Below are positions 1-64,000 of a DNA stretch of 64,000 bases, piece by piece. This DNA is from Bacteroidota bacterium (GTDB lineage Bacteria > Bacteroidota > Bacteroidia > Chitinophagales > Chitinophagaceae). The notes under the pieces were generated by a model. It did no database searches and had not been told where the DNA came from. It was given only the letters and a program-made list of their open reading frames with translations. The stretch is from positions 1 to 64,000 of the forward strand of contig JABDGS010000005.1 in NCBI GenBank assembly GCA_013285915.1, given 5' to 3'. The translations under genes and the position numbers were made by a program. The stretch's first letter is position 1; each line of letters opens with the position of its first letter.

Positions 1-157
1 TAACAGTTAAAAAATAGAATGTGTCACTTTTCGTCGGGGATGTGTACTGAAGTAATCAAAAGGGTAAGAAAACAATCGTTTTGATTTCTGTCACTTTTTT
101 TGTAAAAAAATTTTTGCTTATATTTTGCAGCAGCTAAGATATTTAATACTGCAAACT

Positions 158-937
158 TTATAAACCAACCATAGTTGCACGTTCACCCGATGCTTTAAAA
201 TGTATAAATGATTCAGCAATTTTTACGCCTGCTTCAAGGCCGCGAAACCCTTCAAGCGGTTTAAAAAAATCATTGTAAGTATTTACCGGGTCTTGTGTTT
301 TATGAGCAAACATTGCATCTTTTTTTCGCTCATGCACTGTTGTTATATCAACGTAGTCAGTTGGCGTAAAAGCCATGGTTTCGCTGCCCGTATTTACTTC
401 ATAAAAGTATAAATTAAATTTCCTGTTTGCTTTTATCCACGCTGTTAGTGCAAGCAAGCCGGTAACCTGGTGGTCAGGATGACCGTCAACGGGCCATTGT
501 GTAAAAACAATATCAGGGTTTAGCGATGCAATTAGTTTTGCAGCATCCTCATTTTTCTCTTTACTCAAAACAGTATTGCCATCAATTTGCCCTGCAAATA
601 AAGGCTTTGCATTTAATATTTTGCAGGCGGCTTCAGCTTCTTTTGTGCGCAACGCGGCCATTTCGCTGTAAGTTTTATTGGGGTCGCTTGCCTCGCCGCG
701 CGTAACATATAAAAAGGTAACATTATGTCCCGCATCGCTGTATTTAGCCATTGTGCCGCCACAGCCAAACTCAGGGTCGCCCGGGTGCGCACCCAAACAA
801 ACTATATTTAGTTTTTTATCAGCTGCAGGCGTGGGTGCATTAAGATATTCGCCTTTCGCGGCGGGGGCAATAGTCGCACCGGCCAGGCCCATTGCGGACA
901 TTTTTAAAAAATTACGACGGGCACTTTTATTACTCAT
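158..937 (-). CDS. PIG-L family deacetylase, probably exported by Tat
   Basis: This 259-residue protein has the LmbE/PIG-L layout, the zinc-dependent N-acetylglucosaminyl deacetylase fold. The N-terminus carries a twin-arginine-like signal (SARRNFLKMSAMGLAG, residues 5-20), so it is probably exported. The first metal motif reads AHPGDPEFGCGG at residues 50-61 and the second, GHPDHQVTG, lies further on. Family members normally have AHPDD. Here the first Asp, the general base in MshB, is Gly53, while the zinc-ligand Asp54 and His51 remain. It may be a variant subfamily or have altered activity. Twelve bases separate it from the upstream SMP-30-like gene on the same strand, so the two are probably co-transcribed. 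The substrate cannot be read from the sequence. The family call is secure. Confidence 0.9.
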   Translation of the reverse strand: MSNKSARRNFLKMSAMGLAGATIAPAAKGEYLNAPTPAADKKLNIVCLGAHPGDPEFGCGGTMAKYSDAGHNVTFLYVTRGEASDPNKTYSEMAALRTKEAEAACKILNAKPLFAGQIDGNTVLSKEKNEDAAKLIASLNPDIVFTQWPVDGHPDHQVTGLLALTAWIKANRKFNLYFYEVNTGSETMAFTPTDYVDITTVHERKKDAMFAHKTQDPVNTYNDFFKPLEGFRGLEAGVKIAESFIHFKASGERATMVGL

Positions 938-949
938 TTTATTTTACGG

Positions 950-1984
950 CTACTTTAATTTAACGCGCATTACATAACTGCTGGCCGTTATGAACAATGT
1001 TTTTTGATCTGGTGAGAAGGCGCAGTTGGCGGTCTTCTGGCCGGTATATATTCTAGCAAGCACCTTACCGGCAGGGCTAAACAACCAAATACCTTTTGGC
1101 CCTGCCGCAAAAATATATCCCTGTTTATTAACCTTCATTCCATCAGGGTTGCCAGCATCAGTGTTGTTATATTCTTTTGCTTCAAAAAATACGCTACTGC
1201 TTTTTATAAGCCCTTTGTCGTCAAGCGCATATTTCATCCACAACATATTTGTTGAATCAGAGTTTGAAATATACAGTGTTTTTTCATCAGGAGATAATGC
1301 AATACCGTTGGGAAACTTCAGATCTTTTATGATCAAATCCAACTGGCCATTTGATTTTAAACGGTACACACCCTGGAAAGGTAATTGCTTTGCTGTATCA
1401 TCAAGCCTTTTATCAAGGCCGTAAGGCGGGTCAGTAAAATATAAATCGCCGTTTGAGGTGTAAACACCATCATTAGGGCTATTTAATTTTTTGCCCTGGT
1501 AACCGCCTGCCAGCGTAATAAATTTTGGTGAAGGGTTGCCAAGCGGCGCATCCATCAATGCCATCCGCCTGTCGCCATGCTGGCATAAAACCAATTGTCC
1601 TTTTGCATTAAGTAATAACCCATTGGAGCCGGGCTCCTTCTCAACTTTCCGGTCTCCTGTATTACCGGATGGTTTTAAATATAAAGTTGCGCCGTAGCCT
1701 TCTTTCCATTTAAAAATGCTGTTATTGGGTATATCGCTAAAGAGCAGGTAATTGCTGTCTTTTATATAAACCGGCCCTTCACTCCATTTGTAACCTTGAG
1801 CAAGTATTTCAACCGGGGTAGTTGAATCAATTAAGTTTAATGCGGATGTATCAAGTATCTCAATCCTTCTTACAATGGAATCTTTTGAAGCAGTAGTGGT
1901 TATGTCATTCCCGGATGGGCTGTTATTGCAGCTTATTATAAAGAATGTTGTAACAAAAAATATACATACGGTAAATTGTCTCAT
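950..1984 (-). CDS. SMP-30/gluconolactonase-type beta-propeller lipoprotein
   Basis: A 344-residue protein with a lipoprotein signal (FFIISCNN, lipid Cys19), so it should be tethered to a membrane on the outside of the inner membrane. The body has SMP-30/LRE features: SEGPVYIKD near the start, then NSPNDGVYTSNGDLYFTDPP and KFPNGIALSPDEKTLYIS, which carry the metal-binding Glu/Asn/Asp residues of this calcium- or zinc-dependent six-bladed propeller. Family members are sugar lactonases or related esterases. It lies immediately upstream of the PIG-L gene on the same strand, which suggests a shared role in carbohydrate processing outside the cytoplasm. That role is inference. Confidence 0.88.
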   Translation of the reverse strand: MRQFTVCIFFVTTFFIISCNNSPSGNDITTTASKDSIVRRIEILDTSALNLIDSTTPVEILAQGYKWSEGPVYIKDSNYLLFSDIPNNSIFKWKEGYGATLYLKPSGNTGDRKVEKEPGSNGLLLNAKGQLVLCQHGDRRMALMDAPLGNPSPKFITLAGGYQGKKLNSPNDGVYTSNGDLYFTDPPYGLDKRLDDTAKQLPFQGVYRLKSNGQLDLIIKDLKFPNGIALSPDEKTLYISNSDSTNMLWMKYALDDKGLIKSSSVFFEAKEYNNTDAGNPDGMKVNKQGYIFAAGPKGIWLFSPAGKVLARIYTGQKTANCAFSPDQKTLFITASSYVMRVKLK

Positions 1985-2043
1985 GGCAGGCAGGTTTTAA
2001 TGTTATAATATTAAAACGTTTTGCCAGATTGAAAAAATAAAAG

Positions 2044-3138
2044 TTATTGTACCGCTTCATCTACCAGAGCCTTTAATGCTTTATACCGCGCATTGCGGCC
2101 ATCAGACTTTAAGTAAAAAGTCATTAGAAAAGCACAATAATGTTTTTCATTATCCACCCACGGAAAAGAGCCAAACAAACCGGGGCTGGTAACCGCTTTT
2201 GATAAATTACCCACTGAACTGCTATCCCAAACCCATTCGCCATAGCCATAACCAATGTTACCGGCTTCGGCGGGGGAGTAGGCAATTTTTACATCAGGTG
2301 TAATACGGTCAACTTCCATTTGCGCAATGCTTGTGTCGCTCAAAATTCTTCGCCCTTTGTACATGCCTTTATGCAGTATCATCTCTAAAAACCGCATATA
2401 ATCCTCCGGCGTGCTTATAGCGCCACCCGCGGGCAGCGCAAACTTGCCCATACCAAAATCAGTATTAACCATCCCTAATGGCAATGCAATGCGTTCGTGA
2501 AAAAGTGTTTCAAAACTCTCACCACTAATTTTCTCAATAACGGCGCCCGCAATTTGCAAACCCGCATTGCTGTAGTGAAATATCTTGCCAGGTTCTCCCT
2601 CCATGGGCATTTTTGCAATTTTTTCTATTGCCTCATCCATGCTGTTTATGTTCCTCATTTCAGCAAGGCTTTCTTTTAATGGCGGTTCCTTTATACCGGT
2701 CCTGTGCGAGAGGCATTCGCTTATAGTAATATTGCCCTTACCATACCTGGTAAGCACCGGTAAAAACTTACCAACGGTATCATCCAGGCGCAGTTTTCCT
2801 TCATCAACAAATGTCATAACCAATGCTGCGCTAAGCCATTTACTGCAACTGGCAATACTTGCGCGGGTTGTGGTATTATAATCATCTGTGGCGCCATCGC
2901 GTTTCATACGTTTGGCTATCATTTTACCAACCATTTTTTGCCGCATACTCATGTCGTTAACCGCATTGGTATAAATTATCTTGCCGTCTTTGTATATCAT
3001 CAGCACTGATCGTCCGCCCATGGCGCTGGTATTATCTTTCAGCCAGCTATCTATTTTTGAAAAATCCTGCGCGTTGGTAATGTTAGCTGCGCAAAAAGCA
3101 CAGGCGAGGATAATAAAATATAACTTATATTTCTCCAT
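2044..3138 (-). CDS. Serine hydrolase, class C beta-lactamase/esterase fold
   Basis: A 364-residue secreted protein with a signal peptide ending near NITNAQ (residues 19-24). It has the beta-lactamase-family catalytic set: SCSK at residues 97-100 (SxxK nucleophile and lysine) and YSN at 189-191 (YxN). The context VDEGKLRLDDTVGKFLP is typical of EstB-like esterases and penicillin-binding-protein-related hydrolases. Family members include beta-lactamases, D-aminopeptidases and esterases; the sequence does not distinguish them. A second related protein sits at 37843-38925, so these are paralogues. It is transcribed alone, with an intergenic gap of about 60 bases to the SMP-30-like gene. Confidence 0.92.
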   Translation of the reverse strand: MEKYKLYFIILACAFCAANITNAQDFSKIDSWLKDNTSAMGGRSVLMIYKDGKIIYTNAVNDMSMRQKMVGKMIAKRMKRDGATDDYNTTTRASIASCSKWLSAALVMTFVDEGKLRLDDTVGKFLPVLTRYGKGNITISECLSHRTGIKEPPLKESLAEMRNINSMDEAIEKIAKMPMEGEPGKIFHYSNAGLQIAGAVIEKISGESFETLFHERIALPLGMVNTDFGMGKFALPAGGAISTPEDYMRFLEMILHKGMYKGRRILSDTSIAQMEVDRITPDVKIAYSPAEAGNIGYGYGEWVWDSSSVGNLSKAVTSPGLFGSFPWVDNEKHYCAFLMTFYLKSDGRNARYKALKALVDEAVQ

Positions 3139-3320
3139 AACCGCTGTATGACTTTTTGTGTGAAGATAAGTTTAACAGTAAGTAAATAAAATGGACTGAG
3201 TAAAATGAAGTAATTGACCATAACAAAGATGTTTACAAATAGCCTTTTTTTCATTGGGCGTTTTTATTCGGCATTATACATCATTATTTATTTCGCGTTG
3301 GCTATCTTAGCTGCCCGACA

Positions 3321-4064
3321 ATGAAAAAACTACTGCGCATATTACAGGTAATATATTGCATATACGCATTGTTTTGGTTTGTAGCACTTATGCTTATAGT
3401 ACTGGTGTTTGCGTTAATATTTGCCTTGTTTGGTAAAATAAGGGGCGGCAACCTGGTATACATAGCCTGTAAATGGTGGGCAGGGGCCTGGTATTTTTTG
3501 GTGGGTATACGGCATAAAGAAATATACGAAGCACCTCACGACAGAAAGTTGCAATATATTTTTGTTGCCAACCATATATCTTATATGGATATTCCGTGCA
3601 TCATCCGCTGCATTCACCAACCTGTTAGAATACTTGGAAAAATTGAAATGGTAAAGTACCCGGTGTTTGGGTTAATATACCGCATGGTTGTGGTGCTTGT
3701 AGACAGGAGCAGCGCAGAACTCAGGGCCAAAAGTGTTCGCGGGCTAAAGGCTGCACTGCGCAGGGGCATTTCAATTTTTATTTTTCCTGAGGGTACATTT
3801 AATGAAACCGGTAAGCCGTTAAAGGATTTTTACGATGGCGCATTTCGCATTGCCATTGAAACCCAAACCCCAATTAAGCCAATACTTTTTGTTGACACCC
3901 ACAAACTGATGCACTACAAAAACATCTGGCAGCTTAAGCCCGGCATTTGCCGCACAGTATATTTAACCGAAATACCCGTTGACGGTTATTCAATGAAGCA
4001 AATACACCTGCTAAAAGAAAAAGTATATACAATAATGGAAGAGGGTTTAGTGAGGTGGGGTTGA
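3321..4064 (+). CDS. plsC: 1-acyl-sn-glycerol-3-phosphate acyltransferase (PlsC family)
   Basis: A 247-residue protein that should transfer an acyl group to lysophosphatidic acid in phospholipid synthesis, at the inner membrane. A long hydrophobic segment covers residues 11-37. The LPLAT motifs are present: NHISYMD (residues 84-90, NHxxxxD) and FPEGT (155-159), with a basic KIEMVKYPVFG segment between them for glycerol-phosphate binding. Length fits bacterial PlsC. It is a single gene divergent from the serine hydrolase. It may act on another lyso-lipid, since Bacteroidota often have several paralogues, so the symbol denotes the family. Confidence 0.9.
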   Translation: MKKLLRILQVIYCIYALFWFVALMLIVLVFALIFALFGKIRGGNLVYIACKWWAGAWYFLVGIRHKEIYEAPHDRKLQYIFVANHISYMDIPCIIRCIHQPVRILGKIEMVKYPVFGLIYRMVVVLVDRSSAELRAKSVRGLKAALRRGISIFIFPEGTFNETGKPLKDFYDGAFRIAIETQTPIKPILFVDTHKLMHYKNIWQLKPGICRTVYLTEIPVDGYSMKQIHLLKEKVYTIMEEGLVRWG

Positions 4065-4294
4065 AAGATCAAACCATATTTTGCCGTTTATGCTTGTTTA
4101 ATTACCGTTCATCCTAAGCGCTTTTAAGGTGATGATCTTAAAAGATAATATAATTATATGATTATCAAAGTGTTATTATAAGCAATCACTAATTTGTATT
4201 CCATATTACCAAACTAAATTTAGTAATATGCTTTGCATAGTATTGAAAATATATTTATTTTTGGTGCATCATACCACCAAAATCTCATTTTATT

Positions 4295-5491
4295 ATGAAA
4301 AATATACTTGCAGCAGGAGTAATTGTAGCTGTGTTAAGCTTTTGCTCCTGCGATGATTTTAATTATTCCTTCTCAAACGATGACGGACATACTGTAATGA
4401 ATATTAGTGATGAAACCGGCACACTAAGGCTTGAAACAAGAGGGGAAATAACTTTTACTGATGATGAAACTGCCATCAAAACTATTTCGGACGATGGCTA
4501 TATAAAATACAGGCGAAATGGAACCAAGTTTAAAGCTGTAACAAATGCCGGAGGTGAGATAGTTTATACTATTAACGGCGGCGATCCAAAAACAGGCCTG
4601 GATGCTGAAGAAAAAAAGATTTTGGCGCATGCCATTAAGGAAATGATAAATGTTGGCTATGACGCTAAAAATCGGGTGGCACGTATTTATAAAGCCAGCG
4701 GCAGTGCAGGCGTATTATCGGCAGTAGACGAGTTAAGAAATGACTGGGTAAAAGGCCAGTACCTGGAATACCTTGTTACCAATACAACCATTAACGACAT
4801 GGAAATGACAACTGTGGCAAGAAAAATAGGAGACTTAACCAGCGACTATGATAAAAGCAGGCTTTTGCAAAAAATATCGGCCAGGTATCTTGACAACGAA
4901 CAAACAACTGATGCTTATCTTGACGCGGTAAATACCCTGGGCAGCGATTATGAGAAAGAAAATACGCTTAAATTAATTGTTGATCAGCCGCTTACTGCAA
5001 TACAATACGCAAAGGTGTTAACCATAACCGGTAATATTGGCTCAGATTATAATAAGGCCAACGTATTAAAGCAGCTTATAAGCCATGGCATACCATCTGA
5101 AAGCAACACAGTTAGCTTTTTAATGGCTACAGAAAATATAGGTTCTGATTACGAGAGAGCGAATGTTTTAAAAGCAATGCTTGAGCACGGAGTACCTACA
5201 GGGAGCGGGTATACAAAATTTTTAGATGTTGCCGGAAACATAGGCGGAGATTACGAAAAAGGTGAGGTATTAAAACAATTAGCTGTATGTAGAATTGCAT
5301 CTGACGACGACTGGGTTAACCTTATAAAGGAAACAGAAAAACTCGGGGGCGACCATGACAAAAGTGACGCGATGATTGAAATTGCAAAGCACATGCCTAA
5401 AAGCGACAAGATAAAAGCAGCTTACATGCTGTCTGCCAAAGCCATTACCGGCGACTATGATTATGGGCAGGCCATAAAGGCAGTTAATTAA
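4295..5491 (+). CDS. Lipoprotein with seven 34-residue helical repeats
   Basis: Not recognised as a named family. The 398-residue product has a lipoprotein signal (LSFCSCDD, Cys17 or Cys19). The N-terminal 100 residues look beta-rich, with alternating charged and hydrophobic positions. From about residue 150 there is a repeat built on S/G-D-Y-x-K/R-x-x-x-L-K, with the Asp at residues 184, 218, 251, 285, 319, 353 and 387, a period of 34 (once 33). Such units probably stack as helix pairs, like a short HEAT-type solenoid. The repeat suggests a protein-binding surface on the outside of the membrane. It stands alone and is followed by a terminator. Confidence 0.75.
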   Translation: MKNILAAGVIVAVLSFCSCDDFNYSFSNDDGHTVMNISDETGTLRLETRGEITFTDDETAIKTISDDGYIKYRRNGTKFKAVTNAGGEIVYTINGGDPKTGLDAEEKKILAHAIKEMINVGYDAKNRVARIYKASGSAGVLSAVDELRNDWVKGQYLEYLVTNTTINDMEMTTVARKIGDLTSDYDKSRLLQKISARYLDNEQTTDAYLDAVNTLGSDYEKENTLKLIVDQPLTAIQYAKVLTITGNIGSDYNKANVLKQLISHGIPSESNTVSFLMATENIGSDYERANVLKAMLEHGVPTGSGYTKFLDVAGNIGGDYEKGEVLKQLAVCRIASDDDWVNLIKETEKLGGDHDKSDAMIEIAKHMPKSDKIKAAYMLSAKAITGDYDYGQAIKAVN

Positions 5492-5496
5492 AATAT

Positions 5497-5546
5497 AAAA
5501 AAACCCGGGTGGCACCCTTTATTTAAGGCGAGCTCCGGGCTTTTTA
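5497..5546. terminator. Bidirectional intrinsic terminator between convergent genes
   Basis: An A-run plus CCCGG at about 5497-5508 pairs with CCGGG, one bulged base and a T-run at 5535-5545. A/T tracts flank both sides of the stem, so it can end the lipoprotein transcript on the plus strand and the VOC gene transcript on the minus strand. Confidence 0.7.
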
Positions 5547-5579
5547 TATACGTGCCATATTTTTAAAACTATATTTTAG

Positions 5580-5963
5580 TTAGTTGCGTTGCACCATTGC
5601 AATAATATTACCACAGGTATCTTCAAAAGATGCCACGGTTACAGGCCCCATGGGCGTTGGCTTCATTTTAAATACCACACCCAGGTTTAAAAGCCTTTCA
5701 TATTCTTTTTGTACATCAGCAATTCCAAATGTTGTTGCAGATATGCCTGCATCAAATAATTGCTTTTGGAAAACTTTTGCCGGCTCAAAACCCATTGGCT
5801 CAAGCAGCAACTCTACTTCACCACCCTCAGGCGATACAACCGTAAGCCACTTATACTTACCCATTGGTATATCATTCTTCTTTACAAATCCTAAAACTTC
5901 TGTATAAAATTTAAGTGCCTTATCCTGGTCGTCAACCATTACACTTGTTAAAATGATCTTCAT
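5580..5963 (-). CDS. VOC family protein (glyoxalase/bleomycin-resistance fold)
   Basis: A 127-residue single-domain vicinal-oxygen-chelate protein. The N-terminus (SVMVDDQDKALKFYTEVLGF) and the C-terminal ASFEDTCGNIIAMVQ are classic for this fold, which binds a metal between paired beta-alpha-beta-beta-beta modules. Members include glyoxalase I, antibiotic-binding proteins and dioxygenases. It is the last gene of an ArsR-SRPBCC-VOC operon on the minus strand, with 30 bases to the SRPBCC gene. That arrangement is common in bacteria and probably responds to a small organic molecule. The ligand is unknown. Confidence 0.9.
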   Translation of the reverse strand: MKIILTSVMVDDQDKALKFYTEVLGFVKKNDIPMGKYKWLTVVSPEGGEVELLLEPMGFEPAKVFQKQLFDAGISATTFGIADVQKEYERLLNLGVVFKMKPTPMGPVTVASFEDTCGNIIAMVQRN

Positions 5964-5993
5964 ATTTTTATTGTTTGGTTTGTTGAAAACATG

Positions 5994-6431
5994 TTAAGCA
6001 ACTGTAACTTCTTTGTCCAAAAACTTTGGCAGCATCTCGCCAATAAGCGATGTCCAGCCAAATACAAAATTTTGCTTTGCAAAATCTGCAATTGCAGGAA
6101 AAGTTTCCAACCCGGCGTGGGTAAGCTTTAGCCTGGTGCCCGTGCCTTCAGGATAAAGTTCAAAAGTTACGAATGAGTTGCCCTCATAACCTTCGTATTT
6201 CCAACTATAGGTAAGTTTTTTCGCGGGCACAACTTCAGTTATTTTACACAGGTGCACATAACACCGCTCCTCATTTCTGCCTTCAAAGGTAAATTCAAAC
6301 CCCACTTCCGGCCTAAAGTCAGACAGGTCAAAATACCACTGCTTCATATCATTTTTATCGGTTATGGCTTTCCATACCCTTTCAACCGGCGCGTTATACA
6401 CACGCTCAATTACAAATGGTTCGTTGGTCAT
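5994..6431 (-). CDS. SRPBCC/AHSA1 domain protein
   Basis: A 145-residue protein of the START/Bet v1-like SRPBCC superfamily, AHSA1 branch. It begins FVIERVYNAPVERVWKAITD and has the usual DMKQWYF and a C-terminal GWTSLIGEMLPKFLD helix that closes the hydrophobic cavity. Proteins of this type bind hydrophobic small molecules. Its start overlaps the stop of the ArsR regulator by 4 bases, so translation is probably coupled. A role in handling the signal that releases the ArsR repressor is inference. Confidence 0.9.
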   Translation of the reverse strand: MTNEPFVIERVYNAPVERVWKAITDKNDMKQWYFDLSDFRPEVGFEFTFEGRNEERCYVHLCKITEVVPAKKLTYSWKYEGYEGNSFVTFELYPEGTGTRLKLTHAGLETFPAIADFAKQNFVFGWTSLIGEMLPKFLDKEVTVA

Positions 6432-6802
6432 TTTCTTTTTATTTTTTTGGTTGATAATGATGTTGTTGATTTTTTTGGAGCTGTTTTTAATTCCACATTT
6501 TCTTTATCAAGAAATGCACCCAATGCATCAAGCTTTTTTGTCCAGAAAATGCGGTACTCGTCAATCCAGGCAGATACCTGTCCCAGCGATGAAAGATTGG
6601 CCTCGCAATATCTTTCCCTGCCCTGTTGTTTAATTATAATAAGGCCGCACTCGGTAAGTATTTTAATATGTTTTGATATGGCCGGCCTGCTAATATCAAA
6701 GTTATCAGCAACTGCATTAAGGGTCAATGTATGCTTTGCAATAATGTTTATTATTTCTCTTCTTGTTGGGTCTGCAATGGCCTGGAAAACATCACGTCTC
6801 AT
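6428..6802 (-). CDS. ArsR-family winged-helix transcriptional regulator
   Basis: A 124-residue HTH_20/ArsR-type repressor. The helix-turn-helix region is visible in FQAIADPTRREIINIIAKHTLTLNAV and DNFDISRPAISKHIKILTECGLI (roughly residues 5-57). No Cys-rich metal site is seen, so it is likely one of the non-metal ArsR members that travel with SRPBCC proteins. It is first in a three-gene operon. Two palindromes sharing GTAA/GTTAC half-sites lie just upstream of the start, at 6819-6862, and are likely its operators. The C-terminus is rich in Lys and Ser, which looks like an unstructured tail. Confidence 0.92.
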   Translation of the reverse strand: MRRDVFQAIADPTRREIINIIAKHTLTLNAVADNFDISRPAISKHIKILTECGLIIIKQQGRERYCEANLSSLGQVSAWIDEYRIFWTKKLDALGAFLDKENVELKTAPKKSTTSLSTKKIKRK

Positions 6803-6818
6803 GTAAAATATTAAATGT

Positions 6819-6862
6819 GTAACTAATCAGTTACAAATATATGCGTAATCGATCGGTTACGC
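6819..6862 (-). promoter_or_regulatory. Candidate ArsR operator: two palindromes
   Basis: GTAACTAATCAGTTAC (6819-6834) and GCGTAATCGATCGGTTACGC (6843-6862) are both near-perfect inverted repeats sharing GTAA and GTTAC half-sites. Their centres are about 26 bases apart. They sit 17 to 60 bases upstream of the arsR start, where autorepression would be expected. Confidence 0.6.
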
Positions 6863-6962
6863 AAAATTTATTTTTAATAGTTCTTTAAAAGATAAGGGGA
6901 AGAGGGTATTTATTGCTAATACAGAATGCCTATCTTGTTTGCTCATTTTTCAACCTAAATTT

Positions 6963-8045
6963 ATGATCAAACATTATTTCTGCTGGGTATTTGTATTGCT
7001 GCTTATAATTATTTTACCGTCGTGCAGGCGTACCGAGCCTGTTACTGATGCAGACGCCAAAGAACTTGCTATGCAACTGGAAAAGAGCGTTCGAAACGAA
7101 AATCCACAGGTGCTGTATAATATTTTCGACCGGGATGGGCTAAAGAAAAACATACAAAACCAAGGCCCCAATTTAAGCAGCGCGCAGGTAAATGAAGTGG
7201 TAAGCACCACTGTCTTAAATGAGTTTGGTGACCAAATAATAGGTGCGGCAAAAGACGGCAGCTATAAAATGATAAGAATATATGATGACAGCGGCAGAAA
7301 GCACATGCTGTTCAGGATGTTTGGCGAAGGCGGCCTTAACTACCACGACTATACGCTTATAAAAGTTAATGGCAGTGTTAAAGCTGACGACCTGTATACT
7401 TATTTATCAGGAGAAGAAATAAGTAAAACGCTTGCTAATTTAATATCTGTAACCGATGGAAAAGATGCCTCAAATGGTTCAGATGAGGCGCAGGCTATTG
7501 TAAAAATTGCCGATTATAAAAAGAAAGCCGATTACACGGCTGAAATAAACTTGTTTAAGACTCTTGACAGCAAGGTGCAAAAAAATAAATCGCTGCAACT
7601 GTTGTTTATCGATGCAAGCAAACATATAAGCGATGATGATTATAAACATGCCCTGGAAGGTTTTGCAGCCTTGTACCCAAATGACCCCAATACTTATTTG
7701 CTGATGCTTGACGTGTACTATTTAAATAAAGAGTTTGATAAAGCAATGTTTGCCATAAACAAACTGGACTCAATTGTAAAAGGCGATCCATTACTTGATC
7801 TTTACAGGGGTAATATTTATAAAGAAATGGGGCAGGCAGCTGAAAGCCGGGCCAGCTATGAGAAATGTTTTGCTTACGACCCCTATATTAAAAACAATAT
7901 GCAGCAACTGGCAGCCAGTTATGCTGATAGCAGCCAGTACGACAAGGCCAAAGCCGTTATTACCAAATATAAGCAAAACCCTAAGTTTAAGGATGATGAT
8001 ATTACCCCGCTGTATACCCTTTACCCTGCATTAAAAGATAATTAA
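6963..8045 (+). CDS. TPR-containing lipoprotein
   Basis: The product (360 residues from the Met at 6963) starts MIKHYFCW, followed by a hydrophobic stretch and a lipobox (ILPSC). The earlier in-frame Met at 6939 would put eight extra residues before the signal, so 6963 is preferred. The middle is unassigned. The C-terminal 150 residues look like tetratricopeptide units: LEGFAALYPNDPNTYLLMLDVYYL, then DPLLDLYRGNIYKEMGQ, AAESRASYEKCFAYDP and YADSSQYDKAKAVI. It is probably a membrane-anchored scaffold. The exact partner is unknown. Confidence 0.75.
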   Translation: MIKHYFCWVFVLLLIIILPSCRRTEPVTDADAKELAMQLEKSVRNENPQVLYNIFDRDGLKKNIQNQGPNLSSAQVNEVVSTTVLNEFGDQIIGAAKDGSYKMIRIYDDSGRKHMLFRMFGEGGLNYHDYTLIKVNGSVKADDLYTYLSGEEISKTLANLISVTDGKDASNGSDEAQAIVKIADYKKKADYTAEINLFKTLDSKVQKNKSLQLLFIDASKHISDDDYKHALEGFAALYPNDPNTYLLMLDVYYLNKEFDKAMFAINKLDSIVKGDPLLDLYRGNIYKEMGQAAESRASYEKCFAYDPYIKNNMQQLAASYADSSQYDKAKAVITKYKQNPKFKDDDITPLYTLYPALKDN

Positions 8046-8456
8046 CAGATGTTCAAAAAATAAAAGAAACACTGCCACCACGGTTATTTAAAGGGCAGGT
8101 ACTTTAAGGCCGCCGCTGCAATTTCCCCCGGGGTTATGCAACCCAAAAGAACGAAAAATACAAAGATGGCGTTTACGGTATTATTGCAGCCTGGCGCACG
8201 CGTAAATACTTAACAATACCGCAATTAGCAGCAATACAGATATAAATGAACGGAATAAAAATGATTTGATTGGAAATTTTGGTTGTGTCATGTTCTTAAG
8301 GCGTTTGGGTTAAAATCAGATCAAAGATAATAAGTGCAGCTAAGCAGCCTTTACCATTTATAAAAATTTTCACAAATGGGGAAAAAAATCCCCCCACCGG
8401 CATTTTTGCAGGCTTATAATTAAGTTGGTAGGCTTTTTGAATCGTGTATACAAAAG
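8046..8456. other. Intergenic region without a supported gene
   Basis: About 410 bases between the TPR lipoprotein and a small gene. A stretch at roughly 8135-8250 reads open in one plus-strand frame and looks protein-like, but it has no start, so it could be a gene remnant. No tRNA, hairpin terminator or mobile element was recognised. Confidence 0.4.
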
Positions 8457-8777
8457 ATGTATATGAATAGCGGGACATTAAAATACGAATTAGCAGCAAT
8501 AAGTTATAAAGACAATACAGACATGGTATTATTAAGATACCTATTGATGAATGTGCTTGCCTTATGGGCCGCAGAATATAGAAAGGCAGGGGCAGGTACC
8601 CAATATGCCTTTAAATTGTTACAGAACCACAAAAAACTGGAAAATATTCACACCAATATAAAAGAAAAAAGCAGGAGCAATACTGCAGTTAAGGATGACT
8701 TTGTGGTTGCTAAGACCGCGGCACTTGAATGCATGGAAAATTTTACAGCAGCAACTCAATTTGTTACGGCTGCATGA
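8457..8777 (+). CDS. Small hypothetical protein
   Basis: A 106-residue protein of unknown function. It has no signal peptide. The composition is helical, with a hydrophobic stretch at residues 24-39 and a Lys-rich middle (NHKKLENIHTNIKEKSRS). The gene is followed within 30 bases by a strong terminator hairpin, and normal amino-acid composition supports it being real. It is a single transcription unit. Confidence 0.5.
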   Translation: MYMNSGTLKYELAAISYKDNTDMVLLRYLLMNVLALWAAEYRKAGAGTQYAFKLLQNHKKLENIHTNIKEKSRSNTAVKDDFVVAKTAALECMENFTAATQFVTAA

Positions 8778-8801
8778 TATTGGCAAGACTACCGGTTATA
8801 T

Positions 8802-8837
8802 ATGGCGCCTTTCTAAATGAGGGCGCCATTCTTTTTT
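8802..8837 (+). terminator. Intrinsic terminator
   Basis: ATGGCGCC (8802-8809) pairs perfectly with GGCGCCAT (8822-8829) around a 12-base loop, followed by TTCTTTTTT. It lies 24 bases after the stop of the small gene. Confidence 0.8.
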
Positions 8838-8940
8838 GTAACAGGTTAAGTTAACCGGTAATTGTTCTGTTCGTATATTGTGATAACATATTTATGCCCC
8901 AATCTTAAAGGGCAGTATTGGCCATACTTAATATCAGCAC

Positions 8941-10395
8941 ATGAAAAAACTAACGGCTTGCTTATTAACGATTATTTTTTGCGGTATGATGGTTACGCGT
9001 ATTCAGTCGCAAAACAGGTACCAGGCAACATGGCAATCATTAGAGACCTACCAAACGCCTGAATGGTTCAGGGATGCAAAATTTGGCATTTTTATACACT
9101 GGGGTGTGTATTCTGTGCCAGCTTTTAGCAGCGAATGGTACCCGCGCCAAATGTATTTACAGGGCAGCGATGAATTTAAACACCATGTTGCTACTTACGG
9201 TGCGCAAAACCAATTTGGATATAAGGACTTTATACCAATGTTTAAAGCAGAGAAATTTGACCCGGACCAATGGGCTGATTTGTTTGAAAAGTCAGGAGCA
9301 AAGTATGTTGTACCAGTGGCCGAGCACCACGATGGGTTTGCTATGTATAAAACAGCCTTAAGTAAATGGAATGCGGCTGAAATGGGGCCCAAGAGGGACA
9401 TAATTGGGGAACTGTCTGCGGCGATAAAAAAACATAATATGGTATTTGGCTTATCATCGCACCGTATTGAGCATTGGTGGTTTATGAATGGGGGGCGAAA
9501 ATTTGACAGTGATGTAAACGACCCAAAGTATGCTGATTTTTACGGCCCGGCAAGGGAAGAGAATGAAACACCATCGCCGGAATATATGAACGACTGGTTA
9601 CTTCGTTGTACAGAACTGGTTAATAAATACCAACCTCAATTGTTTTGGTTTGACTGGTGGATCGAGCAGCCCGCAATGGATCCATACCGAAAATCTTTCG
9701 CAGCATATTATTATAATAAAGGGCTGGAATGGAACAAAGGCGTAGTTATAAATTATAAAAATATCAGCTTTCCTGAAAAGGCCGCAGTGCTTGATATTGA
9801 GCGCGGCAAGCTGAAAGGTATTAGAGACCTGGCCTGGCAAACTGATGATGCGGTAGGATTTAAAAGCTGGGGATATATTCCGGATGATGAATATAAATCT
9901 CCAAAATATCTTGTAACAAATCTTGTTGATATTGTAAGCAAGAATGGTAACTTATTGCTGAATATAGGCCCAAAAAGCGATGGTACCATTGCCGAAGAAC
10001 AGCAGAAACTTTTATTATCAATTGGCAGGTGGTTAAAAGTAAATGGCGAAGCAATTTATGGAACACGGCCATGGAAGATGTACGGTGAAGGCCCTACAGA
10101 AGTTGCAGCAGGCAGTTTTGTTGACAAGCAGCTAAAACCATTTACACCGCAGGATGTAAGGTTTACCACCAAAGGCGATACGCTTTATGCCATTCTGCTT
10201 GATATACCAACCAGTGCTGTTACTGTTAAGAGTTTGGCCTCATCAGCCAATAATGGAGCGGTGGCTAAAGTTGAGATGGTAGGCAGTGCTGAAGCAGTAC
10301 AATGGAAGCAAACCAATGATGGCCTGGTTATACAGGCAGCTAAACAATACCCATCGGAATATGCGGTAGCGTACAGGGTATGGATGAAAAAATAA
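8941..10395 (+). CDS. Alpha-L-fucosidase, GH29
   Basis: A 484-residue secreted glycoside hydrolase that removes alpha-linked L-fucose from glycans. A signal peptide covers residues 1-23 (ending RIQSQ). GH29 hallmarks are WFRDAKFGIFIHWGVYSVP (42-60), EHHDGFAMY (128-136) and LFWFDWW (234-240), whose Asp238 is the nucleophile position. LLNIGPKSDGTI further on is also typical. The C-terminal 100 residues look like a beta-sandwich. A zinc dehydrogenase and a UxaB-like reductase follow on the same strand, suggesting a local catabolic cluster for sugars released outside the cytoplasm. The family call is secure. Confidence 0.97.
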   Translation: MKKLTACLLTIIFCGMMVTRIQSQNRYQATWQSLETYQTPEWFRDAKFGIFIHWGVYSVPAFSSEWYPRQMYLQGSDEFKHHVATYGAQNQFGYKDFIPMFKAEKFDPDQWADLFEKSGAKYVVPVAEHHDGFAMYKTALSKWNAAEMGPKRDIIGELSAAIKKHNMVFGLSSHRIEHWWFMNGGRKFDSDVNDPKYADFYGPAREENETPSPEYMNDWLLRCTELVNKYQPQLFWFDWWIEQPAMDPYRKSFAAYYYNKGLEWNKGVVINYKNISFPEKAAVLDIERGKLKGIRDLAWQTDDAVGFKSWGYIPDDEYKSPKYLVTNLVDIVSKNGNLLLNIGPKSDGTIAEEQQKLLLSIGRWLKVNGEAIYGTRPWKMYGEGPTEVAAGSFVDKQLKPFTPQDVRFTTKGDTLYAILLDIPTSAVTVKSLASSANNGAVAKVEMVGSAEAVQWKQTNDGLVIQAAKQYPSEYAVAYRVWMKK

Positions 10396-10425
10396 AAGGC
10401 ATATATAAATACTCAATAATCAATC

Positions 10426-10495
10426 CCGCCCCGGCGGGACAACACCCAATATTCAGGTAAGACCAAAGAGCTTTAATGCAGCGTGAATATTGGGT
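10426..10495. promoter_or_regulatory. Two inverted repeats before the zinc dehydrogenase
   Basis: CCCGCC-CC-GGCGGG (10426-10439) is a perfect 6-bp palindrome. Just after it, ACCCAATATTCA (10444-10455) and TGAATATTGGGT (10484-10495) form a perfect 12-bp inverted repeat with a 28-base loop. The second ends 16 bases before the dehydrogenase start. It could be an operator, an RNA hairpin at the leader, or a small repeat element. Confidence 0.4.
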
Positions 10496-10511
10496 ACTTT
10501 TAAAGAATAGA

Positions 10512-11528
10512 ATGAACCAATTAATTTGCATACAACCCGGGCAATTTGAATATAAAGATGTTGAGATGCCCGTTGTTAAAACCGGCAATGTTTTATTAAA
10601 AATAAAACGTGTTGGTATTTGCGGCACCGACCTGCACGCGTATGAAGGAACGCAGCCCTATTTTAATTACCCGCGTATTTTGGGGCATGAACTTGCCGCG
10701 GAAGTTGCCGATGCGAATGGCTGCGAAGGATTTTTAACAGGGGAGGCCGTAACCGTGCTTCCTTATTTTAGCTGCGGCACCTGTATTGCCTGCAGAAACG
10801 GCAAGCCTAATTGCTGTGTTAATATCCAGGTTTGCGGGGTGCATACTGATGGTGGTATGGCCGAATATTTTTCTGTTCCTGCGCACTATGTTATTCATGG
10901 CAATGGCTTAAGTTATGACGAGCTTGCATTAGTTGAGCCCCTGGCGATTGGTGCACATGGTATACGCAGGGCTAATGTGCAGACAGGGGAATTTGTACTG
11001 GTTATTGGTGCAGGCCCAATAGGGCTGGGGCTGATGGAATTTGCCCGCATTGCCGGGGCACGGGTAATTGCAGCCGATGTAAATGCCAACAGGCTTGCTT
11101 TTTGCGAGCAGCACCTGCATGTGCAATACACCATTGATGCATCGGTAGAGGAGATATACAGGGAATTGAAGGAAATAACAAACGCCGATATGCCAACAGT
11201 TGTTATTGACGCTACTGGCAACAGGGGTGCTATGATAACTGCATTTAGTTATTTGGCGCATGGCGGCAGGTATGTGTTGGTGGGTTTGCAAAAGCAAGAA
11301 TTGAGTTTTAGCCATCCGGAGTTTCATAAGCGCGAGGCTACGCTTATGAGCAGCCGTAATGCCACCAAAGCTGATTTTGCTTTTGTTATGCAATGCATGA
11401 AAGAAGGTTTGATAAAACCATCGACTTATATTACCCACCGCACAAAATTCAGCCAGGTAAAAGATGAATTTGAGGGGTGGCTAAACCCAGCAAACGGCGT
11501 TATTAAAGCAATGGTAGAAGTGGGGTGA
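10512..11528 (+). CDS. Zinc-binding medium-chain alcohol dehydrogenase
   Basis: A cytoplasmic MDR-family dehydrogenase of about 338 residues. The Met at 10512 is preferred because the family begins there (MNQLICIQPGQFEYKDV); an upstream in-frame Met at 10476 adds 12 residues that overlap the inverted repeat. The catalytic zinc site is GICGTD (Cys37) with GHE (His59, Glu60). The structural zinc Cys are at 88, 91, 94 and 102. The NAD-binding GAGPIGLGLMEFA follows. It resembles sorbitol, threonine or L-galactose/fucose-type dehydrogenases. Given its neighbours (fucosidase upstream, UxaB-like downstream), it likely oxidises a sugar or sugar acid. The exact substrate is inference. Confidence 0.88.
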   Translation: MNQLICIQPGQFEYKDVEMPVVKTGNVLLKIKRVGICGTDLHAYEGTQPYFNYPRILGHELAAEVADANGCEGFLTGEAVTVLPYFSCGTCIACRNGKPNCCVNIQVCGVHTDGGMAEYFSVPAHYVIHGNGLSYDELALVEPLAIGAHGIRRANVQTGEFVLVIGAGPIGLGLMEFARIAGARVIAADVNANRLAFCEQHLHVQYTIDASVEEIYRELKEITNADMPTVVIDATGNRGAMITAFSYLAHGGRYVLVGLQKQELSFSHPEFHKREATLMSSRNATKADFAFVMQCMKEGLIKPSTYITHRTKFSQVKDEFEGWLNPANGVIKAMVEVG

Positions 11529-11585
11529 TACCCGTAAATAACGTTGCATTCATTTCTTATTATCTTCGCCTTATATTTATTCGCC

Positions 11586-13088
11586 ATGCAATTATCCAAA
11601 CAAAATCCTCTTCTTCACAATTATATTCCCAACAGCGAAGCCATTTTTCAATTACCTGAAAAAGTATTGCAGTTTGGTACAGGTGTGTTATTGCGCGGCT
11701 TGTGCGATTATTTTATTGACAAAGCCAATAAGCAAAATGTTTTTAATGGAAGAATTGTTGTAGTTAAGTCAACCGATGGTGATGCAGATGCGTTTGAACA
11801 GCAGGACGGCTTGTACACGCACCTGGTTAGGGGTATTGAACATGGAAAAACTATTGATGAAACAATTGTAAATGCTTCGATAAGCAGGGTGCTGTCTGCC
11901 AGGCAACAATGGACTGATATTTTGCAATGTGCGGCCAACCCTCAAATGCAGATAATTATATCAAACACAACTGAGGTAGGTATAACGTTTATAGAGGATG
12001 ATGTAAAAGCAACACCACCAAAATCGTTCCCTGGTAAACTGCTTGCTTTTTTGTTTGAGAGATATAAGGCCTTTACGGGCAGTGAAGATAGCGGCATGGT
12101 TATTATACCCACTGAGCTTATTGTAAACAATGCTGATAAACTTAAGGAAATTGTAATTGCGCTGGCACGGTTTAATAATTTAAGTGAAGACTTTATTGAA
12201 TGGATAGAATGCCATAATTATTTCTGCAATTCGCTGGTTGACAGGATAGTGCCAGGTAAGCCTGCTGCTGGAGAAAAACAGGCTGTTGAAACCAAATGTG
12301 GATTTACTGACGAGTTGTTGCTGATGAGCGAAGTATATTGCCTGTGGGCGATTGAGAGCGCCAAGGAAAAAGTGCTCAACACCCTTTCATTTAGTACGGG
12401 TGATAAAGGAGTGGTGCTTGCACATGATATAACAAAGTTTCGCGAGCTGAAACTGCGCCTGCTAAACGGTCCCCATACATTGTCTTGCTCAATAGGGGTG
12501 TTGTGCGGGTTTGACACAGTAAAACAGGCGATGCAGGATGAAATATTTTACAAATACATTCATGATCTGATGATGAATGAAATTGCCCCTGCTGTTACTG
12601 ACGATGTGAATATTTTTTTGGCTGAAGCAAAACTGTATGCACACGAAGTGCTCGACCGTTTTCGTAATCCTTTCCTGGAACATAAATGGCTAAGTATAAC
12701 ACTGCAGTATTCATCAAAAATGCTGATGCGTAATGTGCCGAATATATTAAACCATTATTCAAAGCACAACTCACCACCAAAACTCATGGCTTTGGGTTTT
12801 GCGGCATACATACGTTTTATGCACAGCGAGGTGAATGAATTAGGGCAGTATGTTGTCCATGCCTGTGGAAAACCGTATATAATAAACGATGACAAGGCCG
12901 CACTGATACACAGGCATTATGAGCGTAAAGAAACACTGGCGCTGGTATATGAAGTACTGGCTGACGAAATGCTGTGGGGCAGAGATTTAACAAAGCTGTT
13001 TGGATTTGCTGATATGGTTGCAGCACACCTGTTTGGCATAATAGATGCCGGTGATAATATAAAAGCCTATTTAGCCACCCAGGTGTAA
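11586..13088 (+). CDS. uxaB: Tagaturonate reductase (altronate oxidoreductase)
   Basis: A long-chain mannitol-dehydrogenase-type protein of about 500 residues, the usual UxaB length. It begins MQLSKQNPLLHNYIPNSEAIFQ, so the start at 11586 is preferred over 11544, whose extra residues are hydrophobic and unrelated to the family. Recognisable parts are VLQFGTGVLLRGLCDYFIDKAN (NAD-binding), ISNTTEVGITF, and the catalytic stretch LNGPHTLSCSIGVLCGFDTV. UxaB interconverts tagaturonate and altronate in galacturonate catabolism. No uxaA or uxaC is in the window. It follows the dehydrogenase by about 60 bases and is likely in the same transcript. Confidence 0.9.
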   Translation: MQLSKQNPLLHNYIPNSEAIFQLPEKVLQFGTGVLLRGLCDYFIDKANKQNVFNGRIVVVKSTDGDADAFEQQDGLYTHLVRGIEHGKTIDETIVNASISRVLSARQQWTDILQCAANPQMQIIISNTTEVGITFIEDDVKATPPKSFPGKLLAFLFERYKAFTGSEDSGMVIIPTELIVNNADKLKEIVIALARFNNLSEDFIEWIECHNYFCNSLVDRIVPGKPAAGEKQAVETKCGFTDELLLMSEVYCLWAIESAKEKVLNTLSFSTGDKGVVLAHDITKFRELKLRLLNGPHTLSCSIGVLCGFDTVKQAMQDEIFYKYIHDLMMNEIAPAVTDDVNIFLAEAKLYAHEVLDRFRNPFLEHKWLSITLQYSSKMLMRNVPNILNHYSKHNSPPKLMALGFAAYIRFMHSEVNELGQYVVHACGKPYIINDDKAALIHRHYERKETLALVYEVLADEMLWGRDLTKLFGFADMVAAHLFGIIDAGDNIKAYLATQV

Positions 13089-13097
13089 AAGCAGCAA

Positions 13098-13634
13098 ATG
13101 GTAACCATGAAAGCACATGCCAAAATAAAACTTATAAAGGGCGATATTACCAAACAACAGGTTGATGCGGTTGTTAATGCCGCTAACTCATCGCTGATGG
13201 GCGGCGGTGGGGTAGATGGAGCCATACATAGGGCAGGAGGTCCTGCTATTTTAGAAGAATGCAGAAAAATTGTTGCAAGGCAAGGTGGTTGCGCAACGGG
13301 CGAGGCAGTAATAACAACCGGTGGCAGGCTACCGGCAAAATATGTTATTCATACCGTGGGGCCGGTTTGGAATGGGGGTAAATATAACGAGGAACAAAAA
13401 CTTTCTGATTGTTACAACAACTCATTGAAAATTGCAGTAAACAATAGCATACCCACCATTGCATTTCCAAATATAAGTACCGGTATTTACCGCTTTCCAA
13501 AAGAGAAAGCTTCGGGTATTGCTGTTGAACAGGTTACCCTTTTTCTTGACGCAAACAACGGTATCGAAGAAGTAGTGTTTGTTTGTTTTGATGAAGAGAA
13601 TTATGAGCTGTACGCTGATTTGCTAAGCAGGTAA
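13098..13634 (+). CDS. Macrodomain protein (ADP-ribose-binding/deacetylase type)
   Basis: A 178-residue single-macrodomain protein of the MacroD/YmdB type. Hallmarks are [26 protein letters not shown] in the N-terminal third (ADP-ribose-binding loop), [24 protein letters not shown], and [20 protein letters not shown]. Members remove acetyl from O-acetyl-ADP-ribose or ADP-ribose from proteins. It starts 9 bases after the uxaB stop. The second Met at 13107 is an alternative start. The family call is secure. Confidence 0.95.
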
Positions 13635-13749
13635 GTTTTGCATATAAAGCCGCTCTTTTACCGTCTTTCCTTCGCTTGTAAAATTTATACATTATAAACT
13701 ATTTGCGACTTTGCGTATTTGCGCGAAATAATTTTGCATTTTTGCAGCA

Positions 13750-14913
13750 ATGAACATTGCATTTGACGCTAAACGGGCATTTACAAACGGAACAGGGCTG
13801 GGCCATTACAGCCGCACGCTTATAACGTCGCTTGCAGAATATTTCCCTACGCACGAATATTTTTTATGCACCCCAAAACAAACAGGCAGGTTTAATGTGC
13901 AGGCCATGCAAAATGTGCATGTAATTACGCCGCACAGCTTTCCGTCAACATTGTTTAAATCTGCCTGGCGCAGCAAATGGGTGGTGAATGATTTAAGGTA
14001 TTTGAATATTGACATGTACCACGGCCTTAGTCATGAAATACCCGTAGGTATTCAGCGATCTTCTATACGATCTGTAGTTACAATACATGATCTTATTTTT
14101 GAAAGATACCCGCAGCAATATAACCCCATTGACGTGCAGATATACAGGGAAAAATTCCGTTATGCATGCAACCATGCTGACAGGATCATTGCTATAAGCA
14201 AGCAAACTAAAGACGACATTATATATTTCTATAAAATACCTTCCCGTAAAATTGATATTTGTTATCAAAGCTGCAACCCTGCATTCAGTGAGGTTGTGCC
14301 GCCTGGGGAAAAACAAAGGATCAAAGAGTTATATGGATTGCCCGATAGATATTTTTTATATGTCGGCTCCGTAATAGAAAGAAAGAACTTGATCATTATT
14401 TGCAAGGCGCTGCAATTTCTAAAAACAAAGCTTAACATGTCGCTGGTTGTTATTGGCGAAGGTTCAACCTACATGCAAAAAGTGAAAGCATATATAAAGG
14501 AAAACGGGTTAGAGAAGATGGTATTTTTTCTATCAGAGGATGAAAAGATAAAGCAACTTCCATCATATCAGTCAGCGGTGGATTTTCCTGCTATTTATCA
14601 ACAGGCTGAATGCATGATATACCCTTCTGTTTTTGAGGGCTTTGGCATACCCGTGCTTGAAGCATTATGCAGCCGCATACCGGTAATAACAAGCAATGTA
14701 TCATGTTTGCCCGAGGCGGGTGGGCCTGGTGCGAGATATGTTGATCCGCAGGATGAACAACAAATGGCAGATGCAATGTTACAGGTTGCAACTGATGATA
14801 GTTTGCGAAGTGAGATGATTGAAAAAGGCTGGCAGCACGCACAGTTATTCACGCCGCAAAAATGTGCGCAAAGTGTAGTGGATGTTTATAAAAAAATAGC
14901 AGGGCATGGGTGA
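13750..14913 (+). CDS. Glycosyltransferase family 4 (GT-B)
   Basis: A 387-residue cytoplasmic glycosyltransferase. The N-terminus (FDAKRAFTNGTGLGHYSRTL) has the glycine-rich acceptor loop of GT4. The C-terminal domain has YFLYVGSVIERKNL and the nucleotide-sugar EX7E motif around YPSVFEGFGIPVLEAL, with TSNVSCLPEAGGPGARYVDP after it. The donor and acceptor are not evident. A TAATTTTG box (13729-13736) lies 13 bases upstream of the start and may be the -7 element. The gene overlaps the downstream TsaC gene by 8 bases. Confidence 0.92.
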   Translation: MNIAFDAKRAFTNGTGLGHYSRTLITSLAEYFPTHEYFLCTPKQTGRFNVQAMQNVHVITPHSFPSTLFKSAWRSKWVVNDLRYLNIDMYHGLSHEIPVGIQRSSIRSVVTIHDLIFERYPQQYNPIDVQIYREKFRYACNHADRIIAISKQTKDDIIYFYKIPSRKIDICYQSCNPAFSEVVPPGEKQRIKELYGLPDRYFLYVGSVIERKNLIIICKALQFLKTKLNMSLVVIGEGSTYMQKVKAYIKENGLEKMVFFLSEDEKIKQLPSYQSAVDFPAIYQQAECMIYPSVFEGFGIPVLEALCSRIPVITSNVSCLPEAGGPGARYVDPQDEQQMADAMLQVATDDSLRSEMIEKGWQHAQLFTPQKCAQSVVDVYKKIAGHG

Positions 14914-15475
14914 TTTTACAAACGATATTGAACAATGCCTGGCTGTTTTACAAAACGGCGGCATAATATTATACCCCACCGACACTATTTGGGGGATAGG
15001 GTGTGACGCTACCAACGTTGAAGCAGTAGAAAAAATAATTACGTTAAAACACCGGCCGGAAAGTAAAAGCTTTGTTGTGCTGGTATCATCGGAAAGAGAA
15101 GTGCTGCAATATGTAGCGGCGCCAGACCTGGCAGTATTTGATTACTTGCTGCAAACTACAAAACCAACTACTGTAATTTATGACAATGCCCTGGGCCTTG
15201 CAGATAATGTGCTTGCAGACGATGGATCGGTGGCTATGCGTATTTGCAACGACGAATTTTGCAGGCATTTAATAAAACGTTTCCGCAAACCCATTGTAAG
15301 CACGTCAGCAAATATAAGCGGTGCACCTTCTCCGGAAATATTTGCTGATATTGCCGGCGAAATTAAGGCTGGTACAGATTACGTGGTTAAGTGGAGGCAG
15401 GATGAAACAGACGCTGCGCGCCCATCATCAATTATTGCCTGGAAAAGGGGGGAAGTGGTGGTGCTTCGGCCGTAA
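14906..15475 (+). CDS. tsaC: L-threonylcarbamoyladenylate synthase (TsaC/Sua5/YrdC)
   Basis: A 189-residue enzyme that makes threonylcarbamoyl-AMP from threonine, bicarbonate and ATP, the first step in the t6A37 tRNA modification. The YrdC signature is clear: GGIILYPTDTIWGIGCDATN near residue 18, KHRPESKSFVVLVSS, and SVAMRICNDEFC followed by KPIVSTSANISGAPSP. It is the short form without the Sua5 C-terminal domain. It overlaps the glycosyltransferase by 8 bases and converges with the gene at 15496-17868. Confidence 0.95.
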   Translation: MGDFTNDIEQCLAVLQNGGIILYPTDTIWGIGCDATNVEAVEKIITLKHRPESKSFVVLVSSEREVLQYVAAPDLAVFDYLLQTTKPTTVIYDNALGLADNVLADDGSVAMRICNDEFCRHLIKRFRKPIVSTSANISGAPSPEIFADIAGEIKAGTDYVVKWRQDETDAARPSSIIAWKRGEVVVLRP

Positions 15476-15495
15476 TGCATAGTCCAAGTCGACAA

Positions 15496-17868
15496 CTAAT
15501 TGCTGCCTGCCGGCTTGTTTAAGTTAAGAAACCTGTTTAAATCTGCCGAATAGCCTATTTGTAAAAAGAAATTATTATTGCCGGGCTGTTTAACTTCGGT
15601 TATATACTCGGCAGTTGCTATTACCCTTCTTGTGCGGGCAGCGTCTACGTTAAATGTTAACGCTAATTTTGGATGCCACAGCCATGCACGGTTTTTGTCA
15701 ATCGCTACGTATTTGTTTTTGGCCGGCACATCAGGATTATATTCGGCCTGTGAAAGCTGTACTGATTGTTTTGTCGGTTTAATGCATAGCGCCTCAAAAT
15801 CAAAATCAATATTTATGTCGTGTGTCCTTAAAAACCGCAAAGTTGTGCCATAGCTGTATTGCAATGAGGTAAAGCCATATGCCAATGGCTTTTTATCAAT
15901 ACTTGTTGTAGTATTAGTATTACCGTTTGATTGGTCTGTGGTTACTGATGCGCTGTATATAGTGTCCTGGAAATTGGAGATCAACAACCCAGCCTTTGCA
16001 TAACCCAGCCATTGAATGGCGCCAAAATCCCAGTTAAATAATGTTAGCTTGGCATCAATTACAAAATTTTGGTACGAATATAAATTTGAGGTGTGCGCAT
16101 ACTTCGTGGTATCTTTCGTGCCATCTGTATTGGTTTTAATGTCGGACAAGAGGGGCAAGAATTTATTCTTGTTATCAATTTTAGAAGCCCTTGCACGCAC
16201 ATCAATTGAGTTAAGCCAATAAAACCGGCTACGCTGTTGAAATTTACTCCTAAAGGGTTGCCTTACTAAGAAAGTTCTAAATTTCAATTCGCTTTGTAAA
16301 AGGCCATTTGGCTTTCCTTCGCTTAAAAAGCCGGTTAAGTCCCCAAATAGGTCAAGCGTTACAATCGACATAAGCCCTTTTTCTTTTAATTGCTGTGCTA
16401 CACCTAACTGATTATTCGTTGTCCTGAAACGGTAAACGGTATCAATAGATGTCCATATTTTATTGCTCAACTGGTCAGGATGGTCAAAGAAAATAAGATC
16501 TGCAGGGTGGATTAAAAATTCCTCATGTGACCAGTAAGGATTGTTTTTATCTTGGCCTAAAATAAGATAATTATCTAATGCATAAAACTTGTAATACGAT
16601 TTTGAAAGTTCTTTCATCCTGTATCTTACATTATAATATTGATAGCGGTCGATCGCTGTGTTATTCACCCCGTTTTTTATCCAGAATGAAAAAGAATAAA
16701 TTTCTCCATCCGTAATTTGTATGTCAACGCTGTCAACAGCAATGGTCCCAATTTGTTTGTTCCCCTCCTTTATAAGTGATCTCTTGCCTATTTTATCCGT
16801 TAATAAATCAACAGTCGTTGCTGTATGAGCAGTGGAAATTTCGTCAGAAAACACATCTTTGCGTAAAAAGAATTTACCTTTTTTAGGATTAATATTGACG
16901 TCATCGGGCACAAACTTCCAGCGGCTTGGGTAAAATGGATAGTTTTTTAACAGCGCAACATCACCTGCATCATTGGTTTGAATAATAAATTCTTTCACAT
17001 TTTCAAAATCAATTATGGCATCTTTTGTGTCTTCATATAAGGGTATTGTGGTATTAACTTTTATATAGCCATGCCGGTCGCCACCGGTAAAGTCTATATA
17101 GGTGCCTTTTATTTTTTTTACCTGCAGGGCTATATCATTTAGGGTTGAAACATTTATATCATAAAAATCCCTGGAATCGTTTAAAACTGCCGACCCTTTT
17201 GCTGACAACAAAACATTATAAACCTGGTTGCCAATTTGTACTGCGTCTTCAGCAAACAAAGGACCAAAACTGTTTAAACCCGGCGTTGAGCTATTGCCGT
17301 TCATGGTAGCATTCTCAATAAGCGAGAACATAATTTGCCCGTCGCCGCGCTTACTTAAAGAATAATGAAAAATAAGCTGCGATGCCCGGTTGGGCGTATT
17401 TATCCTCAGTGCGCCGTCCTGCACAGACGCAGTTAAAAGTTGGTTTTTAATATCGAGTAACTTATTTTTTAAAAAGGTTTTTGTAGCAAGTGCATAGTTA
17501 GTATAGGCTGCAGCTGTGGGGGCTGCTGTTTGCAATACGCAGGCTGGTGTTGTGCCGGCGGTGCCACAATTAATATCTGTACTGGAATAATCATATTGGT
17601 AAAGGGTTGAGGTGATATTACCCACCAAAGTATCAATATTGGCGGTTGTATTAAGGTTTAGCCACAATATGTTTTGATAAGTGTGGCTGGCATCATAATC
17701 ATTTTTTGAAAGAGTGAGCTGTACAGAGTCAAGGCTCTTTACGATAAAAAATATCTGAACGGGGTTAAGGGCAGCAGCGTTATCAATTGTTACATTTTTA
17801 ATTACTATTTGGGCTTTCGCATAAAAGCAAACGAGGCACAATAAAAGCGTTTTTAAAAGGGCTTTCAT
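15496..17868 (-). CDS. Large secreted protein, possible outer-membrane beta-barrel at the C-terminus
   Basis: Not recognised. This 790-residue protein has a signal peptide at residues 1-19 (MKALLKTLLLCLVCFYAKAQ). The N-terminal third looks beta-rich and Asn/Thr-rich. From about residue 550 the sequence alternates aromatic and polar residues in strand-like runs such as RSRFYWLNSIDVRARAS, LFNWDFGAIQWLGYAKAGLL and LQIGYSADLNRF, which fits an outer-membrane barrel. The product does not end in the usual aromatic residue. It is transcribed alone, divergent from the next plus-strand genes. The function is unknown. Confidence 0.7.
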   Translation of the reverse strand: MKALLKTLLLCLVCFYAKAQIVIKNVTIDNAAALNPVQIFFIVKSLDSVQLTLSKNDYDASHTYQNILWLNLNTTANIDTLVGNITSTLYQYDYSSTDINCGTAGTTPACVLQTAAPTAAAYTNYALATKTFLKNKLLDIKNQLLTASVQDGALRINTPNRASQLIFHYSLSKRGDGQIMFSLIENATMNGNSSTPGLNSFGPLFAEDAVQIGNQVYNVLLSAKGSAVLNDSRDFYDINVSTLNDIALQVKKIKGTYIDFTGGDRHGYIKVNTTIPLYEDTKDAIIDFENVKEFIIQTNDAGDVALLKNYPFYPSRWKFVPDDVNINPKKGKFFLRKDVFSDEISTAHTATTVDLLTDKIGKRSLIKEGNKQIGTIAVDSVDIQITDGEIYSFSFWIKNGVNNTAIDRYQYYNVRYRMKELSKSYYKFYALDNYLILGQDKNNPYWSHEEFLIHPADLIFFDHPDQLSNKIWTSIDTVYRFRTTNNQLGVAQQLKEKGLMSIVTLDLFGDLTGFLSEGKPNGLLQSELKFRTFLVRQPFRSKFQQRSRFYWLNSIDVRARASKIDNKNKFLPLLSDIKTNTDGTKDTTKYAHTSNLYSYQNFVIDAKLTLFNWDFGAIQWLGYAKAGLLISNFQDTIYSASVTTDQSNGNTNTTTSIDKKPLAYGFTSLQYSYGTTLRFLRTHDINIDFDFEALCIKPTKQSVQLSQAEYNPDVPAKNKYVAIDKNRAWLWHPKLALTFNVDAARTRRVIATAEYITEVKQPGNNNFFLQIGYSADLNRFLNLNKPAGSN

Positions 17869-18170
17869 GTTTGTTGATTAAGGGGTGGCTAAATTTATTA
17901 CGATATTAATTAAAAATATTTAAGTTTCAAAGAGTTACATAAATTTTATTGCACGAAAAACGTGGTTACAAGGCAAAACAACTTATTGACATGCTTAACT
18001 TCCGCCCGAATATATTTTTATAGCAAAAAAATTAAGATTTAAGCCATTTTGGTCTTAACTAATTCATTTTAAATTAGTTGCTGGGCCATTTTTTTGCCGA
18101 TGCCGCCATGCCGCTATATTTTAATTTGTTTTGTTAAAAACAATGCTTAAATATGTGACACGAAAAACCT
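17869..18170. other. Divergent intergenic region with nested palindromes
   Basis: Between two divergent genes. AACTAATT (18057-18064) and AATTAGTT (18072-18079) form a perfect 8-bp inverted repeat with a 7-base loop. TTAAGA (18032-18037) and TCTTAA (18053-18058) form a second one overlapping it. They may be operators of a divergent promoter or an RNA hairpin. The rest is AT-rich and holds no supported gene. Confidence 0.4.
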
Positions 18171-18383
18171 ATGGCAAAAATAACCATCAATATACCACAG
18201 CATAAACTCCGCAGCTTTCTTAAGCTGGCCAGAAAATTTGGGGGCGGTAAAACCACTAAGGCCACCAGTAAAGCCACCCCGGTGCTGGCAAATGAATTAA
18301 ATATAAAAAACATCCGGAAACGTATTTCCCCATTCCTGTTATTTGATTGGGAATTTTTTAGCAATGAGCTGGAGTTTGAGTAA
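18171..18383 (+). CDS. Small basic hypothetical protein
   Basis: A 70-residue protein that begins MAKITINIPQHKLRSFLKLARKFGGGK, continues with a Thr/Lys/Ala-rich linker (KTTKATSKATP), and ends FDWEFFSNELEFE. The basic first half and acidic tail suggest a small nucleic-acid- or protein-binding protein, but no family was recognised. It lies 52 bases before the next lipoprotein start. Normal codon use favours a real gene; the lack of an obvious ribosome-binding site weakens that. Confidence 0.4.
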   Translation: MAKITINIPQHKLRSFLKLARKFGGGKTTKATSKATPVLANELNIKNIRKRISPFLLFDWEFFSNELEFE

Positions 18384-18435
18384 GGCTGCAAAATAATTAT
18401 TGGCATTAACAATAAATAGAATGTACTTTAATGCA

Positions 18436-19038
18436 ATGAAAAATGCATTTAGATTGCTGTTGATGACTTGCTTTTTTTATGCATGCAATAATTACACTGT
18501 ACCTCTAAAAAATAGCACCCCGATTATACCAGTTTTTGATACGGCTAACACTGTAATATTACCTCTTGACTCAATTGAACATGCAGTATTTAACTCGCAC
18601 AAAGACGCAGAAATAAATAACAATGATTTGCGTATCATCGACTCATTAATGGCGTTGGTAATAATTAATCAATCAATTGGTAGAACCAGCACTTATACCA
18701 AACAAGCAGTCAACCAACAAAATGTCTTAACCCGGATTTTAGGATATTATAAAAGGCAAATTGCATGCTTTATTGATAGTAATGGCAATAAGACAGCTTG
18801 GGTAAATTGTTTTTGTCTTGAGGATAGTCAGGAATTTACTTATTGGAAAAAACAACGTGTTTTAGTTGACGATGGAGGGGATTGTTTTTTCAATTTTAAA
18901 GTCGATATGACAACCCATAAAAGTTTTGATATTTCCATAAATGGGGTTGCCACTGCACCATTCCCATATTACCTCCTCCCGCCCTATCTTTGCCGCAATG
19001 GATATTACTTGTACAGACAGGGAGTTATTTATTTTTAA
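18436..19038 (+). CDS. Hypothetical lipoprotein
   Basis: The product (about 200 residues from the Met at 18436) begins [19 protein letters not shown], a lipoprotein signal with the lipid Cys in YAC. Starts at 18400 and 18421 add residues before the signal and are less likely. The body is not recognised. Its 3' end overlaps the start of the CCA-adding enzyme by 41 bases in another frame, which is long for a functional overlap. The last codons may be recently extended, or the CCA start may be later. The sequence is more AT-rich than its neighbours. Confidence 0.55.
18985..18992 (+). promoter_or_regulatory. Candidate -7 promoter box for cca
   Basis: TATCTTTG matches the Bacteroidota -7 consensus TAnnTTTG and lies 6 bases before the cca start. 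Transcription from it would give a nearly leaderless message. No good -33 element at the right spacing was found, so support is weak. Confidence 0.3.
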
Positions 19039-20416
19039 GAAGATCGGTAAGGTTGCCGGTGACCTGCAGTTGCCCTGCTACCTTATTGGCGGTTTTGTGC
19101 GTGATAAAATTATTGGCCGCCCTACAAAGGATGCGGATATTGTTTGTTTAGGCGATGGAATTGAGCTTGCCCATAAAGTAGCAGAACAATTTAACCCCAA
19201 ACCAACCGTTGCATATTTTAAAAATTTTGGTACAGCGCAAATAAAATTGCAGGATCTTGAAATAGAATTTGTGGGCGCACGCAAAGAAAGCTACCGCTAC
19301 GACAGCCGTAAACCGGAAGTGGAACCAGGCACACTGGAAGATGACCAGAACCGCAGGGATTTTACCATTAATGCACTGGCCATAAGCCTGAACGCTGCCG
19401 ATTTTGGCAAGCTGGTTGACCCGTTTAATGGTGTAACTGATATTGAGCGGAAGATAATTGAAACACCGCTGCCGCCCCCGCAGACTTTTAGTGACGACCC
19501 CCTGCGCATGATGCGTGCCATACGTTTTGCCACGCAACTGAAATTTACCATCGCCCCAGAGACTTTTACCGCAATACAGGAGAATGCTGAACGGATAAAG
19601 ATCGTATCGCAGGAACGGGTGACAGATGAATTGAACAAAATAATGCTGGCCGAAAAGCCGTCAGTAGGTTGGGACCTGCTTAGTAAAAGTGGCTTGCTGC
19701 AGGTGATATTCCCCCAAATGATGGCACTACATGGCGCTGAGTATATTGATGGCCATGGCCATAAAGATAATTTTTACCATACACTGCAGGTACTTGATAA
19801 TATTTCAGCACACACCAACGACTTGTGGCTGCGGTGGGCGGCCATACTGCATGATATTGCAAAACCACCCACCAAGAAATTTGAAGAAGGGCATGGGTGG
19901 ACGTTTCACGGGCACGAAGTAGTAGGCGCACGCATGGTGCCAAAAATTTTCACAAAACTTAAACTTCCGCTCAGCGAAAAAATGCGTTTGGTTCAAAAGC
20001 TGGTATTACTGCATTTGCGGCCGATAAGCCTTACAAAGGAGAATATTACCGACAGTGCGGTGCGCAGGCTGCTGTTTGAGGCTGGTGAGGATATTGATGC
20101 GCTTATGATGTTGTGCGAGGCGGATATAACCAGCAAAAACAAAATAAAGGTAAAGCGCTACCTGCAAAATTTTGAACTGGTTAAGCAGCGCATGGCCGAG
20201 GTTGAGGCAAAAGACAGCCTGCGTAACTGGCAACCACCCATAACCGGGGAAATAATTATGCAAACCTTTGGGTTGCCGCCGTCAAAAAATGTGGGTTTGA
20301 TAAAGGATGCTATACGGGAAGCTATTTTAGATGGTATTATACCTAACAGCTACGAGGCCGCCCACGGGTATATGCTGCAAAAAGCCGCAGAACTGAACTT
20401 AACGCCAATAGAATAA
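18998..20416 (+). CDS. cca: CCA-adding tRNA nucleotidyltransferase with HD domain
   Basis: A protein of about 472 residues that adds or repairs the 3' CCA of tRNA. The Met at 18998 ([17 protein letters not shown]) is preferred over 18941, whose residues are inside the previous gene. The class II nucleotidyltransferase core is visible: [21 protein letters not shown], with the catalytic DAD, then [13 protein letters not shown] and [16 protein letters not shown]. An HD phosphohydrolase domain follows (YHTLQVLDN and [14 protein letters not shown]). It is a single housekeeping gene. The 5' end overlaps the preceding lipoprotein gene. Confidence 0.95.
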
Positions 20417-20430
20417 ATTTTGGTATTTTA

Positions 20431-20455
20431 GCGGGCTTTTTACTAAAAATCCCGC
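20431..20455 (+). terminator. Hairpin after cca
   Basis: GCGGG and TTTTT (20431-20441) pair with AAAAA and CCCGC (20445-20455) around a 3-base loop, with one mismatch. It begins 15 bases after the cca stop. There is no T-tract after the stem, so it may act as an mRNA 3' end stabiliser instead. Confidence 0.35.
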
Positions 20456-20614
20456 GAATAAACAAGGGGGCTTAGTATGCAATATGGCTGCTTGTATGAA
20501 AAAACACCGGTTTGCCATGTTACAAATTACTGGCATAGCATATTGCCCGGTTATTACTAAAGCAGGCATGATTTTACGGGATGTATTGAAAAAAGAACAA
20601 CTAAAAACAGCAGG

Positions 20615-21202
20615 ATGGCAATTTTAAAATTCCGTGTTTATTTTGAAGAGGATGATGCGGTTTACAGGGACGTGGCGATAAGGCATACGCAAAACTTTAA
20701 AGATCTGCATTTCTCGATCCTTAAGGCATACGAGTTTGACAACAGGCACCAGGCCACCTTTTACCGCAGTAATGATAACTGGCAGCGTGGCCGTGAAATT
20801 AGCTTTGAAATATATGATAAACCCTATAAAGCAAAGCCGCTATTAATGGCTGATACCACTATTGGCAGCGAAATTTTTGATACCAATCAAAAATTTGTGT
20901 ATGTGTATGATTTTAACAGGAACTGGACTTTTTTGATCGAGCTGATAAATGTAAGTAAAGAAGAGAGCAGCAAAATAACTTACCCGGCAACCACCCGAAC
21001 CGAAGGTATTGGCCCGCAGCAATACGGTACACGCAGCATGCTGGGTGACAAATTTGTGGATATTGAGGAAAAATATGACCTTACTAAAGGTGCGGAAGGC
21101 TTTGGCAGTGAGGGAGAGGCAGGCGAAGATGGAGAAGAAAGCGAGACTGACGAAGCAGGATTAGGCGGCGAAGAGGCGGCAGAAGGTGCGGACGAATATT
21201 AA
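20615..21202 (+). CDS. Plasmid pRiA4b ORF-3-like protein with acidic tail
   Basis: A 195-residue protein. The first 120 residues match the pRiA4b ORF-3 family: MAILKFRVYFEEDDAVYRDVAI, HFSILKAYEFDNRHQATFY, and a KFVYVYDFNRNWTFLIELI stretch where the family has YxYDFGD. The C-terminal 60 residues are very acidic and Gly/Glu/Asp-rich (SEGEAGEDGEESETDE), with no obvious fold. The family's function is not established; members occur on plasmids and chromosomes. The acidic tail may be regulatory or bind metal. The gene sits alone between cca and an SDR gene. Confidence 0.8.
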   Translation: MAILKFRVYFEEDDAVYRDVAIRHTQNFKDLHFSILKAYEFDNRHQATFYRSNDNWQRGREISFEIYDKPYKAKPLLMADTTIGSEIFDTNQKFVYVYDFNRNWTFLIELINVSKEESSKITYPATTRTEGIGPQQYGTRSMLGDKFVDIEEKYDLTKGAEGFGSEGEAGEDGEESETDEAGLGGEEAAEGADEY

Positions 21203-21261
21203 TATTGTGTAAAGTTTGCATTAAATATTCAAAATTGCACAGGGCTTCTTAAATTGGCAGT

Positions 21262-22161
21262 ATGAATATACTTGTCACGGGGGCAAACGGATTCCTGGGC
21301 CAGCATTTAATTAAATATCTTAATGCCCGGCAATACACCGTTTTTGCAACAAGCCGTGGCAAACGAAGAGTACCTGATGATGTACCAATCATGTATATTT
21401 CGGCTGACTTAACTGATGCCAAAGCCGTACAGGATGCGGTAACACACGCACAGCCAAACATAATAATTCACACGGCGGCCATCAGTAAACCGGATGAATG
21501 TGAAAACAACAAACCACACTGCCTGCAAAATAATGTTGAAGCCACAACACATTTATTGCAGGCATTTAAATTAATACAAACTCCCTCTAAGCTATTTATT
21601 TACCTGTCAACCGATTTTATTTTTGGGGAAATGGGCCCGCATAGTGAAGATGACGCAACCGGCCCACTTAATTTTTATGGCGAAAGCAAGCTTATGGCCG
21701 AGCAATTAGTTATAAACAGCGGCCTGCCTTATGCAGTTGTAAGGCCCGTTTTTATTTATGGTGATGTTTGGGATGGGTTACGCCCAAGCTTTTTGCATTG
21801 GGTAAAAAACAGCCTTGAACAGGATAAAGGCATTAAAGTAGTAAGTGATCAATTACGCACCCCAACGTACGTATATGACATTTGTGCAGGAATAGATGCT
21901 ATTATAAAGCAGCATAAAACAGGTATTTACCATCTTGCAGGCAGCGATCTTATTTCGCCCTACAAAATGGCAGTTACAACAGCAGCAGTATTGGGGTTAA
22001 ATGAGGATTTGATAGAAAGTGTTACCAGTGAAACTTTTCCGGAGCCGGTAAAAAGGGCGAAACGCAGCGGGTTGAAGATTGACAAAGCCCGGCAACAGTT
22101 AGGCTATGAACCAGTGAGCTTTGAGGAAGGGGTGAGGAGAACGTTTGGGGCTGTAGAGTGA
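21262..22161 (+). CDS. RmlD-like SDR oxidoreductase
   Basis: A 299-residue extended short-chain dehydrogenase resembling dTDP-4-dehydrorhamnose reductase. The NAD(P) site is VTGANGFLGQHL at the N-terminus. The catalytic region includes YLSTDFIFGEMGPHSEDD and FYGESKLMAEQLV (YxxxK). No rhamnose-pathway partners are nearby, so the substrate is not certain. Its TGA stop overlaps the first unit of the GATTGCA array. Confidence 0.9.
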   Translation: MNILVTGANGFLGQHLIKYLNARQYTVFATSRGKRRVPDDVPIMYISADLTDAKAVQDAVTHAQPNIIIHTAAISKPDECENNKPHCLQNNVEATTHLLQAFKLIQTPSKLFIYLSTDFIFGEMGPHSEDDATGPLNFYGESKLMAEQLVINSGLPYAVVRPVFIYGDVWDGLRPSFLHWVKNSLEQDKGIKVVSDQLRTPTYVYDICAGIDAIIKQHKTGIYHLAGSDLISPYKMAVTTAAVLGLNEDLIESVTSETFPEPVKRAKRSGLKIDKARQQLGYEPVSFEEGVRRTFGAVE

Positions 22162-22257
22162 TTGCAGATTGCAGATTGCAGATTGCAGATTGCAGATTGC
22201 AGATTGCAGATTGCAGATTGCAGATTGCAGATTGCAGATTGCAGATTGCAGATTGCA
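22160..22257. repeat. 14 perfect tandem copies of GATTGCA
   Basis: Ninety-eight bases consist of 14 uninterrupted heptamers. The first overlaps the stop codon of the SDR gene, and the array ends 149 bases before the CHAD gene. No copy is diverged, so the array is probably recent or kept homogeneous by slippage. Because the stop lies at its start, copy-number change should not alter the SDR protein. Confidence 0.95.
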
Positions 22258-22352
22258 AAAAGGGGACGTAAGTTACTAATTGTAAATGGCGAAAGTAGAC
22301 GGGAAAGAATAAATCTGCAATGGCCAAGACGCAAGGTTTGCGATGAGTTTTT

Positions 22353-22380
22353 CACGATTGACGATTCACGTTTCACGAAT
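22353..22380. repeat. Degenerate 4-unit heptamer repeat
   Basis: CACGATT, GACGATT, CACGTTT and CACGAAT lie in direct succession, a second 7-bp-period array 95 bases after the first but with a different unit. It ends 26 bases before the CHAD start. Confidence 0.6.
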
Positions 22381-22406
22381 AAGAGTTTTGAATATAAAGA
22401 GGATCA

Positions 22407-23195
22407 ATGCAAACACCATTGGAAAAATATTTTGCGCAGCGTGTAAAGAACCTGTTCAATAATCTGCACGATTTTGAACTGAATGGGGATGATGTGTCGC
22501 TGCACGACCTGCGGGTTGAGATGAAGAAGCTGCGCAGCATGGTAAAATTTTTTAAACAGGTATACCCCAAACAAAAAGTAAAAAAGCCCGCCCATATTTT
22601 GCACGCAATTTTTCAGCAGGCAGGTGAAATAAGGGAATACCAGATACTGCAGCAATGGCTGCAAAAAAACCAGTTTGCCTCTATTGAAAAAAGCTATTTT
22701 CCGCCCGAGCGGCTGGAGGTAATGATACAGCGCTTCAGGCTTAATAGCAACGCGAATAAGAATGATCTGAAAGAGATTATTGAGCAGGTGGGCCATTTTG
22801 TACACAGCACCAATGAAATACTGCCGGAGCAGTATTATGCTGAACTTAATGCCAAAGTGGCCAAGCTTTGCAGGCGAAAATTAGTTACACAGGACTGGCA
22901 CGAACTGCGCAAGCTAATAAAACAGCGTATATATGCCTATAACTGGGTTAAGCACGAAGCAGAAAACGACGACCCACTTTTTTCATACTACAATAAGCTG
23001 CAGGAGCTAATAGGGCAGTGGCATGATGCCGATATTATAAAGGATGTTTTCAGCCAAAAACAAATATACCTGTCGCAGGATATTGATGTGCAAAAAGACT
23101 TTAGTCCCGCCTGGGATAAAATAATGGCTACCCTGAAACAAAAAGAAAAGCAGGTGGAAGAAATGCTTAGCAAGCAACACGCGCCCGCACAATAG
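22407..23195 (+). CDS. CHAD domain protein
   Basis: A 262-residue helical protein with the conserved-histidine alpha-helical domain. The first characteristic motif is SLHDLRVEMKKLRSMVKFF near residue 31, and a second half repeats the pattern (WHELRKLIKQRIYAYNW). Other conserved His and Lys/Arg residues line the two helical bundles. CHAD domains bind polyphosphate and are often linked to granules or phosphate handling. There is no CYTH domain attached. The gene lies downstream of the repeat arrays and is transcribed alone. Confidence 0.92.
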   Translation: MQTPLEKYFAQRVKNLFNNLHDFELNGDDVSLHDLRVEMKKLRSMVKFFKQVYPKQKVKKPAHILHAIFQQAGEIREYQILQQWLQKNQFASIEKSYFPPERLEVMIQRFRLNSNANKNDLKEIIEQVGHFVHSTNEILPEQYYAELNAKVAKLCRRKLVTQDWHELRKLIKQRIYAYNWVKHEAENDDPLFSYYNKLQELIGQWHDADIIKDVFSQKQIYLSQDIDVQKDFSPAWDKIMATLKQKEKQVEEMLSKQHAPAQ

Positions 23196-23430
23196 GGTGC
23201 TTTAGTAATCAGCCTACCCTAAATTACCGCTATTTTACCATCGCTACCATCTGCCATGCCTACGTACTATCGCTGCATTATTGGCGTAAATATATAAGCT
23301 TAATTATGCCACTGGATAAATTTGAACACATTTGAACTGCTTTTGAAAAGCCATCCAGGCGGCAATACGGCTAAGTTTGTTACGAGCCCTTTTTTTTGAA
23401 CATAGGGCTTGTAATAAACCAGAACCAGAT

Positions 23431-25302
23431 ATGAGAATTTCAATTTCACGTTTTTTATTTGCGGTGGCTGTTATAATTATTGCCCAGCATAATTGTTCAG
23501 CACAAAGTTTTGCCATGTACCGCAACAATCCCCAGCTAACAGGGGTAACCGCCGAAAGCCCGGTGTACGGTATAAAAGGAATAAAATTTACTTATAAGGC
23601 TGGTGGCCCTATAAGAGGCATACCTGCGGCTCTTGGCGGCATGCTGTATTTTGGCGGCGGGGATGGATATTTCTGCGCGATTAATGGGCAAACCGGCGCA
23701 GAACAGTGGAAATTTAAAACCGGGGGCGCCGTTTATTCGTCACCTTATGTTACTCAGTCAACCTTATATTTTACAAGCCGTGATGGCAACATATACGCCC
23801 TGCAAACGGGTAACGGTAAACAGGTTTGGAAGTTTACGATGGACAAGGACCTCGGCGCTGAAAATTACTGGGACAACTACCTGTCGTCGCCGGTAATAGT
23901 TGATAATACGTTGTACGTTGGTGGCGGCGATGGCTACTTGTATGCCATTAACAAAGGCAACGGCAAACTTTTATGGAAATACAATGCCGGCGCACGCATA
24001 CGTGTAACACCGGCGGTTTTTGAAGACAATATAGTGTTTGGCAACAATGCGGGGTATATTATTGATGTTAGCAAAACCACCGGTAAAATGGTGTGGCAGT
24101 TTAAAACAGACGGTGCATCAAATACTTTTGAAAGCAAGAACAACGACCGCACATCTATATTCTGCGCACCAACAGTTGCTGATGGTGTTGTTGTAACAGG
24201 CGGGCGGGATGGTATTGCCTATGGCATAGATTTAGCAACCGGGAAGGAGAAGTGGCGGGACGACCATAAAGGGCCGTGGATATTATCAACCGCTGTAAAA
24301 GATGGGGTAGCATACATAGGCTGTGGCAGCGACCTGTTAGTGGTTGCAAGGGAACTGCAAACAGGCAAAGAGCTTTGGAGATTTAAATGCCCAAGCGCCG
24401 TTTTTTCATCAATAACTGTTGCGGGCGATATGTTGTATTTTAATGACATACATTTTAGCGGTAATACGCACGCAGTTAATAGTAAAACAGGTATAGAGCA
24501 ATGGAAGTTTCCTATGGGCGCAAAATCGTTCTCTACGCCGATAATTGCAAACGGGATGGTGTATACAGGCGCCGAAAACGGTGTACTGTATGCGCTTGAA
24601 GCAAACCCAGGCATGACGAGTGCCACCGTTACCCAACAGCCTGTAAAAATTGTGTACAGGCAAGGCCCCGCCAGTAAAGATGATTACACAGATTTTCAAA
24701 ACGGCGTTGACGAGTTTATAAAAAATTATTTTATTGCCTGTGGTTATAAGCTTGTTGATGAAAAAGAACTGGCACAGGTAATGAATGACCAACTAACCAA
24801 TAAAACTAAAAGCGTTATTGTGTTTGCCGATAACAGGTTTCCTGCTGCTATTGAAGATGCCTCGCAGGGTAAACCATTGGCGCTTAAATATCTTGAAGCC
24901 GGGGGTAAGATCGCGATATTCGGGTTGAACCCTATGGCATATACGCGCGACAGCAGCGGGAATGTTGATGCGTATAATGATAGTTTACCTTCGGCAGTAT
25001 TTGGGTTAAGCTACCCGGGTAAAAATTTTATTCGCGGTATTTACCAGGCCCAAATAACACCAACAGGTAAACAACATGGCCTGGCAAGCGCCTATACTAC
25101 AGTAAGTAATTTTACGGTAATAACGCCCGGCGCTGCTACAACTGTGCTGGCAACAGACGAATTTGGCAGCGCTACTGAATGGATAAAAAATTACGGCGGC
25201 CCGGATGGCACAGGGCTGTTGCAGCTAAACCTTCCTTCAAATGAAATAACAGTTAGCCTTGGCGAATTAAGGGCCGCTATAGAGTGGGGAGTGGCGTGGT
25301 GA
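23431..25302 (+). CDS. Secreted PQQ-type beta-propeller protein
   Basis: A secreted protein of about 623 residues. The start at 23431 (MRISISRFLFAVAVIIIA) gives a clean signal peptide; the earlier Met at 23377 does not. Residues 30-400 hold repeated propeller blades such as GGMLYFGGGDGYFCAINGQT, GAEQWKFKTGGAVYSSPYV, LYFTSRDGNIYALQTGNG and KQVWKF, which match the PQQ-binding-like (BamB-like) pattern. The C-terminal 220 residues are not propeller and contain a GKIAIFGLNPMAY stretch. Its function is not clear; it may bind glycan or protein. The next gene on the same strand begins about 200 bases on. Confidence 0.85.
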   Translation: MRISISRFLFAVAVIIIAQHNCSAQSFAMYRNNPQLTGVTAESPVYGIKGIKFTYKAGGPIRGIPAALGGMLYFGGGDGYFCAINGQTGAEQWKFKTGGAVYSSPYVTQSTLYFTSRDGNIYALQTGNGKQVWKFTMDKDLGAENYWDNYLSSPVIVDNTLYVGGGDGYLYAINKGNGKLLWKYNAGARIRVTPAVFEDNIVFGNNAGYIIDVSKTTGKMVWQFKTDGASNTFESKNNDRTSIFCAPTVADGVVVTGGRDGIAYGIDLATGKEKWRDDHKGPWILSTAVKDGVAYIGCGSDLLVVARELQTGKELWRFKCPSAVFSSITVAGDMLYFNDIHFSGNTHAVNSKTGIEQWKFPMGAKSFSTPIIANGMVYTGAENGVLYALEANPGMTSATVTQQPVKIVYRQGPASKDDYTDFQNGVDEFIKNYFIACGYKLVDEKELAQVMNDQLTNKTKSVIVFADNRFPAAIEDASQGKPLALKYLEAGGKIAIFGLNPMAYTRDSSGNVDAYNDSLPSAVFGLSYPGKNFIRGIYQAQITPTGKQHGLASAYTTVSNFTVITPGAATTVLATDEFGSATEWIKNYGGPDGTGLLQLNLPSNEITVSLGELRAAIEWGVAW

Positions 25303-25504
25303 TTGATTGAGGGGAATTATTTCAAGCCTTAGTATTCAGGTGTCATTGTGGTAACAAGTGTAGCCCACAAATATAAGTTCACCAGTTGTTTACTATTGTT
25401 TGTCGAAAAAAATACTGCGGGAATCTCTACCGGCTAATTTGAGAAGATAATTGCAGTGCAGAGACCAACATAGCGATAGTTGTGACGAACATAAAAACTT
25501 AACG

Positions 25505-26986
25505 ATGCACTTATTTAAATATTTGAGCAATTTAGTGGCGATGCTTGTAAGCGTGGTGACAATCAGCGCCTGTTCTTCAAAACAAAATTCACCCAATACT
25601 AATTCAGCAGGTGTTAATTATGTTGTGACTGTTAACCAGGACGATAACAGGAAAATATTTGTTGAGGCAAACCTGCAACTGGTTAATGATACGCTGCGCA
25701 TGTCCCAGGTAATGGCTGAGGGCGCGGAAGATGGGTATGCAGGATTTGTACACGACCTGCAGGCAACTGATGATAAGGGTAATACTGTTAACGTAAATAA
25801 AGCTGGCCGCAATACGTGGAAAGTTTCGAAGCAGGTGCCTGCATTGATACATTTGCGGTACTACGTGCAGGTGGGCCATGATGCGGTAAACTGGCCGGTG
25901 TCGGGTGCTTTTGCAAGGGCTTATGCTACTGATAAACTTGTTTTTTTTACAGGGCGCACCGTTTTTATTGCAGCGCAGGGGAATGATTCATTAAAACTGC
26001 TGGTGAAATTTAACCTGCCGCAAAACTGGCAGGTTATTACACCTTACAAAGAAGTACCAGGGCAGGTAAATACATTTACTGCGGATAACCTTGGGTATTT
26101 ATGGGCCAATGGAAATATGGTTGGAAGTTGCGCTACCAAAGAAATAAAGATTGATGAGTTAAGAGTAGTTTTTGCAGGCAGCGATGATATGCAGGAGAGC
26201 GTTGACCTGATGGGTAACTCGTTGTCGAAAATTGTACGCGGGTATTCATCGGCATTGGGCGGTGCTCCAAAAGGCAAGCTGGTAATTTTGGGCAGCGTAG
26301 CATCTTTAATGCCTGGTGGTGAAACTTTTAACAATAGCATAAGCATGGTTTTTAATAGCCCGCCCAGCATGGCCAATAAGGCGAGGTGGGGGTATTTAAT
26401 TGCGCACGAGGCTTTTCATTTATGGAACGGCCATACTATTGAACCGGCTGACCAGCCAACGGTGGAATGGTTTGTTGAAGGGTTTACAGATTATATGAGC
26501 AAGCTGTACGCATACCGCACAGGATTTACAAACCAGCAAGATTTATTTGACCAGTTTGCATACAGTTATGGCAGTTACGTTGCCAGTGCAGGCCGTGTAT
26601 CACTTATAGACGCGGGGCAGGACAAAGGAGGCAATTATAGTTTTATTTATGGCGGTGGCCTTACTGCAGCGATGGCACTTGACATACAATGCAGGGAAGC
26701 TACCAATAATAAAGCGGGCTTTGGAGAAATTATGCGAAGAATGTATACAGATTTTGGAACTACAGGAAAGCCGTATACCTATGCGGATATAATAAAAGTG
26801 TGCTGTGAAGTTGCCGGCAAGGATCTATCATCTTTTTTTAAAGACTATGTTGAGGGAACAAAAGTAATACCACTGGCAGAATATTGTGCCAAAGCAGGCC
26901 TGGTTTTTGCGAACGGCCAAATAACGCAAAACCCCGGTATATCAGCTGCGCAGGCTGCTTTGCTTGAGGGAGTGCTTGAGAAGTAA
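25505..26986 (+). CDS. Lipoprotein with gluzincin (M61-like) metallopeptidase motif
   Basis: A protein of about 493 residues starting at 25505 (MHLFKYLSNL), with a lipobox (TISAC). The earlier in-frame Met at 25451 lacks a signal context. The motif HEAFHLWNG starts at His301, giving the HExxH zinc site; the third ligand would be Glu325 in EWFVEGFTDY. This is the pattern of M61 (glycyl aminopeptidase-like) and related gluzincins. The N-terminal part is beta-rich, as in M61 proteins. It should be an exported zinc peptidase on the cell surface or in the periplasm. The substrate is not known. Confidence 0.82.
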   Translation: MHLFKYLSNLVAMLVSVVTISACSSKQNSPNTNSAGVNYVVTVNQDDNRKIFVEANLQLVNDTLRMSQVMAEGAEDGYAGFVHDLQATDDKGNTVNVNKAGRNTWKVSKQVPALIHLRYYVQVGHDAVNWPVSGAFARAYATDKLVFFTGRTVFIAAQGNDSLKLLVKFNLPQNWQVITPYKEVPGQVNTFTADNLGYLWANGNMVGSCATKEIKIDELRVVFAGSDDMQESVDLMGNSLSKIVRGYSSALGGAPKGKLVILGSVASLMPGGETFNNSISMVFNSPPSMANKARWGYLIAHEAFHLWNGHTIEPADQPTVEWFVEGFTDYMSKLYAYRTGFTNQQDLFDQFAYSYGSYVASAGRVSLIDAGQDKGGNYSFIYGGGLTAAMALDIQCREATNNKAGFGEIMRRMYTDFGTTGKPYTYADIIKVCCEVAGKDLSSFFKDYVEGTKVIPLAEYCAKAGLVFANGQITQNPGISAAQAALLEGVLEK

Positions 26987-26994
26987 CTCCCCTA

Positions 26995-27771
26995 TTAGTT
27001 TGGCCGCCACTTAAGGCTATGCTGACCCAGTTTAATATGCAAGTTTATAATCCTGTTATAACTCTGTGGATCGGTTAATCTTATTTGGTCCAGCAGTTTA
27101 TTGGCTTCTTCTGTGCGGCCCAATTCAAGGTATATCATGGCCAGGTCGGCTGCGTTATTCACATTCGCGGGCGTTTTATTGTAAATATCTTCAAACAGCG
27201 CTGCGGCATTTTGCGGATCATTTACATAATAATAATTTTTAGCAAGAACAAGCTCAGTATATGAGGTTTTATTTATCCGGTAAGCAGCAAGGTTATAACG
27301 CAATGCTTTTTGCGGTGCATAGAATGCTGAGTCATAATCGCCCATGTAAATAATACCGAGCATGTGATTGGCACGCAGGTGTTTATTATTTAAATCGTAA
27401 GCACGCAGCAACATTTCTCCGGCTTCAGCAGTTTCGCCTTTAAGCAAATGCACACTAGCTTTATCGTACAGGTTGTTATACGAATTTTTTGGGTGTAACA
27501 GTGCTGCCTTTTCGTAATAATAAATGGCTGAATCTTTATTAAGGTTTACATATTCAATCGCTGCATTTTCCCAATAAAGGGCTTTTAAGGTATCAGGTAT
27601 ACCCTCCGTTTCAGAGGCCAGCAAAAAATATTCGATCGCGTGTTTCTTATCACCGCTATCCCCATAATTCAATCCCTTTAAATTAAGCTGTTCAGCCTTT
27701 CTTTCAGGGTCAAACAAATCGCATCCTGCCAAAAGGCCAATGATGATTAATGCCGGTATTAAGTATTTCAT
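26995..27771 (-). CDS. TPR lipoprotein
   Basis: A 258-residue lipoprotein (GLLAGCDLF, lipid Cys17). The rest is a chain of tetratricopeptide units: LNYGDSGDKKHAIEYFLLAS, LNKDSAIYYYEKAALLHP, AGEMLLRAYDLNNKHLRANH, NAAALFEDIYNKTPANV and LELGRTEEANKLLDQ. It is probably an envelope scaffold. It converges with the peptidase gene, the two stops being 9 bases apart. Confidence 0.85.
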   Translation of the reverse strand: MKYLIPALIIIGLLAGCDLFDPERKAEQLNLKGLNYGDSGDKKHAIEYFLLASETEGIPDTLKALYWENAAIEYVNLNKDSAIYYYEKAALLHPKNSYNNLYDKASVHLLKGETAEAGEMLLRAYDLNNKHLRANHMLGIIYMGDYDSAFYAPQKALRYNLAAYRINKTSYTELVLAKNYYYVNDPQNAAALFEDIYNKTPANVNNAADLAMIYLELGRTEEANKLLDQIRLTDPQSYNRIINLHIKLGQHSLKWRPN

Positions 27772-28052
27772 TATACCTGGGTTTAGTTTAAGAGATATGT
27801 TAGTGGTTGGCTAAAAATATCAATCATTTACCAGCTGTCCAAAAAGGTGTTTGCTAAGCGGTTAATCAGTGTGGCACCGCCTCGTATATTTGGTTCGTTG
27901 TGCATGCCCGGCGAATGGCAAAAATGCAATAAGGCATGTTTCGCATTAATCATTGTATAAAACGCATGCTACAAAACAGGAAAAACTGGAGATTATGTTG
28001 CAGACTGCTTGTTTTTTGGGGTAATTTTTAGCAACCTCTCTTATTTTTATAT

Positions 28053-29099
28053 ATGCAAAAAATTTTTACACGACAGGTACTACAGCTCAGCTTTATTTGG
28101 ACGCTGGTAGCCCTTGTGCCCGCAGGCAGGGCATACCTGTTTTTGCCATGGCAGGTTTGGTTTGATGTTTTGATACTTGTTGCCGGCCTTTTGTTTTGCC
28201 CGCTGTTGGTTTTGTGGATCCGGTTTTTGTGGCGGAAAAGGCAAAGCTGGGTTGTGCTTGTGCTTATACAACTTGGTGTGTCGGTTGCGGCAGGCATAAC
28301 TGCACATTTTGCTACGGAGGAGTCTTACCCGCTTAAAAGGCGTATTAACCCAACAGAATTAAGCCAGTTACCAGGGCTGAAAAAAATTACCGCTTTTGTT
28401 TTTACCGGCAACAGTTACACTGTATTTACATCGTTTATGATACTGTGCAGCCTGGCGTTGTTGCTGGAATACAATGAGCAAATAAAGCAACGCAAGAATA
28501 AAGAAGCCGAGTTGAAAGTCAGCCTCGTAGTAAGTCAAATTAAAGCGTTACAGTCTGAACTGCAGCCGCATTTCATTTTTAACACCTTAAACTCTGCAAG
28601 CAGCCTCATGGAGTTTGATATAGATAAAGCCCAGCAATTGCTGGAACGCTTTTCGTTTTTGATGAGAAATTATCTTGACATTATCAACCAGCAATTTTAC
28701 ACGTTGGCGGATGAAGTGAACTTTTTAAATCAATACATACAAATTCAACAACTGCGGCATAATGGAGAAATAATAATGGATATTGATGTTACTGAGAATT
28801 GCCTGCAAATAAAAGTACCTGTTATACTTCTTCAACCTCTAATTGAGAACTCAATAAAGCATGGGTGGCTTGACAGGAAGAAAGAACTGCACATAGTAAT
28901 AACCGTATCTTTTAAAGATGATATGCTGTGCATCACTGTTAAGGACAATGGCCAGCCAACTGTTTTACAAATTTTGCCGGGTACGGGCATACGAAACCTT
29001 AAGGAGCGCCTGGCCGTTTTATACCACGACAATTTTACCTTTACGGAATACAGCAACTACGGATACATTTCAACCATAACTTTTCCAGCAAAGCCATGA
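28053..29099 (+). CDS. LytS-type sensor histidine kinase (His_kinase family)
   Basis: A 348-residue membrane histidine kinase. The N-terminal half has about four hydrophobic segments (around residues 11-30, 38-58, 65-84 and 122-139). The phosphorylated His is His173 in SELQPHFIFNTLNSA, the signature of the LytS/YehU family. The ATPase part contains PLIENSIKHG and GTGIRNLKERL. There is no separate periplasmic sensor domain, so it may sense a membrane-borne ligand or its receptor neighbour. It overlaps the response regulator by 4 bases (ATGA). A GLPGLI protein and an outer-membrane receptor follow. Confidence 0.93.
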   Translation: MQKIFTRQVLQLSFIWTLVALVPAGRAYLFLPWQVWFDVLILVAGLLFCPLLVLWIRFLWRKRQSWVVLVLIQLGVSVAAGITAHFATEESYPLKRRINPTELSQLPGLKKITAFVFTGNSYTVFTSFMILCSLALLLEYNEQIKQRKNKEAELKVSLVVSQIKALQSELQPHFIFNTLNSASSLMEFDIDKAQQLLERFSFLMRNYLDIINQQFYTLADEVNFLNQYIQIQQLRHNGEIIMDIDVTENCLQIKVPVILLQPLIENSIKHGWLDRKKELHIVITVSFKDDMLCITVKDNGQPTVLQILPGTGIRNLKERLAVLYHDNFTFTEYSNYGYISTITFPAKP

Positions 29100-29851
29100 A
29101 GAAAATAAAAGTATTGATTGCGGATGATGAGGAGCCTGCGGTAAGCCGGGTTGAAAATCTTTTAAAGCAAGACGCAAGTTTTGAAATTGCCTCAAAATGT
29201 TTCAACGGAATAGAGATTGCAAACGAGCTACGCACGCAGCTTTTTGATGTTATAATTATAGATATTGAAATGCCCGGCATGTCTGGCCTGGACATTTTAA
29301 ATATTGGCGGGTTTAAAAAAAAGCCTGTGATTGTATTTGTTACGGCTTACCATGAATATGCTGTGCAAGCTTTTGAATATTACGCTTTAGACTACGTGTT
29401 AAAACCATACAGCAACGGCCGGTTTAAAAAAATGCTTGAACGGGTTAAGGAAAAAATTGAGCAGGACGAAAAATTGCAGGTTGACTGGCAAAGCCTGCAT
29501 ACGAGTATAGTGAGTGGCGCGATAGCGGGCAGGGTTGTTGTGAAAACAGGAAAGCGGCACCATTTTATAGACTATGATAATATAGCATACATAACAGCCG
29601 ACGGCAACTATTGCGAAATAATATTAAAAACGGGCGGCAGGCATGTACACAGGGATACAATTACACATATTGCTTCAGTGCTCACGCCCGGTAAATTTAT
29701 ACGCATACACCACTCGCATATTATCTCCGTTGATTATGTTAAACAGGTAGTACGGCTTGTGTACGGCGGCCTTGAAATTGTAATGAAAGACGGAACTGTG
29801 CTTAAAGCCAGCCGCAGGTATAACGATGATATAAAAAAGATAATGGGCTGA
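29096..29851 (+). CDS. LytTR-family response regulator
   Basis: A 251-residue regulator with a CheY-like receiver (ADDEEPAVSRVENLL at the start, phosphoacceptor Asp56 in IIIDIEMPGMSG, and Lys in YVLKPY) and a C-terminal LytTR DNA-binding domain (roughly residues 140-250: YDNIAYITADGNYCEI, FIRIHHSHIISVDYV, KASRRY). Translation is coupled to the kinase. The first gene after it encodes a GLPGLI protein about 105 bases on, so regulation of that pair is plausible. Confidence 0.94.
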   Translation: MKKIKVLIADDEEPAVSRVENLLKQDASFEIASKCFNGIEIANELRTQLFDVIIIDIEMPGMSGLDILNIGGFKKKPVIVFVTAYHEYAVQAFEYYALDYVLKPYSNGRFKKMLERVKEKIEQDEKLQVDWQSLHTSIVSGAIAGRVVVKTGKRHHFIDYDNIAYITADGNYCEIILKTGGRHVHRDTITHIASVLTPGKFIRIHHSHIISVDYVKQVVRLVYGGLEIVMKDGTVLKASRRYNDDIKKIMG

Positions 29852-29957
29852 CTTTTGTACAACTATCCCCGTAATTAAGCAAACTAAAGCAAACCTTCAC
29901 TGAAAATAATGTTAATGAAGAAGGTATAACTATTATTGAAGATTAAAAATAACCTGT

Positions 29958-30842
29958 ATGTTAATCTTCAGCAAAGCCGGGTATTTAAAAAAAAGAATAT
30001 TCAGCACCCAAACAATTAAATATACACTGCCTGTTTTTTTTATCGGGATGCAGCAAACGGCGCTAAAGGCGCAAAATGCTGACAGTGCTATTGCCATTGT
30101 TCAATACAATGTTACCTATGTTGCCGACACAACGAAGCGGGACCAGCCACAAAAAAACAGTATGATACTGTACTTGGGCCGGCATAGCAGCTATTACGCT
30201 GACATGCGAGCCCTGGAAATGAACGAACGTGTTAAAGCATATATACAGCAACACCCCGAAGTTATTACTGAAAACCAGGCTATAAACCTACCAAATAGTT
30301 TTTGCTGGTACAAAGATGTTGTTAACAATAAGCTTGTTAACATTACACGGACCGCACGCAATGTGCAAAAAATATTTTTTGTAGAAGAAAGTATGCCTGT
30401 CATACAATGGACCATTACCAGCGAGACAAAAATAATTGGCGGCTATAATTGTCAAAAAGCGACTGCCATTTTTCGCGGCCGTATTTATGCAGCATGGTTT
30501 TGCAAGCAATTACCTTATAGTAACGGCCCCTGGAAATTAGGAGGTTTGCCCGGCCTGATACTTGAGGCGGCCGATGTTACCAATGAGATTGTTTTTTCTT
30601 TTAAAAGTTTTGAAACAAATGCAGTTGCGGTAGCTATTACGTTACCCGAAGGCGGTATTAAAACAAGCAGCAAAGACTTGAACAAATATTTAGAAACAAT
30701 AAGGCTTGACGGGGCAGCGATGATGCAAGGTAGTGGCGCAGCCAGGGGGCGAAGTGCGCAGGGCGGCAGCAATGGGCAGGATGGGCCACCACCTCAGCAA
30801 GGTGAAGTTAATAATCCGTTGGAAAAAGAGAACGGCTTATGA
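29958..30842 (+). CDS. GLPGLI family protein
   Basis: A 294-residue exported protein with the defining motif GGLPGLI at residues 195-201. The signal runs to about residue 39 (ALKAQ). An adjacent region (GGYNCQKATAIFRGRIYAAWF) is also typical of the family, which is found in Bacteroidota beside outer-membrane receptors. The C-terminus is low in complexity (Gly/Ser/Gln-rich). The next gene, 57 bases downstream, is such a receptor, supporting the usual pairing. The family's biochemical role is not established, but processing or export of a small substrate has been suggested by its context. Confidence 0.9.
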   Translation: MLIFSKAGYLKKRIFSTQTIKYTLPVFFIGMQQTALKAQNADSAIAIVQYNVTYVADTTKRDQPQKNSMILYLGRHSSYYADMRALEMNERVKAYIQQHPEVITENQAINLPNSFCWYKDVVNNKLVNITRTARNVQKIFFVEESMPVIQWTITSETKIIGGYNCQKATAIFRGRIYAAWFCKQLPYSNGPWKLGGLPGLILEAADVTNEIVFSFKSFETNAVAVAITLPEGGIKTSSKDLNKYLETIRLDGAAMMQGSGAARGRSAQGGSNGQDGPPPQQGEVNNPLEKENGL

Positions 30843-30899
30843 TGCAGCCGCAGCCATTAATAATTATAAAACCCCCATGCCCAATAATTTGCTCAGGCC

Positions 30900-33575
30900 A
30901 TGACAGTGCAATCATTTTTCTATAAACCTGCATTATTAACAGCCTGTTTGCTAATACGCACGCTGCTGTATGGCCAGGTGGTAATAAGCGGCACTGTTAC
31001 TGATACCAGCGGCAAACCGTTAGCAACGGTTGACGTTATCCTGCAAAAAAAGAGCGGCCTGGTTTTAGCATTTGCGCCAACCAATAACAGGGGTGCCTAC
31101 AAGATTAGTTACGCAGGTATTATGGGTAACGATACCCTGCTTGTGGAAGTTAACAGCATTGGCTACTTTATACAGCAGCATTTGGTAAGGGCAACGGTTG
31201 ACACAATAAATTTTAAATTGAGGGAATCTTTTACAAGCTTGCCGCAGGTTGTTGTTAAGGGGCGCAAATCGTTAGTTGAAGCAGAAGGCGATACATTAAG
31301 CTATAACGTTGCTTCGTTTACCGCCCCGCAGGACAGGGTAATTGGTGATATTATAAAAAAATTGCCGGGTATTAATGTTGATGAAAACGGCAAAATAACC
31401 TACCAGGGTAAAGACCTGAACCAATTTTATATTGACGGAGATAACCTGCTTGATGGCAAATACAATATTGCCACACAAAACCTGCCCGCTGATATGGTTG
31501 ATAAAATACAGGTGCTTGATAACCACCAGCCGATAAAGGTGCTAAAGAATGTTGTGCAGAGTGATAATGCAGCAATAAACATTGTTTTAAAGGATAAAAG
31601 CCGCATTAAACTTGCGGGCAACGGCGAAGCTGGTGCAGGTGTTCCCGGTGTGTATACTGCGACAGTTAACGCGATGCTATTTAAAAAGCAATACAAGTTT
31701 ATTAACTATATAAAGGCTGACAATACAGGCGACGACCTTAATGATGAATTAATGTCACAGTTTGGAACGGTTTATGAGAATAAACCGGTTAGCCTTTTGA
31801 GTATAAGCGGCACAATACCGCCGCTTAAAAAGGCCAGGTATCTTTTTAACAATGCCGCCCTTGCCAGTATTAACGACCTTTTTACGGTGGCAAGCGCCGC
31901 TCAGCTAAAGCTAAATGCCTATTTTATTACTGACAGGCAGTACCAAAACAACAGCTATTCGTCTGACTATTTTTTGCCGGTGGATACCTTACATTATTAT
32001 GAGCAGCAAAACAACCTGTTTAATAACAACTCATTTAGCACTCAGTTAAACCTTAACATAAATCGCAGTACATATTACCTGAACGATGTATTATTATTCG
32101 AGTATGCCGGCAAGTTTACAGCCGGTAACCTTACTATTACGGGTAACTATAACGTTGCGCAGCGGCTACAAGCGAAGACAGGCAATGTTTCAAATCTTTT
32201 TAATTATATAACTATTACGGGCAGTAATAAAAATGTTACAGAAGTTTATAGTTATGCGGGTAACGTTTATGCTCCCGCTCAGCTAAATGTTGAGCCCGGT
32301 CTAAATGACAGCCTGTTTAACAACGGGGTTGCTTATAATGGACTGATACAGCAATTATCTGTGCCATCATTCTATACAAATAACTATATAAGTTATAAAA
32401 CAAGCGGCATAATAAGGCAAGGTTATAAAACCGGCGTTAGTTATCAGCAGCAGGAGTTTACCGGCAATTTGCAAAAAATTTTAACCGATAACAGCGCCGT
32501 AACAATTGCTGATAGTTTTGTAAACAGGCTGCAATGGCAAAGGGTAAAATATTATTTGCAGGCAGATTATACATACGTAACCACTAAACTACAGGCCGCG
32601 ATAATGATGCCTGTTGCTTATCAAAACACAGATTATGCAGGTAAGCTGCCTGCCGCAAACGTACCGTGCACATCGGCAACCCCCACAGCCTTATTTAAAT
32701 ATACTACCGGCAGAGAAAGTTACATACAGGTAAAATATGTTAATGGCAATTACTTTGGTGATATTACCAATGTGTATGATGGCTATGTTATGCAGACGTA
32801 TAAATTTTTTTCAGTAAATAATACCATTCTGCCGCACGTAAAAAGCAACGAAGCATCAGTAAACTATGCAGTACAAAACACGCTTAAGGTATTTTTCTTA
32901 ACCGTCAGTGCCTCTTATAAATCGTTAGCGGGCAATGTCGTTAGTGCAACCCAATACAATACTATATTCCAGCAGCAGCATAGCGTTGCACAGAATAACA
33001 CATCTCATACAGCCTCCGCGGGCATAAGTGTGAGCAAATATATTTTTGCTATGAAGGCTACCATTGGTGCAAAGGCTTTATGGCAGCGCAGCGATACAAG
33101 TTTTTTGCAAAACGGCAGTCTTTTGCATTATTTAAACAATCTGTATAATTCATCTGTAAATGCCTATACAAAACCGGCATCATGGTGCAATTTAAGTTAT
33201 ACGGGTAGTGTAACAGTTTATAGTAACCGTCCAACCGTTAGCAGCCATAATATTGCTACCACTCCCCAGGTAATATTTAACCAACGGCATCAGCTTGCAC
33301 TTACCGTTACAGTTAAAAAAAACATATTTGTAACTGTAAATACTGATTATTACGCCGCAAAAAGACCTGGCGACCTTTTAAATAAATATGTGTTTACGGA
33401 CGCAACACTAATGTTTAAATTACCGGCACTTAAAACGGATATACAGATTGTATTAAGCAACCTTGCAAATGTGCGCTATTATACCAACCTTTCCGTAACA
33501 TCCAACCAGGTATCAGAAAACACTTATCAAATACGGCCACGCATGGCTTTGGCAAGGTGCAGTTTTAGATTTTAG
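30900..33575 (+). CDS. Outer-membrane receptor with CarboxypepD_reg-like domain, paired with GLPGLI
   Basis: An 891-residue protein. It has a signal ending LLYGQ, then a CarboxypepD_reg-like beta-sandwich (VVISGTVTDTSGKPLATVDVI, about residues 26-110). A plug-like segment follows: IGDIIKKLPGINVDENGKIT, FYIDGDNLLDGKYNIAT, and VDKIQVLDNHQPIKVLK. The rest is a long Asn/Ser/Tyr-rich barrel region. It resembles TonB-dependent-receptor-like proteins of the outer membrane beta-barrel family. It is preceded by the GLPGLI gene and the LytS/LytTR pair, forming a coherent signal-regulated unit. Confidence 0.88.
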   Translation: MTVQSFFYKPALLTACLLIRTLLYGQVVISGTVTDTSGKPLATVDVILQKKSGLVLAFAPTNNRGAYKISYAGIMGNDTLLVEVNSIGYFIQQHLVRATVDTINFKLRESFTSLPQVVVKGRKSLVEAEGDTLSYNVASFTAPQDRVIGDIIKKLPGINVDENGKITYQGKDLNQFYIDGDNLLDGKYNIATQNLPADMVDKIQVLDNHQPIKVLKNVVQSDNAAINIVLKDKSRIKLAGNGEAGAGVPGVYTATVNAMLFKKQYKFINYIKADNTGDDLNDELMSQFGTVYENKPVSLLSISGTIPPLKKARYLFNNAALASINDLFTVASAAQLKLNAYFITDRQYQNNSYSSDYFLPVDTLHYYEQQNNLFNNNSFSTQLNLNINRSTYYLNDVLLFEYAGKFTAGNLTITGNYNVAQRLQAKTGNVSNLFNYITITGSNKNVTEVYSYAGNVYAPAQLNVEPGLNDSLFNNGVAYNGLIQQLSVPSFYTNNYISYKTSGIIRQGYKTGVSYQQQEFTGNLQKILTDNSAVTIADSFVNRLQWQRVKYYLQADYTYVTTKLQAAIMMPVAYQNTDYAGKLPAANVPCTSATPTALFKYTTGRESYIQVKYVNGNYFGDITNVYDGYVMQTYKFFSVNNTILPHVKSNEASVNYAVQNTLKVFFLTVSASYKSLAGNVVSATQYNTIFQQQHSVAQNNTSHTASAGISVSKYIFAMKATIGAKALWQRSDTSFLQNGSLLHYLNNLYNSSVNAYTKPASWCNLSYTGSVTVYSNRPTVSSHNIATTPQVIFNQRHQLALTVTVKKNIFVTVNTDYYAAKRPGDLLNKYVFTDATLMFKLPALKTDIQIVLSNLANVRYYTNLSVTSNQVSENTYQIRPRMALARCSFRF

Positions 33576-33951
33576 AATTAAGTATTTCTGTCAATATGTA
33601 TCGTATTTGTTCGTGGAAGTGTATGCATATTTCAAGCGCCACTTTCAAGATAACCCTGCTATAATTTCACAAATAATTTCTAATAAACTTTAATGTTTAC
33701 ACTTTCAGCCGACACACGCCTTATATTCAAGAATTTACAAAACGGCGAAAAATCTCTCTTAAACCAAAGATTTTTTTTGCAGGCGTTGTTCCGCACACTC
33801 AATTATAGCCGATATTCACACAATAGTTTACGCAAGTTGCACTTGCAGCGCAGGCCGCAAACGGGTAGTAAATATCTTCGCGTGCGATCGTTATTTAAAC
33901 CGTGGTGGTTAAAATGTACCCACTAAAAAATTACCCAAAAAAACATTTGTA
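33576..33951. other. Intergenic region with a promoter-like box
   Basis: About 375 bases without a convincing gene. TATCTTCG at 33873-33880 resembles the Bacteroidota -7 box and would start transcription about 65 bases before the next gene. No -33 element at proper spacing was found. Confidence 0.35.
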
Positions 33952-34800
33952 ATGAAAAAGCCCCTTTTAATCTTGCTACTGCTGGCAACTACGCGGTTAT
34001 TTGCACAAACAAACCCCATAACGGCCATAACTATTACTTTACCTACTAACCCTGATGCTTTCGCAGGCAATTGGGGCAACGCCGCATCAGTATTTACAAT
34101 AAGTGCGTCGGCGAGGTTAACAGGTGGCCGGATTGACCCTTCAGTTGAAGAAAGCAAAATATTGGTAATTATTAAAAAGAACGGCGCCAAAATATGCGGC
34201 AGTTATGCCAGTACCAACGCGCCTGCCACAAAATTCCGCACAGCTTCCAGGGAATGGAATGGTGCAGAAGCCATTGCTTTGTTAGGTAAGGGGTGCAGCC
34301 TGGCACCAGGAGACTATGAACTGAGTGTGCAGTTTTTTGCTGGTGGTGCAAAACCTGTTGCACTGAGTGAGGAAAAAATTAAACCATTTACCATACGTGG
34401 TAACGACCAACAGGCTTATCAACCACCACAACCTGTTGTGCCCGCAACCAGTACCGCGCTAGTTGAAGCAGATATTAAAAAGCCAATTATATTCAGATGG
34501 ACGCCAGTTATACCCAAACCTGCTACGCCAGTAATATACCGGTTAAAAATTTGGCAACTGACGCAGGGGCAAAACGGACCGCAGGCTATAAAGGCAAACC
34601 AGCCAATACTTACTAAGGACGTTGATAATATTACTGAGGCTGTTATAACTAACATTATAACCGGGCCGTGTAAACCACCTTACTTGTGCAGCTTTGTTTG
34701 GAATGTGCAGGCGCTTAGCCGCGACGGCAAACCGCTCGGGGGCAATAACGGTATAAGTGAAAGCTTTGCATTTGGCGTAAAACAGGATGCAAGACGTTAA
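33952..34800 (+). CDS. Secreted hypothetical protein
   Basis: A 282-residue protein with a clear signal peptide (MKKPLLILLLLATTRLFAQ). The rest has no recognised domain; segments such as KKPIIFRWTPVIPKP and YRLKIWQLTQGQ resemble fibronectin-type strand pairs, as in secreted Bacteroidota binding proteins. It is transcribed alone and convergent with the isomerase gene. A terminator is not obvious. Confidence 0.7.
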   Translation: MKKPLLILLLLATTRLFAQTNPITAITITLPTNPDAFAGNWGNAASVFTISASARLTGGRIDPSVEESKILVIIKKNGAKICGSYASTNAPATKFRTASREWNGAEAIALLGKGCSLAPGDYELSVQFFAGGAKPVALSEEKIKPFTIRGNDQQAYQPPQPVVPATSTALVEADIKKPIIFRWTPVIPKPATPVIYRLKIWQLTQGQNGPQAIKANQPILTKDVDNITEAVITNIITGPCKPPYLCSFVWNVQALSRDGKPLGGNNGISESFAFGVKQDARR

Positions 34801-34899
34801 TATTGCCCCGCACCTAACCCCCGGGGAACTATCCTTATTTTGAAAAACCTGACTTGTACGGGTAAATAATTTGCTGCAACAAAGGAGCTTACCCGCTTA

Positions 34900-35823
34900 T
34901 CACTTTTTATCAAAGTGTTTTTTAATGGCTAATGGGTAATCTGCCAGCGCAATTTCAGGTTCGGCTATTTCGGGGTGCCAAAGCTTCTCCCATTCAAAAC
35001 TGTAATAACCTTTGTAGCCGCTATTATACAGCAGGTCAATGGCTTCAAAAATGGGCACATCACCCTGGCCTAATAACACATATTCAACCTTCCCGTCAGG
35101 CAGCAGTTTTGCATCTTTTATGTGTGCGTGATGAATATACTTTTTTAGCTTGCCGTATACGGCTGCAGGTGGCTCTTTAGTAATGGTCCACATATTGGTA
35201 ATATCCCATACCAAGCCTGTTTGCGTTTGGGATGCACGCTGCATAATTTTCTCCAGGTCGTTACTATGTACCAGGTCGCCATGGGTTTCCATTAATACAG
35301 TTACGTTGGTGTTTTTTGCATAATCGCCAAGTTCTATCAGTCCATTAGTGATAAGATCAATGGTGACTTGTTTGTCACCATCTTTTGGCAGGTTATTTGG
35401 GAATACGCGCACAAAAGGACAGCCAGCCTGCTGGGCAAGATCAATAAAACGTTTGGCTTCATCAATGTTCTTTTTTCTTTCAACCGCTTCTGCGGTGTGC
35501 AGGTTGCAGGATGCGCCAAAATCAATAAACTTCAGGCCCCTCTGCTTTAATAATGCAAGTGTTGCGCTTATGTTTTGCGCACTGCTGAACTCTTTACATT
35601 TATCAAGCTCAAGCTCTTTTTGAATGCCCCGTAATTCAATACCCCGGTAACCATGCGCGGCGGCAAAATCAACAATTTGTTCAAAGTTCCACCCTGGGCA
35701 ACCGAGTGTAGAAAAACTTAATGGTGGCAATGTTTTTTTTGCGGTAAAAGCAGTACCGCCAACATAAGCCGCCGCTAATACTGAAGATGATCGCAGAAAT
35801 TGCCTGCGGGAATAGTTATGCAT
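34900..35823 (-). CDS. Sugar phosphate isomerase/epimerase (xylose-isomerase-like TIM barrel), Tat-exported
   Basis: A 307-residue protein with a twin-arginine signal at the N-terminus (SRRQFLRSSSVLAAAYVGG), so it should be exported folded. The core is an AP-endonuclease-2-type TIM barrel: LSFSTLGCPGWNFEQIVDFA, HGYRGIELRG, METHGDLVHSND, GLVWDITNMW, and GYYSFEWEKLWHPEI. Conserved acidic and His residues for metal binding are present in these. Family members isomerise sugars or inositol derivatives. The periplasmic location suggests work on imported or released carbohydrate. The exact substrate is unknown. Confidence 0.88.
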   Translation of the reverse strand: MHNYSRRQFLRSSSVLAAAYVGGTAFTAKKTLPPLSFSTLGCPGWNFEQIVDFAAAHGYRGIELRGIQKELELDKCKEFSSAQNISATLALLKQRGLKFIDFGASCNLHTAEAVERKKNIDEAKRFIDLAQQAGCPFVRVFPNNLPKDGDKQVTIDLITNGLIELGDYAKNTNVTVLMETHGDLVHSNDLEKIMQRASQTQTGLVWDITNMWTITKEPPAAVYGKLKKYIHHAHIKDAKLLPDGKVEYVLLGQGDVPIFEAIDLLYNSGYKGYYSFEWEKLWHPEIAEPEIALADYPLAIKKHFDKK

Positions 35824-36164
35824 GCATAGCTGTTTGCTGTAAAGTTATACATGAACCGTTTAAAAAAGTATATCAGGTAAAAATAGGCGGGGAAAACACA
35901 TTGTAATTTTTCATTAAATTATTCAAGGTAGTGGACTTGGTTATACGCTTTACAAAGATGCGCACGGGTCTTTTTTAGATAGAAATGTGATCTTGAAGGC
36001 CACGAGGCGTTGCGAAGGAACGCATTGTGTTTTTTTCTGCTAATTCTACCCACCACATCAGCCTACGGCTCTTAAAAACTTTATAACTGCATAATATGTA
36101 AGCAACTACTTTTAGAACTGGGTAATTTTTAATTACGAACGACCTTTTTGTTGCTGTTTACTTA
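35824..36164. other. Intergenic region downstream of the sheath gene
   Basis: About 340 bases. It contains no gene or tail-tube remnant. GCGTT and AACGC (near 36009-36025) form a short hairpin followed by a T-run on the plus strand. A 25-base stretch at 35960-35984 resembles one at 47655-47680. Confidence 0.35.
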
Positions 36165-37733
36165 TTAACTTGTTGCCATAGCTTGCTGAAATGTAATTAC
36201 AATAAACTCTGCCGGGTGAGCAACTGCCACTTTTACCGTAACGTTCATAAAACCATTTAAAATATCATCTGCCGTCATTGTTGCGCCAAGGCCGCATGCC
36301 ACCGAAAATGCATCGGCGGCTGATGCGCCCTGCAGGCCGCCTTGTTTCCACAGGTTGGTTAAGAAATTTGAAATTGAAGCCTGCACAGCCATCCATGTAT
36401 TTTTATCGTTCGGTTGAAAAACATAGGCCTGCGCTGTGAGCTTGCAGGTTTGCTCAATCATTATCATTGTCCTTCTTACAGAAAGATATCTCCAGTCCTG
36501 TGAATTGCCGTCTAATGTTCTTGCGCCCCAGATCAAAATGCCCATGCCATTAAAGAACCGGATTGCGTTGATTGATTTACCTGATGCAGCATCAATATTT
36601 AAACCAGCCTGCTCATCATCAGATAGCTTAATTGGTAATGACGCTGCCCCTGCAATTGATATATTGGCCGGGGCTTCCCAAACGCCGCGCGTACTATCAA
36701 CAGTTGTTATTACGCCGGCTATTGCGCCACTTGCCGGAAGCATGTTTACTAAATTTAGCACCTGCTGCATAATATTTGCGTAATCCCTGCTGGCTGTAAG
36801 CAGGGCATTATTATTGGCAAGGGTGCCAGCTTTATTACCAGCCAGTATGTTTTGCAGAATGGCTGCTGCGGCAGCATTTGGGTTTGATGGCGGGTTTAGT
36901 ATTGGCGCCAGTTGCTTAACATCCCCGCCAAAAAGATTGGTAAAATCAATGTCCTGCGGCTGCATAATATTGGTGCCAATAAAAGGGTAGTAAGCGGCGC
37001 CATAGTTTAATGCAATGCTGCCGGTATTTTGCCTGAATGTGACAATATCATTCATGAATAATAGCGGGTCAGGATCATTACCGCCGACAATATCAAAAAT
37101 GCTTATAGCTGTTTGCATTTGCCCGCATTGGGCCAGCATGCTTTGCATTAACAATGCATTGTCAGCCGGTGAAAGAAGGGTAGCCTCCGGGCAAATATAC
37201 ATGGTTGGCTCCTGTTCATTTTTTAACAGGGTTAGGCCGTGTTGCAGATCAGTAAGAGTAACATTTGGATTGACGATCTGCGCACCGGTTTTAAGAGGTG
37301 TGTTTGATGAGGGCCCATACGTACCTACAGAAACAATGTAAGCTTCTGCACCGCCGTTATTAAAAAAAAACTGTATGCTGTTGTACAGGTAATAAATAGT
37401 GTTTGCATCGGGCAGAATTGAATAATACGTGTTGTTGATAACTATATAATCACCCTGCCGCGGCTGCGTTTTTTGGGCTACCAGGTAATATTGCGGTGAG
37501 TATTGTTTTGGCGAAACGCCGCTTGTTGAAGCAGGGTAACAAAAAATTTCCTGGAAATCAACAAACGAAGTTATTTTGAAAGGCTTATTGAGATATGACT
37601 GGCCATTATACGATGCCTGTGGCGTATACCCGATAAATGCTGGAATAGCCGTTGCAACCTGGACAACTGAATTGGAAAAGGCATTTACTTCATTTATATA
37701 AACACCGGGTGTTTTAATAGTTGAAAGGCCCAT
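36165..37733 (-). CDS. Contractile tail sheath protein, isolated
   Basis: A 522-residue protein with both ends of the phage tail sheath/extracellular contractile injection system family. The N-terminus reads STIKTPGVYINEVNAFSNSV, then ATAIPAFIGYT. The C-terminus has RYLSVRRTMIMIEQT, AYVFQPNDKNTWMAVQASI, LTNLWKQGGLQGAS, and HPAEFIVITFQQ. Sheaths polymerise around an inner tube and contract to push it through a membrane. A full system needs tube, baseplate, ATPase and spike genes, and none is visible within 30 kb on either side. The gene is flanked by a serine hydrolase and a sugar isomerase. It may be an orphan, a relic, or a structural protein used alone. Confidence 0.93.
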   Translation of the reverse strand: MGLSTIKTPGVYINEVNAFSNSVVQVATAIPAFIGYTPQASYNGQSYLNKPFKITSFVDFQEIFCYPASTSGVSPKQYSPQYYLVAQKTQPRQGDYIVINNTYYSILPDANTIYYLYNSIQFFFNNGGAEAYIVSVGTYGPSSNTPLKTGAQIVNPNVTLTDLQHGLTLLKNEQEPTMYICPEATLLSPADNALLMQSMLAQCGQMQTAISIFDIVGGNDPDPLLFMNDIVTFRQNTGSIALNYGAAYYPFIGTNIMQPQDIDFTNLFGGDVKQLAPILNPPSNPNAAAAAILQNILAGNKAGTLANNNALLTASRDYANIMQQVLNLVNMLPASGAIAGVITTVDSTRGVWEAPANISIAGAASLPIKLSDDEQAGLNIDAASGKSINAIRFFNGMGILIWGARTLDGNSQDWRYLSVRRTMIMIEQTCKLTAQAYVFQPNDKNTWMAVQASISNFLTNLWKQGGLQGASAADAFSVACGLGATMTADDILNGFMNVTVKVAVAHPAEFIVITFQQAMATS

Positions 37734-37842
37734 ATTGGTAATAAATTATTTTGGTATAATAAGTGGCATTGGCAGTTAGCAGCGGTTATTAATGATGGAT
37801 AAAGTTAAGTAATACGGTGAGGCAGTGATATAACTAATTTTA

Positions 37843-38925
37843 TTACTGAACAGAATGAGCAGCCTGTATAACATCCCTCACCAACAAGGGTAATACAGGG
37901 CTTGCATAAAAGGAAGAAAAATGGTGCCTGCCTGCGGTTATCGCATTGACCCTCGCAAGAAAAAATCCGTAAACATGGTTTAGCTTGTCAATCCATGGGT
38001 AAGCACCGGCCCAACCGGGGCTGCTTATTAAAACCGCATTGCTGTTGCTATCTGTCTCCTCCCGCCATTCGCCAAGGCCGTAAACATCCTGCCTGTATAT
38101 ATGCCGCGCGTTTTCAACGAATTCGCCGTGGTTAACTTTTGCAGCATGTACCTGGTTTGCCTGCATTTCTTTTATAGCAACTGCTGACAATATGCGCCGG
38201 CCTTTAAACATACCGTTATTATTGATCATTGATAAAAAATTGGCATAACCCTGTAAATCAGTTCTTGCACCGCCTCCCAACATGGGATTATGGCCTGGAG
38301 TAGAATCAACAGGGGTAAATTTTGTATGGTACATTTGCAAGGGACCAGCTATTTTTTCTTCAAATAATGTCTCCCAATTTTTACCTGTTGCCAGTTCCGC
38401 CATACGGCCTGCAACCTGCATGGCAAGGCCCCCATAATGAAACAGTGCGCCGGGCAAAGTATCTGCGGGAAGGGTTACAATATGTGCAAGAGATTCTTCA
38501 AGTGTTTGGTAATCGTCTGGCTTATTACCTGGCGGCTGGTAATCAGGGTAACCTGCGGTATGCGACAATAGCTGCCGCAAAGTAGCTTGGCCTTTCGGCC
38601 CTGTAAACTGCGGCAGCCATTTTTTTACTTTGTCATCCCAATGCAACCGGCCTTCATCCACAACGGCGGCGATGGCTGCAGCCGCCAGCCATTTACCCGC
38701 AGAGGCAATATACGCAACTGTTGACGGTGTGTAATTACCGAAATACTTTTCAAAAATTACAGTATCGTCCTTTACTATAATGATGGCTGCGCCGGGATAG
38801 TAGCCGCTGTCAATCCAGCCTTGTATTGTTGACCGCAGTTTTAAGAAATCGTAACCTTGCTTATGCATCATTGCATGCTGTGCTGCCACATGCAGTGGAA
38901 AAAATAGTATGGGCAGCCATTTCAT
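37843..38925 (-). CDS. Serine hydrolase, class C beta-lactamase fold (second copy)
   Basis: A 360-residue secreted protein. A signal is present (WLPILFFPLHVAAQ). SAGK at residues 75-78 is the SxxK motif. The second motif is YGG at 164-166, so the usual YxN has Gly in place of Asn. Parts shared with the protein at 2044-3138 include VVDEGRLHWDD, LRQLLSHTAGYPDY and FHYGGLAMQVAG, so they are paralogues. Loss of the Asn could mean an esterase or an inactive variant. It is transcribed alone, about 110 bases upstream of the sheath gene on the same strand. Confidence 0.9.
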   Translation of the reverse strand: MKWLPILFFPLHVAAQHAMMHKQGYDFLKLRSTIQGWIDSGYYPGAAIIIVKDDTVIFEKYFGNYTPSTVAYIASAGKWLAAAAIAAVVDEGRLHWDDKVKKWLPQFTGPKGQATLRQLLSHTAGYPDYQPPGNKPDDYQTLEESLAHIVTLPADTLPGALFHYGGLAMQVAGRMAELATGKNWETLFEEKIAGPLQMYHTKFTPVDSTPGHNPMLGGGARTDLQGYANFLSMINNNGMFKGRRILSAVAIKEMQANQVHAAKVNHGEFVENARHIYRQDVYGLGEWREETDSNSNAVLISSPGWAGAYPWIDKLNHVYGFFLARVNAITAGRHHFSSFYASPVLPLLVRDVIQAAHSVQ

Positions 38926-39251
38926 AAAGGGAAGATAAGAAAATGGAATGAGGGGAGACCGGGCAATATCGCAGTTTTTAAATTATCCTGGCAGCCAAAG
39001 CTGAGAAACAAGAATTTTTTTGGGCTGCGCAGTTGTTGCAAAATAAAGTTGACAGAGCGTTGTAATATTCAATAAGCTAAAATTATCCTGTCATATTACC
39101 ACCTTAATTTCAACGTTGCAATTACCGCCAAACCATTACATTTACCAACTTAATTATTTATCTTACATATTCTCAATTTTCAACATAGCCTATTTGCACA
39201 TTAAAGAGACTACCAAAGCTTAACCCGAAGGTGCAATTAGTAAATAATAAT
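38926..39251. other. Divergent intergenic region
   Basis: About 325 bases between the serine hydrolase and the next plus-strand gene. It is AT-rich near the right end. No gene, hairpin or RNA was recognised. Confidence 0.35.
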
Positions 39252-40010
39252 ATGCCTGCAAAAATGACAAAACTAACATTGCTTAAGTACGCCTGTACTA
39301 TTTTGTTGATACTTGTATTTTGTGCCTGTGCCAACAGGGCGGACAGACCCTTGCCTGCACACGACTCCACCGCTGTGGGACGCGGCACCGATACTGAAAC
39401 AGCGGTACCGGGCAATGCCACAACACCAGCTAATGGGGGACCGCGCTCTGCGGTTTTGGGGTTTTCTTATTTTGGAACTATGAAGAGACAGCAAACAAAA
39501 AATATTCATGCGTTTATAAGTGTAAAGAACCCCCACGGCGCAGTGAAAGACACATTGACCATGCTGAATATTGAGGATGGCCTGGAAAAGAACAACGACA
39601 CCAGCATTATTTTGACAAAAGATATACTGGTATATAAATACGTAAAAATTACGTTGCTTAATACAGACAGCTCTTTTGCAATAGTGCCGCTTGTAGATTC
39701 AATGAGACAGCTTGTAGATACTATTTTGGGTAACCATTGGGAATGGTCTGTTACAGCAACCGGTGATAAACCACAGGGAGTGCTGTATATGAAGGTTGAG
39801 GCAGAAACACCTGCCGGGTCTGTGCCAATACTTGCGGCGAAAACAATGGTTGTAAAAATAGACCTTGAATATAATATCTTCAGGGGCATTTGGGACTATA
39901 TGTTTGATAACCCCAAAACGGTGCTGACAATAATTATCATCCCCATCGTTGCCTTTTTTGGCAAAAAGCTTTTTGACCGGAAAAGTAAAACTTCTGCCCC
40001 CAGCAGTTAA
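39252..40010 (+). CDS. Hypothetical lipoprotein with a C-terminal membrane helix
   Basis: The product (about 252 residues; Met at 39252, or 39264) has an N-terminal hydrophobic segment ending in a Cys-rich lipobox-like stretch (LVFCACAN). Near the C-terminus, NPKTVLTIIIIPIVAFFGKKLF is a second membrane helix with a Lys/Arg tail. The middle 150 residues are strand-like and unassigned. Two membrane anchors bracketing an outside domain is an unusual layout. The lipobox could instead be part of a simple transmembrane helix. The function is unknown. Confidence 0.65.
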   Translation: MPAKMTKLTLLKYACTILLILVFCACANRADRPLPAHDSTAVGRGTDTETAVPGNATTPANGGPRSAVLGFSYFGTMKRQQTKNIHAFISVKNPHGAVKDTLTMLNIEDGLEKNNDTSIILTKDILVYKYVKITLLNTDSSFAIVPLVDSMRQLVDTILGNHWEWSVTATGDKPQGVLYMKVEAETPAGSVPILAAKTMVVKIDLEYNIFRGIWDYMFDNPKTVLTIIIIPIVAFFGKKLFDRKSKTSAPSS

Positions 40011-40149
40011 ACAAATTACCGCCGGTTTAAAGTGTATTATGAAGGTGCGGTAAAGGACGCTGTAACAAGTATTCGGGTTTGGAAACAAACCCGGTCATCC
40101 ATAGGTGAATATTTTTATAAAAGCTGTTGCCTGTTATCTGAGTGTAGGT

Positions 40150-41856
40150 CTACAAAAGCTGGCTATTATCATTTATTCCCATCATTGCTTTTCTAATAAG
40201 CGGTATGGGGGCGCTTCCAAAAGATAAAAACAGGTCGTGAAATTTTTTCCATGAATTATTTTGGACATTCTTACTTATCCAGTCATTTCTGAGTTTATTG
40301 ATCATTAGTTTGCCCATTGCATAATTAAGGTATGAAGGATCGATCATGCCATGGTTAGCCTGCCGTTGAGCAGTTGCACTATCCATGAAACCATTTTTTA
40401 TAAACATTTCTTTAGATTCTTCTATGGTCATTCCCCTGGTGTGAATACCAATAGCCGATATTAACCTTATATCTTTTGCAATAGCATCTTTTAATTGTTC
40501 AATGCGCACCCCGGCATCGTCAAAGGTATAACCGGCGTCACAAACCATTTGCTGGGAATAATCTGCCCAACCTTCAGCGAAAGCATAATCAGTAAACACC
40601 TGGTCGAATTTTGATGCTAAACGGCTGGAATGTAAGTACTGCAAAATATGCCCCGTATACGCTTCGTGCATGCAGATAACTGATAAATTACCTTTACCCG
40701 GCATATAATCGTTTTGCTTTTCTTTTGTCCATCCCGGGTCGGGGAGCGAGACATAAAAAACGGGCAATAAATTTTTATCATAAGGGCCGGGCGTGTTCAC
40801 ATATTCAGGGTTCCATGATCTGTAAGGTGGTGATTGAGCAATTTTCATGTCCCCGGCCGGAAAAATTGATATGATATCTTTTTGCTGCAAAAAAGTTCGT
40901 AAGCGGGTAACCTCATTTTTTACCGCATCAACCAGGCTGGCACCAGTTACTTTGTTTGCTGAAACTATTTGCAAACATTCAGCAATTGTTTTACCGGGCG
41001 CTAATTTGTTACACTCTTTTAATAAAGCCTGTGTATTTTGTTCCAGGTCTGCCCTGCCTATACTGTCAAGTTTATCTATGGAAATATCAACGCCTTCTGT
41101 CATCCTCAGCATTTCGCTGAATTTTTCAATCCCGAAAGCGTAATTACCTGTTGAGGAATTTTCTTTACCCTCAAGCCACGTATCAAAACCATTTAGCGCG
41201 TTAACAGCTTCGCCATTAGCTTTCTTAAATTCGTCCATCATTTCTTTATCCCCAATACCCTCAAAATTTTTAAGCATGCTGGTATAAAAACTAAGTAATG
41301 AGTGAATTGAACCCCGGGCAGCCTTAACGTATATTTTTATCATTGGCATTTTAAGGGTAGCTTTTATTTGCTGCAGCGCCGAAGGGATGTTATGAAGATA
41401 AATTGTATATGATCTCATCCTTGTTTGCAGTGTGGCATACGGGCGTGAAGCATAAACATCAGGGTCTAACATGTCAAAATAAAAATTCGGGTTAATATGA
41501 GGATAATCCATAATTTTTTGCCAAAAAATATCTTTATCAATTTGTGCAATAAGGTAATCCCTTTCAAATTGCTGGTGCTTATCTAATTGCTTTTGGTTAA
41601 AGGCCAGGGCTTTTTCGCGTTCGGTATTTAACCATAAAAGGTTAGCCTGCAAACCGGCTTCACTAAAATCGGGCAACTTGCCGTCAAATTCATGCCTTCC
41701 CTGGCCCACGGCAAAATCAGGGTGTTTTATAAAATAGTCCTGTAAAAATGCATTGGCAAATTTGTTCCATTCATCGCTTGTGTTTTTTACATTGCTTTTA
41801 CCGGCTAAACATTCAGATAAAAACAATATAAGCAGCAACACAAATATTCGTGTCAT
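40150..41856 (-). CDS. DUF885 family protein (putative zinc peptidase)
   Basis: A 568-residue exported protein (signal about residues 1-18). It has the DUF885 signature: HEAYTGHILQYLHSS in the C-terminal half, matching the family's HExxPGHxxQ motif with Thr in place of Pro, then FAEGWADYSQQMV and LGYTFDDAG-like stretches. Those residues resemble a metallopeptidase zinc site. Members are annotated as hypothetical or putative dipeptidases. It is transcribed alone and divergent from the next gene. Confidence 0.9.
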   Translation of the reverse strand: MTRIFVLLLILFLSECLAGKSNVKNTSDEWNKFANAFLQDYFIKHPDFAVGQGRHEFDGKLPDFSEAGLQANLLWLNTEREKALAFNQKQLDKHQQFERDYLIAQIDKDIFWQKIMDYPHINPNFYFDMLDPDVYASRPYATLQTRMRSYTIYLHNIPSALQQIKATLKMPMIKIYVKAARGSIHSLLSFYTSMLKNFEGIGDKEMMDEFKKANGEAVNALNGFDTWLEGKENSSTGNYAFGIEKFSEMLRMTEGVDISIDKLDSIGRADLEQNTQALLKECNKLAPGKTIAECLQIVSANKVTGASLVDAVKNEVTRLRTFLQQKDIISIFPAGDMKIAQSPPYRSWNPEYVNTPGPYDKNLLPVFYVSLPDPGWTKEKQNDYMPGKGNLSVICMHEAYTGHILQYLHSSRLASKFDQVFTDYAFAEGWADYSQQMVCDAGYTFDDAGVRIEQLKDAIAKDIRLISAIGIHTRGMTIEESKEMFIKNGFMDSATAQRQANHGMIDPSYLNYAMGKLMINKLRNDWISKNVQNNSWKKFHDLFLSFGSAPIPLIRKAMMGINDNSQLL

Positions 41857-42290
41857 ATTTCAAGTTTTTTATGTTGATCTAATGCATGTAAAGGCTGTAA
41901 TAAGCCATCCCCAGCACGCAATTGCTGTGTAAAACAATGCTGCTGGTGTGGCAAAATAAAACGGTTTATAAAAACCTGATATACAAAGTCCGAAAGCGAA
42001 GGAAGGGCAGAGAACGTTATCCAAAAAACCATCTGCAACTGGCGGTTTTTTACAAGGCAGTTACCATAAAACAGGTATGGAAGATAAACAAACGTTCTCA
42101 AATTAAGGTTGGCCGTTCAACCTTTGGCTGTTTTTTTTCAACGGTTGGGATAATTTTATGCCTGGCACAAATCTAACATTGCTGATACATTTTTTGCGGC
42201 AAAACAGTTATAGGATTAATCTCTAACTAAATTCCCTATGTATAGACGCATTTGGCGGCTTTTACTGCAGGGGAATATTTATATTGTGTT
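41857..42290. other. Intergenic region, nothing convincing
   Basis: About 430 bases between divergent genes. Open frames here are basic and Tyr/Lys/Phe-rich without homologue-like features. No promoter or structured RNA is clear. Confidence 0.35.
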
Positions 42291-42714
42291 ATGAGGAAAC
42301 ATTCAGCTATTTACAAGCCGGGGTTGCTGGTGCTTTTCTCAACCGTATTGACGGTAACGATACTACCCGGTATGGCGCAACAGTTGACGGGCCCCATTGA
42401 CACTGCTACCATACTGCGAAAATTTGCGGCTAATGCGTTTGCAAGTGACAGCGCCGCCCGCAGTTACAGTTTTAGCCGCGATGTGCAGATAAATACCATA
42501 GGAATGGGCGGCCAATGATGTAACACCCAAGCCCGGCGGGCACGAAAACAATAATACTGTGCCTTTGTTTAAAGGCCGCATATGTAATGCATCATCGAAC
42601 AGGTTTTACATCCCGAAGTTTTGGAATGAAGATTACGGTTTAAAGAATATTGTTTACCCGAACCGATCAGTTAGCGGGCAACCCGCAAATGGTAAAATTG
42701 CCCTTTTATTGTAA
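42291..42714 (+). pseudogene. Frameshifted exported gene
   Basis: An open frame starting at 42291 encodes a signal-like N-terminus (LLVLFSTVLTVTILPGMAQQ) and continues to a TGA at 42516-42518. From 42511 the +1 frame stays open for 68 codons to a TAA at 42712-42714 and reads as ordinary protein (PKPGGHENNNTVPLFKGRI and FYIPKFWNEDYGLKN). Together they would make a protein of about 140 residues, so one indel near 42511-42518 broke the gene, or it is a sequencing error. The family was not recognised. The amidase gene follows. Confidence 0.5.
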
Positions 42715-42772
42715 CCTTTTTATTTTATGGAGGTTTATTGAAGAGCTGATAGCCGGGCTCAATTATTTCAAC

Positions 42773-44032
42773 ATGAAAAAAATAACTTTTTTACTGGCGG
42801 GTTTCCTGCTTTTTAATTACACATGTTTTTGCTGTACCATTGTATCCTGTGCAAGAAACGGGCAGGTATTTGCTGCAGGCAACGAGGATGATTACCTCTC
42901 CACATTATATGCGCGGGTGTGGTTTAACCCGCCCACCAATGGCCATTATGGTATGGTAAGTTTTGGTTTGCCGGATCTGCAGGCACAGACCATAATGAAC
43001 GAATATGGCCTGTTTGTTGATTTTACGGCGCAATACAGCATTAACCCATCGAAGTTTAACATACAACACCCTTACTATGGCGACCTATTCTTTGAAATAT
43101 TGAGCACCTGTAAAAACGTAAAAGAAGCGCTTGCATTTTTGAAAGACCATCAATATGCATATTCTTCACAAGCCCTGCTGGCTGATGCAGAAGGCAACTC
43201 GGTGATTGTAAATGTGGAGGCAAATACAATTAAGGAAGGCGATTACCAGGTGAATACGAACTTTAATATTTGCGACCTGAAAAAAGGCGTATCTGACAGG
43301 CGGTATAATATTGCCAAAGAAATGCTTAGCGGACATGCAAATCTTTCGGTTGGTTATTTCAGGGACATACTTAACAGAACACACCAGGAGGGCAACCTTA
43401 CCACACTATATTCTTATGTGTTTGATATAAAGAAGGGGCTGATATACGTGTATTTTTTTCACAATTTTGATAACGCATGGGTAATTGACATTAAAAAGGA
43501 ACTTAAAAAAGATTACCGGTTAGAGAACCTTGCTGATCATTTCCCAACCTCTTATGCATACGAGACATTGATACAAAAAGACCCCGGTTATAAAAAGGAA
43601 CAGGTGCTTGCGGAAATATATACAAAAGGTGCTGACAATGTTATTACAAAATATTTGAGCGACACCTCTTTGTATTCAACCATGCTGGAGGTTGGGCTGC
43701 AACTGGTAAAAGATGCTTGGAACCAGCAAGGTAATGGCGGCATGTGGCTATACTGGTTTGGCCTGCCGGGCGGCTATAGTGTACAGCACTTTACAGACAG
43801 CAGGTTAAATGCCGCGCAGCGTATTTTTACATCACTATTGCAACGGCGCGCCCCCGACATAAAGTTGAAAAATTTTATGATTGAGATAGAAGCTTATATT
43901 AACCTTGTGCAGGGTAATACCAAAGAAGCTAAGTACCTGTACGAACAGGCTTCTGCCAGCCAGAATGATGCTTACCCGTTATCTTATAACCGGGCTAAGG
44001 AAATGCTTCGCGAGATAGGAATGAACAATTAG
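42773..44032 (+). CDS. Ntn hydrolase, linear amide C-N hydrolase type
   Basis: A protein of about 420 residues. The Met at 42773 begins a signal peptide (MKKITFLLAGFLLFNYTC) directly followed by CCTIVSCARNGQVFAAGNEDD. Cleavage would expose a Cys nucleophile, as in the choloylglycine hydrolase/C45-type amidases, where AGNEDD aligns with the family's GRNxDW. QALLADAEGNSVIVNVE further on is also typical. The in-frame Met at 42650 adds 41 residues and is unlikely. The C-terminal 100 residues look helical and TPR-like. The natural substrate (acyl amide) is not known. Confidence 0.82.
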   Translation: MKKITFLLAGFLLFNYTCFCCTIVSCARNGQVFAAGNEDDYLSTLYARVWFNPPTNGHYGMVSFGLPDLQAQTIMNEYGLFVDFTAQYSINPSKFNIQHPYYGDLFFEILSTCKNVKEALAFLKDHQYAYSSQALLADAEGNSVIVNVEANTIKEGDYQVNTNFNICDLKKGVSDRRYNIAKEMLSGHANLSVGYFRDILNRTHQEGNLTTLYSYVFDIKKGLIYVYFFHNFDNAWVIDIKKELKKDYRLENLADHFPTSYAYETLIQKDPGYKKEQVLAEIYTKGADNVITKYLSDTSLYSTMLEVGLQLVKDAWNQQGNGGMWLYWFGLPGGYSVQHFTDSRLNAAQRIFTSLLQRRAPDIKLKNFMIEIEAYINLVQGNTKEAKYLYEQASASQNDAYPLSYNRAKEMLREIGMNN

Positions 44033-44045
44033 CGGAGCGCCCACA

Positions 44046-44618
44046 TTATTTGCGTATCGTTTCATAGTTAAGGGCAATTACCCCGCAAGAAAATGTTTTT
44101 GTTTCTATAAGTTTCAGTTTAGTTAGTTCAGGAACATCTTTAAATAGCGGAATACCCTGCCCAAGAAGAATGGGATTAACAAATAACCAAAACTCATCAA
44201 TTAGCCCCTGGCCCATTAATGAATGAGAAGCGGCGGGGCTTCCAAAAATCAAGATATTTTTTCCGTCCTGGTTTTTTATTTTATTTATGTTGTCTGCAAG
44301 ATGGTCGCTGATAACTACAGTGTTGTCGAACCCTTTTTCACTCATCGTTCTTGATAAAACGATCTTTGAAACTTTGTTGTACCAGGCTGAATGTTCTTTG
44401 TCGTGTTTAGATGCGCCTGGTTCTTCACCGGCAGATGGCCAATAACTCTGCATCATTTCATACGTTACCCGCCCATAAAGCGCCGTGTCGGCTTTGTTTG
44501 TCATAGTTGCAACAAAATCAAATATATCTTCGTCTACTTTTATCCAGTTCATTTCGCCGTTAAGCCCAGCCACAAAGCCATCAAGTGAGGTGTGCATAAA
44601 AAAAATTAAATTTCTCAT
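44046..44618 (-). CDS. Dihydrofolate-reductase-family protein (RibD C-terminal-like)
   Basis: A 190-residue protein with the RibD_C/DHFR fold. The N-terminus (RNLIFFMHTSLDGFVAGLNG) carries the usual substrate loop, and LYGRVTYEMMQSYWP and ILIFGSPAASHSLMGQGLID are typical. True folate or deazaflavin activity cannot be assumed. It converges with the amidase (stops 13 bases apart). A paralogue in the other orientation lies at 45033-45596. Confidence 0.88.
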   Translation of the reverse strand: MRNLIFFMHTSLDGFVAGLNGEMNWIKVDEDIFDFVATMTNKADTALYGRVTYEMMQSYWPSAGEEPGASKHDKEHSAWYNKVSKIVLSRTMSEKGFDNTVVISDHLADNINKIKNQDGKNILIFGSPAASHSLMGQGLIDEFWLFVNPILLGQGIPLFKDVPELTKLKLIETKTFSCGVIALNYETIRK

Positions 44619-45032
44619 TTGTTATTTGTTTAAATGTTTATACTGGTTTTTCGCTCATTTTATTGCCTGCCGCTTAAGGCATGCATTGTTGGCATCGGGT
44701 TGCGGATAACTGGGGTATTCCCACAATTCAATATTACTAACTTGCGGCAATAAAACCAAGATACAACGTATTTAAGAAAGCAGACCTGCCAGGGGCAGAC
44801 GTTTTATATCAAGTCCGCAGGCAAGCGGGCACTAGCCCTTTTATTTTGCTTACAGGCTACCCGGAGCTGGGAATTTATTAATATCACTGTTTCTGACACA
44901 GTTTTGCTGATAGCATGAGTTGAAAATTATTCATTAACTTTCAATATTTGCATATAGCTTAATCTTGAACAGCGAGTCCATCGCACCCGTTGCGGGTGCT
45001 GAAAAGAAAATTGAAACCTAAAAATAATCAAA
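44619..45032. other. Divergent intergenic region with a perfect hairpin
   Basis: About 410 bases between two DHFR-family genes. GCACCCG-TTG-CGGGTGC (44983-44999) is a perfect 7-bp hairpin 33 bases before the plus-strand gene start. It may be regulatory. No T-run follows, so it is not a typical terminator. Confidence 0.45.
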
Positions 45033-45596
45033 ATGCGAAAACTAATCTACTCCATCAACCTTACCGCAGACGGATGTATCGACCACATGAAAGCAGGGCC
45101 CCCCGCCCTTGACATGTTTGAACATTATATGGACCTTACCCGCAGTGGGGACACGCTGCTTTACGGGCGTAAACTGTATGAAATAATGTTTCCCTATTGG
45201 CCGGACGTATTGAAAAACCCCGCCGGCGAATCAAAAGAATCAATAGAATTTGCAGAAGTATTCTGCGCTGTAGAAAACATTGTAGTTGTTTCAAAAACCT
45301 TACAAAGTGTTGAAGGAAAAAATACAAGAATTGTCAGCTCAAACCTTGAAGAAGAAGTAATGCAACTAAAAGCGGCGCCAGGCAAAAATATTTTAACCGG
45401 CGGGGTTGACCTTTCTGCGCAGCTAACACAGCTTGGCCTTATTGATGAATACCAGTTTACCATATACCCTGAAATTGCGGGCGAAGGGCGGCGGTTGTGG
45501 GATAGCCTTAGACTGCCGGAGAATTTAAAATTGAAACTTGTTGAGTGTAAGCCTTTTCAATCGGGTTTTATTTTGCTCAGGTACGTAAAAAGTTAG
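45033..45596 (+). CDS. Dihydrofolate-reductase-family protein (second copy)
   Basis: A 187-residue RibD_C/DHFR-type reductase related to the protein at 44046-44618. Shared features are RKLIYSINLTADGCIDHM, TLLYGRKLYEIMFPYWP, ILTGGVDLSAQLTQLGLIDE and FQSGFILLRY. Divergent paralogues either side of a shared intergenic region suggest a local duplication. The substrate is unknown. Confidence 0.88.
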   Translation: MRKLIYSINLTADGCIDHMKAGPPALDMFEHYMDLTRSGDTLLYGRKLYEIMFPYWPDVLKNPAGESKESIEFAEVFCAVENIVVVSKTLQSVEGKNTRIVSSNLEEEVMQLKAAPGKNILTGGVDLSAQLTQLGLIDEYQFTIYPEIAGEGRRLWDSLRLPENLKLKLVECKPFQSGFILLRYVKS

Positions 45597-45696
45597 GGAA
45601 CCTGAAGGTTATTGTTCAATACCGCCGCCCCTGGGGTGGCGTGCCGGAAAGGGATAAGAAAAAATAGTGATGAGCGGTAATTAAATTGAATAGTGT

Positions 45697-46161
45697 ATGA
45701 AGGTAAAGGGTTTTGTAAAAGAATTATTATTATGCTTAGTATTATCTGCCCTGGCCGATGCCATTGTTGTTAGCTTACTCCGGCTGGATCCGCATAGTAA
45801 TTTGCTGGGCGACTTTATATTTATATTGTATCTCTGGATCATCGGCGGCAGCAATTTTATAATAGGCATCCTTTTATTTAGCCTGTATTATTTCATTGTT
45901 CTTTATTTGGTAAAGAATACCAAAGGCTGGAAATTTTCTTTGTTGATGACACTTTGGGCCATCGTATTTATTGCAACAGTAACCATCAACGACTGGAACC
46001 TTTCACCGGATCTTAAAACATTTGGAGAATATCTTAGAAAAGGGGCACACTTCGCGGTGTATTCGGTAGTAGTCGCAGTGGTTGAGTCAGTGATGGGATG
46101 GAAAAAGACACGCCGCCGAATCGTAGCCGTATCAAAAGAGGGTAATGGGGGAGATTCATAG
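45697..46161 (+). CDS. Small membrane protein
   Basis: A 154-residue integral membrane protein with about three to four hydrophobic segments (near residues 8-26, 36-69, 78-94 and 110-130) and a basic C-terminal tail (KKTRRR). No family was recognised. It is transcribed alone. Composition and length support it being real. Confidence 0.6.
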   Translation: MKVKGFVKELLLCLVLSALADAIVVSLLRLDPHSNLLGDFIFILYLWIIGGSNFIIGILLFSLYYFIVLYLVKNTKGWKFSLLMTLWAIVFIATVTINDWNLSPDLKTFGEYLRKGAHFAVYSVVVAVVESVMGWKKTRRRIVAVSKEGNGGDS

Positions 46162-46422
46162 CTGATCCAGCCTGAACATCCCGCAAACCCTCACCCCATC
46201 TCCGTACCCTGCAAGGTGCAGCACTCATTCATCGGACCATGTTCCAGTATAAGTATGTATTCCCTTCCCCACAGAGTCCATGCCAGGCACAGGGCACACG
46301 CACCATGAGACTCTTGGAGAAGAGAAGGAATTCTACTTCTCCACGAGCAGGAAAATACCCGGGCGGTTAGCAGTAATTTGGTTGACGCTCTTTAAATTTG
46401 TTAAGTCTAAAAAATAAAAATC
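46162..46422. other. Intergenic region with two adjacent hairpins
   Basis: AGAGTCCATG (46273-46282) pairs with CATGAGACTCT (46304-46314), one bulge. Next to it, TGGAGAAG (46315-46322) pairs with CTTCTCCA (46336-46343). The first has the same arm sequence idea as the CAGAGTG/CACTCTG hairpin repeats at 50901 and 51809. Confidence 0.35.
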
Positions 46423-47337
46423 GTGCGAAAATTTTTCCTGACAATAATTGTTTTATTTCTTCTTCAAGCTTCCTTTGGCCAATCAATAAAAGTTACACTG
46501 TTAGGTACGGGAACTCCACAACCAATCATGGAACGTTTTGGGCCAAGTATCCTTGTTCAGGCAGGTAATAAAACTTTATTATTTGACGCAGGGCGTGGTT
46601 GCCTGCAACGATTACGCCAACTAAATTTAGGATATGATACTATTGATGCATTGTTTTTTACACATCTTCATTCAGATCATATTGTGGGACTACCCGATTT
46701 ATGGCTTACAGGATGGCTTTTAACAAAACGTAATAATCCTTTACCTGTTTTCGGACCAAAAGGATCTAAACAAATGACTGATCATCTGCAAAAAGCTTAT
46801 GAGTTTGATATTAAAATGCGAATAGAAGACGATAAATCCCCTCAAGAAGGAGGCAAACTAACAACTACTGATATAAAAGAGGGCACAGTTTATGAAAAGG
46901 ATGGAGTTAAAGTGATTGCATTCCTGGTAGATCATTATCCTGTTGTGCCAGCGTTTGGTTATAGAATAGAATATGCCGGGCATTCGGTTGTGCTCTCAGG
47001 AGATACCCGTTATTCAGAGAATTTAATCAAGTTCGCAAAAGGAACAGATCTACTGGTACATGAAGTAGCCATTGCCCCTGACACACTAAAAAAGACAGAC
47101 CCCAGGTATAATATATTGGCACACCACACCAGTCTTGAACAAGCATGCAAAGTGTTTAATGCAGTTAAGCCAAAACTTGCTGTTTACACTCATATTGTAA
47201 GTCTCTACCGGTATAAAACGGACGAAATAATTAAACGTACAAAACAAAATTATTCAAACCCTTTTGTATTGGGAGAAGACCTGATGATTTTCTCAGTTAG
47301 TGATACTGTGACTATAAAGGCCTGGGGTGAAAAATAA
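46423..47337 (+). CDS. Secreted MBL-fold metallo-hydrolase
   Basis: A 304-residue exported protein starting with GTG at 46423, followed by a signal peptide (LTIIVLFLLQASFGQ). THLHSDH (residues 80-86) is the HxHxDH zinc motif, and VVLSGDTRYSENL and LVHEVAI, with a late THIVS, supply further ligands. The overall pattern resembles RNase Z-like or arylsulfatase-type MBL enzymes (LLGTGTPQPIMERFGPSILV). The codon use is more AT-rich than most neighbours, which hints at transfer. It is alone on its strand. Confidence 0.9.
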   Translation: MRKFFLTIIVLFLLQASFGQSIKVTLLGTGTPQPIMERFGPSILVQAGNKTLLFDAGRGCLQRLRQLNLGYDTIDALFFTHLHSDHIVGLPDLWLTGWLLTKRNNPLPVFGPKGSKQMTDHLQKAYEFDIKMRIEDDKSPQEGGKLTTTDIKEGTVYEKDGVKVIAFLVDHYPVVPAFGYRIEYAGHSVVLSGDTRYSENLIKFAKGTDLLVHEVAIAPDTLKKTDPRYNILAHHTSLEQACKVFNAVKPKLAVYTHIVSLYRYKTDEIIKRTKQNYSNPFVLGEDLMIFSVSDTVTIKAWGEK

Positions 47338-47781
47338 TTATCGCTAACAGGTGGTTCGCGCAAGCGGGGCATGACGTTGTAACACCAGCTTTTGTGCATT
47401 TGCAAACTGCAGTTGGGGCGTGACCGTTTAATAATAAAATTTTCGTGTGACTTCCGCCCTGATGGTGCAAGCCGGTGCCAGTCAAAGACTGGCAGTAATA
47501 AGAAATCCTTAGAGCCCTTCGGAACTACGGAGAAAGAAGAGCTACTTACTATAAATATAAAAATGGGCAAAGTGTCTCGGGGGTGGCGAATTTTTTTAGC
47601 AGGCTTGGATGCAAATTTTAAAACTGCAAGGGCTGGTTTTTGAAAAGGCTAAAAGCGCTACGCGGGTTTTTTAGACAGAAGGGCTGTGTTGCATTTATAT
47701 TGCTTTGGAATTTTGAATAACATAGGGCGTCTCGCCACCTATCTAGCCTTTGCTTAAGGACACTGCGGAGAAGGGTAAGAA
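47338..47781. other. Intergenic region with inverted repeats
   Basis: About 440 bases. GCCAGTC-AAA-GACTGGC (47477-47493) is a perfect hairpin. GGTGGCGA (47582-47589) and TCGCCACC (47732-47739) are inverted 8-mers about 140 bases apart. The stretch at 47655-47680 resembles 35960-35984. No gene is supported. Confidence 0.4.
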
Positions 47782-50148
47782 TTAAAATGAGTTAAAAAAG
47801 CTAATCACACTATCAGGAGTATTTGTCTGTGATGTGATAACAGTACGTGAATTGCTTTCCAAAATGTCTATCAATCTAATATCAGCCTCACTAACATATC
47901 CTTTTTGGCAATCCCATAATGAATTAATTGATGAAAATCGAAACACATGAGCATTTATACTAAACTGTGATTTGCCATTAGGAACGGCCTTGAGGATTTT
48001 TAAAAATTCGGAAGAATTAATAGTATCGCCTTGCTCAATTTTGACATAGCGGCTATGAAGACCATAGTCGAAATAATCAGGAGGCAAAGTGAATGCCAAT
48101 TGTCTATCCTTTAGGTACGGGCTTTGTAAATAAGTTACGTAAACTCTGTCGTTAAGTAATTGTGGGCTGATTATTTGAATATCAGTCCGAAATTTGTATT
48201 TATTTTGAAAATACAATAACGAGTAAAAATCATTATCTCCATATGCAAGAATAAGGCTATTTGAGGGAGATGTGGAAAGTTTTTCTTTATAATACACAAA
48301 TGTTGACGAATCATACAAATTGTCCCTTAGAAATGAGCTTGCCGCACTGTTATCATATGTATAAATCTCAAGTAATCTATAACTATTAACACATTCATTT
48401 GAATATTTAATATTTATTTTTCCAACTGCTGTCTGGAAGTTTGGGTCATGTGATAGTATTTTTTTGAACGCTTCAATAGCTGATGTTTGATCTCTTATAA
48501 ATTTTTTTTTTCGTTCAGTTAAGCTTTCCTCTTTGTAGTTCGCTATTAGATTAAAGCCTTGATTTTCATATCCAATGTAGTCAAACGCCCTGCTTTCATA
48601 GGCTCTGGCGAGGACATAAAGCATTGTATCATTTAGAGTATTATAATAAGGTTCAATTAATTTTATCGCATCGTTGTTCCAACCGGGGTAACCATATGTA
48701 GGGCTGAAAGAATACATAAAAGAATCCGAAATGCTTCCTATAACATTTTCATTTGTGACTTGGTTTCCATCATATCTCTTACCCCATGTATTAATATTTT
48801 GGAACGAACTGGCTGTCATTGTCCAAATTGGAAATCGTTTACCTATTTTATATGAATCGCTATCTATAAAGAGAGAATCTACGTACCATCCATCTATTCT
48901 TTTCACAAACCTATATGAATCGCAGCCACTAGGTTTTGAATTACCCTTATAGAAAAAATTCAGAGTTTCCGAGAAGCTTGGAATATGTGGAGCGTTATAA
49001 GTCGCGATGTATTTATTATAACTGTAATAACCTATACTCAGGCATAACGCAAAGATTACGGCACCAGCTATTATTCTTTTAGTTTTGAAATTTAATCGCT
49101 GTTTTTTTACTTCGCTTTCAGGCACTCGCATTGGTTCGTCTTTGCGCTTCTCCTTTAATTCAATTTCTTGCTCTTCTTTTAGTTGAATTTCTTGCTTTTC
49201 GCCTAAGTTATTTTCGCTCCTTTTCTTAATACCCGGCAAAAAGTTATTCGGTTCGAAATTAGTTTGCTTATCAAATTGGATATTAGTTTGCTCTTTAGTG
49301 TTTTTATCATCATTGTCAAGTTTCTGAAGTTCTGAAAAAAAATAATTCAATTCTTCATGATCTTGATAACTAATAATTTCTACACCTCTTTTTCTCCATT
49401 CTGTTTTTAGTTCTTCATCATTAGTCAATATCAGAGAATAAACCGTTGGTGTCGCAGTTTTGAATATTTCTTTCAAATCCTCAAATAACGACAAGAAATC
49501 TGGATCTGTAAGAGAAAAACCTACAGTTAAAACTGGATTCAATAAAAAAAGGCTTTTCAGAATTGTTTGGTACTTAGGATTTTTTCGTAAGAGTAAATAA
49601 CTTTCCTCAGATAAAACTAAATTATCGTACAAATTGTATGTATGCTTAATACACCCGTGAATTTTAGCGAAAAAGCCATGTTCTCGAAATTTTTCAACAT
49701 CTTCAAACGCTTGGGGGTATATTAACGGAGAAAGCCTATTACTATTATGTTCAAAAACATAATCAAAATTAGTTGTGATAATACCTTTAAATTCTATTGA
49801 CAATAAAATCTGATGTATGTTTGAATTTACTAAATCTTTGGGATCAAGAAGTTCCCTCAAAAAGGCAGTGTATTGGTCATATCGAGTCTTTTCTTTATAG
49901 ATTTCTGCGATTTTAAGATATTCATTGGCTTTAAAATACTTATTTATTTCTTGTAGTGTTAATACGTCACATTTTCCACTATCCTTTAGATCGTCAATCA
50001 TTGCACTTATCAACTCTCTCCAAAGCGGCAGCCCTGCCCCATTTTTTCTCACCCCTTTTGCCGACAGCCCAGCCCCAACAAATAAAATGCAATTCCTTGG
50101 ATTTCCTTTTATTGCCCTAATAAATTGTTTACTGATATGAATAGCCAT
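47782..50148 (-). CDS. Transmembrane SIR2-domain protein with large extracytoplasmic C-terminus
   Basis: A 788-residue protein. Residues 1-275 form a SIR2_2-type domain: LFVGAGLSAKG (22-32), TTNFD (125-129), KIHG (162-165, with the catalytic His164), and VGFSLTDPDF (209-218). In antiphage proteins such as ThsA and DSR2, these domains hydrolyse NAD+. Residues 276-350 are a charged linker with repeated Glu/Lys/Gln units (EKQEIQLKEEQEIELKEKRK). Residues 358-375 are one membrane helix, with basic residues on the inside face (KKQRLNFKTKR). The last 410 residues should lie outside; NSLILAYGDNDFYSLLYFQ and TDIQIISPQLLND resemble the soluble C-terminal part of DUF2723 membrane proteins. The region is AT-rich and no partner gene adjoins it. 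The family of the N-terminus is sure; the role in defence is inference. Confidence 0.85.
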   Translation of the reverse strand: MAIHISKQFIRAIKGNPRNCILFVGAGLSAKGVRKNGAGLPLWRELISAMIDDLKDSGKCDVLTLQEINKYFKANEYLKIAEIYKEKTRYDQYTAFLRELLDPKDLVNSNIHQILLSIEFKGIITTNFDYVFEHNSNRLSPLIYPQAFEDVEKFREHGFFAKIHGCIKHTYNLYDNLVLSEESYLLLRKNPKYQTILKSLFLLNPVLTVGFSLTDPDFLSLFEDLKEIFKTATPTVYSLILTNDEELKTEWRKRGVEIISYQDHEELNYFFSELQKLDNDDKNTKEQTNIQFDKQTNFEPNNFLPGIKKRSENNLGEKQEIQLKEEQEIELKEKRKDEPMRVPESEVKKQRLNFKTKRIIAGAVIFALCLSIGYYSYNKYIATYNAPHIPSFSETLNFFYKGNSKPSGCDSYRFVKRIDGWYVDSLFIDSDSYKIGKRFPIWTMTASSFQNINTWGKRYDGNQVTNENVIGSISDSFMYSFSPTYGYPGWNNDAIKLIEPYYNTLNDTMLYVLARAYESRAFDYIGYENQGFNLIANYKEESLTERKKKFIRDQTSAIEAFKKILSHDPNFQTAVGKINIKYSNECVNSYRLLEIYTYDNSAASSFLRDNLYDSSTFVYYKEKLSTSPSNSLILAYGDNDFYSLLYFQNKYKFRTDIQIISPQLLNDRVYVTYLQSPYLKDRQLAFTLPPDYFDYGLHSRYVKIEQGDTINSSEFLKILKAVPNGKSQFSINAHVFRFSSINSLWDCQKGYVSEADIRLIDILESNSRTVITSQTNTPDSVISFFNSF

Positions 50149-50330
50149 TCTTCTCTCTAAAATTTATGTAATCTGACGTAATAATATGATTTTTATTCGG
50201 CATCAATGTAACTTTGCGCCTTAATTTGCGATAAAATTTCTACACTTGCTACTGTTTTTCTTCCGTTCTCCGCAGTTTGTATGTTTGAAGTCCGCGAATG
50301 AAGTTTAGTAAATTTAAGCAAACTAAATTT

Positions 50331-50926
50331 ATGGAAGCGCTATCAAAAAGCTAAGGGACTTCAACGGTCAGAATATTTATGTAGGCATGGATGTTCACCA
50401 TAAAAGCTGGAAGATTCATATTTATAGTGATGAGTTTGAACTAAAAGCCATGAGCCAGGAACCGGGGGTAGGGCAGTTGAACAATTACCTGCACACCCAT
50501 TACCCCGGTGCAAACTACCTGTTAGCTTACGAAGCTGGATTTTGCGGCTTTTGGATACAGCGGTCATTTGTGGCAAAAGGGATAAATTGCAAAGTAGTAC
50601 ATGCTGCCGATGTGCCAACAAGCGGTAAAGAACAGTTACGAAAAACCGATAAGGTGGACAGTAAAAAAATTGCAAAAGGCCTGAAAAACGGTGATTTAAA
50701 CTTTGTTCATGTTCCGGATATAGAACTGGAACTTGACAGGCAATTATTACGAAGCCGCGACAATTTAATAAAAGACAGCACACGTATAAAAAACCGGGTT
50801 AAAGCTATTTTAAAATTGCATGGCATAGAAGTGCCTCCTACGTTTAAAGATTGCACCTGGAGTAAGGCCTTTATTAAATGGCTGCAGCAAATAGACTTCC
50901 TTCCTCGCAGAGTGTCCATAGCCTAG
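50331..50926 (+). pseudogene. IS110-family transposase, frameshifted and truncated
   Basis: The N-terminal DEDD (RuvC-like) domain of an IS110 transposase is present: NIYVGMDVHHKSW, AYEAGFCGFWIQR, LRKTDKVDSKKIAKGLKNG, and RSRDNLIKDSTRIKNRVKAIL. The C-terminal transposase_20 domain with the catalytic Ser is missing; the frame ends at FLPRRVSIA within a hairpin repeat. The natural start appears to be the ATG at 50331 (MEALS), but the A-run in TCAAAAAGC has five A and puts the frame into a TAA. One more A, or a -1 slip, gives MEALSKKLRDFNGQ, so the 5' end is also broken. No intact partner copy is in the window. Confidence 0.85.
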
Positions 50927-50964
50927 CCATAAGCGCAGGATGGCACTCTGTGGCGTGTTTAGCA
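50901..50964. repeat. Hairpin repeat, copy A
   Basis: A 64-base element running TTCCTCGCAG to TTTAGCA, carrying CAGAGTG and CACTCTG inverted arms with inner GCCAT and ATGGC. It is about 85 percent like copy B at 51809-51868 in the same orientation. It supplies the last codons of the truncated transposase frame. Confidence 0.75.
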
Positions 50965-51136
50965 ACCCAGCACAATAAAAGTACAACAGTTGGGTAATTC
51001 CTGACTCACTTAACTTAATATCTTACAAGGCCGTACAGCAGGCATTTTGATATATATTTGGCTGTAGCGCTGTATATGCCGCAGAGTCTGTCCCACACCA
51101 AAGGCCAGTGCTATGAACCTGCGGGAAGGAGAAAAA

Positions 51137-51733
51137 TTACATCAAATCTTCAGCTTTTACAAGGATGTCTTTCTCTGCTAGCACGTCCCTAACTATTATC
51201 ACTTTGGGATAAAATCCCTTATAAAAAATTAAGTCTTTTATATAAGGCTCATCAGTTGAAGGCGACAAGGCTGGATCAATATTGTAAGTTGTGGAGTCAG
51301 ATTCCTTTTTTTTGGTTGTTGTTATAGTGATTCTACCGCCTAAAACTCCGATTGTGCAAACTTCAGTAGTAGCGGCATAAAATGGAAAGAGAACTTGTTC
51401 GTGCATCGCATTGTCGCAATACTGAAAGGGATGCTTAAAATTACTCACAAGAAAGTTCAGGGAATGATGATTAGCATGACTAGAGTCGCAGCGGATATAA
51501 CCCGTTAGCGCGCTTGAATCGGAAGAAAATGTAAATAGATTATAGACTTTCCCTTTTATCCTCCTTGTATCTTTTTTTATAATAAAATAGACTTTGTAGG
51601 TAACAGTTCGATTTGTTACACTCCGGGATGAGTATGAATAGATTTTATTTATTGCTGGCAGCTGTCCATAACCAGTCCTAACAAATAAAATGACAAAGGT
51701 GATCGTTAGAAAGAATAGGGCTAGATTAACCAT
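51137..51733 (-). CDS. Hypothetical exported or membrane-anchored protein
   Basis: The product (about 198 residues from the Met at 51731-51733) begins MVNLALFFLTITFVILFVRTG, a signal peptide or anchor. Met at 51751 and 51775 are in-frame alternatives that overlap the upstream small frame more. The body has strand-like runs (VTYKVYFIIKKDTRRIKGKVY) and no recognised domain. The start overlaps the end of the small upstream frame by 8 bases, so translational coupling is possible. It lies between two hairpin repeat copies and is AT-rich, suggesting transfer. Confidence 0.6.
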   Translation of the reverse strand: MVNLALFFLTITFVILFVRTGYGQLPAINKIYSYSSRSVTNRTVTYKVYFIIKKDTRRIKGKVYNLFTFSSDSSALTGYIRCDSSHANHHSLNFLVSNFKHPFQYCDNAMHEQVLFPFYAATTEVCTIGVLGGRITITTTKKKESDSTTYNIDPALSPSTDEPYIKDLIFYKGFYPKVIIVRDVLAEKDILVKAEDLM

Positions 51734-51947
51734 CCGGCTCTTCTTCTTCATCTGGTGCTTGCTGTGCTTGTTCATATTCTTGCTTTAATTGTTCAAAAAC
51801 TTTCTTTCTTCCTCGCAGGGCATAGCGTAGCCATGAGTGCAGGATGGCACTCTGCGCCGTGTTTAGCACAGGCGGTATATTAGAGATATGTAGCCCGTTT
51901 ACTCGCAAAGAAACGTACTCGGCCATCGGCCTGGTATAGGCATACAA
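51726..51947 (-). CDS. Small frame with acidic tail, possibly a gene 3' end
   Basis: A 73-codon frame whose middle is encoded by the copy B repeat (LNTAQSAILHSWLRYALRG). The tail is KVFEQLKQEYEQAQQAPDEE plus PDG. The tail looks like real protein, but the repeat-derived middle suggests the end of a gene cut by the repeat. It overlaps the next gene start by 8 bases. Confidence 0.25.
   Translation of the reverse strand: MYAYTRPMAEYVSLRVNGLHISNIPPVLNTAQSAILHSWLRYALRGRKKVFEQLKQEYEQAQQAPDEEEEPDG
51809..51868. repeat. Hairpin repeat, copy B
   Basis: A 60-base copy of the element at 50901-50964, same orientation, lacking four bases in the left arm. The 3' part GCAGGATGGCACTCTG and GTGTTTAGCA is identical to copy A. 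Confidence 0.75.
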
Positions 51948-52079
51948 AAGCTATGGACAATCTTTTGTCACAATTGATATCGCCCGGAATTGAATTTAGC
52001 CATCCCCCAAAAAATAAATATCTCCAAAACAGCGGACAAAACAGCAGTTTTTATATATAAGTATATAAACAGTACTATT

Positions 52080-52622
52080 ATGCCGTATAAATTATCACCT
52101 GCGGCTTTGCAGGAAAAATGGCTGGCGTATTGCCGGCATTGCGATGAACATACCGTAACGCAGCGTTACCGTGACACATTGGTAAAGGTGCCAAAACCGG
52201 TTATTTATTCCGTTGAGGGGTTTTGCAATTTTGCAACTATAGGCGAAGATGAACTGGAACGGTACAGCAACAACAAAAACTACAAGGGGCTGGTTAAAGA
52301 TGTGCGTTTTTGGGTATTGTGCCGTAAAGTAGACGCATTGGTTAATGGCGAAGGCAGCACCACCGGGCTTGTATTTGACCTGAAGGTTAATTATGGTTTT
52401 AACCCTTTAAAACCGAGAACTGATGAGGACTGGAACATTACCCTTAACCTGGGTGATGAAAGCATTGGGCCACCACCCAGCGCAGAGGAGCGGCGGGAGA
52501 TTGCAGCCTTGAAACAGCGCACCCTGGAGGAGTACAGGCTTAAGGAAGCTGCGCGTATGCCCGAACCAGCGCCGGTGCCTCAGCCGGTGGTTGAGCAAAA
52601 GGCGAAGTATAGTGTATGGTAG
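52080..52622 (+). CDS. gp3-type terminase small subunit/DNA-packaging protein, isolated
   Basis: A protein of about 180 residues starting at MPYKLSPAALQEKW (52080); the earlier Met at 51990 adds 30 unrelated residues. It matches the phage DNA-packaging gp3 family: an N-terminal helix-turn-helix-like part (YSVEGFCNFATIGEDELERY), then KGLVKDVRFWVLCRKVDALV, NGEGSTTGLVFDLKVNYGFN, and a charged C-terminus. In phages it recognises the DNA for packaging. No large terminase, portal or capsid gene is near, so it looks like a prophage remnant. Confidence 0.75.
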   Translation: MPYKLSPAALQEKWLAYCRHCDEHTVTQRYRDTLVKVPKPVIYSVEGFCNFATIGEDELERYSNNKNYKGLVKDVRFWVLCRKVDALVNGEGSTTGLVFDLKVNYGFNPLKPRTDEDWNITLNLGDESIGPPPSAEERREIAALKQRTLEEYRLKEAARMPEPAPVPQPVVEQKAKYSVW

Positions 52623-53083
52623 TGGTTTAGTTGATGAGTAAAGACCGGTTGATTAGTAGGGCTTGCGCAATAAAACGCCGGGCACTTCCCTTTCCGGCAG
52701 GGGCAGGGAGTTTTACAAGGTGTTACGCGCAGGCATTCCCCTGCGTTCGCCGCGTTTGTTGAAATGAATTTTTATGAATACAGATACGCGGAAGGATGAT
52801 AGGGAAAATGAAGGTCATGGAGGCAATTGGATAAAGCGAGATACTATTTTTTTAAAATATGTGGATAAATTTTATATAAAATATTGAAAATGAGCAATTT
52901 ATTAAATTTTGTGTTCCTCCTTTTTCCTCCCTTTTTCCTCCGTGCTTCCTCCTGAAAAATGGGTCCGGCAAAATGGGGCAGGGTTGGCCAACTTACCTTG
53001 TTGCGTTGTTGCGCCCGTTTGTATAAAAAGGTAAACTGTATTGTGCCGGTTTATTATATTCGCCACAACTATAAATTAACTGT
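52623..53083. other. Intergenic region with pyrimidine-rich repeats
   Basis: About 460 bases. TTCCTCC occurs four times at 52914, 52924, 52935 and 52946, spaced 10 to 11 bases. A CGCAGG/CCTGCG hairpin lies further left. No gene is supported. Confidence 0.4.
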
Positions 53084-54604
53084 ATGAGAAAAATAGTCGC
53101 ATGTATTGTATTGGTTTGTACAGGTTTTACGGTAGCCATGGCGCAGCAAAAACCCGCTACGCCTGCTGCACCCGAGAAGCCCTCGCCCAGCCGTGTGCTG
53201 GCGCTTGATTCAAGCACCACTACTAAGGCAGAAGTTACTATAAAAGGGGTGAGGGTTCCGTATGAAGCCACGGTTGGTACCATACCCGTTTGGGATGAAG
53301 AAGGCAAGCCGATCGCAGGCATATTTTATACCTACTACGAACGCAGTGATGTGAAAGACAGGGACAGCCGCCCGCTGGTGATAAGCTTTAACGGTGGCCC
53401 CGGCACGCCAAGCGTGTGGATGGAAATTGGTTACACCGGCCCGCGCCGTTTGAATGTTGATGATGAAGGTTACCCCATGCAGCCTTACGGTGTAAAGGAA
53501 AACCCGCAGAGCATTCTTGATGTGGCCGATATTGTATATGTTGACCCCGTTAACACCGGCTTTAGCCGCCCTGCCAATAAGGATGTACCTACCAGCAGGT
53601 TTTTTGGCGTTAATGAAGATGTGAAATACTTAGCCGAATGGATAGCCACGTTTATAAGCCGCAAGCAACGCTGGGCATCACCAAAATTTTTGATAGGGGA
53701 GAGTTATGGTACTACAAGGGTGAGCGGTCTTGCTCTTGAACTGCAGAATGCGCAATGGATATATTTAAACGGTGTTATACTGGTATCGCCCACTGATTTG
53801 GGCATTACACGCGCCGATTATGTAAACACCGCCCTGCTGGTACCTTACTACGCTGCAACGGCATGGTACCATAAAGCACTGGCGGCTGACCTGCAGGCGA
53901 AAGACCTTACTGATATGCTGCCCGAAGTAGAGGATTTTACTGTGAACGAACTGCTGCCTGCATTAGAAAAAGGTGGCTTTATGGATGATGCCAAAAAGCA
54001 GGACCTGGCGGCAAAGCTTTCCCGTTATACGGGGTTATCGCAAAAGGTAATTCTGCAGGCCAACCTGCAAATACAAACTGGGTTTTTCTGGAAAGAGCTG
54101 CTGCGTGATAAAGGCTTTACCGTGGGCAGGCTTGACAGCCGTTACCGGGGTATTGACAGGCAGGACCTGGGCGAAAGCCCCGATTATAATGCCGAGCTTA
54201 CAAGCTGGCTGCACAGCTTTACACCAGCCATTAATATTTACTTGCGGCAGGACCTGCATTACCAAACAGATTTGAAGTATAATATGTTCGGGCCGGTTTT
54301 TCCGTGGAATAGCCAAAATGACCATGTGGGTGAGGACCTGCGGCAGGCTATTGCGCAAAACCCTTACCTGCACCTGCTAATACAAAGCGGCTATTATGAT
54401 GGCGCCTGCGACTATTTTAACGCCAAGTATAGCCTTTGGCAGCTTGACCCCAGCGGGCGGCTTAAAGACCGCCTGAAATGGGAGGGTTACCGCAGCGGGC
54501 ACATGCTGTACCTGCGTAAACCTGACCTTGAAGCGGCCAATGAAAACCTGAGGAAATTTATAGCGTCGTCGTTGCCGAAGGCGGGTGAGCCGGCGAAGTA
54601 TTAG
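53084..54604 (+). CDS. S10-family serine carboxypeptidase
   Basis: A 506-residue secreted peptidase with a signal (VLVCTGFTVAMAQQ). It has the S10 triad: FNGGPGTPSVWMEIGYTGP (oxyanion region), GESYGTTR (Ser207), GYYDGACDYFNAKYS (Asp), and SGHMLYLR (His). Such enzymes remove C-terminal amino acids from peptides at acidic pH. It is transcribed alone. TATATTCG at 53055-53062 is a possible -7 box. The family call is secure. Confidence 0.93.
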   Translation: MRKIVACIVLVCTGFTVAMAQQKPATPAAPEKPSPSRVLALDSSTTTKAEVTIKGVRVPYEATVGTIPVWDEEGKPIAGIFYTYYERSDVKDRDSRPLVISFNGGPGTPSVWMEIGYTGPRRLNVDDEGYPMQPYGVKENPQSILDVADIVYVDPVNTGFSRPANKDVPTSRFFGVNEDVKYLAEWIATFISRKQRWASPKFLIGESYGTTRVSGLALELQNAQWIYLNGVILVSPTDLGITRADYVNTALLVPYYAATAWYHKALAADLQAKDLTDMLPEVEDFTVNELLPALEKGGFMDDAKKQDLAAKLSRYTGLSQKVILQANLQIQTGFFWKELLRDKGFTVGRLDSRYRGIDRQDLGESPDYNAELTSWLHSFTPAINIYLRQDLHYQTDLKYNMFGPVFPWNSQNDHVGEDLRQAIAQNPYLHLLIQSGYYDGACDYFNAKYSLWQLDPSGRLKDRLKWEGYRSGHMLYLRKPDLEAANENLRKFIASSLPKAGEPAKY

Positions 54605-54638
54605 AGGGTGGGCGATACTGACCGATACGGCCGGCCCG

Positions 54639-54875
54639 GCCCCCTAACCCGGCCTTTCCCCCCCAAAGGGGAAAAGTGTTGCGAAGATTGTGAGGGAGAT
54701 GGGAGCGGAGATGAGGGGAGGCCTCCTAACCCCACCCCTTTCCTCCCTTAGAGGAAAGAGCAGGGCGAAGATTGTGGGGGAGATGGGAGTGGAGGATTGG
54801 GCCCCCTAACCCGGCCTTTCCCCCCAAAGGGGAAAGGTGTTGCGGAGATTGTGGGGGAGATGGAAGCGGAGATGA
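54639..54875. repeat. Three direct repeats of about 80 bases
   Basis: Units starting at about 54639, 54719 and 54799 share CCCCTAACCC, CCTTTCCCC, AAAGGGGAAA, GAAGATTGTG and GGGAGATGG. Each holds an internal CCTTTCCCC/GGGGAAAGG palindrome. Copies 1 and 3 are most alike. They lie downstream of the S10 gene and end 8 bases before the LytTR gene stop. Confidence 0.75.
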
Positions 54876-54882
54876 TTTACGA

Positions 54883-55602
54883 TTATTTGTTATTTAAGTG
54901 CAACAGCCTGTTTAGGGTTTGCTGGCGGTGTTCGCGGGCGATGGGTATGGTGGTGTCTTTTATTTGTACAGTAGTGCTGTGGGCAGCCGTTACTTTGTCA
55001 ATAGCTATAGTGTAGGAGCGGTGAACGCGGATAAATTTATCAGGCGGCAGGTTTTCAGTAACCGACGTTAATGTTTGATATGTAATGTAGTTGGTTTGGG
55101 TTGTGTAAATTTTTATGTAATCCCGTAAGCTTTCAATGTATAAGATGTCCTGTACAAGAACCTTAACATACTTACGGTCGACCTTTATAAAAATATGCTG
55201 GTTGTTTGCGGCAGTTGGGTCTGCCCTGGTTTTGTTTGCTTCGGTAACCAGCTTTAAGGCACGGTCAAAAGCCTTCATAAAACGGGGGAATGAGATGGGT
55301 TTAACAAGGTAATCGAGCACTTCAAGTTCAAAACCTTCAACAGCATAATTGGTATAGGCCGTGGTAATGATGATAATGGGCGGCTGCTTAAGGTTTTTTA
55401 TAAAGTCGATACCGGTAAATACAGGCATTTCGATATCAAGAAAAATTATATCAAATTTTTCCTGCTGCAATAACTGAACGGCTTCAATAGCATTGCGGCA
55501 TGCTTTATAAGTAACGTTTGAAAGCCTTTTGAGATAATTTTCAATGACCTGTATGGCCAGTGGCTCATCATCAACAATTAAACAATTTATTGTGATTGTC
55601 AT
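54883..55602 (-). CDS. LytTR-family response regulator
   Basis: A 239-residue regulator with a receiver domain (IVDDEPLAIQVIENYL, phosphoacceptor Asp56 in IFLDIEMPV, Lys in YLVKPI) and a C-terminal LytTR domain (KVLVQDILYIESLRDYIKIY and KFIRVHRSYTIAIDKV). It overlaps the kinase stop by 4 bases. It is the last gene of a receptor-kinase-regulator operon on the minus strand. Confidence 0.94.
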   Translation of the reverse strand: MTITINCLIVDDEPLAIQVIENYLKRLSNVTYKACRNAIEAVQLLQQEKFDIIFLDIEMPVFTGIDFIKNLKQPPIIIITTAYTNYAVEGFELEVLDYLVKPISFPRFMKAFDRALKLVTEANKTRADPTAANNQHIFIKVDRKYVKVLVQDILYIESLRDYIKIYTTQTNYITYQTLTSVTENLPPDKFIRVHRSYTIAIDKVTAAHSTTVQIKDTTIPIAREHRQQTLNRLLHLNNK

Positions 55603-56636
55603 ACAGGTATTTTTAAAAGCACTTTAAAGGTTTCATCATCGTTAGAAAAGGTTAGTGTGTAGTTGTTACCATACAATAGATCAAGGCGCCGTTTTACAAG
55701 TTTTAAGCCTATGCCTTCTTTATCCTGCGTGGTTTTGTAGGCAAGGCTGTTGGTGCAGGTAAAGCTTAAAAAATTACCGGTTACACTTAATGAAATGTCG
55801 ATCGATATTATGTCAATATTGCCTTTGCCGCCGTGCTTAAAACTGTTTTCAATAAACACAATCAACAGCATGGGAGGGATTAAAATATCAGCGGTAATGT
55901 TTTTGGTTTCAAATTTGAATTTAAGCCTTGTTCCAAACCGCAGTTTTTCTAATGCGATGTAATTTTCAATATGCTCTATTTCCCGGTTTAACGAAACCTG
56001 CGGTGTGTCTGATTCGTAGAGCATGTAGCGCATCAGGTCAGACATTTTTAGAATTATCTCAGGTGCTTCGTCAGATTTATTAAGGCTAAGCGAATACAGG
56101 TTATTAAGGGTGTTAAAAAAGAAATGCGGCTGTATTTGTGATTTTAAAAGCAAGAGTTCAGTTTTCAAATATTCTTTTTCACGTTGCTGCATTTTTTGCT
56201 GGCCGGTGATCCAGTCTTTCAAAAACTTTACGCCCGCCACAAGCCAAAGAAAATATAACTGGTTTAGTGAATTTGCTAAAAGGCCACGGAAACTAAATTT
56301 TGATTCGGCCAAATAATAAGAAGCACCGAGCGCTACATAAATTTTGTCTAAATATGTTTCAATAACATAATCAACCAGCAGTAAAAGGACAAAGGACAGT
56401 ACATATAAAACGTACTTCTTTTTAAGTAATAACCGGGGAATAAAAACATAAATATTACAATATGCCAGTGCAGCTTTGAAAATAAACCTGATAAATAACT
56501 GAAGGGCAAAAGCTGCGCCACCTTCGTGGCCAACACTGTAAAAAAAAAGTAATATGAACAGATAATAGCTCAACCAGAACAGCACGTGATAAACGGGCCG
56601 TTTTTGCAAAGTCGTTATCAATGTGCTTTTTTTCAC
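55599..56636 (-). CDS. LytS-type sensor histidine kinase
   Basis: A 345-residue membrane kinase. About four hydrophobic segments occupy residues 15-35, 45-70, 75-95 and 120-140. The phosphorylated His is His171 in QIQPHFFFNTLNNL. The ATPase part has IFIENSFKHGGKG and EGIGLKLVKRRLDLLYG. It shares plan and regulator pairing with the kinase at 28053. It sits between the receptor gene (71 bases upstream) and the regulator. Confidence 0.93.
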   Translation of the reverse strand: MKKSTLITTLQKRPVYHVLFWLSYYLFILLFFYSVGHEGGAAFALQLFIRFIFKAALAYCNIYVFIPRLLLKKKYVLYVLSFVLLLLVDYVIETYLDKIYVALGASYYLAESKFSFRGLLANSLNQLYFLWLVAGVKFLKDWITGQQKMQQREKEYLKTELLLLKSQIQPHFFFNTLNNLYSLSLNKSDEAPEIILKMSDLMRYMLYESDTPQVSLNREIEHIENYIALEKLRFGTRLKFKFETKNITADILIPPMLLIVFIENSFKHGGKGNIDIISIDISLSVTGNFLSFTCTNSLAYKTTQDKEGIGLKLVKRRLDLLYGNNYTLTFSNDDETFKVLLKIPV

Positions 56637-56707
56637 AAGCTTTTTTTACAGGTAATATTTTTAATTAGGCAACACAAACTGTTTTAAATATAGGGCTTAT
56701 CTGCAGA

Positions 56708-59155
56708 CTAATTACTACCGTTCACCCTATTGCTTTCCTCGGTTGCCCCGCCATTATGATGTGCCACGTTTATTTTGGTGTTACCCAGGTTATAAGTAAA
56801 AGTTAAGCGTATTATCCTGCTTTCGTGCTTTGAGGTATAGTTGTAAATGGACTGGTAAGTACTGCTTGCCATATTTTGACGGGTGTTGAAAATATCGTTT
56901 AACGAGAGTTTAATGCTGCCTTTGGTAAAGCTGTGGCTGTAGCCGCAATCAAAATAATACACAGGGCGTAAAACAAAAATGTTAGCTGCAATTGGTGAAG
57001 TATAACTTCCAAAAAACTCGATCTTGTTTGCAGATGAAACAGAAAATGTTTGCGTAGTCCTTAACAAATACGAGAATTTGCCCGTAGTAAAATTTGCCCC
57101 TAACAACGAGTCTGCACGGTAATGAAAGTATATGCCGTTTACACTAACGTTGCCCCGCCACCACTTTGTTGCAGTGTATGGCGCAATGATGGCAAAACGC
57201 ATTGAGCTTTGATTGGTGAGATTAAGGTTTGTTTGAAAACTTGCCTTTGTTGAAAAATCAGTTAGCACTATTGTTGAAATAAAATTATTTATGTACGTAT
57301 AAGCGGCTGTAAAAAATATCCTTTTCAACGAATAATGTGCTTCAAAATTGTTGCTGTATTGGGGTTTTAAAAATGGGTTGCCTTTTTGATATGCATACTG
57401 GTCTAAGTAAAATATAAACGGGTTTAGGTCTGCGTACGATGGCCTGTCAATCCTACGGCTGTAGCTAAAGCCCAACTGGTTTTTGTTCTTTGAAATATGG
57501 GAATAAGATACGCTTGGAAAAAAATCAAGATAGTGCCCCGATACTTCGTTATTGTGGCCAACCAGGTTGCTAAAAGTAGTGGTGTATTCTGAACGAACGC
57601 CAGCCTGCAGTGAGCCATGTGGAAACGTCCAGCTAAAATTTGTATAAGCCGCATCAATCTTTTCTTTATGTATGAAATGATTTGACAATAGCGAGTCATT
57701 CACATAAACGCCATTTTCAAGTACCTGGTCGTTAAGTATATTGTCAGTTGATACGTCGCTGTGTTTTGCACCTGCCTCAAGCGTTAGGGTTTTGCTTAAA
57801 GGCTTGATGTAATCAGCCTTCACTGCAAAAATGTTGATGGTGGATGGTGTTTGATCACGCAAAAAATACGGCCCTTCCGCCATTGAGCCATTGGGCTGAA
57901 AAAAATATGTATTGAACTGCCCCGCAGAGTTATTGCTGTAGGTTCTGTAATCCATATCAAGCGCTAAGCTTTGCCCGGCGCTGTCAAAATGAAATACATC
58001 GTTCACGTTAGCTGAAAAATTTTTGTACGACAGGTTTACTGTTGAATAAGTATTTTGAAATGAATCGGCTTTTATATCACCCGAAGATCCAATATAAGTG
58101 GTAATTGTTGCAGGCTGTTCTTCTGTATTAAAATACCCCGATACCTGCATGCCCAGGGTATTTTTTTTTGATAGGTCGTAGCTGCCTTCCAGCCGGTAAC
58201 TGTTGGTGTGAATGGCGTCGTTAGTAACCGAATATTGGCTTAAATGGGTTGTTGTTCCGGTATTGTCCACAAGCGTTCTGAAGATATCAAGGTCATCCCT
58301 GAATTTATCATCAAAATGGTTGAAGCTGCCAAGCCAATTAAACTTTTTTACTTTTTGTGTTATTGTTATGCTTTCATTGTTTTTAAGCGAATGGCCGTAA
58401 CCCGCGCCGGCGATAACTGTAACATGCGTGCCTTCCTGCACATTTTTTTTCAGCTTGATATTTATGATGCCGCCCGTGCCGGCCGCTTCATATTTTGCAG
58501 AAGGGTTTGTAAGAATTTCGATGGATTGTATTGAATTGGCGGTGGTTGAACGAAGCAGCGTGGCTAACTGTGCTGGGGAAAGATAAGTGGGTTTATCGTT
58601 TATCATTACAGTAACACCTGGCTTACCGTTAAGGGTAATATTGCCGTCCTTATCGGCATCAACACCGGGTGATCGTCCCAATACATCCAATGCATTACCG
58701 CCCGCGGCTAAAACACTGTTTTCAACATTCACAATCAGTTTTTGGCCACTTTGCTCAATTAGCGGCTTAGTGCCTGCAACTTTTACATCCTTTAAAGACT
58801 GTTGCAGTAGTTGCATGCTGATATCCGGAATGTTGATTGTTGAAGAACCAGTTATAATGAAAGGAGAACTTACGGCAGGCTTGTAACCAATCATTTTTAC
58901 GGTGATAACAAAGTCACCGCGTTTGTTTGACGTGAATATTTCAAATGCACCTTTGTTGTTGGTTTGGGTAACTTTCGAGGGCAGGGTATCACCGGTTTTA
59001 CGCAAAAAGACAGACGCGTAAGCTAGCGGGTCGCCGCTCTCATTTAAAATACGGCCTTTAATTAAAACACCTGCATTTGTTTGCGCGCTGAGGTTTGAAG
59101 AAAAAATGAGCGATAGGATTAAGAGCGATATCAATGTTTTGTAAGCAGTTTGCAT
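56708..59155 (-). CDS. Outer-membrane beta-barrel receptor (OMP_b-brl_3 type)
   Basis: The product (about 815 residues from the Met at 59153-59155) has a signal (MQTAYKTLISLLILSLIFSS). An alternative start at 59245 adds 30 residues before it and is unlikely. A CarboxypepD_reg-like domain follows (LIKGRILNESGDPLAYASVF), then a plug: LDVLGRSPGVDADKDGNITL, MINDKPTYLSPAQLATLL, and IQSIEILTNPSAKYEAAG. The rest is a strand-rich barrel with a C-terminal TFTYNLG region. It resembles TonB-dependent-type receptors whose cargo is unknown. The kinase and LytTR genes follow on the same strand, making a receptor-signalling operon. Confidence 0.9.
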   Translation of the reverse strand: MQTAYKTLISLLILSLIFSSNLSAQTNAGVLIKGRILNESGDPLAYASVFLRKTGDTLPSKVTQTNNKGAFEIFTSNKRGDFVITVKMIGYKPAVSSPFIITGSSTINIPDISMQLLQQSLKDVKVAGTKPLIEQSGQKLIVNVENSVLAAGGNALDVLGRSPGVDADKDGNITLNGKPGVTVMINDKPTYLSPAQLATLLRSTTANSIQSIEILTNPSAKYEAAGTGGIINIKLKKNVQEGTHVTVIAGAGYGHSLKNNESITITQKVKKFNWLGSFNHFDDKFRDDLDIFRTLVDNTGTTTHLSQYSVTNDAIHTNSYRLEGSYDLSKKNTLGMQVSGYFNTEEQPATITTYIGSSGDIKADSFQNTYSTVNLSYKNFSANVNDVFHFDSAGQSLALDMDYRTYSNNSAGQFNTYFFQPNGSMAEGPYFLRDQTPSTINIFAVKADYIKPLSKTLTLEAGAKHSDVSTDNILNDQVLENGVYVNDSLLSNHFIHKEKIDAAYTNFSWTFPHGSLQAGVRSEYTTTFSNLVGHNNEVSGHYLDFFPSVSYSHISKNKNQLGFSYSRRIDRPSYADLNPFIFYLDQYAYQKGNPFLKPQYSNNFEAHYSLKRIFFTAAYTYINNFISTIVLTDFSTKASFQTNLNLTNQSSMRFAIIAPYTATKWWRGNVSVNGIYFHYRADSLLGANFTTGKFSYLLRTTQTFSVSSANKIEFFGSYTSPIAANIFVLRPVYYFDCGYSHSFTKGSIKLSLNDIFNTRQNMASSTYQSIYNYTSKHESRIIRLTFTYNLGNTKINVAHHNGGATEESNRVNGSN

Positions 59156-59315
59156 GGAATAAAACTTTGTTTGAAAGCTAAAATGCACATTGTGTTGCCC
59201 AAACAAATTTTTTATTCGGCGTGTTGAAATGATATTCGACGACAAGCATTTTCAAAGCTGCAAACGGTAGTTTGCTAAACATAGCGGAATGGTAAGAGGC
59301 AATAATGCTGATATA

Positions 59316-59354
59316 AAACAAAACCCATTGAAGTAAAACGAATTACCTCAATGG
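59316..59354 (-). terminator. Intrinsic terminator of the efflux operon
   Basis: On the minus strand, CCCATTGA and GTAA pair with TTAC and TCAATGGG (59324-59354) with single mismatches, followed by TTTTGTTTTAT. It begins 22 bases after the stop of the MFS gene. Confidence 0.8.
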
Positions 59355-59376
59355 GCTGTAAAAAATTTGCAATATT

Positions 59377-60972
59377 TTAATGCATGGCCTCACTCATGTC
59401 TATCTTCTCACTTTTCTTGCCTGCCTTTTTATTGCGAACCATCATTATAAAAGGTATGCAAAGCAGGAACAATACGCCGAGATATAAGAACACATCCATG
59501 TACGAGAGTACGGCAGCCTGCTTTGCTATTCTATAGTAAAAAGCCTGGTAAGTACTCATCAACGCAATGTTGGGGGGCATGCCGCCATTTACCATAAAAC
59601 TATGGGCCGTCCCCGCTATTTGGCCAGCAGAGGCAGGGTCGTTTTGCTGAATATGACTTGCTACAGCGTTACTATGCACAACTATCTGGCTTGACAAAAA
59701 AGTTGTTATAAGCGCAATGCCGAATGAGCCGCCCAACTGCCGCATCATGCCGGTAAACGCCGCGCCCTGGCCTATTTGCTTGCCTTTTAACGTTGATAAC
59801 GACAGCATAGTTATCGGCATAAACAAAAAGCCCATGCCTACCCCGCGAACGATGAGCATCCAGAAAAAGGCATCTTTGCCGGTATCCGGCGTCATAATGT
59901 TGTGCCCCCAAAAGGTAAATACAAAGAATAAGAACATGCCGAACGATACCATTATCTGGTGCGGAAAGCCACGCTGCATTAACTGCCCTATGAACGGCAT
60001 CATAAATGCTGTGGTTAAAGCTGCAGGCACCATAAGCATACCCGATTCCTGCGCCGTCCATCCGAGAGTGGTTTGCGTATAAAGCGGTATGATAAACGTT
60101 GAACCATACAACCCAAAACCCATGATGAATGACAGTATTGTTCCGACCCGCAGGTTACCATTTTTAAGCACCCTTAATTCCACCACCGGGTTGCGGAATG
60201 TAAGTTCGCGCCAAAGGAAAAAGAAGAACCCGAAGAATGACGTGATAGCCAGCGTTAATATTGTTTTGCTGGTAAACCAATCATCTTCCTGGCCTTTTTC
60301 CAGCACATATTGTAATGAGCCAACTGAAACTGCTAACAGCGCGATACCCAGCCAGTCAACATCAGCAGCAACGCTTTTCTCACCATATTTGGGGCTTTTT
60401 ACAAAAGCCAGGGTAAGAAGGGTTGCAATTACGCCGATAGGTATGTTGATATAGAAAATTAACGGCCAGTTGAAATGGTCAACTATATAGCCACCCAGTG
60501 GCGGCCCTAATGTTGGGCCCACAATAACGCCCATGCCGTATATGGCTTGTGCCATGCCGCGTTTTTCAGGCGGGTAGCTTTCGGTGATGATGGTTTGTGA
60601 AGTTACCAGCAGTGCACCGCCACCAACACCTTGTAAAAAACGGAATATCACCAGCTCCCATATACCACTGGCGTTACCGCACAGGTATGAACAAATGGTG
60701 AACATGATGATGGATGCAGCAAAGTAATTGCGGCGTCCAAACTGCTGGCTAAGCCAGCTCGTCATAGGTATTATTATAACGTTACCGATAGCGTAAGCCG
60801 TAATAACCCAGGCCACCTCAGTGGTGCTCACGCCTAAGCTGCCCTTCATGCTTGGCAGGGCAACGTTAACAATGGTGGTATCTACAATTTCGAGCAGGGC
60901 GCAAAAAATAGCAGTAATCGTAATGATGATCCGTCGTGCGCCGTACTCAACCAATGAATTTTGTTGTTGCAT
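59377..60972 (-). CDS. emrB: DHA2-family MFS drug efflux permease (EmrB type)
   Basis: A 531-residue inner-membrane transporter with about 14 hydrophobic segments. DHA2 features are EIVDTTIVNVALPSMKGSLG, SWLSQQFGRRNYF (motif A), FLQGVGGGALLVTSQTII, GPTLGPPLGGYIV (motif C) and a Lys/Ser-rich C-terminus. Energy comes from the proton gradient. It is the last gene of a TetR-TolC-HlyD-MFS operon, the standard EmrAB-TolC layout for expelling hydrophobic compounds. The upstream adaptor gene is 149 bases away, with an inverted repeat between them. Confidence 0.95.
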   Translation of the reverse strand: MQQQNSLVEYGARRIIITITAIFCALLEIVDTTIVNVALPSMKGSLGVSTTEVAWVITAYAIGNVIIIPMTSWLSQQFGRRNYFAASIIMFTICSYLCGNASGIWELVIFRFLQGVGGGALLVTSQTIITESYPPEKRGMAQAIYGMGVIVGPTLGPPLGGYIVDHFNWPLIFYINIPIGVIATLLTLAFVKSPKYGEKSVAADVDWLGIALLAVSVGSLQYVLEKGQEDDWFTSKTILTLAITSFFGFFFFLWRELTFRNPVVELRVLKNGNLRVGTILSFIMGFGLYGSTFIIPLYTQTTLGWTAQESGMLMVPAALTTAFMMPFIGQLMQRGFPHQIMVSFGMFLFFVFTFWGHNIMTPDTGKDAFFWMLIVRGVGMGFLFMPITMLSLSTLKGKQIGQGAAFTGMMRQLGGSFGIALITTFLSSQIVVHSNAVASHIQQNDPASAGQIAGTAHSFMVNGGMPPNIALMSTYQAFYYRIAKQAAVLSYMDVFLYLGVLFLLCIPFIMMVRNKKAGKKSEKIDMSEAMH

Positions 60973-60977
60973 AAAGA

Positions 60978-61118
60978 AAACCCCTCCCGTCCCCTAAAGG
61001 GGAAGCTTTAAAACCTGTTTGTACTTACCAACACCTCTCTCCGTGTAAAATGTAAACTTATACAGCCTCTGTTTTGAAGTAGGCCTGCAAGTTCCCCCTT
61101 TAGGGGGCGGAGGGGGTT
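60978..61118. repeat. Inverted repeat pair, MITE-like
   Basis: The left arm (60978-61007) contains CCCCTCCCGTCCCCTAAAGG and the right arm (61089-61118) holds its near-complement CCTTTAGGGGGCGGAGGGGG. The arms are about 30 bases and enclose about 80 bases. The pair lies between two genes of one operon and could form a long hairpin. Confidence 0.75.
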
Positions 61119-61121
61119 GCA

Positions 61122-62228
61122 TTAATCAAGATGCACATCAACTACAACGTTCATGCCTGCACGAAGCTGTTTAACAGTACTGTCGCTGGCATTTTTGAAC
61201 TCAATTTTAACGGGCACCCTTTGCACAACTTTTACAAAGTTTCCGCTTGCATTATCGGGTGGCAGCAGCGCCATTTTTGCACCGGTTGTTGGGGCGAATG
61301 ATGCTACTACACCTTCAATATCCTTGCCGCCAAACGCGTCTAATGAAATATCAACTTTTTGGCCAACTTTCATTTTGGCTAACTGCGTTTCTTTAAAGTT
61401 GGCTACAACCCAAACCTCATCACTTGCAATTACGCTGAAGTACGACTGCCCTGCAGTTAAGTATTGGCCTGGCTGAACGTTAACCCTTGATATCAAACCA
61501 TCCTGCGGTGCAGTTACAACGGTATATGATAAGTTAAGCTGCGCGTCAGCAACATCAACCTGCCTTTGTTTAATAGTAGCGTTTGCCACGGAAATTTGTT
61601 TGCCCGTTGCCTGGCTTTGCGATGCTACTGCTGTGGTTTGTGTTGCAGCTTGTTTTCTCTGTTCCTGCAATACCTGTAATTGGCGCTCGGCTGTTTGTTT
61701 GGCGGCGTCAGCCTGCTCAAACTGTTGCTGGGTTATGCTGTGGTCTTTTATAAGGTTTGCATAACGGTTATAATCCTGCGTGGTGCGTGTTACATTAATT
61801 TTAGCAGTCTCAATCTGCGCATCAATAGTTGCAACATTTGCCTGGTAGGTTGATACGTTTGCCTGCGCTGCGTTGGTTGATGCTTCCGCAACACCAACAT
61901 TGCTTTCAGCGGTTGCAAGCGCGGCATTTGCCTGGTCAAGCTTTAATTTCAAATCCCTGTTATCAAGAACAAGCAGCGTATCGCCTTTTTTAACACGATC
62001 GTTATCTTTAACGCGTACCTCTGTTACATAACCTGATATGCGCGGAATAACGGGGCTGCTGTTTGCCTCAACCTGTGCATCATCGGTATCTTCGTGGTGC
62101 TGGCCATAAGTGTATTTGCTAATGCCAAACCATCCACCGCCTATTACAAGTAGTATCAGCACTATAAGAAAACCTCTGTTGGTTTTTTTTGCCGGTTGTG
62201 CTTCTGGTTTTTGTGTATTATCTGCCAT
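61122..62228 (-). CDS. emrA: HlyD-family membrane fusion protein (EmrA type)
   Basis: A 368-residue periplasmic adaptor with one N-terminal helix (GFLIVLILLVIGGGWFGI). The biotinyl-lipoyl-like half-motifs are VIPRISGYVTEVRVKDNDRV and TVVTAPQDGLISRVNVQPGQ. Between them is a long Gln/Ala-rich coiled coil (AKQTAERQLQVLQEQRKQAA) that spans the periplasm. It should link the DHA2 pump to the TolC channel encoded beside it. Confidence 0.95.
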   Translation of the reverse strand: MADNTQKPEAQPAKKTNRGFLIVLILLVIGGGWFGISKYTYGQHHEDTDDAQVEANSSPVIPRISGYVTEVRVKDNDRVKKGDTLLVLDNRDLKLKLDQANAALATAESNVGVAEASTNAAQANVSTYQANVATIDAQIETAKINVTRTTQDYNRYANLIKDHSITQQQFEQADAAKQTAERQLQVLQEQRKQAATQTTAVASQSQATGKQISVANATIKQRQVDVADAQLNLSYTVVTAPQDGLISRVNVQPGQYLTAGQSYFSVIASDEVWVVANFKETQLAKMKVGQKVDISLDAFGGKDIEGVVASFAPTTGAKMALLPPDNASGNFVKVVQRVPVKIEFKNASDSTVKQLRAGMNVVVDVHLD

Positions 62229-62267
62229 AAAACTATTTTTTATCTGTTGTATTGGTTGTTATTGTTG

Positions 62268-63614
62268 TTATTTGCCTGGTTCGGTTAAAACGCCTGCTGA
62301 TTGTATAAGCCTGTTGTATGCTACTACTGCGTCTGCCTTTGCAAATGCGTAGTTTAGTTTTGCCTGCAGTTGCGCCACATCCGCTTCAAGCAGGTCTGTT
62401 GTGGTTGCTAATTGGTTATCGTATTTGTTACGTGTTATTTTGTAGTTCTCGCCTGCCTGTTCAATCGCCTTTGCGTAAACATCAATTTTCTTCTGGCTTG
62501 AAAGATAATTTTCATACGCCTCGTTTACCTGCATGTGCATGTTATCAATAAGCATCTCTTCGCTGGTAACCAGTTCATCCTGTTTTGCCTCTGCTTCTTT
62601 CAGCTTTGCCTTTGTTTTCCATAATGATGAAAGGCTGTATTTAACCCCCACACCAATGTCAATGGCGTTGTAAACAGTTAACAGGCCGGGAACATTTATT
62701 GCTGCATAACCCCCGCTTAAACCAACTGATGGGTAATATTCGCCTTTAACTGATTTTATGTTGGTAGCCGCTGCCTTGGCGCGTGCCGAAAGTGCCTGCA
62801 TATCCTTGCGGTTTTGCAAACCTAATTGTTCGTAATCATCCACCGTTTTTAAATCGGGTGAATATTGCAGGGTGGTGCTGTCAAGCGCCAAAACCGTGGT
62901 TTCGGGTAAACCCAATAAAAGGTTCATATTTACGTTTGCAAGCTTCCAGTTATTTTCTGCATCTAATAAAGACAGTTCAATGTTCGATGTTTGCAGTTGC
63001 GCCTTTAATAGATCGTTGCGTGCAAGTATGCCATTCTTTTCGAGATTTGAAAAATCGGTGTCCCGCTGGCGGCTCTCTGCAAGGTTTTCTTTTACAAGGT
63101 CAACTGCCGCTTTGGCTTTATAAAGATTTATGTATGCACCTATGGCATTTATTATTACTTCGCCACGGTCGTGTGCCGAATCAAGCTGGGCTGCCTGCTG
63201 CAGGTATTTTGCTGATTCAATCCCGTATTTTATTCTTGAGCCAGAATAAATAGGGTAGGATACCGTTGCCATAGCATACATGGCTGAAGTTACACTGCCA
63301 AAACCACCGCCACTGTTGCCAGATGTATCACTGCCACCGCCGGAGCTGCCCGTTTTTAATTTTAATGTTGGGTTGGTAAGCCGCAGGTAAGATGCGTTAA
63401 TGTTAAAATCTGGCAATTTGCGGTCATTGGCCTGTTGTAAAATGGCAGTAGCCTCGTTTATTTTGGCACTGCTGTTCTTTAATTGTTTGCTGTTTTTAAT
63501 ACTAAGCTGTACAGCTTCTCCTAACGTTAAACTCTTTTGCTCCTGCGCATGTACTGCCTGTAATAGCAGCGCACAGCACAAAACAAAACCTGTTGTTATT
63601 AATCTATGCTTCAT
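62268..63614 (-). CDS. TolC-family outer-membrane efflux protein
   Basis: A 448-residue exported protein (signal ends AVHAQ). It has the TolC coiled-coil repeat: LGEAVQLSIKNSKQLKNSSA, NDLLKAQLQTSNIELSLLDA, and a second half with VNEAYENYLSSQKKIDVYAK and TTDLLEADVAQLQAKLNYAF. Its start overlaps the TetR stop by 11 bases. It forms the outer-membrane channel of the EmrAB-like pump. Confidence 0.95.
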   Translation of the reverse strand: MKHRLITTGFVLCCALLLQAVHAQEQKSLTLGEAVQLSIKNSKQLKNSSAKINEATAILQQANDRKLPDFNINASYLRLTNPTLKLKTGSSGGGSDTSGNSGGGFGSVTSAMYAMATVSYPIYSGSRIKYGIESAKYLQQAAQLDSAHDRGEVIINAIGAYINLYKAKAAVDLVKENLAESRQRDTDFSNLEKNGILARNDLLKAQLQTSNIELSLLDAENNWKLANVNMNLLLGLPETTVLALDSTTLQYSPDLKTVDDYEQLGLQNRKDMQALSARAKAAATNIKSVKGEYYPSVGLSGGYAAINVPGLLTVYNAIDIGVGVKYSLSSLWKTKAKLKEAEAKQDELVTSEEMLIDNMHMQVNEAYENYLSSQKKIDVYAKAIEQAGENYKITRNKYDNQLATTTDLLEADVAQLQAKLNYAFAKADAVVAYNRLIQSAGVLTEPGK

Positions 63615-64000
63615 AAGTCAATATTGCTTTGAATAATGTTTTAATGTGGATGCTTAATTTTCGCTTTAACAGTTTCTCAAATTCATCGTCACTCATATCC
63701 TGTATATTATTTACGTCGCGGTAATAATCAAGGCTAACCAGCATCTGGGCCACTGTGCCAACCATGGTATTAAGCATAAATACCACGTCAATTTTCTTTT
63801 TAAAAATGCCTTTTTTCTGCCCGTCTTTTATAAGCTCGGTTATAATGGCAATATGCCGCTTTTTAAAGTCATTCATCACTTTTATTATCAGCGGATTTTT
63901 ATTAAGCACCTGCTCACAATAAAGTATTTTATAAAATTTCTGGCGGTGCATTACCCTTTCAATGTGGTCGTCAATCAGCATTCCAACTTTGTCTATTGGG
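63604..64000 (-). CDS. TetR-family regulator, C-terminal part, cut by the window edge
   Basis: At least 125 residues, and the frame stays open to the edge of the window, so the helix-turn-helix N-terminus is outside. The visible part is the ligand-binding half of a TetR regulator: KFYKILYCEQVLNKNPLIIK, ITELIKDGQKKGIFKKKIDV, FMLNTMVGTVAQMLVSLDYY, and a Lys-rich end. It lies directly before the TolC gene with an 11-base overlap, so it probably represses this efflux operon in the absence of a drug. Confidence 0.8.
   Translation of the reverse strand, partial: PIDKVGMLIDDHIERVMHRQKFYKILYCEQVLNKNPLIIKVMNDFKKRHIAIITELIKDGQKKGIFKKKIDVVFMLNTMVGTVAQMLVSLDYYRDVNNIQDMSDDEFEKLLKRKLSIHIKTLFKAILTYEA

What the first reader, a model, noticed from the sequence alone, without database searches (positions are those of the whole stretch)
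47782..50148. SIR2 NADase-type domain joined by a single membrane helix to a large outside domain
The N-terminus has all SIR2 motifs (VGAGLS, TTNFD, HG with His164), as in defence NADases. Residues 358-375 are a membrane helix and about 410 residues should lie outside. That C-terminus resembles the soluble tail of DUF2723 proteins. Known SIR2 defence proteins are cytosolic, so this looks like a transmembrane sensor-effector: an envelope signal could trigger NAD+ loss. No partner gene is seen, so it may act alone.
Basis: partly seen in the sequence, partly recalled or inferred. Interest (0 to 1): 0.78.

Follow-up and report, generated by a model that had tools for sequence, protein, structure and literature searches.

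The report
Membrane-spanning SIR2 NADase with periplasmic domain
A bacterium carries one gene that joins an immune enzyme of the NAD-destroying kind, by a single membrane helix, to a protein part that in its relatives is exported from the cell interior, which suggests (untested) an alarm that senses trouble at the cell envelope and acts inside.

Summary
On the MINUS strand, window 47785-50148 encodes an intact 788-residue protein: a SIR2 domain of the phage-defence NADase group (PF13289 2.2e-23; fold matches ThsA, DSR2, KomC; Asn127 and His164 kept), a charged linker, one predicted membrane helix (359-377) and a 405-residue C-terminal domain. That domain is homologous over its length to a widespread Bacteroidota family of stand-alone exported proteins; only its second half is shared with tails of TMEM260-like (old DUF2723) proteins. 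The helix sits where the relatives have their signal peptide, with the basic side towards SIR2, so the C-terminus should be periplasmic. The fusion is so far a singleton: 1 of 61 distinct full-length relatives; none of 68 other SIR2 proteins tested in the family has a comparable membrane segment. No partner gene or defence island was seen in the window. Low GC runs evenly through both halves, which speaks against a chimeric assembly. Best reading: a one-protein outside-in NADase receptor with ToxR/CadC-like orientation, probably defensive. NADase activity, topology, ligand and defence are untested. Main rival: a young fusion whose outer half is only a tether or leftover.

The parts
47785..50148 (-). 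SIR2-TM-periplasmic fusion protein, 788 residues (stop at 47782-47784)
   Evidence: intact ORF with ATG start
49324..50148 (-). SIR2 domain, residues 1-275
   Evidence: PF13289 E 2.2e-23; PADLOC LmuA 5.3e-14 and ThsA 5.5e-13; PDB KomC 8zsf 2.3e-6; fold search DSR2/KomC/ThsA
49768..49770 (-). Asn127 of TTNFD, taken as equivalent to catalytic DSR2 N133
   Evidence: invariant in A3, A5, A7; role of N133 from PMC10981675 (passages); the equivalence itself rests on the shared motif and is recalled
49657..49659 (-). His164 of the HG motif, taken as equivalent to DSR2 H171
   Evidence: invariant in A3, A5, A7; role of H171 from PMC10981675 (passages); equivalence by motif, recalled
49099..49323 (-). 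charged linker, residues 276-350 (45% K/R/D/E), with a 24-nt direct repeat inside (49146-49193)
49018..49074 (-). single predicted transmembrane helix, residues 359-377; 7 K/R in the 20 residues before, 1 after
   Evidence: profile position 1 (start of the exported relatives) falls at about residue 361-362
47785..48999 (-). predicted periplasmic domain, residues 384-788
   Evidence: homologous to stand-alone exported proteins; AlphaFold2 of residues 375-788: pLDDT 82.9, pTM 0.85
47944..48288 (-). part shared with TMEM260-like (DUF2723) tails, residues about 621-735, with GDND at 637-640

Best explanation
It is a one-protein, outside-in NADase receptor. The N-terminal SIR2 domain lies in the cytosol and is held inactive; a charged linker and one membrane helix join it to a periplasmic domain taken from a Bacteroidota exported-protein family. 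When the periplasmic domain meets a signal (a phage structural protein during entry, or a disturbed or foreign envelope component), it dimerises, clusters or changes shape; the SIR2 domains are brought together and cleave NAD+, so the infected cell stops. Shown here by sequence: the ORF, the SIR2 fold class and catalytic residues, a membrane-type segment, homology of the C-terminus to exported proteins, no partner gene in the window. Inferred: topology in the cell, NADase activity, activation by clustering, the identity of the signal, and a defence role.
For: SIR2 domain sits with defence NADases: Foldseek best hits DSR2 8wy9 1.1e-8, KomC 9xvc 3.0e-8, FAM118B 9r0p 3.7e-8; VIA-align ThsA 8btp Z 16.5, rmsd 4.6, 253 aligned; DSR2 8wy9 Z 16.3; KomC 9xvc Z 16.2; Avs5 9jap Z 15.7. 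Asn127/His164 invariant. The membrane segment is outstanding against 68 controls and basic on the SIR2 side. All 60 other distinct full-length relatives of the C-domain examined have at most 66 residues before the domain start and a hydrophobic stretch near the N-terminus (15-residue mean 1.26-2.87; signal peptides judged by eye and hydrophobicity); the window alone has about 361 residues before it, and its helix falls at the signal-peptide position. The C-domain keeps 19 of 22 columns that are at least 90% conserved in 18 relatives although only 18-25% identical to them, so it looks folded and constrained. GC is equally low in SIR2 (0.320), linker (0.342) and C-domain (0.335) against 0.414 for the window, as if both halves had the same history. 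Relatives of the SIR2 part form helical assemblies or filaments (entry titles for ThsA, KomC, Avs5, FAM118B), which makes receptor clustering a plausible switch. Precedents for defence at the inner membrane: SNIPE (PMC13190303, passages) and Kiwa (title in its reference list).
Against: No second example of the fusion in the genomes searched or among 20 named loci, so no test by recurrence. No defence island: of 51 window ORFs PADLOC at 1e-5 gives this gene plus one weak PDC-M60B (2.5e-6) and one weak Cas3a2 (2.7e-6) hit in other ORFs that I did not look up. The exported relatives whose neighbours I scanned sit among housekeeping genes, which gives no hint that the domain is a pathogen sensor. 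The SIR2 model is only moderate (pLDDT 62.3), and on it the E. coli SIR2 of SIR2-HerA (8sxx) scores no better (Z 9.8) than a deacetylase Sir2 (1szc, Z 9.8), so the fold score alone does not part the two functions. No ligand pocket or activity of the outer domain is known; its Foldseek search gave nothing better than E 0.29. The C-domain is on a long branch (2.66 against a median of 1.01), which could mean adaptation or loss of constraint.
Confidence: 0.47

Rival explanations
The trigger would be cytosolic.
For: Singleton (1 of 61); 0 of 68 other SIR2 proteins tested in the family show such a membrane segment; an IS110 remnant 50387-50926 and REP-like fragments flank the gene; long C-domain branch; restraint by membrane anchoring is reported for SNIPE (PMC13190303, passages).
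Against: The C-domain keeps 19 of 22 conserved columns, which a mere passenger need not; the whole 405-residue domain is retained.
Confidence: 0.25
2. A housekeeping or metabolic two-domain enzyme of the envelope: the outer domain does what the stand-alone exported family and the TMEM260-like tail do (perhaps binding acceptor proteins of periplasmic O-glycosylation), and the SIR2 part uses NAD+ for regulation, not for killing.
For: The shared block with TMEM260-like tails (human TMEM260 9rql E 3.5e-4; listed matches to frames of roughly 1000 residues or more down to 9e-36, of which the one in the window's own genome was checked to be TMEM260-like); stand-alone relatives next to S4-domain, M20 peptidase and translation genes.
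Against: The SIR2 part is nearer to most NADase effectors than to a deacetylase; gene has unusual base composition, and no full-length C-domain was found in the two genus relatives searched, one 99% complete, so it is not a core function.
Confidence: 0.15
3. Toxin or guard of another conflict, not phage defence: contact-dependent or interbacterial attack, or plasmid exclusion, sensed at the periplasm.
For: Topology would suit any envelope signal; nothing found ties it to phages: 1 of 50,697 phage records and 44 of 72,556 plasmid records match, the listed ones over the SIR2 part only.
Against: No secretion or immunity gene recognised among the ten neighbours scanned; SIR2 NADases of this fold with known roles are mostly antiphage (recalled, and titles).
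Confidence: 0.08
4. Assembly chimera or sequencing artefact joining two genes in a 63% complete draft genome.
For: Genome is incomplete, 226 contigs; singleton.
Against: One open frame through both halves and linker; equal GC across the junction; the join replaces exactly the signal peptide region and keeps a basic inside flank.
Confidence: 0.05

Closest known systems
ThsA (Thoeris SIR2-SLOG effector)
   Same: SIR2 NADase fold (VIA Z 16.5; PADLOC 5.5e-13), same catalytic motifs
   Different: ThsA has a SLOG domain that binds cyclic ADP-ribose made by ThsB (PMC11204291 passages); here no SLOG by Pfam, no TIR neighbour, and a membrane helix
DSR2
   Same: N-terminal SIR2 NADase with a large C-terminal part; one polypeptide recognises a phage protein directly (PMC10981675 passages)
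   Different: DSR2 recognises a tail tube protein through its own C-terminal domain and has no membrane part (recalled); the sister model Dsr1 hits here only at 0.046 over the SIR2 part
KomC (Kongming SIR2)
   Same: closest solved sequence (E 2.3e-6)
   Different: KomC is a SIR2 domain alone, 264 residues in the PDB entry, and is seen in complexes with KomB (entry titles)
Lamassu LmuA with SIR2
   Same: best PADLOC model (5.3e-14, residues 18-315)
   Different: no Lamassu partner model hit among 51 window ORFs
TMEM260-like protein O-mannosyltransferases (PF11028, formerly DUF2723)
   Same: about 115 residues of the outer domain with the GDND-Q-R-D pattern
   Different: no multi-helix glycosyltransferase part; the first half of the outer domain is not in the matched block
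Stand-alone exported Bacteroidota family (unnamed; members scanned match no Pfam or NCBIfam model over its cut-off)
   Same: whole C-terminal domain
   Different: these have a signal peptide-like start and no SIR2 part
ToxR/CadC-type receptors (recalled)
   Same: cytosolic N-terminal output domain, one helix, periplasmic C-terminal sensor
   Different: output there is DNA binding, here an NADase; no homology claimed
SNIPE and Kiwa
   Same: antiphage proteins at the inner membrane (PMC13190303 passages; Kiwa title only)
   Different: unrelated proteins; in SNIPE the nuclease and the DUF4041 domain are both cytoplasmic

Membership tests
SIR2 NADase defence effectors (broad group) | SIR2_2-type Rossmann domain | tested here: met
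   PF13289 2.2e-23; fold hits DSR2, KomC, ThsA, on a model of only pLDDT 62.3
SIR2 NADase defence effectors (broad group) | catalytic Asn and His | tested here: met
   N127 and H164 invariant in A3, A5, A7; DSR2 N133/H171 needed for NADase (PMC10981675 passages)
SIR2 NADase defence effectors (broad group) | NAD+ hydrolysis on infection | not testable with these tools
   needs an assay
Thoeris | ThsA with SLOG domain plus ThsB (TIR) gene | tested here: not met
   no SLOG by Pfam; no ThsB model hit among 51 window ORFs at 1e-5 and no TIR in the ten neighbours by Pfam; genes elsewhere in the genome were not looked for
Kongming | KomA and KomB beside a stand-alone SIR2 protein | tested here: inconclusive
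   the protein is not a SIR2 domain alone; the ten neighbours show no nucleotide deaminase or HAM1-type domain by Pfam (expected domains recalled), but PADLOC of 2023 may lack the system
Lamassu | LmuB SMC-type partner | tested here: not met
   only LmuA models hit, none for LmuB, in 51 window ORFs
TMEM260-like O-mannosyltransferase (PF11028) | N-terminal multi-helix PF11028 domain | tested here: not met
   absent from the window protein; present in the relative on contig C87, 1.4e-70
TMEM260-like O-mannosyltransferase (PF11028) | C-terminal lumenal/periplasmic block | tested here: met
Stand-alone exported Bacteroidota family | homology over the full domain | tested here: met
   independent BLAST hit E 5.1e-32 over residues 384-739; profile positions 11-441 of 451 (the window is itself one of the 7 rows of A1)
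Stand-alone exported Bacteroidota family | N-terminal signal peptide directly before the domain | tested here: not met
   about 361 residues precede the domain; an internal helix takes the place
ToxR/CadC-like topology (what it works like) | N-terminus inside, one helix, C-terminus outside | tested here: inconclusive
   predicted from hydrophobicity, charge and exported homologues; no experiment

The most novel reading that the evidence does not exclude
A bacterial counterpart of a Toll-like receptor in layout: an extracytoplasmic, partly TPR-like sensor domain, one membrane helix and a cytosolic NADase in one polypeptide, so that an event in the periplasm (phage entry or envelope damage) is turned directly into NAD+ loss without a second messenger or partner gene. 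It would be the first SIR2 effector with an extracytoplasmic input known to me.
Probability: 0.35. Interest if true: 0.85.

Novelty: new variant of a known kind. Interest (0 to 1): 0.6.

Why it matters
The SIR2 defence effectors I know are switched on by cytosolic cues: a messenger, a phage protein or nucleic acid inside the cell (recalled; Thoeris and DSR2 also from passages). A SIR2 NADase wired to the periplasm would move the alarm to the earliest step of infection and would show that NADase effectors can be plugged onto envelope receptors, as TIR domains are in animals (recalled). It also points to a large, unnamed Bacteroidota family of exported proteins, with no Pfam or NCBIfam match over cut-off among the members scanned, that shares a block with the tails of TMEM260-like O-mannosyltransferases, including the human one.

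Tried and rejected
Close full-length relatives by pattern scans: genome contigs and viral contigs gave none; plasmids and phages gave no match covering 80% of the query, and the listed rows match the SIR2 part only. Full-length SIR2+C-domain alignment for folding (A6) was misaligned by MAFFT and not folded; the halves were folded apart. Fold of the outer domain: Foldseek best E 0.29; VIA-align best Csx29 Z 8.6, rmsd 3.8, 124 aligned, then IFIT5 8.1: for helical repeats this is within the range of common arrangements, so I say only 'TPR-like middle'. TMEM260 is absent from the 50 rows shown of each fold list; that is no evidence of difference.

Mobile cassette: the gene is flanked by an inverted repeat (47762-47775 and 50263-50276, 14 nt, 93%), and an 11-base core occurs 13 times in the genome against 0 for the pattern read backwards. 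In two other contigs it is part of a longer repeat of roughly 100 bases with an inner inverted stem, that is, REP-like intergenic elements (name recalled); I therefore reject cassette ends. A nearby ORF that I took for a REP-type transposase by eye has no Pfam match at 0.001 (L229 2137-2805). Tree of the C-domain: the window has no supported neighbour and long branches meet (with L053), so the origin of the domain is unresolved. Defence island: not seen; the MBL-fold neighbour has only weak PADLOC matches (LmuA 1.3e-4, RTasMBL 1.2e-3). ORFs under 100 residues, and ORFs overlapping a longer one, were not among the 51; three such ORFs beside the gene were checked (three; two of them).

Counts: the SIR2_2 search gave 92 places in 64 of 294 family genomes, window included; of the 91 others I fetched the 68 with open frames of 400 or more residues and left out 23 shorter ones. 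In each fetched stretch the ORF was picked by the A3 profile; 67 of 68 scored E 0.01 or better, L206 only E 3. One search flagged two segments above threshold: L172 (its SIR2 core) and L185 (1.74, in a 1285-residue protein). Genome searches overlap in their genomes and score only a few candidates per genome: 294, 396 (22), 3 (23), 395 (25), 394 (66), 213 (111). Full-length hits without fetched loci (two) were judged by frame length only (585 and 665). The profile used was built from A1, which contains the window row; one search dropped identical and contained sequences before counting 61; one of them, L052, is cut by a contig end.

Literature: ten searches listed no paper that I could recognise, from titles and abstract starts, as describing a SIR2 protein with an extracytoplasmic domain; the lists were capped and only open-licence PMC papers are held. 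Passages (not whole texts) were read in PMC9519451, PMC13190303, PMC11204291, PMC10981675, PMC7159879, PMC8195603. The passages of the last two mention computed conflict systems with extracellular domains reached through TM helices, none of them a SIR2 receptor.
Full report
WHAT IS THERE. The reported interval holds one intact gene on the minus strand, 47785-50148, 788 residues with an ATG start, stop at 47782-47784. The window lies on contig C5 of a draft genome of 4.26 Mb, 63% complete. Its family is Chitinophagaceae by inference: the same-family genome G003 has a contig of 116,959 bases, the length of the Terrimonas ferruginea contig that carries the same gene, and that species is Chitinophagaceae. 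The gene stands alone: the convincing neighbours run on the other strand, a metallo-beta-lactamase-fold hydrolase (46423-47337) and the front part of an IS110 transposase (50387-50926). Small ORFs that overlap these genes match nothing.

SIR2 HALF. Pfam gives SIR2_2 at 2.2e-23. PADLOC gives LmuA 5.3e-14 (residues 18-315) and ThsA 5.5e-13 (7-247). In the PDB by sequence, KomC is nearest (2.3e-6), then ThsA (7.6e-3). Asn127 and His164 are invariant in three alignments with other SIR2 proteins; their DSR2 equivalents N133 and H171 are needed for NADase activity (PMC10981675, passages). A model from 8 sequences is only moderate (pLDDT 62.3, pTM 0.58) but finds 88 structures at E 0.001 or better, led by DSR2, KomC and FAM118B; by VIA-align ThsA, DSR2, KomC and Avs5 score Z 15.7-16.5, SPARSA 13-14, SIR2 chains of SIR2-HerA entries 9.8-13.2, and a deacetylase Sir2 9.8. 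The nearest structures are thus defence NADases, although the lowest-scoring defence SIR2 ties with the deacetylase. That the protein hydrolyses NAD+ is inference.

MEMBRANE HELIX. Residues 359-377 are hydrophobic (mean 1.80), with seven K/R in the 20 residues before and one in the 20 after. Among 68 other SIR2 proteins of the family with frames of at least 400 residues, none has such a segment after residue 330: best 1.74, and on a second (recalled) scale 5.2 at best against 1.3 for the window (loci, hits; 23 shorter frames were left out). Hydrophobicity alone would be weak, since a stretch inside the SIR2 domain of L015 reaches 1.85; the position argument below is stronger.

OUTER HALF. A BLAST search of 294 family genomes with the whole protein matched the C-terminus in six proteins with open frames of 441-633 residues, the best 5.1e-32 over residues 384-739. 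They begin with signal peptide-like sequences. A profile of seven rows (A1, window included) found more: 371 of 396 order genomes match at 1e-20, in the (capped) list mostly through the tail block only; at 1e-40 there are 22 of 395 class genomes, 10 of 394 family genomes and 1 of 213 phylum genomes, the window's own included each time. Of 61 distinct full-length proteins, 60 have at most 66 residues before the domain start, with a hydrophobic stretch near the N-terminus; the window has about 361, so that the start of the relatives corresponds to residue 361-362 and their signal peptides to the region of its helix. This is the best evidence that residues 378-788 are outside the cytosol. The second half of the domain (about residues 621-735, GDND motif) is shared with the tails of long proteins, mostly about 1000-1200 residues; the one in the window's own genome (profile E 1.7e-25) is TMEM260-like, PF11028, at 1.4e-70, and the profile also finds human TMEM260 (9rql, 3.5e-4). 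The domain models well (pLDDT 82.9, pTM 0.85, 19 sequences): a beta-rich start, a helical TPR-like middle, an alpha/beta block with GDND, a mixed end. No solved structure matches clearly. The window keeps 19 of 22 columns conserved in at least 90% of 18 relatives; in a leave-one-out count the other rows keep 20-21 of 21-25.

SETTING OF RELATIVES. In 20 named loci with up to 8 kb on each side, 248 ORFs were listed and none carried the two SIR2 motifs together (a motif check, not a profile). In five loci (L096, L098, L104, L106, L109) an S4-domain gene lies directly upstream, and in the three whose downstream gene I scanned (L096, L104, L109) it is an M20 peptidase. There the stand-alone protein looks like an old chromosomal gene of unknown function, not a defence gene. 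The neighbours of the other 15 loci were listed but not scanned against families.

ORIGIN. GC is 0.320 in the SIR2 part, 0.342 in the linker and 0.335 in the C-domain, with third-position GC 0.255-0.347, against 0.414 for the window. The MBL-fold neighbour is also low at third positions (0.26), so this is not unique. Equal composition through the junction speaks against a chimera and fits, without proving, acquisition as one gene. The tree of 61 rows does not place the window's domain (end branch 2.66, no supported group). The two genus relatives, one of them 99% complete, gave only tail-block matches.

MECHANISM. The simplest reading is a receptor with ToxR/CadC-like orientation in which the output domain is an NADase. 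Relatives of the SIR2 part form filaments or helical assemblies (entry titles), so clustering by an outside signal would be a fitting switch. What is sensed cannot be said; the kinship with O-mannosyltransferase tails makes glycosylated envelope proteins or their acceptor stretches a speculation worth a test. The main rival is that the outer half only tethers the enzyme, as the membrane helix of SNIPE restrains its nuclease (PMC13190303, passages).

MEMBERSHIP. It can be filed in the broad group of SIR2 defence-type NADases by fold and residues. It lacks the defining extra parts of Thoeris and Lamassu in this window, and it is not a TMEM260-like transferase. It works, on paper, like a ToxR-type receptor without being one.

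NOVELTY. The SIR2 effector is known; the wiring is new to me and I recognised it in none of ten literature searches. It is a single case without a functional test, hence interest 0.6 and 'new variant of a known kind'.

Noticed in passing
L003-L008, L036-L050, L066-L109 (most of them): A large Bacteroidota family of stand-alone exported proteins (about 440-770 residues, signal peptide- or lipoprotein-like start). The members scanned match no Pfam (seven rows of A1; L036, L071, L099) or NCBIfam model (seven rows of A1; L036, L071, L099, L104) over its cut-off, only weak ones such as DUF5049 0.028, LolA3 0.014 and a TPR in L099. The family shares a block with TMEM260-like tails; in five loci it lies beside an S4-domain gene.
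   Followed up: partly
47762-47775, 50263-50276 and 51079-51088; also contigs C1, C46, C69, C74, C96 of the genome: REP-like intergenic repeats with the core CTGCGGAGAAG (13 exact copies in the draft genome, 0 for the backward control); fragments flank the SIR2 gene as an inverted repeat.
   Followed up: partly
50387-50926: Front part of an IS110 transposase (DEDD_Tnp_IS110 3.5e-12), seemingly cut short, beside the SIR2 gene.
   Followed up: no
46423-47337: MBL-fold hydrolase with a signal peptide-like start; weak below-cutoff matches to Anti-Pycsar Apyc1 (9.1e-4), PADLOC LmuA (1.3e-4) and RTasMBL (1.2e-3) besides a strong Lactamase_B_2 match.
   Followed up: no
51990-52622: Protein with a match to a DNA-packaging protein gp3 (GP3_package 4.6e-8, scanned from 52080), a possible phage remnant.
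   Followed up: no
window, ORFs not identified: Two weak PADLOC hits among the 51 window ORFs, PDC-M60B 2.5e-6 and Cas3a2 2.7e-6, in ORFs other than the SIR2 gene.
   Followed up: no
L205 3455-6223 (contig C18 of the same genome): A second SIR2_2 protein of 922 residues in the same genome (4.7e-8, residues 183-318), without a membrane segment.
   Followed up: partly
49146-49193: A 24-base tandem pair inside the charged linker (residues about 319-335), 79% alike: a repeat that could change linker length.
   Followed up: no
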